26,942 nt of DNA from a virus. The first letter of the stretch is position 1. Every line of letters begins with the position of its first letter. The stretch is from positions 1 to 26,942 of the IMG/VR virus record IMGVR_UViG_3300049846_001148. One strand, 5' to 3'. The notes below the pieces were generated by a model, which ran no database searches, was not told where the DNA came from, and worked only from the letters and a program-made list of their open reading frames with translations. Both the position numbers and the translations under genes were made by a program. This document shows, in pieces, positions 1-26,942 of the stretch.

Positions 1-206
1 GTATATAAATTATCTAAAAAAACTCCTTTATTCTTTTTTAGAGAAATTCCATCCTTTGATGCTGTTCCTGTTTTTTCTGGTCCAGTTATTATACGATCAT
101 TCAAAATAAATTCTAGTTCTTCCCAGATTAATTTTAGTTCTTCATCTGAGTAGAAATCAAGAATCCTAATATATGGGAATGGTTCGGTTTGAATATCAAT
201 TTTCAT
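1..206 (-). CDS. 2OG-Fe(II) oxygenase-like protein, N-terminal part (runs off the window)
   Basis: Reverse-strand reading frame starting with ATG at 206 and open to the window edge (68 codons visible). The visible protein begins MKIDIQTEPFPYIRILDFYS and continues with an acidic helix and a K/N-rich stretch ending in FLDNLY. That opening (a short lead, then PFPY and an acidic 'D-FYS-EEL' helix) resembles the N-terminus of the 2OG-Fe(II) oxygenases common in T4-like cyanophages. The catalytic HxD...H motif would lie outside the window, so this is recognition from memory, not from active-site residues. Its start overlaps the end of the 52-residue gene upstream (ATG at 206, TGA at 196-198), which suggests translational coupling. 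It could be another cyanophage protein with a similar N-terminus. Confidence 0.5.
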   Translation of the reverse strand, partial: MKIDIQTEPFPYIRILDFYSDEELKLIWEELEFILNDRIITGPEKTGTASKDGISLKKNKGVFLDNLY

Positions 207-354
207 GTTTAAAATATTCTAATTCAATCCAGTTAAGAAGAGTTTGAAATGCGTTGATTGATGCTTGAGTACAATTATCTTCCTTAAGTTTTTGAACATA
301 ATATTCAAGTGCTTCAATGACCATTTGACGGTCTTGTTGTGATATTAGTGACAT
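196..354 (-). CDS. Small hypothetical protein, 52 aa
   Basis: Starts with ATG at 354 and ends with TGA at 196-198, overlapping the next gene by 11 bp. The protein begins MSLISQQDRQMVIEALEYYV and reads as one or two amphipathic helices (QKLKEDN, ASINAFQTLLNWIELEYF) with no signal peptide or membrane segment. I do not recognise the family. The overlap with the oxygenase-like gene, helical composition and lack of any competing frame support it as real. No strong Shine-Dalgarno site is visible; a small GAGT/ACTC hairpin lies just before the start. It lies downstream of the HNH gene and could be transcribed from the late promoter at 1027-1034. Confidence 0.6.
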   Translation of the reverse strand: MSLISQQDRQMVIEALEYYVQKLKEDNCTQASINAFQTLLNWIELEYFKHEN

Positions 355-388
355 TGGAGTTTTAACTCTCTGATTATCCTATCATAAT

Positions 389-1000
389 TTAGTAACTTTG
401 TCCAGCAGCATATCGTTCTCTTCTATAATGTCTTCCTTTACCCATATTTCTTGCTTTATATGTGTCAGTCTGCGAGTGACAATTTGGACATATAAACCTT
501 AAGTTTTCTGGTTTGTTGTTTTCAGAATTTCCATCTATGTGGTCTATTTCCAAAACAATTGATTTGCCGTTCCACTCACTTATACTACAACAAGAGCATT
601 TATATCCGTATGTTTCGGTCAGATATCTTCTAAAAAAATCTCTTGTTTTTGTTTCATATTCACCTTTTATCCACTTTTCTAACCTTTGATTGAAGAGATA
701 TGTTTGTTGGCATTTGAGAGAGCAATACTTTGAAGCTCCTTTATTAATTTCATTTTCACATACCAAACAAGTTTTTTTCTTTTTTCTTTTTGAATTAGAA
801 AATATAGCAGAACAGGAACTATTACAAAATTTATTTTCTGTTTTTTTCTCATATGGTATAATTTCACTACAAGTTAAGCACTTTTTGGGGTTCTTATAGT
901 ATTCTTCTTGTAGTTTTTTAGATTTTTCTTTTGATATTAAAGCACTTCTTTTTCCAGCATCAATTATACGTTGAAATCCCTCTTCTGACCAATTTGGCAT
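389..1000 (-). CDS. Free-standing HNH homing-type endonuclease
   Basis: A 203-residue protein. The C-terminal third holds an HNH nuclease core: a CSCC zinc knuckle, then LEIDHIDGNSENNKPENLRF with the catalytic D-H pair and central Asn, then ICPNCHSQTDTYKARN with the final His and zinc cysteines. The N-terminal half carries two further Cys-pair zinc-finger-like modules (CLTC...CNSSC and CLVC...CSLKC) in a Lys-rich context, probably for DNA binding. This layout is typical of mobile, non-essential phage endonucleases that cut and spread between related phages. It sits alone between small accessory genes and is not inside an intron as far as can be seen. Its leader contains a late promoter at 1027-1034 nested in an inverted repeat with a terminator. 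Function as an HNH nuclease is well supported; the target site is unknown. Confidence 0.88.
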   Translation of the reverse strand: MPNWSEEGFQRIIDAGKRSALISKEKSKKLQEEYYKNPKKCLTCSEIIPYEKKTENKFCNSSCSAIFSNSKRKKKKTCLVCENEINKGASKYCSLKCQQTYLFNQRLEKWIKGEYETKTRDFFRRYLTETYGYKCSCCSISEWNGKSIVLEIDHIDGNSENNKPENLRFICPNCHSQTDTYKARNMGKGRHYRRERYAAGQSY

Positions 1001-1026
1001 AGTTCTACTCTAAATGACGGCATTAC

Positions 1027-1034
1027 TATTTATA
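1027..1034 (-). promoter_or_regulatory. T4-type late promoter (TATAAATA) for the HNH gene
   Basis: Exact TATAAATA on the reverse strand, 26 nt before the HNH start at 1000 and only 2 nt past the terminator's T run. The expected start of transcription is near 1021. It matches the T4 late consensus read by the phage late sigma factor with the clamp and gp33. Confidence 0.75.
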
Positions 1035-1036
1035 CT

Positions 1037-1060
1037 AAAAAGGAGGGTCTCTCACCCTCC
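1037..1060 (-). terminator. Rho-independent terminator upstream of the HNH gene
   Basis: Reverse strand: a perfect 7-bp GC-rich stem GGAGGGT / ACCCTCC with a 5-nt loop (1042-1060), followed by five T (1041-1037). It would stop minus-strand transcription coming from the tRNA and small-gene block before it reaches the HNH gene. Confidence 0.8.
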
Positions 1061-1089
1061 CCTGAAGATTGCCGTCATTCAGGTATTAT

Positions 1090-1097
1090 TATTTATA
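1090..1097 (-). promoter_or_regulatory. Second TATAAATA late-promoter match
   Basis: Exact TATAAATA on the reverse strand directly beside the 3' end of the cloverleaf element (1099-1168) and 30 nt before the terminator at 1037-1060. A transcript from here would be only about 45 nt unless it read through the terminator. It covers the upstream arm of the inverted repeat. It may be a chance match in AT-rich DNA. Confidence 0.4.
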
Positions 1098-1098
1098 A

Positions 1099-1168
1099 GC
1101 CCCATCCCGGTACCTCCCCGAGTTCTCGACGTTACAAAGGTCGTGCATCAATTTAATGCTTATGGGGC
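1099..1168 (-). other. Cloverleaf tRNA-like element with non-standard loops
   Basis: The reverse strand folds as a 70-nt cloverleaf. It has a perfect 7-bp acceptor stem (GCCCCAT/ATGGGGC), a perfect 4-bp D stem (GCAT/ATGC), an anticodon stem with 4 of 5 pairs (CGACC/CGTCG), a 4-nt variable region and a 5-bp T stem (CTCGG/CCGGG, one G-T). The 7-nt anticodon loop TTTGTAA would give anticodon UGU (Thr). However, the D loop (TAAATTG) lacks the conserved GG and the T loop (GGAGGTA) lacks TTC. No CCA is encoded. It is therefore not an ordinary tRNA: it may be a decayed tRNA-Thr, a tRNA mimic or another structured RNA. The true tRNA at 1485-1557 has normal loops. Confidence 0.45.
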
Positions 1169-1173
1169 AAAAA

Positions 1174-1443
1174 TTAATCAGCAGGTAACATTTCTGGATT
1201 TTCCAGTTCAAGTTCAAACATAAGAGGATGGCATTCTTCAACTATCAAATAATATGACGATTGATAAAGGTCTTCTGGTTCAAATCTTCTTTCGTTATCT
1301 GCGAGATGAATAAGATCCAAATCTTGCATAGCACAATCTGGAAGGTCATCAAAAGTAAAGGGTATTTGGTTTATGAAATACATCAGAACAATTTGAGTTC
1401 CGCGATTGTACCAAACATATCTGGTATCTATTCTGTATTTCAT
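1174..1443 (-). CDS. Hypothetical acidic protein, 89 aa
   Basis: Begins MKYRIDTRYVWYNRGTQIVL and is rich in Asp, Glu and aromatic residues, with FTFDDLPDCAMQDLDLIHLA in the middle and an acidic C-terminus (ELELENPEML). No signal peptide or known motif; family not recognised. A reasonable Shine-Dalgarno (AAGGAC) lies about 8 nt before the ATG at 1443, and a late-promoter-like TCTAAATA lies at 1465-1472, between this gene and the tRNA. The acidic composition, the RBS and the fit between two RNA elements support a real gene. Function unknown. Confidence 0.6.
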   Translation of the reverse strand: MKYRIDTRYVWYNRGTQIVLMYFINQIPFTFDDLPDCAMQDLDLIHLADNERRFEPEDLYQSSYYLIVEECHPLMFELELENPEMLPAD

Positions 1444-1464
1444 AGAATAGTCCTTACTTTTGTT

Positions 1465-1472
1465 TATTTAGA
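1465..1472 (-). promoter_or_regulatory. Late-promoter-like TCTAAATA
   Basis: Reverse-strand TCTAAATA (7 of 8 to TATAAATA), 21 nt before the 89-aa gene and just after a GAGGT/ACCTC mini-hairpin (1471-1483) that follows the tRNA. Plausible but not certain in AT-rich DNA. Confidence 0.35.
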
Positions 1473-1484
1473 GGTAGAACCTCA

Positions 1485-1557
1485 TACCCGTGGCCAGATT
1501 CGAACTGGCACTGGAAGCATTTTAAGTGCTCTGTCTCTGCCGTTGGACTACACGGGC
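1485..1557 (-). tRNA. tRNA with anticodon UAA (Leu, UUA codons)
   Basis: The 73-nt reverse-strand cloverleaf has a 7-bp acceptor stem (GCCCGTG/CACGGGT, first pair G-T), a D arm with the canonical GG, a 5-bp anticodon stem (GAGCA/TGCTT) with loop CTTAAAA, a 5-nt variable region, a perfect T stem (GCCAG/CTGGC) with loop TTCGAAT, and discriminator A. CCA is not encoded. The anticodon by position is UAA, which reads UUA leucine codons, frequent in an AT-rich phage. Leucine tRNAs normally have a long variable arm; here it is only 5 nt, so the amino-acid identity is less sure than the tRNA call. It lies between two small genes on the same strand and is probably co-transcribed with them from the promoter at 2039-2067. 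Confidence 0.9.
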
Positions 1558-1579
1558 AAAAAACTTACTCTTGGTAAGT
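1558..1579 (-). terminator. Weak terminator-like hairpin before the tRNA
   Basis: Reverse strand: ACTTAC / GTAAGT stem (6 bp, 5-nt loop, 1579-1563) followed by a T run (1563-1558), overlapping the stop codon of the 68-aa gene. The stem is AT-rich, so termination would be partial at best. It may instead be a processing signal at the tRNA 5' side. Confidence 0.35.
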
Positions 1580-1771
1580 AGTAGGATTATACTTTAAAAA
1601 TTCAAAGAATGTCAACTTCATTTCTTTTTGTGACATTCCACAGTGTTTTGCTGCCTGAGGAAGGTTCCATTTTGCACGAAACAAGTTCTCATTTGCTTCC
1701 TTCACATTCTCTGGTGTTGTTTTCACTGTTTCTTCTTTCAGTGCTTTGTAGTTAATGCGGTAAGGATTCAT
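1565..1771 (-). CDS. Conserved-looking hypothetical protein, 68 aa
   Basis: Starts MNPYRINYKALKEETVKTTP and is mostly helical. Its second half (FRAKWNLPQAAKHCGMSQKE followed by MKLTFFEFL) looks like a helix-turn-helix of the kind in small regulators ('L-QAAKHCGMSQKEMK'). It ends 7 nt before the tRNA. I recall similar small proteins in cyanophages without a function. No strong Shine-Dalgarno is visible before the ATG at 1771, and a T/A-rich 59-nt gap separates it from the 60-aa gene. A DNA-binding role is inference from the helix pattern only. Confidence 0.6.
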   Translation of the reverse strand: MNPYRINYKALKEETVKTTPENVKEANENLFRAKWNLPQAAKHCGMSQKEMKLTFFEFLKYNPTTYQE

Positions 1772-1830
1772 TTTTAAAAAAGTATCGTGCGTAAAATTTT
1801 GCCGGGATTTTTTTCGACCAAAAATGAAAC

Positions 1831-2013
1831 TTAAAGTGGATTTGCGTATGAGAGAGTCTCTTCATCCACTGTAGCACGAACGAACTCTAGCACATTCATA
1901 AATTCTTCTACCGTATCACATGTCACTTGCTTTTCTGACCCTTCACTAGAGTACAGATACACTGTACGCTTGATAGGATCTACCACGCAGCGTGAGAGGT
2001 ACTCGTCTTGCAT
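1831..2013 (-). CDS. Conserved cyanophage hypothetical protein, 60 aa
   Basis: Begins MQDEYLSRCVVDPIKRTVYL. The pattern is a short beta-hairpin (VVDPIKRTVYLYSSEG, then QVTCDT) followed by an acidic helix (VEEFMNVLEFVRATVDEETL) and a short tail. I recall near-identical small proteins in T4-like cyanophages, function unknown. It is the first gene after a TTGACA/TATAGT promoter (2039-2067) and so probably an early gene. It has no membrane segment, signal peptide or metal-binding cluster. Confidence 0.7.
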   Translation of the reverse strand: MQDEYLSRCVVDPIKRTVYLYSSEGSEKQVTCDTVEEFMNVLEFVRATVDEETLSYANPL

Positions 2014-2038
2014 TCGGTCGTCCGTTGATTACCTAGGT

Positions 2039-2067
2039 ACTATAGGACCTTTTGGGTCTGGTGTCAA
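2039..2067 (-). promoter_or_regulatory. Sigma70-type early promoter
   Basis: Reverse strand: perfect -35 TTGACA (2067-2062), 17-nt spacer, -10 TATAGT (2044-2039, 5 of 6). Transcription should start near 2032, about 19 nt before the ATG at 2013. It would drive the 60-aa, 68-aa, tRNA and 89-aa block with host RNA polymerase, separating it from the late fibre gene just upstream. Confidence 0.75.
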
Positions 2068-2072
2068 GGGCT

Positions 2073-4322
2073 TTAGGAGGAAATTCCAACATATTTTTTA
2101 ATGGACTCAATTTGTGACCTTAGATAATTGTTTTCTGCTTTAAGTTCTTGAATCGCCTTAATTAAAATAGGTGTTAATTTTCCATAATCAAGAGTAAGAG
2201 TTTCGTCAGAACTAACTCCAATTACTTCAGGTACATATTGTTGTACTTCTTGTGCAATTAAACCTATTTCTTTTTGAGAACCAAGTTTTTCTTTATCAAT
2301 CCAATTAAATGAAACTGGATTTAGATTTCCAATAGTATCAAGACCATATGACAAGTTAACAATATTTTCTTTGAGTCTTTCGTCCGAAGAACTATTAGTT
2401 AGATTACCATTCGCATCGGAATATACTGCTCTGTTCCCTACTCCAGAAAGATTTGTAGAACGAACAGCACTAACAACAATACTTGGACTTCCTGTAAGTC
2501 CTGAGGCATTTGTTGCAATACCAGCAGTTGTTGCATATGTAGATGATGCTGAATTACCACTAATGTCTCCAGAAACACTAGAACCAGATATTGTTCCACT
2601 AAAACTAGTAGCGGTTACGATACCTGAACTAATAGTCACTCCAGTTCCTACTTTAAGAGTACCATCAATAGTAGTATTTCCATTTACGTGAAGTCGCGCA
2701 GTTGGTGCGGGAGTTGCAACACCAACATTTCCATTCACATCAGTATAAACAAAAGTTTCTAACGATTGGTCATCACAATAAACTTTGTCCTCTGAAGTAA
2801 TTCCACGATACAAAGTTTTTGTATTTGTACTCATATCAAATGAGTTAATCGTCGAAGAACCAGTATGATTCAAATAAAAGGTATCACCCTCTCGATTATA
2901 AACTCTATAAGCACTTGCTGATGCTGTGGTAATGACTTTACCATCAGAAGAACAAGTAACAGCAACCGATCCTCCAGTTAAAGTTCCTCTGGATGTAAAT
3001 GTATCACCTAATCTATCATAAACTGTAGAGTTTGATGCGTCAGCAGTAATGATAGTTTGTCCATCATCACTTATACAAACTTTTGTGCCACCAGTAGATA
3101 GAGTTGCAACTAGTTCAAAAATACCACATCCATTGTCATTATCAATATCATCTTCATCTCTGTCAAATACAAAACTATATTGCTCAGTAGAATCTCCGAC
3201 AACAATTGTATTACCATCAGCACTAACTGAAACTGCGCTTCCAAAATCTGTAGATGCGTATGCAGTTAGAATACCAACTTGACTATAAGAATTATCATTT
3301 CTTTCGTACACATAAGCATATCCTTCATCATATACTCCAGCATCAGTTGCGCCAACAACTACAATTTTTGCATCTGCACTTATTGCAACAGACTGTCCAA
3401 ATAAATCTCCCTCTTCTTCTCCTTCAAACTTTGCAACTCTTTCAAAATATCCAGATCCACAAGAACCAGAAGCAGAAAAATCATAAATCCAAACTACACC
3501 AACGCTTGGTCGTTCAATAGTAATTTCTTGGTCCTTTACGACTTGGTTGATAGTTGTAGTTGCAATTCCGACATAAGATTCTCCTGTTATGTTTGGACCT
3601 CCAACCACAACAGTTTTTCCATCAGCACTCATTGCAACAGAATGACCAAAATCATCTCCAGCAAAACTTATTGGTGTTTGGTAATTCGGAAGCGAATATC
3701 CATATCCTTGAGTCGTAGTTCCAGTTCCTGCTTGATGGGTTGCTCCATAACCAACTTTAGAGTATCTTCCTACAACATATCCCCTATTTACAAAGTTGTT
3801 TGAGTTTGTCCTCTCAAACATATATGCTATACCATAAAAGGTAGAAAGACCAACTGTGGTTCCAACTCCTACATAGTATCCGTCACTTGAGAATGTTTTG
3901 TTTCCAACAATAATTAGATTTCCATTTCCATTTGTTGCTAAAGAGTTTGCAAAAGCTCCATTACTAAAGGGATGAATGAAACTTGTAAAGAATCCAACAT
4001 TAGTATATGCAGCAATTCCTCCCAACGAGTCGGCAACTGTGGATTTTTCTGTAAGAGTAGAGTTAGCAGCAATTCCAGTTAGGTTTTTTGCAACAGATCT
4101 AGACTCATAAAATACACTGCTGTCTGCATTTACAATGATATCTGCTTTAAAGTTCTTTGCATTAATATTTAAAATTTCTTGGGGTGGTTGATCAGTTGTA
4201 TATAAAATAGGTCTTCTAAAATCACCACAAGATGTATCAGGAATATCATCTGCTATTTCACCTTCGGTTTCACTTTCATAAAAACCAAGTTCGGCAATAT
4301 CATTAATATTATTATATGCCAT
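2073..4322 (-). CDS. Tail fibre-like protein: beta-propeller repeats plus C-terminal S74 chaperone
   Basis: 749 residues. Residues about 220-480 contain repeated blades of the form FGxSVAxSADGxTVVVG (FGHSVAMSADGKTVVVGG, then LFGQSVAISADAKIVVVG and DFGSAVSVSADGNTIVVG), an FG-GAP/integrin-alpha-like propeller. Residues about 540-640 are Gly/Ser/Thr-rich beta structure (ARLHVNGNTTIDGTLKVGTG), typical of a trimeric fibre shaft. The last 105 or so residues begin SSDERLKENIVNLSYGLDTI and contain EIGLIAQEVQQYVPEVI and a terminal coiled coil. This is the intramolecular chaperone of the endosialidase type (peptidase S74), which guides trimer folding and then cuts itself off at the Ser before DERLKEN. 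It is the last gene of the late tail block, with an abutting start (2 nt). It likely binds the host surface; the receptor is unknown. Confidence 0.85.
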   Translation of the reverse strand: MAYNNINDIAELGFYESETEGEIADDIPDTSCGDFRRPILYTTDQPPQEILNINAKNFKADIIVNADSSVFYESRSVAKNLTGIAANSTLTEKSTVADSLGGIAAYTNVGFFTSFIHPFSNGAFANSLATNGNGNLIIVGNKTFSSDGYYVGVGTTVGLSTFYGIAYMFERTNSNNFVNRGYVVGRYSKVGYGATHQAGTGTTTQGYGYSLPNYQTPISFAGDDFGHSVAMSADGKTVVVGGPNITGESYVGIATTTINQVVKDQEITIERPSVGVVWIYDFSASGSCGSGYFERVAKFEGEEEGDLFGQSVAISADAKIVVVGATDAGVYDEGYAYVYERNDNSYSQVGILTAYASTDFGSAVSVSADGNTIVVGDSTEQYSFVFDRDEDDIDNDNGCGIFELVATLSTGGTKVCISDDGQTIITADASNSTVYDRLGDTFTSRGTLTGGSVAVTCSSDGKVITTASASAYRVYNREGDTFYLNHTGSSTINSFDMSTNTKTLYRGITSEDKVYCDDQSLETFVYTDVNGNVGVATPAPTARLHVNGNTTIDGTLKVGTGVTISSGIVTATSFSGTISGSSVSGDISGNSASSTYATTAGIATNASGLTGSPSIVVSAVRSTNLSGVGNRAVYSDANGNLTNSSSDERLKENIVNLSYGLDTIGNLNPVSFNWIDKEKLGSQKEIGLIAQEVQQYVPEVIGVSSDETLTLDYGKLTPILIKAIQELKAENNYLRSQIESIKKYVGISS

Positions 4323-4324
4323 AA

Positions 4325-5140
4325 TTAATTCTCCTTAACGTCGTAGTGATATCCCGATATAGAATATTGATTATTATCTCCTGGATAATCTTCTGGGGTT
4401 TTACCTTCATATTCTGCAATTAGTTTTTCTCCATCAATTCTCTCTGCAATGATGTGATAAAAACAGTCTATTGGTATTCCACCTTTTGATTGAAGATAGA
4501 CTTTATTCTCATCCCACCTTTTTACAATAATATCTTGATGTGCTCCGATTGGTTGTAAAGTAACTACAATCGTTTGAATATCTACAAAGTCCTTCCAATA
4601 ACTTGGAAGATGTATTTCTGTATTATTCTTTACTCTACCTTTAATATAGACATCATTAGATGGACCTTCAATGCAAGTATGTCTCAATCTCCATCCCTCT
4701 TTAGTTGGATGTTGAATATCAAAATTTTTCTTTGCAGAAAGAACGTGTTTGCCACATTGAGATTTTACATTTCCTCTTGCAGTAATATTTCTGCCTGCTC
4801 TTATATTTCTTCCTGCAACAACATCTAAATTTACATCGCAGTTGTCAAAAATGGCAGCGTCACCATACACTGCTAGAGAATATGGAGAATTATTTACTAG
4901 TCCGCAAGCGTTTAAAGCACCTGGAATAAATGGTGGAGGAGAATCTGAATTATTCAAAGGTCCAATCATTTGGGTAGCCCAAATATTTGGAAATGTTACA
5001 TCATTTCCGAACTGATTTGGACCCTGCATATATGCAGCACCACGAATTGTAGCAGGACCCCTTCCCAATGCTTCTGGTTTTGATGAATCCTTTGTTACAT
5101 GAAGTTGATTATGCGCTAAAACCTTATCAAAACTTGCCAT
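4325..5140 (-). CDS. Virion structural / fibre-associated protein, 271 aa
   Basis: N-terminal half is Gly/Asn/Pro-rich with short beta repeats (NLDVVAGRNIRAGRNITARG, a small beta-helix motif of 6-residue steps). Residues about 140-180 read KKNFDIQHPTKEGWRLRHTC followed by IEGPSNDVYIKGR. I recall this 'DHPTK..LRH.CIEGP...Y.RG' module in phage fibres, often beside S74-type domains. The rest is beta-rich. Conserved in T4-like cyanophages as a structural protein, exact position unknown. It ends 2 nt before the fibre gene (stop at 4325-4327, next ATG at 4322), so the two are probably co-translated. It may join the fibre to the baseplate; that is inference from order. Confidence 0.7.
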   Translation of the reverse strand: MASFDKVLAHNQLHVTKDSSKPEALGRGPATIRGAAYMQGPNQFGNDVTFPNIWATQMIGPLNNSDSPPPFIPGALNACGLVNNSPYSLAVYGDAAIFDNCDVNLDVVAGRNIRAGRNITARGNVKSQCGKHVLSAKKNFDIQHPTKEGWRLRHTCIEGPSNDVYIKGRVKNNTEIHLPSYWKDFVDIQTIVVTLQPIGAHQDIIVKRWDENKVYLQSKGGIPIDCFYHIIAERIDGEKLIAEYEGKTPEDYPGDNNQYSISGYHYDVKEN

Positions 5141-5147
5141 ATTGAAA

Positions 5148-5726
5148 TTATAAATCTAGCGGGAATACTTTATTTAGAATGCTAGGTGAAATAGATAATG
5201 AGGGTGGTTTGAGATTCGATGCTGCAGTTAAACTCTGCATATCACCGGTATACATTTTTAGAATGTTCATTGCTGTCATTTGCATCGATCCATCTGTGAA
5301 GATGGACATCTTTTCATTACCATTAACATTTACGGTTTTACCTTCAATATTTACACTTTCTTTGGCATTAATATTAACGTTTCCATTAGATGGTCCAGAA
5401 CCATAAGCAGTAATATCAATGTTTTCTGCCTCCATACGGATCCTGCCGCGAGTAGAAATTACAATATCACCACTATCAGCATCTAACCAAAATGCAGGTT
5501 GACCTTTTGGAATGTTATCTCCACACTTAATCTGATATCTACCACGACATCTTGAAGTAATCCAACCTTTTCTTGGTCCAGTTTGATCTATTGTGATGTA
5601 TTCAAGACCACCTTGACCTTGAAGCATCGCAGATGAAATTACTTGGTCTTTATGAATATGACCAAACCTAAGATTTCCATCTTTAGTATTAATATCTTTT
5701 GTTTCGTAATTAATTGATTTTGTCAT
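5148..5726 (-). CDS. Baseplate spike-like beta-helix protein, 192 aa
   Basis: The protein opens with KSINYETKDINTKDGNLRFG, has an LDADSGDIVISTRGRIRMEA segment, then a clear beta-helix made of short repeats (NIDITAYGS, NVNINAKESVNIEGKTVNVN). The alternating hydrophobic/Gly/Asn pattern matches the C-terminal needle of T4 gp5 and VgrG-like spikes. The sequence lacks lysozyme or metal-binding motifs. It sits three genes from the gp5-type hub in the late block. Likely a separate spike or fibre element of the baseplate; I cannot assign a T4 gene number. Confidence 0.65.
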   Translation of the reverse strand: MTKSINYETKDINTKDGNLRFGHIHKDQVISSAMLQGQGGLEYITIDQTGPRKGWITSRCRGRYQIKCGDNIPKGQPAFWLDADSGDIVISTRGRIRMEAENIDITAYGSGPSNGNVNINAKESVNIEGKTVNVNGNEKMSIFTDGSMQMTAMNILKMYTGDMQSLTAASNLKPPSLSISPSILNKVFPLDL

Positions 5727-5727
5727 T

Positions 5728-6999
5728 TTATCTTGGTACTATATCAAAAGTTTGTTTTGGTGCTATCTTTCCTACACAATCAACAACAGAGATTAATGGA
5801 ACTCCTGGCGGAATTTCAAAGAGATCTTGTTCATTTAATATTCTTGTAACGTTAAGAATTGGTTTAATCACAGCATTAAATCCTGTTGGAGAATCAACTA
5901 CTATTTTTGGTAGATCATCAAATCCACAACCCTTTGATACTATTGTTACTCTAACAATTTCACCCCTTTGATTTATTATAGGTTCTAAAACAACTCCATT
6001 ATCCGGTGTTACTCTAATTTTATCTCCTGGTTTGTAATTAAATCCAGGATCATCAATGACAACGCTATCAAAACAAATAAGTACTTTGTATGTAGGTGGA
6101 GAAACAGGAATAACTGGATTAGGTACAAGTGGTTTTCCTGGCACTCCAGATTCAGGGACAGTAGGGGAAACGCCAGGAACAGTGGGAGGAACAACTGGAG
6201 GAACTACGGGAGGAACAACTGGAGGAATTACGGGAGGGACAACTGGAGGAATTACGGGAGGAACAACACCATCATCTGGCACTATAATTGGTGGCAAATA
6301 TGGAGGACGCCAAGTGTCTCCAGGTTTTAAAGTTGATGGTTGTCTGTCATCAGGAACTGTATAATATGCTCCTTCTTTTGTTTTTACATATCCTTCATCT
6401 GCCTCTTTCCAAGTTCTTCCATTTCCACCCAAACTTCCATCAAAACCATTTAAGTATCCATCACCTGGAGCATCAATATAAACATTTTTTACTTTAAGAA
6501 TATCTTGTCCACTTATAGAATCTTTCTTTCCAGTTGGTTCCATAATAACTTTTAAAGAACTTCCACTTCCCTTACCACATTCGTCATCCAATATAGCCAT
6601 AGGAGTAGTTTTATACTCCTTTCCTGGATTTACAATATCAAATGCCATCACTCCCGAAGAAATCGGACTAACTACAGCATTTGCCATAGCACCCACTCCT
6701 TCTCCACCAAAAAACTGAACTTTTGGTGGTCCACAAGGCTGAGGTTCAGTTGGACATATAATACTTGAAAATGCAGTATCACTAATTAAATCTTTTTCGG
6801 GTCTAAGTTCTAAAACCTGTTCAATAGTGAGTTCTCTTTGAAGTCCATTTTTATCTTGAAAATAAAATAATTTTCCAGGATTAGCATTTGCAATAACTAT
6901 TGCTTGTTTTTTGGTTACATTATCAACACGAACTCCATCTGTATCATAGAAGGAAACTCTAATTGCTCTATCTGGAACTTTAGTATTTGTTGATATCAT
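5728..6999 (-). CDS. Virion structural protein with proline-valine repeat linker, 423 aa
   Basis: Starts MISTNTKVPDRAIRVSFYDT. Residues about 1-90 form a globular domain, followed by Gly-rich beta segments (FDIVNPGKEYKTTPMAILDD). Residues about 240-275 are a run of PPVIPPVVPP repeats encoded by a 24-bp tandem repeat. The C-terminal third repeats the same 'DPGFNYKPGDKIRV' / 'SKGCGFDDLPKIVV' fold seen in the first half ('NPGKEYKTTP', 'APGDGYLNGF'), suggesting a duplicated beta domain joined by a stiff linker. Such domains are common in T4-like cyanophage tail or fibre proteins. Abutting starts and stops on both sides place it in the late tail block. Function beyond structural is unknown. Confidence 0.7.
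   Translation of the reverse strand: MISTNTKVPDRAIRVSFYDTDGVRVDNVTKKQAIVIANANPGKLFYFQDKNGLQRELTIEQVLELRPEKDLISDTAFSSIICPTEPQPCGPPKVQFFGGEGVGAMANAVVSPISSGVMAFDIVNPGKEYKTTPMAILDDECGKGSGSSLKVIMEPTGKKDSISGQDILKVKNVYIDAPGDGYLNGFDGSLGGNGRTWKEADEGYVKTKEGAYYTVPDDRQPSTLKPGDTWRPPYLPPIIVPDDGVVPPVIPPVVPPVIPPVVPPVVPPVVPPTVPGVSPTVPESGVPGKPLVPNPVIPVSPPTYKVLICFDSVVIDDPGFNYKPGDKIRVTPDNGVVLEPIINQRGEIVRVTIVSKGCGFDDLPKIVVDSPTGFNAVIKPILNVTRILNEQDLFEIPPGVPLISVVDCVGKIAPKQTFDIVPR
6185..6267. repeat. 24-bp tandem repeat coding for PPVIPPVV-type linker
   Basis: Three 24-bp units (6185-6208, 6209-6232, 6233-6256) plus an 11-bp partial copy. Units differ at one to three positions. On the coding (reverse) strand each unit gives eight residues of the Pro/Val linker, so the copy number can change without a frameshift. 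Confidence 0.85.
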
Positions 7000-7001
7000 A
7001 G

Positions 7002-8801
7002 TTAAAAGATCGAAATTCTACCTTCTGCTTTATCTTTTTGAATTAGGTCTCTTTCTTGTTGGGCAGCTGCTTGAGTTTCTGTATTAGACTGACCAACTTG
7101 AAGTTGGTTAGTTGGTTTATCAGTCCCTTGAGCAACATTAGCTATTGGTTGACCCTCTGCCTTCCCTTCACTAAGACCCTCCGAAGTATTCTGGGAGTCT
7201 GCAACAATATTCTTATCGCCATCAGATGGAGACTTGTTCCCACCAGGAACTGGAGCAGGTGTATCGCCACCAGGAACTGCAGGTCCAGCAAGATTTATTT
7301 CATTGTAATCTGGACAAGACTTTTCTTCATCGCACTTAAAAAATTCTAAAATTCCTGTTACCATATCAAGAGCATTGAAGATATTTCCCGCTACAGATGA
7401 AATAACACCACCAATTCCTTGAGTGAAAGCAAGAATAGGACCTAAAACTGAATCTAAACCTTTTGTAATGTCACCAAAAACATTATTCAAGAATCCAGAA
7501 ATCAAATCTTCAGTGGCACACAATGGACCATTAACTGCTTTATCTAAAAGATTTGAAAGTAAATTTTTCATCAAAGAGGCAAGTCCTCTTCCAATTTTTT
7601 GGAATACGCAATTAAGTCCCTCAAGTCCTTTTTCTACAATTGAACTAAAGGTAGGAATCTCTCCAGGAAATAAAAATCCTTGAACTGCTTTTACTCCATC
7701 GGCAACTTTATTTTGCACATAAGACATAATGTTTCCAATAATGGAAGTCATAAATGAAGAAACAAAGTCACTTGCCTTACTCAATAGATTATTAACTTCC
7801 CCAAGAATAGAATCAGCAAAAGCAGTGACTTCTCCTGCGAATTTTTTAATCTTCTCAACTTCATTTAAAAGATTTTTAATAATTCTTTGAATTCCCTTCA
7901 TTTCAGAGTTCTTCTTTTTACAAGAACTAATTAATGGTCTGGATATTTTTTTATCCTCATCTTGCATTAAATAGGACTTAACAGGATCCAGATGTAAGGA
8001 ATCAAAAGTATAAAGTGGAAAACTGGATGGACCAGGAACACCTCCAAGATTTAACTTACTAACAGTTCTAAAGTCTGGAAGTTTTGCTATGTTGGGATCA
8101 TTAAAAGTTGAATCATAAAGTTGATATCCAAGAGTGCTTTGTGCCTCTTTTGTTTGTCTTGGCGGAGATTGGTTCGGTTGGGATGCCTTTACTGTTGCTA
8201 AAAGAACCTGTCTCTCAATTTCTGCTTTGGGAAGTCCTGCTGCAGTAGCCGCTTCTCTTGCAGCGGACGCTGCTGCAAACTCTTGTCTTGTTGGAGTCCT
8301 TGCTGGATTTAAAAGAGTTTTAAGTTGTGCTGTAGTTTTGTTATCTAAGTCCTGACTTCCTCCCTCTGCAGGAGTTGGATTATCATTAGGAGCAGGACCT
8401 CCTCTTTCTTTTGGAACATTATTATTTGAGTTTCCAAGAACACCGTCAATGTAGGGTTCTTGTCCACCCATACCATCCATAAAGAATCCAGTAACAATAC
8501 ACCCTGCAGATAGAGAAGGTGTTTCACTAAATCCGCCCATACCAGACCCAGAGGTAACTGGTAAGACAACGTTTGCCATCACCATTTGGTCTGGAGGTAT
8601 GACATTCATATCTCCAGTATGCCAACTGAAAATTCTTACCTTATAACGATAACCCCATCCTTTAATATCAGGGAGATTATCAAATTTTTGTGCGGCAATA
8701 TTATCTCTCCAAGTTTCGCTAGACTCAATACGTCCAAACCAACGAGGAGGATGAGTTAAAAATTCAGAATCAAACCCTTTTCCAGTTGTTACATCAGACA
8801 T
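7002..8801 (-). CDS. 5: gp5-type baseplate hub / central spike protein (no lysozyme domain seen)
   Basis: 599 residues. Residues about 15-125 are an OB-fold like the T4 gp5 N-terminus: RYKVRIFSWHTGDMNVIPPD, a 'MANVVLPVTSGSGMGG' strand, then SLSAGCIVTGFFMDG and QEPYIDGVLGN, the hallmark of gp5/VgrG hubs. A Pro/Gln/Ala-rich linker follows (about 125-225). Residues about 290-500 are long amphipathic helices (IIKNLLNEVEKIKKFAGEVT and similar), then a Gly/Pro/Gln-rich tail. T4 gp5 has a lysozyme domain after the OB-fold; none is visible here. In T4 this protein sits at the tip of the tail with gp27; the gp27-like gene is two genes upstream. OB-fold identity is strong; the role of the helical part is unclear. 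Confidence 0.75.
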   Translation of the reverse strand: MSDVTTGKGFDSEFLTHPPRWFGRIESSETWRDNIAAQKFDNLPDIKGWGYRYKVRIFSWHTGDMNVIPPDQMVMANVVLPVTSGSGMGGFSETPSLSAGCIVTGFFMDGMGGQEPYIDGVLGNSNNNVPKERGGPAPNDNPTPAEGGSQDLDNKTTAQLKTLLNPARTPTRQEFAAASAAREAATAAGLPKAEIERQVLLATVKASQPNQSPPRQTKEAQSTLGYQLYDSTFNDPNIAKLPDFRTVSKLNLGGVPGPSSFPLYTFDSLHLDPVKSYLMQDEDKKISRPLISSCKKKNSEMKGIQRIIKNLLNEVEKIKKFAGEVTAFADSILGEVNNLLSKASDFVSSFMTSIIGNIMSYVQNKVADGVKAVQGFLFPGEIPTFSSIVEKGLEGLNCVFQKIGRGLASLMKNLLSNLLDKAVNGPLCATEDLISGFLNNVFGDITKGLDSVLGPILAFTQGIGGVISSVAGNIFNALDMVTGILEFFKCDEEKSCPDYNEINLAGPAVPGGDTPAPVPGGNKSPSDGDKNIVADSQNTSEGLSEGKAEGQPIANVAQGTDKPTNQLQVGQSNTETQAAAQQERDLIQKDKAEGRISIF

Positions 8802-8803
8802 TA

Positions 8804-9019
8804 TTAATCATCATAAACTCTACATTCAAGGGCATCAGGATGTGAATCACAATAAAGTTCTAAAGAATTTGGATCATGGTCCTCATCTGGATGATTTGAT
8901 TGATATTTCTCAAGAGAATCCAATTCATCCTCTAAGTGGCGACGACGTTGACCACTTGTATTTGGATTGTCCAATTCATCGCGATCATCATTAATATGTT
9001 GTTGAAGTGTTCTGTCCAT
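8804..9019 (-). CDS. Small acidic conserved cyanophage protein, 71 aa
   Basis: Begins MDRTLQQHINDDRDELDNPN and is very acidic and helical (RRRHLEDELDSLEKYQ, then DEDHDPNSLELYCD). It has no recognised domain, but I recall it as conserved between the gp27-like and gp5 genes of cyanophages. An upstream GTG at 9055 would add 12 residues, but the ATG at 9019 fits the late promoter at 9046-9053, whose transcript would start near 9040. A baseplate-assembly role is guessed from position only. Confidence 0.7.
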   Translation of the reverse strand: MDRTLQQHINDDRDELDNPNTSGQRRRHLEDELDSLEKYQSNHPDEDHDPNSLELYCDSHPDALECRVYDD

Positions 9020-9045
9020 ATTGAACACACAAAAATGGTTGATAT

Positions 9046-9053
9046 TATTTATC
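9046..9053 (-). promoter_or_regulatory. Late-promoter-like GATAAATA
   Basis: Reverse-strand GATAAATA (7 of 8 to TATAAATA), overlapping the stop codon of the gp27-like gene and 26 nt before the 71-aa gene. It sits in one of the few gaps of the tail block, consistent with an internal late promoter for the small protein and gp5. Confidence 0.45.
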
Positions 9054-10395
9054 ACATCTTAGCAGGTTTTCTTCCATAAGAATCACGAATCAACTCAAGA
9101 TTGGTATAAGTTTTGTTGTGTACAATGGTATGACACAAAGCAGAAATCATATAAACACCACTCATTCTTGGATTATATGTGGGATTTGGTTTATTAGAAA
9201 GTTCAGGAAAGTCGCAATGAATTAAATCACCTGCCCTCAAACTAAAATCTCCAGCAAGAGTTACCTTAAGTGTAACTGTAAATAACTGATTATATCTTGC
9301 CGCCGCTCGACTTTGAATCTGTTGCTTATCAATATCAAGTTCTTTTGATTTTTTGAGTTGTTGATTTAAATTATTTCCATTGGGAAGAAACCCAACAGAA
9401 TCTAAACTCCAACTAAAACGAGATGCAAATTCAGTAAATTCTGGATTTGCAAATTTAAATTCTGTCCCACCAATAATTACAACATCTTCTTGTAAATTTA
9501 AGTCTACTGGTTTTTGTGCATAAAAACTTTCAAAGGCATCAACTCCTTTATTCTCAGATGAATAAGTTCCCATTTGAAGTTTTGATTGAAAATCTCCACA
9601 ATCTGTTGCTTCATAATTTAAAATTTTACCATCATATCCAATAGGGACTATTGTAGAGGTTGTGTTATTAAAGATATATTTCTTAATTGGAATGCGATCA
9701 AAAAGTTTATCAATCGATTTGAATTTATATCCATCAGCATTTTCAAAAAACAAAAATCCAGCAGTCTTTCCAAAAGCATCTGGTATATTTGGAACTGATT
9801 TTTTTGCCAACCAATAGATGGTCCAAAATGGTTTTTTAGTAGTTCCAATAAAGTTAAATTTATTTTCAGTAACTTCAATATCAAGTTCCTTTTCCGTCTT
9901 TAAATTTTCTTTTAAAATTTTTTCAACGTGATCCGAAATTCTCCCATCGTATCTTTTTATAACTCTAGAATCTGCAAGTTCATTTTGTAAAAATTCTCTT
10001 GATGCAATATCCAAAGCAAAAACACTTTTTTGAGTATGCTCAGATATTTTTTCCGTTTGATTCAAACGAAAAGCATTTGTTTCAGTAATAAAAGAAAGTT
10101 TATTTGGTGGATTAAATCCATCTTCAATCTGCAAATATATCTTCTCTCCATTGCCAACTTTAAGTGCTTCTGCAAATCCAATAGAAGATCCCGTACCATC
10201 ATCGGCACCTGATGATTTTCCAGTATCCACAACCATTGCTCTTACGTGAATACTTTCAGATAGAATGTTTTCATAGTAATGTAGTTCAGCAACACCTTTG
10301 TTCAATGCAATTGGATCTCCTCCTGCATTTGGAAACAATTCAAAAATAGGTATATTATTATCAGTCTTTTTACGTGATTCGGTTACATCTATCAT
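9052..10395 (-). CDS. 27: gp27-like baseplate hub subunit
   Basis: 447 residues, mostly beta with an early ELHYYENILSESIHVRAMVV segment and a C-terminal LKVTLAGDFSLRAGDLIHCD and GVYMISALCHTIVHNKTYTN. This 'LRAGD-I-DFP...G.Y.I....H' ending is typical of hub proteins of the gp27 / gpD-like group, which form the trimeric torus joining tail tube and gp5 spike. Length is close to T4 gp27 (about 390). Position between the large tail proteins and gp5 supports the call. The gp27 assignment is from fold pattern and order, with no long sequence match remembered. Confidence 0.65.
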   Translation of the reverse strand: MIDVTESRKKTDNNIPIFELFPNAGGDPIALNKGVAELHYYENILSESIHVRAMVVDTGKSSGADDGTGSSIGFAEALKVGNGEKIYLQIEDGFNPPNKLSFITETNAFRLNQTEKISEHTQKSVFALDIASREFLQNELADSRVIKRYDGRISDHVEKILKENLKTEKELDIEVTENKFNFIGTTKKPFWTIYWLAKKSVPNIPDAFGKTAGFLFFENADGYKFKSIDKLFDRIPIKKYIFNNTTSTIVPIGYDGKILNYEATDCGDFQSKLQMGTYSSENKGVDAFESFYAQKPVDLNLQEDVVIIGGTEFKFANPEFTEFASRFSWSLDSVGFLPNGNNLNQQLKKSKELDIDKQQIQSRAAARYNQLFTVTLKVTLAGDFSLRAGDLIHCDFPELSNKPNPTYNPRMSGVYMISALCHTIVHNKTYTNLELIRDSYGRKPAKM

Positions 10396-10399
10396 ACTT

Positions 10400-13300
10400 T
10401 TATCCGTACATTAGATTGTCGCTCATTTGTTCTCCCATAGTATCTATGGTTGAATAATCATATGTTAAAGAAGGTTTGGTCGTTCCTTCAGATGATCCAC
10501 CATAATCTGAAGTAGGAAGTGGAATGAATACAACTTCAGGTTCTGGTTGTTCATAATCAATATAACCAGAAATTGTTTTGAGTTTTTCTATGATTGACGG
10601 TGCTCTTGCAACAAGTTGTGCTTTATTTTCAATACTATTAATATCAGTAAGAATATTTCCGACTAATCTAAAAGAATCTGCATCGGTTACACTTATGTAC
10701 TCACCTTTATGGAATTTTAATAATCCATCTTTAGTCATTACTTTATTCATTCCATGGAATGCATAAAAATCTGGGGCTCCTATATTTAATGGGTCACCTT
10801 GCTGTAGTGCCAATGATCCATCTGGTTTATATCTACCGTGTCCAACAAATGCATTTACACCCACAATGTCCGCAGAAACACCATAACCATCAGCTGAACT
10901 ATACTTCATTCCTTTCAATGCTAAGGGAAATGCAACTTTATTGCCAGCACCAAGTCCACCAATTTGAAGATCTAATTCTGTTTGTCTATGTGCTGCTTGC
11001 CCTCTAGCAATATATCCCCTTATCTGTTCATCAGTAGCGTTAGTGGGAATAAACTCTTTAGATCTTCCCACAAAGACTGATTTTCTGCCAAGAAAATGTT
11101 TAATTGTATTAAAACCTGCTGCAGCAACACCAGATCCATCACCTGGTTTAGTTGTACCAATATGAAAATGTGTTCCATATGATCTTCCAGAATTTCCTTG
11201 AATGAATCTACCATCCCCGCCTTTCAGAGAAACAGGACTAATTTTTTCAGATACTTGAGAAGAAGCTACTATTAATGCAGTGTTTCCTGCGGTATTAAAA
11301 TAATGATCTTTATATTTTACAACATTTACATTTTGGGATGGATCACTAAAAGCATATCCAGCTCTAAATCCAGTCGCAGCTAATAGTTTTCTTATAGATC
11401 CGTCATCAATACCTTCAGATTTTAAAAGTCCTTTTAATCTTTCTGGATTTTGAGCTAATTTAATTGCTTCTTTTGCTGCATCCATTTGAGCCGGTGTTCT
11501 TGGTTTATTAATACTTCCATTAGGATTACCATCCGCATATGGTTGATATTGTCCTCTTCCTGTAATTACGCCGGTAACTGTACTATCTTTTGCTGCGAAA
11601 GTCCCAGTTGATGCTTTACCAGACTGAATTAATCCAGCTCTATTAAGAACACTTCTAGCAACCAATGCTTGCCCAATCAGACCTTGACCTCCAGATTCTG
11701 CAATAATAAGTCTCTGGAATAAATCCATTTCACTTTCAGATAGAGTAGCATCTCCCATTCCTTCTTCAGGAGTCAAATACTCATCTTCTTTTTTGACTTT
11801 AACTCCGGGTTCTTCCTTCTTTAACATCAATTGTTTCATTAAGTCTTGAATGGTCTTATCAATTTCTGGAGCAACAGAATCTTGAAGAGACTTTGCAATT
11901 ACATCACTATAATCTTCACCAGAAACAATACTTTCCATTTTAACTTCGCCACCACCAGCATATGCAAGAGTTCCTGAAGCAATGGATTGATTCATCCAAT
12001 TGTTCACACCAGTTCCTGCATTTTTATAATCCACATAAGTTGGTTTATCTCCCATTATGGGTTTAATTGCAAGAGCAACTAATGCACCAAGACCAGATGA
12101 TTTTACAAAGGTATCATAAGAATTTTTTAGAAAATCAAACGGACTCATTTTTGATTTGTCTTTTGATTCTGGATACAATTCTTTTATTTTCTTTTCGCCA
12201 CCAACTACACTACCAGGTTTCAATCTAGAAGGTGTTGTTCTTAAAGTTCTTGGTGTTTTCTTTCTCGTAATCGTTCTTTTTCCAGAACCACTTACAGGTT
12301 TTCCACTACGAGTGGCAGGTTTTCCACCACCTGCAGCTTTGACTGTTTTACCTTGTGGTTTTTTATTCTCAAAGAACAAATCATATAAAGCACCACCAGC
12401 AATATCCCCTAAAGTTCCGCCAGCAAGTCCAGTCAGAAGCGCAAAAGGACCACCAACTGCTGCTCCAATTGCACCAAGTAATGTTGCACCGATTGCTCTA
12501 AATGCAGCTCTTCCAATCTTTTCCCCTAGAGCAACTGATAGTCCAAAGTCTAAAAGTCCACCAATAATAGGAAGACGTTTTGTGAATGGTCTTATAAACT
12601 TAAGAACTGTTTTTGCACCACCCTTACCAAGAATGCCAACAAATGCTTTTCTAGCTAACTGAGAAATTGGTCCTCTTGGTGGTTTCCCAGCAGGCCCTTT
12701 AGGTCTCTTGGGATCAACACCAGGATCACCACCAAATCCACCACTATCAGCAGTTGCAAGAGCAGCAATAATTGCAATCTCAATTACATTATCAATCGCG
12801 CCAGCAAACTTATCAAAGTTTTGTGCGAGTCCTTCACCCCCAAGTTGCTTTATAAACTGACGAGTTCCATCAATTGCCTTATAACCCCAGTCAACAAATG
12901 TTATAAGTCCATCAAGCATCTTACCACCAACATCAATAAAGAAATCACCAACCCCAATAATGACTGGAAGAATTTTTAATAGTTGTGGAAGAAAATCAAT
13001 TAAACGGACTGCAAAAAATCCAAGAATAGTTTGAGTAATAAAGTTCTTAATCCAATCCAAAAATCCCATCCTTGGAAGAGATGGTAACTTAATTCCTTTG
13101 ATTAATGGTGGTTTTTTCTTTTCTAATTCTTTTTCTTTCCCTTCAAACTTTTCTTTTTCTTTTCCCTTTCTTTTAGTTTCTTCTTCCTTCTTAGAAAGTA
13201 GTAAAGAATCTTTTAAAAGTTTATCAATCTTAACTACTTTTTTCTCAATATCAGAAAGTGAACTTCCTAGAAGTTTAGGAGACTCATTTTCTATACCACC

Positions 13301-13411
13301 TTTTATTGCTGTAGTTTTTGTTTTTATATTCAAAAATTTGCTTGGTTTGACTACAGCAGACTTTTGATATTTAACAATAGTAGAATTTGAAGAAGGAAGT
13401 AGTTTAGCCAT
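10400..13411 (-). CDS. Large tail protein with SleB-like cell-wall hydrolase domain
   Basis: 1003 residues. The N-terminal part has a coiled/Lys-Glu-rich stretch (about 45-105) and a hydrophobic segment around FLDWIKNFITQTILGF. About 270-345 is Gly/Ala-rich and membrane-like (GATLLGAIGAAVGGPFALL). Residues about 555-700 match the SleB-type cell-wall hydrolase pattern: LFQRLIIAESGGQGLIGQAL with the likely catalytic Glu, VARSVLNRAG, then GRGQYQPYADG. Around residue 745, SGRSYGTHFHIGT resembles the final HxH of M23 peptidases, but the first zinc motif is not seen. The C-terminus (YAFHGMNKVMTKDGLLKFHK) is unassigned. Its start overlaps the stop of the tape-measure gene (TAATG), so translation is coupled. 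Likely carried in or on the tail and used to open the host wall; the hydrolase call rests on motif recognition. Confidence 0.7.
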   Translation of the reverse strand: MAKLLPSSNSTIVKYQKSAVVKPSKFLNIKTKTTAIKGGIENESPKLLGSSLSDIEKKVVKIDKLLKDSLLLSKKEEETKRKGKEKEKFEGKEKELEKKKPPLIKGIKLPSLPRMGFLDWIKNFITQTILGFFAVRLIDFLPQLLKILPVIIGVGDFFIDVGGKMLDGLITFVDWGYKAIDGTRQFIKQLGGEGLAQNFDKFAGAIDNVIEIAIIAALATADSGGFGGDPGVDPKRPKGPAGKPPRGPISQLARKAFVGILGKGGAKTVLKFIRPFTKRLPIIGGLLDFGLSVALGEKIGRAAFRAIGATLLGAIGAAVGGPFALLTGLAGGTLGDIAGGALYDLFFENKKPQGKTVKAAGGGKPATRSGKPVSGSGKRTITRKKTPRTLRTTPSRLKPGSVVGGEKKIKELYPESKDKSKMSPFDFLKNSYDTFVKSSGLGALVALAIKPIMGDKPTYVDYKNAGTGVNNWMNQSIASGTLAYAGGGEVKMESIVSGEDYSDVIAKSLQDSVAPEIDKTIQDLMKQLMLKKEEPGVKVKKEDEYLTPEEGMGDATLSESEMDLFQRLIIAESGGQGLIGQALVARSVLNRAGLIQSGKASTGTFAAKDSTVTGVITGRGQYQPYADGNPNGSINKPRTPAQMDAAKEAIKLAQNPERLKGLLKSEGIDDGSIRKLLAATGFRAGYAFSDPSQNVNVVKYKDHYFNTAGNTALIVASSQVSEKISPVSLKGGDGRFIQGNSGRSYGTHFHIGTTKPGDGSGVAAAGFNTIKHFLGRKSVFVGRSKEFIPTNATDEQIRGYIARGQAAHRQTELDLQIGGLGAGNKVAFPLALKGMKYSSADGYGVSADIVGVNAFVGHGRYKPDGSLALQQGDPLNIGAPDFYAFHGMNKVMTKDGLLKFHKGEYISVTDADSFRLVGNILTDINSIENKAQLVARAPSIIEKLKTISGYIDYEQPEPEVVFIPLPTSDYGGSSEGTTKPSLTYDYSTIDTMGEQMSDNLMYG

Positions 13412-16086
13412 TATTTCTTATTGACTCCTAATGTACTTCTTGCAGTTCTTGTTGCGTTTGCGCTATGAGTTGGATTTTGAGTTTTTGGTTTTTGACTATT
13501 AGCAGGTCTTGCACCACTTCCTCTTCCACCACCCATTCCACCACCAGCAGGATTATACCTTGGTTTTGGTTTTGGTTTGGGAAGTGGCTTCACACTTTTC
13601 TTTAGTTCTGCTTGTCTTCTTGCAATCGTTGCTTGACTTGCACCTCTCGCTTTTAATGATGCAATAGAATTTTTAGATGCCTCTTCATATTTTTTTCTTT
13701 CATTTCTAGCATCAATATCTTTATATGCTCCAGGATTAATTGCTCTTCCTAACATTTCAAGAGGATTACTTGTTCCTGTTCCTGGTTGAGAACCTCTTAC
13801 ATAAACTAATTTACCACCTCTCATTGCTTTATAACCAACAAAAGGTCTTCCCTTATCATCAGTCATAACTTGAGTTTTGGGAGCATCTTTAAAAGACTGT
13901 TCTTTTAATTTATAACCACCTTTGATTGCACCACCCTTCAATCCAGCAAGTTTTCTTTTATTTGCTTCTTGCTGTAAGAATTTCAATCTATCAGTTTCTA
14001 TACCTCCATCCATAAAAGATCCCATAGGACCAGACTGTAATTTTTGTACTCTCTTTGTCTGCTCTTCAAGTTGTTTTTTTAATTCAGCGTCAGAAAGATT
14101 TCCTTCCCCAATTCCCATTTTATCATACAAATCTCCCACAGCAGCTTGAACTTGCGGTTTAAATATTTCGGCCAAACTTAATAGAATACCACCAACAATA
14201 CCACCTCTTCCACCACGACCACCAGGAACATTCATATTAGTTCTTATCTGCTGTATCTGTGGAGCAGAAAGTCCAGCGGTCACACCAGTTCTAGCAAGTC
14301 CTCCGCCACCATAAGGAACGATAGCACGACTTGCTGGTATTGGTTGTCTTACATTTTGTGCTGCTTTTGAAAAATAGTCTGCAGGAAGATTACTAAATTG
14401 ACCTCTTAAGAAATAGTCCGGTTTAAGGTTTGTGAATTGACCTCTTAAATTTGGTTTCGGTTTATTCAGTTTCGGTAAATTTTCAGCATATCTTGGAGCA
14501 GTTTTTGCATCCATATCAAATTTCTTCGCCAAGTCATCAAGTCCTGCTGCTGCTCTAGAACTTTGAGTGAATGATTGTGGATTATTAACTGCTTTTACTT
14601 TATCTGCTACAGATTGACGAATAGCATCAAGAGCATCATCATAACCGTGATGTCCCTGAAATATTCTTTCGTAAATATTTTTTCCACCGACCATTTTTGC
14701 AAAATCAGGTACTCCATTTAATTTCTTAAATGCTTTAAACAAATCTTCTTCTGTTCCAAATTGACTAAAAACACGCGCAGCACGTCTAAGAGTATCAACA
14801 TCAGGATTTGCTCCATAACTAGAAGCAAGAGGTATATCACCAATAGGACCACCGCCGGCAGCATAAGTAACTCCACTCGCAATCTGAGGAATATTAGTTC
14901 CTCCTCCCGCAGCATTCATTGCTTCGAAGGTTTCAACTCCATACTTATTAACAGCACCAGCAGATACAACAAATTCACCATTAGTAAGCATCGCAGGAAC
15001 TTTATCTTTTCCTTTTGGTCCTTTTACAAGACCACTAAACATATTACCAAAACCTTTATTCCATCCGCCACCAGAGAATCCTGGAATCTTTATATCGCCA
15101 CTTGCAAGTCCACTAATTCCAGCAGCTGTACCTGCAGTTACAGCAACATCAGCAGCAATTCCGATTCCTGTTGCTATTGCTCTTCCTCTTGGACCTCCAA
15201 GAAATTTAGCAGCACCAGAAAAACCTTTAAGTCCCGCCTTTACTGCGAGTCTAGCAGCAAGTGCCCCAAGTTTAAAAGCACCTTTAATTAATATCCCACC
15301 AAGTCTTCCAACAAATCTTCCAATACCAGTTCCAAATCTTAGGTATAATGCAAGAAGTGTTGGCCAATGATCCTTAAAGAATCGAATAATGCTTTGTATT
15401 TTACCCTGATTATTTGGATCAGCAAACCAATCAAGAAGTTTGAGTAGTGTCCTACCCAACAATATCATTGTAATGAATTTTACAATTCTACTCCAAATAG
15501 ACTCAAATGGTTTTAAGATCCCTTTAACTGCATTCTTAACGCCGTCAAAAATTTTAGATTCAAATTCTTTCTCTTTACCCGCTCTTCTTTTTCCCTCTGC
15601 TTCTTTTCTTTCCTTATCACTTCTTTTCTTACTTTCTTTGTTAATATCAGTAAGAGTTTTAAGAATAGAATCTAATGTATTACTAATTCTTGATAAAACA
15701 TCTGAGTCACTATCTTTTCCTTTTAAAAACTCAGGTTTTCCTTTTGGAACTCCACCAACAGGAGCAAGCATTAATCTGCTTTGAGCTCCTCTAACTTGTT
15801 TACGAATTCCCCCAAGTCCAAGTCCAGTTGCAGTAACTTTGGAACTCTTGGGTACAATTCTAAATCTACCTTTCTTTCCTCTTACTCTTTTAAATTCATT
15901 CTTAATTAATTCAGTTTCTCCACTATCAATCTTTCTTTTTCCAGAAGTAATCTCAACTAGGAGTTCTTTTAAATATGAATTGTACTTCTCATAACTAAGT
16001 TCATCAACCTCATTAGGTTCTAAGGCTAGTAACCCTAAAATTACCTCATCTATATTCTCTTTAGGTAAAGTTGGATTACCAGCCAT
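13411..16086 (-). CDS. Tail tape-measure-like protein (gp29 position)
   Basis: 891 residues. It has a Lys/Arg/Glu-rich coil at about 140-180 (KKRSDKERKEAEGKRRAGKE), a hydrophobic helix near WSRIVKFITMILLGRTLLKL, and a Gly/Ala-rich hydrophobic block at about 260-335. Residues about 360-395 hold KDKVPAMLTNGEFVVSAGAV and YGVETFEAMNAAGGG, a motif I recall from many phage tape-measure proteins. The C-terminus is basic and Gly/Pro/Asn-rich. Directly upstream are the gp26 and gp51-like chaperones, the usual neighbours of a tape-measure gene; its start lies inside the gp51-like gene (11-bp overlap). In T4 the gp29 tape measure fixes tail length and stays in the hub. Role strongly suggested by motif and order; sequence equivalence with gp29 is uncertain. 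Confidence 0.75.
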   Translation of the reverse strand: MAGNPTLPKENIDEVILGLLALEPNEVDELSYEKYNSYLKELLVEITSGKRKIDSGETELIKNEFKRVRGKKGRFRIVPKSSKVTATGLGLGGIRKQVRGAQSRLMLAPVGGVPKGKPEFLKGKDSDSDVLSRISNTLDSILKTLTDINKESKKRSDKERKEAEGKRRAGKEKEFESKIFDGVKNAVKGILKPFESIWSRIVKFITMILLGRTLLKLLDWFADPNNQGKIQSIIRFFKDHWPTLLALYLRFGTGIGRFVGRLGGILIKGAFKLGALAARLAVKAGLKGFSGAAKFLGGPRGRAIATGIGIAADVAVTAGTAAGISGLASGDIKIPGFSGGGWNKGFGNMFSGLVKGPKGKDKVPAMLTNGEFVVSAGAVNKYGVETFEAMNAAGGGTNIPQIASGVTYAAGGGPIGDIPLASSYGANPDVDTLRRAARVFSQFGTEEDLFKAFKKLNGVPDFAKMVGGKNIYERIFQGHHGYDDALDAIRQSVADKVKAVNNPQSFTQSSRAAAGLDDLAKKFDMDAKTAPRYAENLPKLNKPKPNLRGQFTNLKPDYFLRGQFSNLPADYFSKAAQNVRQPIPASRAIVPYGGGGLARTGVTAGLSAPQIQQIRTNMNVPGGRGGRGGIVGGILLSLAEIFKPQVQAAVGDLYDKMGIGEGNLSDAELKKQLEEQTKRVQKLQSGPMGSFMDGGIETDRLKFLQQEANKRKLAGLKGGAIKGGYKLKEQSFKDAPKTQVMTDDKGRPFVGYKAMRGGKLVYVRGSQPGTGTSNPLEMLGRAINPGAYKDIDARNERKKYEEASKNSIASLKARGASQATIARRQAELKKSVKPLPKPKPKPRYNPAGGGMGGGRGSGARPANSQKPKTQNPTHSANATRTARSTLGVNKK

Positions 16087-16261
16087 TGTTACTTTGTTGT
16101 TTCTGTTTGTACTCTTCTTCCTCTATATGTTGCTTGAGAAGTTCAACATAAACGTCTCTTTCCCAAGGGATCATATTTTCAATTTCAGTCAATGAATATT
16201 TATGGTATTGCATCAACGAAAAATTAAGTCGAAAGTAATTTTCAAGGTCCATATGGACCAT
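16076..16261 (-). CDS. gp51-like tail assembly chaperone, probably made by -1 frameshift from gp26
   Basis: The frame opens at ATG 16261 (61 aa) and contains QYHKYSLTEIENMIPWERDV followed by YVELLKQHIEEEE. This 'IPWERD.Y..LL..HIEEE' ending is the T-part of tail assembly chaperones, annotated as gp51 or hub-assembly factor in T4-like phages. No Shine-Dalgarno precedes either ATG (16261 or 16252). Instead the gp26 gene ends in a T_TTT_TTC slip site, and a -1 shift enters this frame without a stop. The independent start may therefore be unused, and the main product may be the gp26-gp51 fusion of about 302 residues. Its end overlaps the start of the tape-measure gene. The family call is from memory of the motif. 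Confidence 0.7.
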   Translation of the reverse strand: MVHMDLENYFRLNFSLMQYHKYSLTEIENMIPWERDVYVELLKQHIEEEEYKQKQQSNNGW

Positions 16262-16276
16262 TGCTATGCGAAAAAA
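16243..16276 (-). promoter_or_regulatory. Predicted -1 programmed ribosomal frameshift site
   Basis: Reverse strand 16276-16270 reads T_TTT_TTC in the gp26 frame (codons AGT TTT TTC GCA TAG), the canonical X_XXY_YYZ slip heptamer. Both codons are Phe, so both tRNAs can re-pair after a -1 slip. A 6-nt spacer (16269-16264) follows. Then comes a hairpin at 16263-16243: CAA and TTG arms, a T bulge, and the stem GGTCC/GGACC with an ATAT loop. The -1 frame runs R-I-A then into the gp51-like ATG with no stop. Confidence 0.7.
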
Positions 16277-16983
16277 CTTGATAATCCCTCAAGAACAACT
16301 TCACTTTCAACTTCAGTAACTGGATTTTTAACTTTAACAGTATGAGAAAGTTTGGGCATAGTTTCAAAAAACTTCTCAATCTGCTTAAACTGATTTGAAT
16401 TCATTTGGTCCAAGAAGTCCATCAGTTCTTTTTTGGTTACATCAGATGCACTCCAAACTTCATCTTCATTATAAATTTTATCTACACAAGAGGCAACAAG
16501 TTCAAAAGATTGCTCCATCGCATTATTACTTGATAAATCAAAATTATTCTTAATAAATTGATCTAATGATGGATATTTCATTTCCATCATTAAGTTATCA
16601 TCAAGTTTAATTTGATTTACATGCTCATCGTTTCTCTGAACTTGGATATCATCCACACTAATTTTCACGGGAACATAAGTTTCCCCATCATCTGGACAAA
16701 TAACATTAACTTCAATCTCTTCACCAACCGACTTTCCTCTAATATTTAAAAACAAAAATTCAATATCAAACGTAGGAAGTGTTTCTACTTTGACATTTTT
16801 GGTTTCAATACAATTTTTAATAACTGTTTTAATTGCAGTAGTGATCTGCTTTGTATCTTCAGATTCTAATGCAATGACTAAAAGTTTTTCTTCTTTAACT
16901 AAGAATGGTCTATATTTTATAGTCTGACCAGTAGAAGGTAATTCCAACTCATAAGTTGGAGTTGCAATTTTTGGTAAAGGCAT
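16264..16983 (-). CDS. 26: gp26-like baseplate hub / tail assembly protein
   Basis: 239 residues, starting MPLPKIATPTYELELPSTGQ and continuing TIKYRPFLVKEEKLLVIALE, the conserved start of the T4-type baseplate protein family (gp26). In the middle, VGEEIEVNVICPDDGETYVP has a zinc-like or beta turn; the C-terminal half is helical (KKELMDFLDQMNSNQFKQIE) and ends MPKLSHTVKVKNPVTEVESE and a short Phe tail. A good Shine-Dalgarno (AGGAGA) lies 7 nt before the ATG at 16983, and a late-promoter-like AATAAATA lies in the gap before it. It is followed by the gp51-like frame and then the tape measure. It probably acts as the tail assembly chaperone that holds the tape measure; that part is inference from gene order. 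Confidence 0.85.
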   Translation of the reverse strand: MPLPKIATPTYELELPSTGQTIKYRPFLVKEEKLLVIALESEDTKQITTAIKTVIKNCIETKNVKVETLPTFDIEFLFLNIRGKSVGEEIEVNVICPDDGETYVPVKISVDDIQVQRNDEHVNQIKLDDNLMMEMKYPSLDQFIKNNFDLSSNNAMEQSFELVASCVDKIYNEDEVWSASDVTKKELMDFLDQMNSNQFKQIEKFFETMPKLSHTVKVKNPVTEVESEVVLEGLSSFFA

Positions 16984-17009
16984 AATCTCCTAAAACAATT
17001 CAGGTACTT

Positions 17010-17017
17010 TATTTATT
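17010..17017 (-). promoter_or_regulatory. Late-promoter-like AATAAATA before gp26
   Basis: Reverse-strand AATAAATA (7 of 8 to TATAAATA) in the 39-nt gap between gp54 and gp26, 26 nt before the gp26 ATG. This is the main gap in the late minus-strand tail block, so an internal late promoter here is reasonable. Confidence 0.5.
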
Positions 17018-17022
17018 ATAAA

Positions 17023-18024
17023 TCACACAACAAGACCACCACTTCCAGGATTAATTTGACCTGGATTCAATCCCAAACCAGGAGTAGTTTGAATATCACT
17101 AGTACCAAACTTTGGATTTGTAAAGTTAGGATTCTCTTGAAACTGACCATTGCTTATAGAAACTCCTGTTGCTGGTGTTTGAGTTGGTTCTTGCTCAACT
17201 TGATTTTGTGCTATATTACCTGCAACATAACGATCATATGTAAAGGAAACAGATACTTTAAGTAACTGAGATGAATCATAAGAAACAGGCATAGATCCAA
17301 CAGAAATTGGAAATGCATTAATGAATTTATAAACCATTCTTCCAGATGTCCTTCCTGAGCCAAGATCTCTTTCAAATTTTGTTATGCTAATAAATGGAGA
17401 CTTATACTGTTTTGGATATTTAATTCTATAAAAATTTGTAATATCATCCGAATTTGCAATTTGCTCACCCGAAATATACCTCATCCACGCTTCGAAATAT
17501 CTAATTTGATCATATCCTTGTCCCGGTCTACTTGTAGAATTGACATAAAAGGTGAAGTCAACACGATCATCATATAATCTTCTATATGCATGTCTCTGGG
17601 TTACACCAGTAAAGTCATTATTTAATTCGTGAGTAGTTAATGAAGATCCTGGCAAAGAAGCATCAGAACAAGAAATTAAAAGGAGATCAGTCATATCAAA
17701 AGGAAATCCGCTTTTATCTATGAATGATTTTGCTTCTGGTGGTGGATTGATATAAACTTCATAATGTGAAGTTAATGCTGGTTGCATTAACTTTGTTTTT
17801 ATAAAACTAACGTCTCTTACTCTTGGGTTTGGTGGAGTTCCTCCAGTAGCTTGTGAAGGAATTCCAGTTCCTGGACTTGTTCCACTTCCAGAAGTTGTTG
17901 TAGTTGATGGAAGAGGAACCCCTGTTGCTGTTCGGTTATTGACAATAGTATAAGAAAGACCTTCACTTGAGGTGACTACTGTATTACCATTTGAATCTAT
18001 AGTGCGAATGTCAGTTTCTGCCAT
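17023..18024 (-). CDS. 54: gp54-like baseplate tail-tube initiator
   Basis: Using the ATG at 18024 the protein is 333 residues and starts MAETDIRTIDSNGNTVVTSS. A Ser/Thr/Gly-rich linker (about 25-70) precedes the conserved core: RDVSFIKTKLMQPALTSHYE, LLLISCSDASLPGSSLTTHE, QRHAYRRLYDDRVDFTFYVN, and MVYKFINAFPISVGSMPVSY followed by VSFTYDRYVAG. The last segments are the tube-like fold shared with T4 gp54/gp19, the protein that starts the tail tube on the baseplate. An ATG at 18102 would add 26 residues but would overlap the divergent gp4 start and its late promoter, so it is less likely. The C-terminus is Gly/Pro/Asn-rich and probably disordered. First gene of the minus-strand tail block, divergent from gp4. 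Confidence 0.8.
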   Translation of the reverse strand: MAETDIRTIDSNGNTVVTSSEGLSYTIVNNRTATGVPLPSTTTTSGSGTSPGTGIPSQATGGTPPNPRVRDVSFIKTKLMQPALTSHYEVYINPPPEAKSFIDKSGFPFDMTDLLLISCSDASLPGSSLTTHELNNDFTGVTQRHAYRRLYDDRVDFTFYVNSTSRPGQGYDQIRYFEAWMRYISGEQIANSDDITNFYRIKYPKQYKSPFISITKFERDLGSGRTSGRMVYKFINAFPISVGSMPVSYDSSQLLKVSVSFTYDRYVAGNIAQNQVEQEPTQTPATGVSISNGQFQENPNFTNPKFGTSDIQTTPGLGLNPGQINPGSGGLVV

Positions 18025-18051
18025 CTTATCTTTGTGTAATGGTTGGTCACC

Positions 18052-18059
18052 TATAAATA
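18052..18059 (+). promoter_or_regulatory. T4-type late promoter for the gp4-gp48-gp53 operon
   Basis: Exact TATAAATA on the plus strand, 29 nt before the gp4 ATG at 18089, in the 64-nt divergent gap between gp54 and gp4. It matches the T4 late consensus. No equally good match for gp54 is visible on the reverse strand. Confidence 0.8.
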
Positions 18060-18088
18060 CTTTTACTGATATATTATGTATACTGGAA

Positions 18089-18535
18089 ATGGCGGAAAGC
18101 ATTAAAAGTATCTACAAACCATCTTATCCAGAAAAATATAAAGGAGATGCGAATAATATAATTTGCAGAAGCAGTTGGGAGCGCAAATTCTGTTATTACT
18201 GTGATCATAACCCAAGCATCATTTCTTGGGCATCTGAAGAATTTTGTATAAGTTATGTGTCTCCTGTGGATGGTAGAGTGCATCGGTACTTTCCAGACTA
18301 CTTAATTAAAGTTCAAGAATCATCTGGTAAAATCAAAACTTATGTAATTGAAGTGAAACCAAAGAAACAAACTGTTCCTCCTAAACAAAAATCAAGAGTG
18401 ACTAAATCATATCTTCATGAATGTAGAACTTATGCAGTTAATCAAGCAAAATGGAAAGCAGCGCAGGAATGGTGTGCTGATAGAATGTTAGAATTCAAAG
18501 TCATTACAGAAGAAGAACTTTTTAACTCACGATAA
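18089..18535 (+). CDS. 4: Head completion protein gp4 (nuclease-like fold)
   Basis: 148 residues, close to the T4 gp4 length (150). Starts MAESIKSIYKPSYPEKYKGD and contains ICRSSWERKFCYYCDHNPSI, then RYFPDYLIKV and KTYVIEVKPKKQT. PD...(x)n...E-V-K is the catalytic signature of the PD-(D/E)XK nuclease fold, matching the known head completion nuclease type. The C-terminus has the conserved YAVNQAKWKAAQEWC and IITEEELF-like ending. An upstream in-frame ATG at 17972 would place the start inside gp54 and before the late promoter, so 18089 is preferred. In T4, gp4 acts at head completion before tail joining. Its stop overlaps the next start (TAATG). Confidence 0.85.
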   Translation: MAESIKSIYKPSYPEKYKGDANNIICRSSWERKFCYYCDHNPSIISWASEEFCISYVSPVDGRVHRYFPDYLIKVQESSGKIKTYVIEVKPKKQTVPPKQKSRVTKSYLHECRTYAVNQAKWKAAQEWCADRMLEFKVITEEELFNSR

Positions 18536-18921
18536 TGGCAGAAGGTTTCGGTCAGTATGCTAATGTTCCTCCACGAATGAGAGAACTTAAAAAGAAAATT
18601 GCTGACGCTGGAACTAGTGATCCAGAAGACTTGATGTTAATTATTATGGATACTCTCAAAGAAGAAGTATTATATCCAGAACCAGGAAAGTTTTATACCT
18701 TCATTTATAATCCAAAAACACCAGAGATTGAATATGATCAACATCCATTAATTGCTTGCACTTCACTAGAGAAGTGGGGATTTAAAGCAATTAATTTTCA
18801 TTGGAGAGAAGGAAGACAATATACTTGGGAAGAAGTTGCAGGAAAACTTCACGTAGTAAAGTATGACGAACTTGATGAGATGTTATCTATACCTTATGCA
18901 AAATTCCGTCTAAATAAATAA
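18535..18921 (+). CDS. Conserved T4-like phage protein, 128 aa (function unknown)
   Basis: Starts MAEGFGQYANVPPRMRELKK, then DPEDLMLIIMDTLKEEVLYP and YTFIYNPKTPEIEYDQHPLI, followed by KWGFKAINFHWREGRQYTWE. The 'YxPKTPxxEYDxHPLI' and 'KWGFxxxNFHW...YTWEE' blocks recur in T4-like phages as I recall, usually in the tail/head gene neighbourhood, without a clear function. It is co-translated with gp4 (stop/start overlap TAATG) and followed by gp48, so it probably acts in head-tail joining or tail assembly. No signal peptide, membrane segment or metal cluster is visible. Confidence 0.75.
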   Translation: MAEGFGQYANVPPRMRELKKKIADAGTSDPEDLMLIIMDTLKEEVLYPEPGKFYTFIYNPKTPEIEYDQHPLIACTSLEKWGFKAINFHWREGRQYTWEEVAGKLHVVKYDELDEMLSIPYAKFRLNK

Positions 18922-18930
18922 AAAACTCCT

Positions 18931-18938
18931 TATAAATG
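18931..18938 (+). promoter_or_regulatory. Late-promoter-like TATAAATG before gp48
   Basis: Plus-strand TATAAATG (7 of 8 to TATAAATA), in the 76-nt gap before gp48. The gap ends with a strong Shine-Dalgarno AAGGAGG at 18984-18990. A TCCTC (18971-18975) upstream could pair with this Shine-Dalgarno (GAGGA) and dampen initiation. Confidence 0.5.
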
Positions 18939-18997
18939 TCTCATACTCTACAAAAAATTGAGATTATTAATCCTCTTGTAAGTAAGGAGGAGTTCTG

Positions 18998-20311
18998 ATG
19001 GCAGAAGTTCAAGAATTAAGTTACGGAGTCACTAATAATAATGCTCCAAATAAACCAACCAATTTGTTTATATCAAAAGTAAATAAAGAAAATGGTGGGA
19101 TGGATATATATCAACTTCCTTATGGACCATTAGGTTCTAGGACTTTGGTAATGACCTCAACAAAATCAAGTGACTGGAAACCAGTTTTAACAGATGAAGG
19201 GAAAAAACTAACAACGGATTATCAAAAATTTTTATTAACTGATGTATCAAAAGAAGCAGATAATCAAAGAGCAGCATATATCAATAACAATTTTACTAGA
19301 GTACAAAAAGAAACAGTATTTAAAGGTATCCCTAAAGTAAATAATCTTGCTGCACCATCAGAGGCAGCGCAGCAAGGTGCCCAAGAAGGAGGGGAACAAA
19401 AGGGAAATACTTCAGCATCAGAATTTAATCAAGAGGGATTAAATAAGTCAATAAGTGACTCTGGAGTAAGACAAAACTATGATCATTATAGGTATCCAAT
19501 AAATGCTAATTTTAGTCAACAAGACTGTATTAAGTTTTCAATGTATAGATATACACCTAAAAAATTTGGTGTTAATAACAATTTAGGAGGATTTACTGGT
19601 TCAAATATATCAGACAAAAATTCTCCAATGGGAACAGTGACTCTTCCAATTCAACCAAGTATCTCAGATTCTAATGTTGTTCAATGGGGAGAAAACCCTA
19701 TGAATGCGTTAGAAGCAGCAGCAGGTGCTGCTGCGTTAGCAGGAATTCTAAAAGGACCAGAAGGTTTAGGACAATCAGCAGACGAAATATCACAAGGTAT
19801 AAGACAAAACAAAGGAGATTTAGCAGCAGGTCTTGCTGCTCACTTTGCAAGTCAAGCAGCTGGAGCAAATACTGGATTCTTAACAAGAGCAACTGGAGCA
19901 GTTTTAAATAATAATCTAGAGCTACTTTTCCAAGGACCATCTTTAAGATCTTTCACTTTTAATTTCTCATTATCTGCCCGTGAACAACCAGAAGCAGAAA
20001 TGATAAGAAAAATTATAAGACTCTTTAAACAAGGAATGTCAGTAAAAAGATCTTCTTCTGCTTTATTTTTAAAGACACCAAACATTTTTGATATACAATA
20101 TTTACATAAAGGAATAGAACATAGATACATAAATCAAATTAAAACTTGTGCATTGCAAAGTTGCGTAGTAAATTACACTCCAGCAGGTAATTATGCAACT
20201 TATGAAGATGGTGCAATGACTCAGTATGATCTAACTTTAACATTTGGTGAAATTGAACCTCTATTTGATGATGATTATAGTAAGAGTGATGACGGTAAAA
20301 TAGGTTACTAA
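18998..20311 (+). CDS. 48: Baseplate tail-tube cap protein gp48
   Basis: 437 residues. Starts MAEVQELSYGVTNNNAPNKP. A Gln/Gly-rich linker (about 120-150) is followed by HYRYPINANFSQQDCIKFSM. The second half has a Gly/Ala-rich helical stretch (about 230-290) and the conserved core FTFNFSLSAREQPEAEMIRK, IIRLFKQGMSVKR, then IFDIQYLHKGIEHRYINQIK and YDLTLTFGEIEPLFDDDY, the hallmark of the gp48 tail tube cap. In T4, gp48 sits with gp54 on the baseplate and starts tube polymerisation; both are present here on opposite strands. A strong Shine-Dalgarno lies 7 nt before the ATG. It is followed by gp53 after 2 nt. Confidence 0.85.
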   Translation: MAEVQELSYGVTNNNAPNKPTNLFISKVNKENGGMDIYQLPYGPLGSRTLVMTSTKSSDWKPVLTDEGKKLTTDYQKFLLTDVSKEADNQRAAYINNNFTRVQKETVFKGIPKVNNLAAPSEAAQQGAQEGGEQKGNTSASEFNQEGLNKSISDSGVRQNYDHYRYPINANFSQQDCIKFSMYRYTPKKFGVNNNLGGFTGSNISDKNSPMGTVTLPIQPSISDSNVVQWGENPMNALEAAAGAAALAGILKGPEGLGQSADEISQGIRQNKGDLAAGLAAHFASQAAGANTGFLTRATGAVLNNNLELLFQGPSLRSFTFNFSLSAREQPEAEMIRKIIRLFKQGMSVKRSSSALFLKTPNIFDIQYLHKGIEHRYINQIKTCALQSCVVNYTPAGNYATYEDGAMTQYDLTLTFGEIEPLFDDDYSKSDDGKIGY

Positions 20312-20313
20312 AA

Positions 20314-21324
20314 ATGGCTTCCTACTTCAGACAAGTTCCCAATTTCGATTACGTCTCCAGAAATCCAGGAGAAAAATATATTTCAGAATATATTCCAGTC
20401 AAGAATCTCTTCAAGCGTGGAAAATTAAGAGAAGATATTTTTGGCAACTTACAATTCTTTGAAAAGTATCAAATCATTGGTGACGAAAGACCTGATAATG
20501 TTGCCGCTAAGTTTTATGATGACGAAACTTTAGACTGGATTGTTCTTCTCTCAAATAATATTCTGAATATACAATCAGAATGGCCAATGTCTCAAAGAAC
20601 TTTTGATAAAGTAATGTTAGATCGTTATGGTTCTTATGACAACCTATACAATGGTGCTCATCATTATGAAACTGAAGAAATCAAAAACTCATTAGGAATT
20701 ATGGTCCTTAATGGAGGTATTCATATTTCTCCAAGTTGGAAAACTAATGGTAACTTTATTGAAACAATCAACTCAAAAATTACAGCTATTTCTGCTACAC
20801 CAGATGGTGGCATTACTCCAAGCAAAACAGTAGGTGTTTTTATGCTTGATAACATTCCAGCAAATGTTGGTGATCAAGTTTTAATTGAAGGAGTATCAGA
20901 AATAGAATATAACGGTAAACATGTAATTACATCAATATCTGACAGATACTTTACCTATGAACTTCCAGAAATACCAAATATTATTATACCAACAATGTCT
21001 ACATCTGGACAAGAACAAGTCATTTATACAATAGTAGAAAACTCAGAAAATAGCAGTCCAACGAATCCACGTTATTATGAATACTGGGATGCTGGTCTTG
21101 GATATTCTATTTTAGTTCCTGCCACTTCATTCGTAAGAGTAGTTACTAATTATGAATATGAATTAAACATAGAAGAAGAAAAAAGAAATATTTACGTTCT
21201 TAAACAAAGGTATCTTAATGTAGTCTTTAATGATATGGATGATATTATGCCATATAAAAAAGGTTCTCAGCAATATGTTACTGAGAACCTCAAAAAAGGA
21301 GATAATATCAGACTTTATGAATGA
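20314..21324 (+). CDS. 53: Baseplate wedge protein gp53
   Basis: 336 residues, starting MASYFRQVPNFDYVSRNPGE and continuing YIPVKNLFKRGKLREDIFGN. The conserved blocks DERPDNVAAKFYDDETLDWI and VLLSNNILNIQSEWPMSQRT are the typical gp53 core ('DDxxLDWxxLLxNxIxxxxxxWP'). A beta insertion (about 150-240) and a C-terminal YVLKQRYLNVVFNDMDDIMP stretch follow. T4 gp53 is shorter (about 196 residues), so there is an insertion in the second half. It joins wedges to the hub. Its last codons are shared with two unusual features: a minus-strand terminator lies inside its 3' end, and its TGA forms a TGATCA palindrome with the gp32 stop. Confidence 0.85.
   Translation: MASYFRQVPNFDYVSRNPGEKYISEYIPVKNLFKRGKLREDIFGNLQFFEKYQIIGDERPDNVAAKFYDDETLDWIVLLSNNILNIQSEWPMSQRTFDKVMLDRYGSYDNLYNGAHHYETEEIKNSLGIMVLNGGIHISPSWKTNGNFIETINSKITAISATPDGGITPSKTVGVFMLDNIPANVGDQVLIEGVSEIEYNGKHVITSISDRYFTYELPEIPNIIIPTMSTSGQEQVIYTIVENSENSSPTNPRYYEYWDAGLGYSILVPATSFVRVVTNYEYELNIEEEKRNIYVLKQRYLNVVFNDMDDIMPYKKGSQQYVTENLKKGDNIRLYE
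21256..21290 (-). terminator. gp32 transcription terminator inside the gp53 reading frame
   Basis: Reverse strand: a perfect 10-bp stem AGGTTCTCAG/CTGAGAACCT (21290-21281 and 21270-21261, 10-nt loop) followed by a run of T (21261-21256). It lies 35-70 nt beyond the gp32 stop, within codons of gp53. On the plus strand the hairpin is followed by CAAAAAA, so it should not stop gp53 transcription. Confidence 0.8.
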
Positions 21325-22278
21325 TCAGTCTTCAGCAAGTTTTTGGAAATAACTGAGAGCATCATCTTCATCTTCGTCGTCTGAAGTAATCTTAGGAAGT
21401 GAAGGAGACTTACTACGATTGTAGGACTCTTCAAGTTCTTCCATTACTTTACTCTCACGAGTTTGAGTAGGCATATAAGAATCATACTCTTCTTCTTGTT
21501 CTGCTACAGCACGAGACTGAGTAGGAGTGTTAGTTCCACCAACACCAAGAACATAATTCATACGCTTCTCAAGATCTTCGTATGACTTGAACTGATCAGG
21601 AGCAGTGATTGCAGAGAGAGAATACTCTTTCTTCCAGATTGCTTCAAGTGCATCGTCATCATCCAGAAGAGGAGCAACGCGATCAAACTCAGACTTATCG
21701 TAGTTCCAGTAACCATCCTTCTTCACGATCTTGATCTTGAAGTTTGCACCTTGCCAGAAGTCAAAAGGATTGATTGGATCTTCATCATCAAATTCAGGTT
21801 GCATAGCATTCAGAATCTTATCAAAGATCTTCTTACCATACTTAAAGAGAAATACTTTACCTTCGTTTGCAGGATTAGCAGGATCCTTTACAACGTAAAC
21901 ATTGGAGTAGTAAGACAGTTTACGCTTTTGTTTACGAACAGTGTCCTTATCTTTTTCACTACCACTGTTCCACAGACCACGATTATACTCACTCACAGGG
22001 TCTTTCTGACCAATCGTAGTCAGACTGTTTTCAATATACCAACCACCAGGACCTTGGAAAGCATGAGTGTACATCTTTACCCAAGGAACATCCTCACCAT
22101 CAGGAGCAGGTAGGAAGCGAACGACCGCAGAACCTACACCAGTTTTATCCATCTCAGGTTTCCAGAGACGTTCATCAGCACCACCAGAAGTGGTATTCAT
22201 CTTTTCTACTTGCTTCACCAGTTTCTCAGTCAGTGAACCAAGCGAAGATTGCTTTTTCAGATTTGCAAAATTAGACAT
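21325..22278 (-). CDS. 32: ssDNA-binding protein gp32
   Basis: 317 residues, starting MSNFANLKKQSSLGSLTEKL, the basic N-terminal element used for cooperative binding. The core shows VGSAVVRFLPAPDGEDVPWV, TIGQKDPVSEYNRGLWNSG, YYSNVYVVKDPANPANEGKV and FLFKYGKKIFDKIL, all characteristic of gp32. The C-terminus is acidic (EEEYDSYMPTQTRESKVMEE, then SDDEDEDDALSYFQKLAED), the region that recruits replication partners. The whole protein has no cysteine, so the zinc site of T4 gp32 is absent. It is the last gene of the early/middle cassette, with a GAGGTA Shine-Dalgarno before the ATG and a terminator in gp53 beyond the stop. Confidence 0.93.
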   Translation of the reverse strand: MSNFANLKKQSSLGSLTEKLVKQVEKMNTTSGGADERLWKPEMDKTGVGSAVVRFLPAPDGEDVPWVKMYTHAFQGPGGWYIENSLTTIGQKDPVSEYNRGLWNSGSEKDKDTVRKQKRKLSYYSNVYVVKDPANPANEGKVFLFKYGKKIFDKILNAMQPEFDDEDPINPFDFWQGANFKIKIVKKDGYWNYDKSEFDRVAPLLDDDDALEAIWKKEYSLSAITAPDQFKSYEDLEKRMNYVLGVGGTNTPTQSRAVAEQEEEYDSYMPTQTRESKVMEELEESYNRSKSPSLPKITSDDEDEDDALSYFQKLAED

Positions 22279-22325
22279 TTGTACCTCGTATTTGTTGAGA
22301 TTTGGCCTTTGTGTACTTCGTTATT

Positions 22326-22670
22326 CTACAGGTCGGAACCCGTTTTGTCAATCTGCTTCTTCATCACCTCAAGCATCTTGGACATATTACCAAAGATTAC
22401 ATTCATATCAACATTGGAAGGAAGACCCATCATCATAGCAGACTCGGCAATACGTTGCTTCATTTCTTTTGCTTCTGGGTCATCAGAAAGACTTAAACGT
22501 GTATAAAGAATCTGTTGTTTGTTTAAAAGTCTTTCAAGAAGATCGACGTGGTGAATCTTATCTTCTTTGGTCATTGATGGAAACTTAAAAATGCTTCCAT
22601 AAATTTCTTCTTGCAGTTCAGAAATTTCAGTCATCTCTGCGCGAACGACTTCGGAATCAAAGAAACTCAT
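22326..22670 (-). CDS. DUF1825-like protein, shared with cyanobacteria
   Basis: 114 residues. Starts MSFFDSEVVRAEMTEISELQ and continues with a coil-rich helical body: EEIYGSIFKFPSMTKEDKIH, LLERLLNKQQILYTRLSLSD and a helical C-terminus. The order 'FFDSE.V..E...I..LQ ... L..LL.KQ......LSDDP.A..M' matches my memory of the cyanobacterial DUF1825 family (function unknown). It overlaps the gp59 stop by an ATGA junction and lies just before gp32. In T4 the order is 33-59-32 with nothing between 59 and 32, so this is an insertion. Its place suggests a role around replication or transcription, but no function can be read from the sequence. Confidence 0.7.
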   Translation of the reverse strand: MSFFDSEVVRAEMTEISELQEEIYGSIFKFPSMTKEDKIHHVDLLERLLNKQQILYTRLSLSDDPEAKEMKQRIAESAMMMGLPSNVDMNVIFGNMSKMLEVMKKQIDKTGSDL

Positions 22671-23263
22671 TTTTCTCCTAGAATTACTTCTTTTAAAATT
22701 CGTTTGTAACGAAATACATCAATATTTAGAAATGGATTATATTTTTTAATCCGACGACTGACGGTTTGCCACACCGGGTCTTGAAGTTTTTTATCAAAGT
22801 TATTTGAGTATTTAAAGATTTTATCCAGAAGAACCATTGTTTCCAATGAAATCTTTCCACTCAAATATTTTTTTAATACAACTGGATGTCCTTTAGAACA
22901 CTTAAAGACATCCTCAAATTTATTTTCTTCAAAGAGAGATTGACTCTCTTCCTTAAAGATATATGAAAGTGATTGTACTTTTTTCTGCCAGTTTTGATAT
23001 CTTGATTCTCCTTCCTTGATCATTTCACCAATCCAAAGAGACTCTGGATCATTGCAAGATACAAAGTTAGCAACAAAAAAATCTACAACTTCTTGATCAG
23101 TTTTTTGTCTTGAAATTTTTTCAAACCACATTCGGTCTTTCCTTTTATAGAAAGACTGAATAGTTGCTCTTGACTTACCACAATATTTGAAATAATCATA
23201 ACTGTCTTTTGTGAAATGATTTTTCAAAGACAGATAGCATTTATATGAATCAAAGGGCATCAT
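22667..23263 (-). CDS. 59: gp59-like helicase loader
   Basis: 198 residues, all-helical, beginning MMPFDSYKCYLSLKNHFTKD and SYDYFKYCGKSRATIQSFYK, the typical gp59 N-terminal helix pair. RKDRMWFEKISRQKTDQEVV and FFVANFVSCNDPESLWIGEM follow, with a conserved Lys/Arg-rich C-terminus (RRIKKYNPFLNIDVFRYKRI). Length fits T4 gp59 (217). It loads the replicative helicase gp41 onto gp32-coated forks; gp32 is encoded two genes downstream. Its start overlaps the gp33 stop (TAATG) and its stop overlaps the next start (ATGA). The assignment rests on sequence pattern and the 33-59-32 order. Confidence 0.85.
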   Translation of the reverse strand: MMPFDSYKCYLSLKNHFTKDSYDYFKYCGKSRATIQSFYKRKDRMWFEKISRQKTDQEVVDFFVANFVSCNDPESLWIGEMIKEGESRYQNWQKKVQSLSYIFKEESQSLFEENKFEDVFKCSKGHPVVLKKYLSGKISLETMVLLDKIFKYSNNFDKKLQDPVWQTVSRRIKKYNPFLNIDVFRYKRILKEVILGEK

Positions 23264-23520
23264 TAAAAAACTAATTTAGCACGGGAAGTTTTCTTAAGAA
23301 AATTAAGTTCCATTGCTTCATACTTAATCTTCTCTTTCAAAGGTTTAGAAATGAGTTTTGGAACCGACTCTAAATCAATATTATTCTGCTCACAGAAATA
23401 AATGATTGCGTCAATATAATTCATTTCAACATTAACCTGCACAAGATTTTCAATCTCCTGTGCAAATCGTGATGGGCAGAAGAACTTGCTTTCGAGTACC
23501 TTTTCTAATTCATTCTCCAT
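23263..23520 (-). CDS. 33: Late-transcription coactivator gp33-like
   Basis: From the ATG at 23520 the protein is 85 residues (an upstream ATG at 23544 would add eight). It contains MNYIDAIIYFCEQNNIDLES and VPKLISKPLKEKIKYEAMEL, ending NFLKKTSRAKLVF. The pattern 'YxDAIxxxCExNxID...VxxLIS..LKEKI...A.ELNFL' is one I recall from the phage late-transcription coactivator family. The ELNFL-type C-terminal motif is where T4 gp33 and gp55 contact the sliding clamp. Position directly before gp59 matches T4. It would couple late promoters such as 18052-18059 to replication. AGGTCAG about 7 nt before 23520 supports that start. Confidence 0.75.
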   Translation of the reverse strand: MENELEKVLESKFFCPSRFAQEIENLVQVNVEMNYIDAIIYFCEQNNIDLESVPKLISKPLKEKIKYEAMELNFLKKTSRAKLVF

Positions 23521-24190
23521 CTGACCTAGTATTGTGATGTACAAATTCTTTAATGTAGCGAACTAATAGTCTAATATAATCTGCTTTGTTTCTTTTGTCA
23601 AATACTTTGACTTCACCACCAGGAGTTACCATTAAGGTAATTAATTTGACAGGAGGAATGTTGGTGAGTTCGTAATACGCAGCAGCATAGAAAGTTTCTT
23701 GAACAAAGTAATTTTCAATCCACTCTTCTGGTTTGATTTTTTCTGAAGTCTTAAAGTCAATAACTGCCAACTCTCCTTCATATTCAGCAATACAATCGAC
23801 TCGTCCAGCAAGTCCAAGATATTCAGAATAGAGAGTTCTTTCAATTGCGTGAATATTATTTATCTTATCAAGATAAGGTTTTGCGTGATGAAACATAAAC
23901 TTTGTCAACGGTTGATAATCATCCCAGTTCAGTTCTTTGTTTTCAAGATAGTCTTGACAAACTTGGTGAAAATCAGTTCCTCTTGCTGTTGCCTTCTTAG
24001 TAATCGCATTTGCCTTTTCTGCACCAACTCTCTTTCTCCATTCAACAAAGATTTGTCGATTGTAAAAAGAAGTCACAGAAGTAATTGAAGGCACCCATTG
24101 ACCATCAGGAAGATGGTACAAACGGATGCCATTTGTTTCTTTCTTTTCTAATTCAAGATCACCTAAGTAATTATGATGAATAAAACTCAT
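23510..24190 (-). CDS. PD-(D/E)XK exonuclease-like protein
   Basis: 226 residues. The nuclease core is visible as E117 (in IERTLYSE), GRVD (129-132) and DFK (145-147, in LAVIDFKTSEK), the order expected for a PD-(D/E)XK fold. Near the N-terminus TARGTDFHQVCQDYL (about 68-82) resembles the conserved HxxxxxYL part of the MGME1/lambda-exonuclease group. It likely degrades or trims DNA, for host DNA breakdown, recombination or genome maintenance. It starts within the end of phoH (ATGA overlap) and ends in the leader of gp33, so it is one transcript with them. Family is well supported; exact polarity and substrate are unknown. Confidence 0.8.
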   Translation of the reverse strand: MSFIHHNYLGDLELEKKETNGIRLYHLPDGQWVPSITSVTSFYNRQIFVEWRKRVGAEKANAITKKATARGTDFHQVCQDYLENKELNWDDYQPLTKFMFHHAKPYLDKINNIHAIERTLYSEYLGLAGRVDCIAEYEGELAVIDFKTSEKIKPEEWIENYFVQETFYAAAYYELTNIPPVKLITLMVTPGGEVKVFDKRNKADYIRLLVRYIKEFVHHNTRSDGE

Positions 24191-24942
24191 ACACCGACTT
24201 CCATTTTAGCAAGGATATATTCTTTCACGAATCCAGAGCGGACAATATCATCAACTTCAAATTCAATAATATCAATTGAAGGCATTACACGAAGAACTTT
24301 CATAAAGTCTACAATACCATTCTTTTCATTAGTTTTAATAAGATCACTTTGAGTGGCATCGCCACAGAACATAATCTTACTATTTTCACCAACTCGTGTG
24401 ATTATACTATCAAGTTCGTGAAAATTCAAGTTTTGAAATTCATCTACAATAATAATAGCATTATCGAGAGTGGTTCCACGAATAAAGGAAGTGCTCCAGA
24501 AACTAATAGTTCCTTGAGTTTTTAGATTGCCATAGAGCATTTCAAAAGATGCATCATCAGGCATCTGGAACATATACTTTACCATATTCTTATAAGGAAT
24601 TTGATAAAGCGAGGACTTATCTTCGTGGTCTCCGGGAAGAAAACCAATCTCACGAGTAGCAACAAGAGACCTTACAATATAGATTTTTTCGTAAGGACTT
24701 CTTTCATCTAATACATCTTGAAGAGCATTATAAAGTGTGATGAATGTTTTACCTGTTCCAGCACATCCATAAGCAACAATGTGCTGATTTTTTTCGTATG
24801 CTTTATATAAAAGTTTTTGATTATCAGTGAGAGGTTCAATGTCTCTCATCAAATCAAGACCAATTGGTTTTTTGCGTTTCATTTGCTTTGCAGTCATTCC
24901 AACGCCAATTGGTTGATCTTCTGCCCTTCTTCTTCTTGCCAT
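24187..24942 (-). CDS. phoH: PhoH-like P-loop ATPase
   Basis: 251 residues. Walker A is GCAGTGKT (residues 59-66); Walker B is IIIVDEFQN (about 163-171). The PhoH-specific pattern is present: PLTDNQKLLYKAYEKNQHIV before Walker A, IVRSLVATREIGFLPGDHED after it, and MFCGDATQSDL as the helicase-type motif III. The Arg-rich N-terminus (MARRRRAEDQ) is common in phage versions. PhoH is among the most frequent cyanophage genes; its role is unclear (RNA-related ATPase or helicase, sometimes linked to phosphate stress in hosts). No Pho box was identified. It is translationally coupled to the exonuclease. Confidence 0.93.
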   Translation of the reverse strand: MARRRRAEDQPIGVGMTAKQMKRKKPIGLDLMRDIEPLTDNQKLLYKAYEKNQHIVAYGCAGTGKTFITLYNALQDVLDERSPYEKIYIVRSLVATREIGFLPGDHEDKSSLYQIPYKNMVKYMFQMPDDASFEMLYGNLKTQGTISFWSTSFIRGTTLDNAIIIVDEFQNLNFHELDSIITRVGENSKIMFCGDATQSDLIKTNEKNGIVDFMKVLRVMPSIDIIEFEVDDIVRSGFVKEYILAKMEVGV

Positions 24943-24949
24943 AAAATGA

Positions 24950-25198
24950 TTAAATTGGTTTTACTTTTGATCCTGGTGCTTTTGATGCTTTATGAAGAAC
25001 ATCATTCCATCCTGGATGAGATTTCATAAGTCGGTCATAAACTTCACCAACCTCTCCTGATGCTGGACAAGTTGATGGATCTGACCAATCTCTATCCCAA
25101 TCTGGATTATCTTTTTTCCATTGATCCCAATCATGAACACTGAGAACAACTTCTTTTTGTTCGCCAGTTTGTTTATTAATCACTGGATATGTTGCCAA
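24950..25198 (-). CDS. Small conserved cyanophage protein, TTG start
   Basis: 82 residues. The start is TTG at 25198, with a strong GGAGG Shine-Dalgarno about 9 nt upstream and no ATG in a better place. It reads MATYPVINKQTGEQKEVVLS, then VHDWDQWKKDNPDWDRDWSD and a short C-terminal part with GEVGEVYDRLMKSHPGWNDV. The tail (DVLHKASKAPGSKVKP) and head resemble the small FmdB/zinc-ribbon-like proteins of cyanophages, but only one Cys is present, so a zinc site is not supported. Likely expressed from the AATAAATA box at 25225-25232 as well as the cassette promoter. Confidence 0.7.
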   Translation of the reverse strand: MATYPVINKQTGEQKEVVLSVHDWDQWKKDNPDWDRDWSDPSTCPASGEVGEVYDRLMKSHPGWNDVLHKASKAPGSKVKPI

Positions 25199-25224
25199 TG
25201 TTACACCTCCATTGTATGTAAGGA

Positions 25225-25232
25225 TATTTATT
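25225..25232 (-). promoter_or_regulatory. Late-promoter-like AATAAATA at the end of thyX
   Basis: Reverse-strand AATAAATA (7 of 8 to TATAAATA), overlapping the thyX stop region and 26 nt before the TTG start of the 82-aa gene. It would let the downstream genes be expressed late as well as early. Confidence 0.45.
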
Positions 25233-25950
25233 CAATAGTGATAGAAGGTGCATCAGAGCATTCAGAACAACCTTCACGAGTCCAACCAAGTGCTTCAGAT
25301 ACAGCAGGAAACTGACAAGTAAAGATGCAACGGACAAGTTCTGCAATCTCCATATGCTCCTTCTGCGTACCGTGTGCAGAACGAAGATCAATATAATGGA
25401 TCCACGACCGCACAGAGCCAGTCATATAGAGTCTTGTGGGCGTCGCCAAGGGTAGTACAAACCTTGCACACTCCTTTGCCACACCTTTCTCCAGAAGGCG
25501 GTTATAGAGGCGTAGAGACTGCTCAAAATGAACACGGATATCCTCAGTCAGAGTCAGTTTCAGATAATCAGGAATATCATCAATAGAGTTTTGTCGATTC
25601 TTATCATCCTGACGACGTAGTTCAGGAAGAGGAATAGTCTTGTTCAAAAGGTTAGTATCAGCATACCGTTGTGAAAATTCTTGATATGTAAATGAACGGT
25701 GACGCAAAATTTGTGCTGCGATACCACGAGTCGTATTGATTTCAACAGTCATCGATGCTTGCTCAAAGATGCTCCAGTGCTGATGCTGAATACAATACTT
25801 GAGTAGTCCAGAGAACTTTTCATTCTCCTGATTTGCAGGGTTACTTACGCGAGCACAGTATGCCATATGCTTTTCTGCGTCAGGAGTAACACTGATTAGT
25901 TTTACTTCTGGTTTCATAAACTCAAAATCAGTTAGGATATCCATCTTCAT
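25228..25950 (-). CDS. thyX: Flavin-dependent thymidylate synthase ThyX
   Basis: 240 residues from the ATG at 25950 (25944 is an alternative; longer starts run into the upstream gene). The ThyX signature RHRSFTYQEFSQRY is at residues 83-96, and QHQHWSIFEQASMTVEINTT precedes it. The C-terminus has SVRSWIHYIDLRSAHGTQKE, the conserved R...H..A..E block. ThyX makes dTMP from dUMP using NADPH and FAD, supplying thymidine for an AT-rich genome; it is the cyanophage replacement for the T4 td enzyme. The first 23 bases overlap the end of the small acidic gene upstream, suggesting coupling. It belongs to the cassette driven by the 26133-26161 promoter. Confidence 0.95.
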   Translation of the reverse strand: MKMDILTDFEFMKPEVKLISVTPDAEKHMAYCARVSNPANQENEKFSGLLKYCIQHQHWSIFEQASMTVEINTTRGIAAQILRHRSFTYQEFSQRYADTNLLNKTIPLPELRRQDDKNRQNSIDDIPDYLKLTLTEDIRVHFEQSLRLYNRLLEKGVAKECARFVLPLATPTRLYMTGSVRSWIHYIDLRSAHGTQKEHMEIAELVRCIFTCQFPAVSEALGWTREGCSECSDAPSITIE

Positions 25951-26110
25951 CGTCATAAAATACTTCGTCGTAATCTTGGAGGTAAGGGGCAATTTCTTCG
26001 TATTGTGGTTCCTTTGGATAAGGATCCACATCAGAATAAATCTCTGATTTCAGGCATTCTACCAGAGACTCAAGGTTTCTAACAATTAACTTAAGTTTCT
26101 CTTTATCCAT
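25928..26110 (-). CDS. Small acidic hypothetical protein, 60 aa
   Basis: From the ATG at 26110: MDKEKLKLIVRNLESLVECL, then an acidic, Tyr-rich tail (PQYEEIAPYLQDYDEVFYDD). A longer frame begins upstream but would cross the promoter -10. It is the first gene after the perfect promoter (transcript start near 26126), so its leader is only about 16 nt. Its end overlaps thyX. Family not recognised. The acidic tail is reminiscent of small phage inhibitors or DNA mimics, but nothing in the sequence proves this. Confidence 0.65.
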   Translation of the reverse strand: MDKEKLKLIVRNLESLVECLKSEIYSDVDPYPKEPQYEEIAPYLQDYDEVFYDDEDGYPN

Positions 26111-26132
26111 TTTTATCAGTTTATACGCAGTT

Positions 26133-26161
26133 ATTATAGACAAAAAAAAGAGGAGTGTCAA
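26133..26161 (-). promoter_or_regulatory. Perfect sigma70 consensus promoter for the replication cassette
   Basis: Reverse strand: TTGACA (26161-26156), 17-nt spacer (26155-26139), TATAAT (26138-26133), both boxes and the spacing ideal. Transcription should start near 26126. The -35 box lies inside the terminator hairpin at 26149-26171. It would drive the small acidic gene, thyX, phoH, exonuclease, gp33, gp59, DUF1825-like and gp32. Confidence 0.9.
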
Positions 26162-26171
26162 GCACTCCTCT
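26142..26171 (-). terminator. Rho-independent terminator after the small-gene cluster
   Basis: Reverse strand: 9-bp stem AGAGGAGTG/CACTCCTCT (26171-26163 and 26157-26149), 5-nt loop, followed by eight T (26149-26142). It stops transcripts of the small-gene cluster (26179-26494) and overlaps the next promoter. Confidence 0.88.
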
Positions 26172-26178
26172 AAAAGTT

Positions 26179-26265
26179 TTACTTATTCAACAGCAAGACT
26201 TCCAAATAAATTAAGAAAATAAATGCTGTTGATGCTCCAGTGATGGCAGCAATCGTAGCAATCAT
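26179..26265 (-). CDS. Tiny membrane protein, 28 aa
   Basis: Begins MIATIAAITGASTAFIFLIY and is essentially one hydrophobic transmembrane helix with a Lys at the end. A Shine-Dalgarno (AGGA) lies about 4 nt before the ATG at 26265, and the start overlaps the previous gene's TGA (ATGA). It ends 8 nt before the terminator stem. Size and shape recall single-helix photosystem subunits or small phage membrane effectors, but the sequence does not match any I can name. Confidence 0.6.
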   Translation of the reverse strand: MIATIAAITGASTAFIFLIYLEVLLLNK

Positions 26266-26360
26266 TTTCCTGCCCCTACGTTTACAAGCAGTGCTTGATA
26301 ACGACGCTGTTCCTTTTGCTTCTGCTCTTTAATGAGTTGAAGTACGTTGAGTTTTTTCAT
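26262..26360 (-). CDS. Tiny basic hypothetical protein, 32 aa
   Basis: Begins MKKLNVLQLIKEQKQKEQRR: a single amphipathic, Lys/Arg/Gln-rich helix with a short Gly-ending tail. A very strong AGGAGG Shine-Dalgarno precedes the ATG at 26360. It overlaps the 45-aa gene upstream by ATGA and the 28-aa gene downstream by ATGA, so the three are translated as a chain. Family not recognised. Confidence 0.6.
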   Translation of the reverse strand: MKKLNVLQLIKEQKQKEQRRYQALLVNVGAGK

Positions 26361-26494
26361 TTGTGTCCCTCCTTTACAAACTTAACACCACGATAGGTTT
26401 CGTTGTATTGTTGGGGTTGTTGCATCATTTTTTGTTGATACTCAAGACGCTTTTGAGTATCATATTCGATACCACGATACACGACTTTAGACAT
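26357..26494 (-). CDS. DUF4278-like small protein, 45 aa
   Basis: Begins MSKVVYRGIEYDTQKRLEYQ and carries two YRG motifs (residues 6-8 and 34-36, YRGIEY and YRGVKF) linked by a Gln-rich helix. The YRG repeat is the mark of the small DUF4278 proteins I recall from cyanobacteria and cyanophages, function unknown. It has an AAGGAGAA Shine-Dalgarno before the ATG at 26494. It is the first gene of a three-gene translational chain that ends at the terminator. Confidence 0.75.
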   Translation of the reverse strand: MSKVVYRGIEYDTQKRLEYQQKMMQQPQQYNETYRGVKFVKEGHK

Positions 26495-26513
26495 TAGGTT
26501 TCTCCTTAGTTTT

Positions 26514-26585
26514 TTAGGTTAAAGAGCGTTCCTTCAGTCGGCGTTTGCGGGATTTAACATCCTGAACGATCCGTTCCGCGTCGGC
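26514..26585 (-). pseudogene. Start-less coding remnant (ADAERIVQDVKSRKRRLKER-like)
   Basis: The reverse strand from 26585 to the TAA at 26516-26514 reads as 23 codons ending DVKSRKRRLKERSLT, a basic helical peptide with the look of a real small cyanophage protein. An in-frame TAA (26588-26586) stands directly before it and no ATG, GTG or TTG follows within the frame. It may have lost its start, use a rare start codon, or be read through from the 67-aa gene, which is in the same frame. The 112-nt gap 26495-26606 holds nothing else. Confidence 0.4.
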
Positions 26586-26606
26586 TTACTTCCGTCCTAT
26601 TAGGTT

Positions 26607-26810
26607 TTAGCACTTTACTATGAAATCCTTTCGGAGTTCTAATAACAATCGGTCCTCTGTTCTTTGAATTACTACATCGTCGTTTTTAACGATGTCCATT
26701 AGTTCCATCGCGGTGTCGCAAGAAACAGCAACCTTTTGGATGCTGGATGCTTGTGGCGCTGAAACAAAGAGGAAAGGAACCCATGCTAAAAGCAAGAGTG
26801 CTTTAGTCAT
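26607..26810 (-). CDS. Small exported protein with signal peptide, 67 aa
   Basis: Begins MTKALLLLAWVPFLFVSAPQ: a Lys, a hydrophobic core and an APQAS cleavage-like site, so a Sec signal peptide is likely. The mature part (QKVAVSCDTAMELMDIVKND, then DDVVIQRTEDRLLLELRKDF) has a Cys near each end (residues 30 and 67) that could form a disulphide. The start at 26810 follows a TATAAT promoter at 26831-26836 by about 14 nt of leader. Family not recognised. It may act in the periplasm, but no function can be assigned. Confidence 0.6.
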   Translation of the reverse strand: MTKALLLLAWVPFLFVSAPQASSIQKVAVSCDTAMELMDIVKNDDVVIQRTEDRLLLELRKDFIVKC

Positions 26811-26830
26811 AGGATGAACGGTAGAGGATT

Positions 26831-26859
26831 ATTATACCTCTATTCAACTTATATAGGAA
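26831..26859 (-). promoter_or_regulatory. Promoter with perfect -10 inside an inverted repeat
   Basis: Reverse strand TATAAT (26836-26831), 17-nt spacer, weak -35 TTCCTA (26859-26854). The -10 sits between the arms of a TAGAGG/CCTCTA inverted repeat, which could be an operator or chance. It would drive the 67-aa gene and the small-gene cluster. Confidence 0.55.
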
Positions 26860-26889
26860 GTTTTGTGTGTATTTCCTGATACAGTTTTC

Positions 26890-26942
26890 TTATCTCTCAA
26901 TATAACTTAACGTATGATTCTGAGCATACAACTGTTCAATAA
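26890..26942 (-). CDS. C-terminal end of a gene beginning outside the window
   Basis: The reverse strand from the window edge reads as 16 codons, IEQLYAQNHTLSYIER, and ends with TAA at 26892-26890. It looks protein-like (amphipathic, no rare codons), but 16 residues do not allow identification. The 79 nt between its stop and the next start hold the promoter at 26831-26859 and no clear terminator. Confidence 0.35.
   Translation of the reverse strand, partial: IEQLYAQNHTLSYIER

Follow-up and report, generated by a model that had tools for sequence, protein, structure and literature searches.

A probable programmed −1 frameshift at the gp26–gp51 junction of T4-like phages that would yield short and long tail assembly chaperones

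A programmed −1 ribosomal frameshift very probably lets a single locus supply two tail assembly chaperones in the marine T4-like cyanophage whose 26,942-nucleotide stretch of DNA (the window) was analyzed here. Most ribosomes would read the gp26-like gene to its TAG stop codon and produce the short chaperone (TAC-N, comparable to lambda gpG). At the heptamer T_TTT_TTC, two tRNA-Phe would re-pair one base upstream, on TTT-TTT, aided by a hairpin located 6 nt farther downstream and perhaps also by an upstream, G-rich sequence resembling a Shine-Dalgarno. The minority of ribosomes that slipped would continue in the gp51-like frame to give a long form of 302 residues (TAC-NC, like lambda gpGT), which presumably bridges the chaperone coat and the tape measure specified by the next gene. 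For the window phage we thus predict a short and a long form with a common N-terminus; in T4, the long form is gp51. Sequence comparisons strongly support this reading; the slipping itself, its efficiency, and its role in tail assembly are inferred.

The gp26-like gene (positions 16,264–16,983, minus strand) encodes a 239-aa candidate short chaperone (TAC-N, G-like) that matches PF12322 (E = 1.7e-76; 257 bits, against a curated cut-off of 24.5) and phrog_150 (E = 3e-81). Upstream of it lies a tail tube protein gene (17,023–18,102, minus strand; PF23849, E = 4.8e-10; phrog_45, E = 2.4e-30). The downstream gene (13,411–16,086, minus strand) had been described as tape-measure-like in the original prediction, a description that we keep on the strength of weak matches to tape-measure PHROGs. 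The order tail tube, gp26 chaperone, T-like extension, tape-measure-like gene is the same as in lambda. A second large tape-measure-like ORF (10,400–13,411, 1003 aa) has a weak match to a cell wall hydrolase family (PF07486, E = 0.0011) and matches to endolysin PHROGs.

On the minus strand, gp26 ends with TCA AGT TTT TTC GCA TAG. The slippery heptamer of the X_XXY_YYZ type, T_TTT_TTC, occupies positions 16,270–16,276 (minus strand) in the gp26 frame, and the TAG stop (16,264–16,266, minus strand) follows one codon past the slip site; the location and phase originally given for the heptamer, near the end of gp26, agree with the sequence. The −1 extension (16,076–16,270, minus strand) begins with the new codon CGC (16,270–16,268) and comprises 64 codons and a stop. 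It encodes a gp51-like, T-like domain (phrog_634, E = 1.5e-28). As predicted, CGC ATA GCA ATG leads without a stop into a 61-aa "gp51" ORF of the kind that a gene finder would call (16,076–16,261, minus strand), and the fused product has 238 + 64 = 302 residues. The 61-aa frame matches phrog_634, annotated as "baseplate hub assembly catalyst," as well as the C-terminal end of phrog_150, a longer profile. No stop interrupts the −1 frame in any of the complete relatives (148/148), where it is 55–68 codons long. Its pN/pS is 0.16, compared with values above 1 in the other two frames; the −1 frame is under purifying selection.

The 61-aa ORF is probably not initiated independently. It has an ATG in the window without a Shine-Dalgarno sequence, as had been noted: both ATGs in this frame score +0.5 and −2.2 kcal/mol, versus −6.1 for gp26, so that the frame lacks the ribosome site of its own expected of an independent gene. 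In 58 of 150 non-redundant relatives, there is no ATG, GTG, or TTG ahead of the conserved core; where relatives do have an ATG in the small frame, a good Shine-Dalgarno match accompanies 2% of them, compared with 20% of gp26 starts. Peptide conservation in the −1 frame starts at the residue just after the slip (R-[IL]-A-L...), upstream of possible start codons. These observations bear on termination-reinitiation, by which ribosomes terminating at TAG would begin anew at the ATG that follows after 2 nt, making the gp51-like product from a separate small gene. In the window, TAG CA ATG does place a start right behind the gp26 stop, and GenBank records show separate gp51 genes, but in deposited annotations the gp51 start is placed variably or the gene is missed altogether. 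Reinitiation cannot serve the relatives that have no start codon at all, it does not account for conservation that begins ahead of any ATG, and it leaves the fixed heptamer and the hairpin unexplained. We consider it very unlikely as the general explanation; in the window phage, reinitiation at this ATG could be an extra route, yielding a short product.

The sequence TTTTTTC is not itself rare in the window (22 occurrences in any phase, compared with 23 in shuffles), and the case for frameshifting therefore stands on phase and conservation. The sole in-frame T_TTT_TTC among the 27 window genes examined is the one at the end of gp26. On the sense strand of window genes, TTTTTT (11 places) is rarer than AAAAAA (50 places). 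An alignment of the junction in relatives, which had been suggested as a check of the original prediction, placed the extension in the −1 frame and showed T_TTT_TT[C/T/G] in frame, directly or one codon before the stop, in 218 of 224 loci with a complete gp26 end, drawn from IMG/VR contigs and annotated phages. Loci with the heptamer span several phage families and include those of Kyanoviridae, of the Vibrio phages nt-1 and QD01, and of the Aeromonas phages phiAS5 and AsFcp_1, as well as Pseudomonas Milchi, Stenotrophomonas YB07, and Rhizobium RL2RES. In one locus (L088, TTT TTC TAA) and in five others, the gp26 stop comes directly after the heptamer. Judged from these sequences, the phase of the heptamer is conserved in relatives far above codon-usage expectation, though naive probabilities for this conservation are overstated because the sequences are related.

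An alternative source of the long frame is transcriptional slippage, in which RNA polymerase would add or drop a base on the T6 run. The homopolymer is there, and a few relatives have seven or eight T; most, however, have exactly six T followed by C, in a phase that fits tandem tRNA re-pairing, longer runs are not favored, and a putative stimulatory hairpin is conserved downstream. We regard this mechanism as extremely unlikely.

A contrast drawn within the same genes is independent of the naive probabilities. In 150 gp26 loci, reduced to <90% identity, Phe-Phe at the slip is encoded by TTT-TTC in 145, whereas internal Phe-Phe pairs of these 150 genes are encoded by TTC-TTT (96), TTT-TTT (38), TTC-TTC (12), or TTT-TTC (4). 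The codon before the slip ends in T in 150/150 loci, even though seven different codons are used (TCT, AGT, AAT, GAT, GGT, ACT, and GCT). We give practically no credence to the idea that the heptamer simply reflects conservation of Phe-Phe where gp26 ends and that gp51 is unfused, since, although Phe-Phe itself is conserved, T4 gp26 included, the T4 pair is TTC TTT in another context, TTT TTC is so seldom used internally (4/150), and T4 gp51 joins the same two parts in a natural fusion.

Programmed frameshifting at the heptamer may be stimulated by flanking elements. The candidate downstream stimulator, identified by folding and covariation, is a hairpin, CAA-T-GGTCC-ATAT-GGACC-TTG, at positions 16,243–16,263 (minus strand). 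The sequence bears out the predicted GGTCC/GGACC stem extended by CAA/TTG; the loop is ATAT, and a bulged T separates the extension from the stem. The predicted fold of −9.7 kcal/mol (z = −2.6) has a rank p of 0.01 against synonymous recodings. For the 73 sequences of the window clade, the mean folding energy of the 41 nt downstream is −9.2 kcal/mol, whereas synonymous recodings in the −1 frame average −4.0. The corresponding values for the S-RSM4 clade are −13.7 and −3.5, and 38/38 of its sequences fall below p 0.05. The same folding test revealed no downstream structure in the L103-like clade; there, the upstream Shine-Dalgarno-like match is stronger. In the window clade, both partners vary in 7 of 8 hairpin pairs; the score for covariation is 0.266, compared with 0.180 for shuffles (0/500 as high) and at most 0.188 for slid versions. 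The S-RSM4 stem is nearly invariant, so little covariation is available there. A search of Rfam matched no family at the slip site.

The possible upstream stimulator, GAGGGA (16,285–16,290, minus strand), lies about 8 nt before the heptamer and was singled out by codon choice. At the Glu-Gly before the slip, GAG is used in 55/72 cases, compared with 29% in these genes overall, and GGG in 22/72, compared with 10%. A duplex-energy test of this element in the window clade was not significant. The evidence for an upstream Shine-Dalgarno-like stimulator is suggestive only; as a firm stimulator in the window clade, an internal Shine-Dalgarno is unsupported by the energy test, though codon choice leans toward it.

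T4 provides a natural contrast. The whole of T4 gp51 (249 aa) matches phrog_150, and the C-terminal part of the protein also matches phrog_634; T4 gp26 matches phrog_150 without the C-terminal end. The two proteins align with each other with E = 2e-6 (a single comparison), and the −1 extension of the window matches the C-terminus of T4 gp51. The gp26–gp51 profile comparison proposed with the original prediction thus shows gp51 to resemble gp26 plus the phrog_634 domain. Since T4 gp51 is homologous to gp26 along its length and carries an extra C-terminal domain, the short and long forms are specified by two genes in T4. The analogy to G/GT drawn originally stands, but the accompanying view of T4 gp26 and gp51 as two separate roles does not: gp51 is the long, fused form of the gp26 fold. 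The protein families are the same in T4 and in the window, T4 gp51 consisting of a gp26-like domain joined to the domain found here in the −1 frame; the difference is that T4 has two separately initiated genes, each with a Shine-Dalgarno, whereas cyanophages have a slip site in gp26. Gene 51 of T4 and of 44RR encodes a full-length fused protein and has a good ribosome site of its own (−7.9 and −8.2, respectively). T4 gene 26 also has its own ribosome site (−7.9), and its end, AAA GAG TTC TTT GAG, has lost the heptamer. Assembly requires T4 gp51, but the finished particle does not contain it (PMC3004832). In cyanophages, gp51 reaches about 20% of its usual length (Sullivan et al., 2010). Frameshifting would explain why cyanophage "gp51" is about one fifth as long as T4 gp51 and why annotations disagree on where it begins: it probably forms the end of a frameshifted chaperone instead of being a gene in its own right. 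The T4 hub assembly chaperones gp26 and gp51 would in this way be tied to G/GT, cyanophages using a frameshift and T4 a gene pair.

Structure prediction is consistent with a chaperone function of gp26. An AlphaFold2 model of gp26, built from 64 sequences, has a pLDDT of 87. Its predicted N-terminal domain was compared with a preselected list of chains, in which the HK97 tail assembly chaperone (2ob9; Z = 7.8, 84 residues, 4.0 Å) and YqbN (3klu; Z = 7.3, 86 residues, 4.3 Å) rank first and second over residues 1–86/88, the next entry having Z = 4.9. Foldseek on its own found no significant match to the gp26 model in the PDB, and a PDB sequence search with gp26 found no relative. With Z below 8, a match confined to residues 1–88, and a preselected list, the fold is supportive and not proof; it suggests that the modeled gp26 N-terminus resembles solved tail assembly chaperones. 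Taken with T4 gp51 being the fused long form of gp26, this N-terminal resemblance leads us to predict a G/GT-type pair made by frameshifting.

Frameshifted tail chaperones are a classic trait of long-tailed phages. Xu, Hendrix and Duda reportedly described, in 2004, the frameshift that gives the lambda chaperones gpG and gpGT and its conserved relatives in long-tailed phages. The locus described here resembles that of lambda in having a short chaperone ORF, a −1 slip near its 3′ end, and a T-like extension in the −1 frame, in lying between the tail tube and tape measure genes, and in the slight overlap between T and the tape measure gene. It differs in the slip site, which in lambda we take to be GGGAAAG (the motif is visible at the end of lambda G) and here is T_TTT_TTC, and in its sequences, which belong to the T4 gp26 family (PF12322). 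The −1 frameshift of the E. coli dnaX type uses an A-rich X_XXY_YYZ slip site in a host gene, a downstream hairpin, and an upstream Shine-Dalgarno-like stimulator. The heptamer type and downstream hairpin are shared with the window; the upstream element is only suggested here, and the site is T-rich and lies in a phage gene.

For T4-like phages, Vladimirov, Gautam and Davidson (Virology, 2022) are said to have identified the chaperone genes, with gp26 as the short and gp51 as the long form. A passage of the PRFect paper cites Vladimirov et al. (2022) for T4-like phages with short and fused genes (PMC10885494), and a passage of the Adele paper cites the same work for poly-T −1 slip signals in T4-like TAC-N genes (PMC12846349). 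The original prediction knew of no report of this slip in T4-like phages; the latter passage treats poly-T signals there as known, and the outline of the T4-like chaperone frameshift thus appears to have been published already. The Adele paper also gives a TAC frameshift at GTTTTT in Vandenendeviridae and Andersonviridae (PMC12846349). These phages, too, have a poly-T −1 slip where TAC-N ends and an extension, giving TAC-NC, that precedes the tape measure gene, but they belong to other families and use another motif, and the passage concerned carries no hairpin or start-codon evidence (PMC12846349). What our analysis adds to prior work is the evidence from the hairpin, from start codons, and from the natural contrast with T4 and 44RR.

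The −1 frame and the tape-measure-like gene of the window share 11 nt (16,076–16,086), including the ATG of the latter, which lacks a Shine-Dalgarno. Of 133 relatives, 106 have the start of the next gene no more than 20 nt ahead of where the −1 frame ends, and a Shine-Dalgarno is rare (6%). With such a start, it would be mainly slipped ribosomes that reach and start the tape measure gene, so the frameshift might also gate tape measure synthesis, a possibility that we consider doubtful. Shine-Dalgarno sites are often missing from cyanobacterial genes, and the analogy with lambda is weakened because the lambda tape measure gene, H, has a strong Shine-Dalgarno, in contrast to the gene here. Were gating to occur, output of tape measure would be tied to that of the long chaperone.

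Some relatives have atypical junctions. In Rhizobium RHph_I1_18, T_TTT_TTA lies deeper inside the annotated gene, and the extension is in the −1 frame. Two Ackermannviridae loci (L226 and L227) and Vibrio phage K355 (L093) have a −1 extension without a canonical heptamer, which rules out the same heptamer at their junctions; the gp26-like ends in this group read ATT TTC ATT TAA or CTT TTC AAG TAA. The long chaperone may perhaps be made in these phages by a single-tRNA slip at TTC. The junction probably has to be re-annotated in numerous T4-like genomes: gp26 matched 686 phage records, of which a minority were examined at this point.

In Listeria phage LIS04, at about positions 2190–2260 of its record, an extension-like domain is found in the +1 frame after GAG TTT TTT AGT, an arrangement that suggests that SP-15-like phages either shift by +1 or start the domain separately. 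Stenotrophomonas phage IME-SM1 has one T fewer in the slip run than YB07, which gives its gp26 a longer, unrelated end; the missing T is possibly a homopolymer sequencing error in the record.
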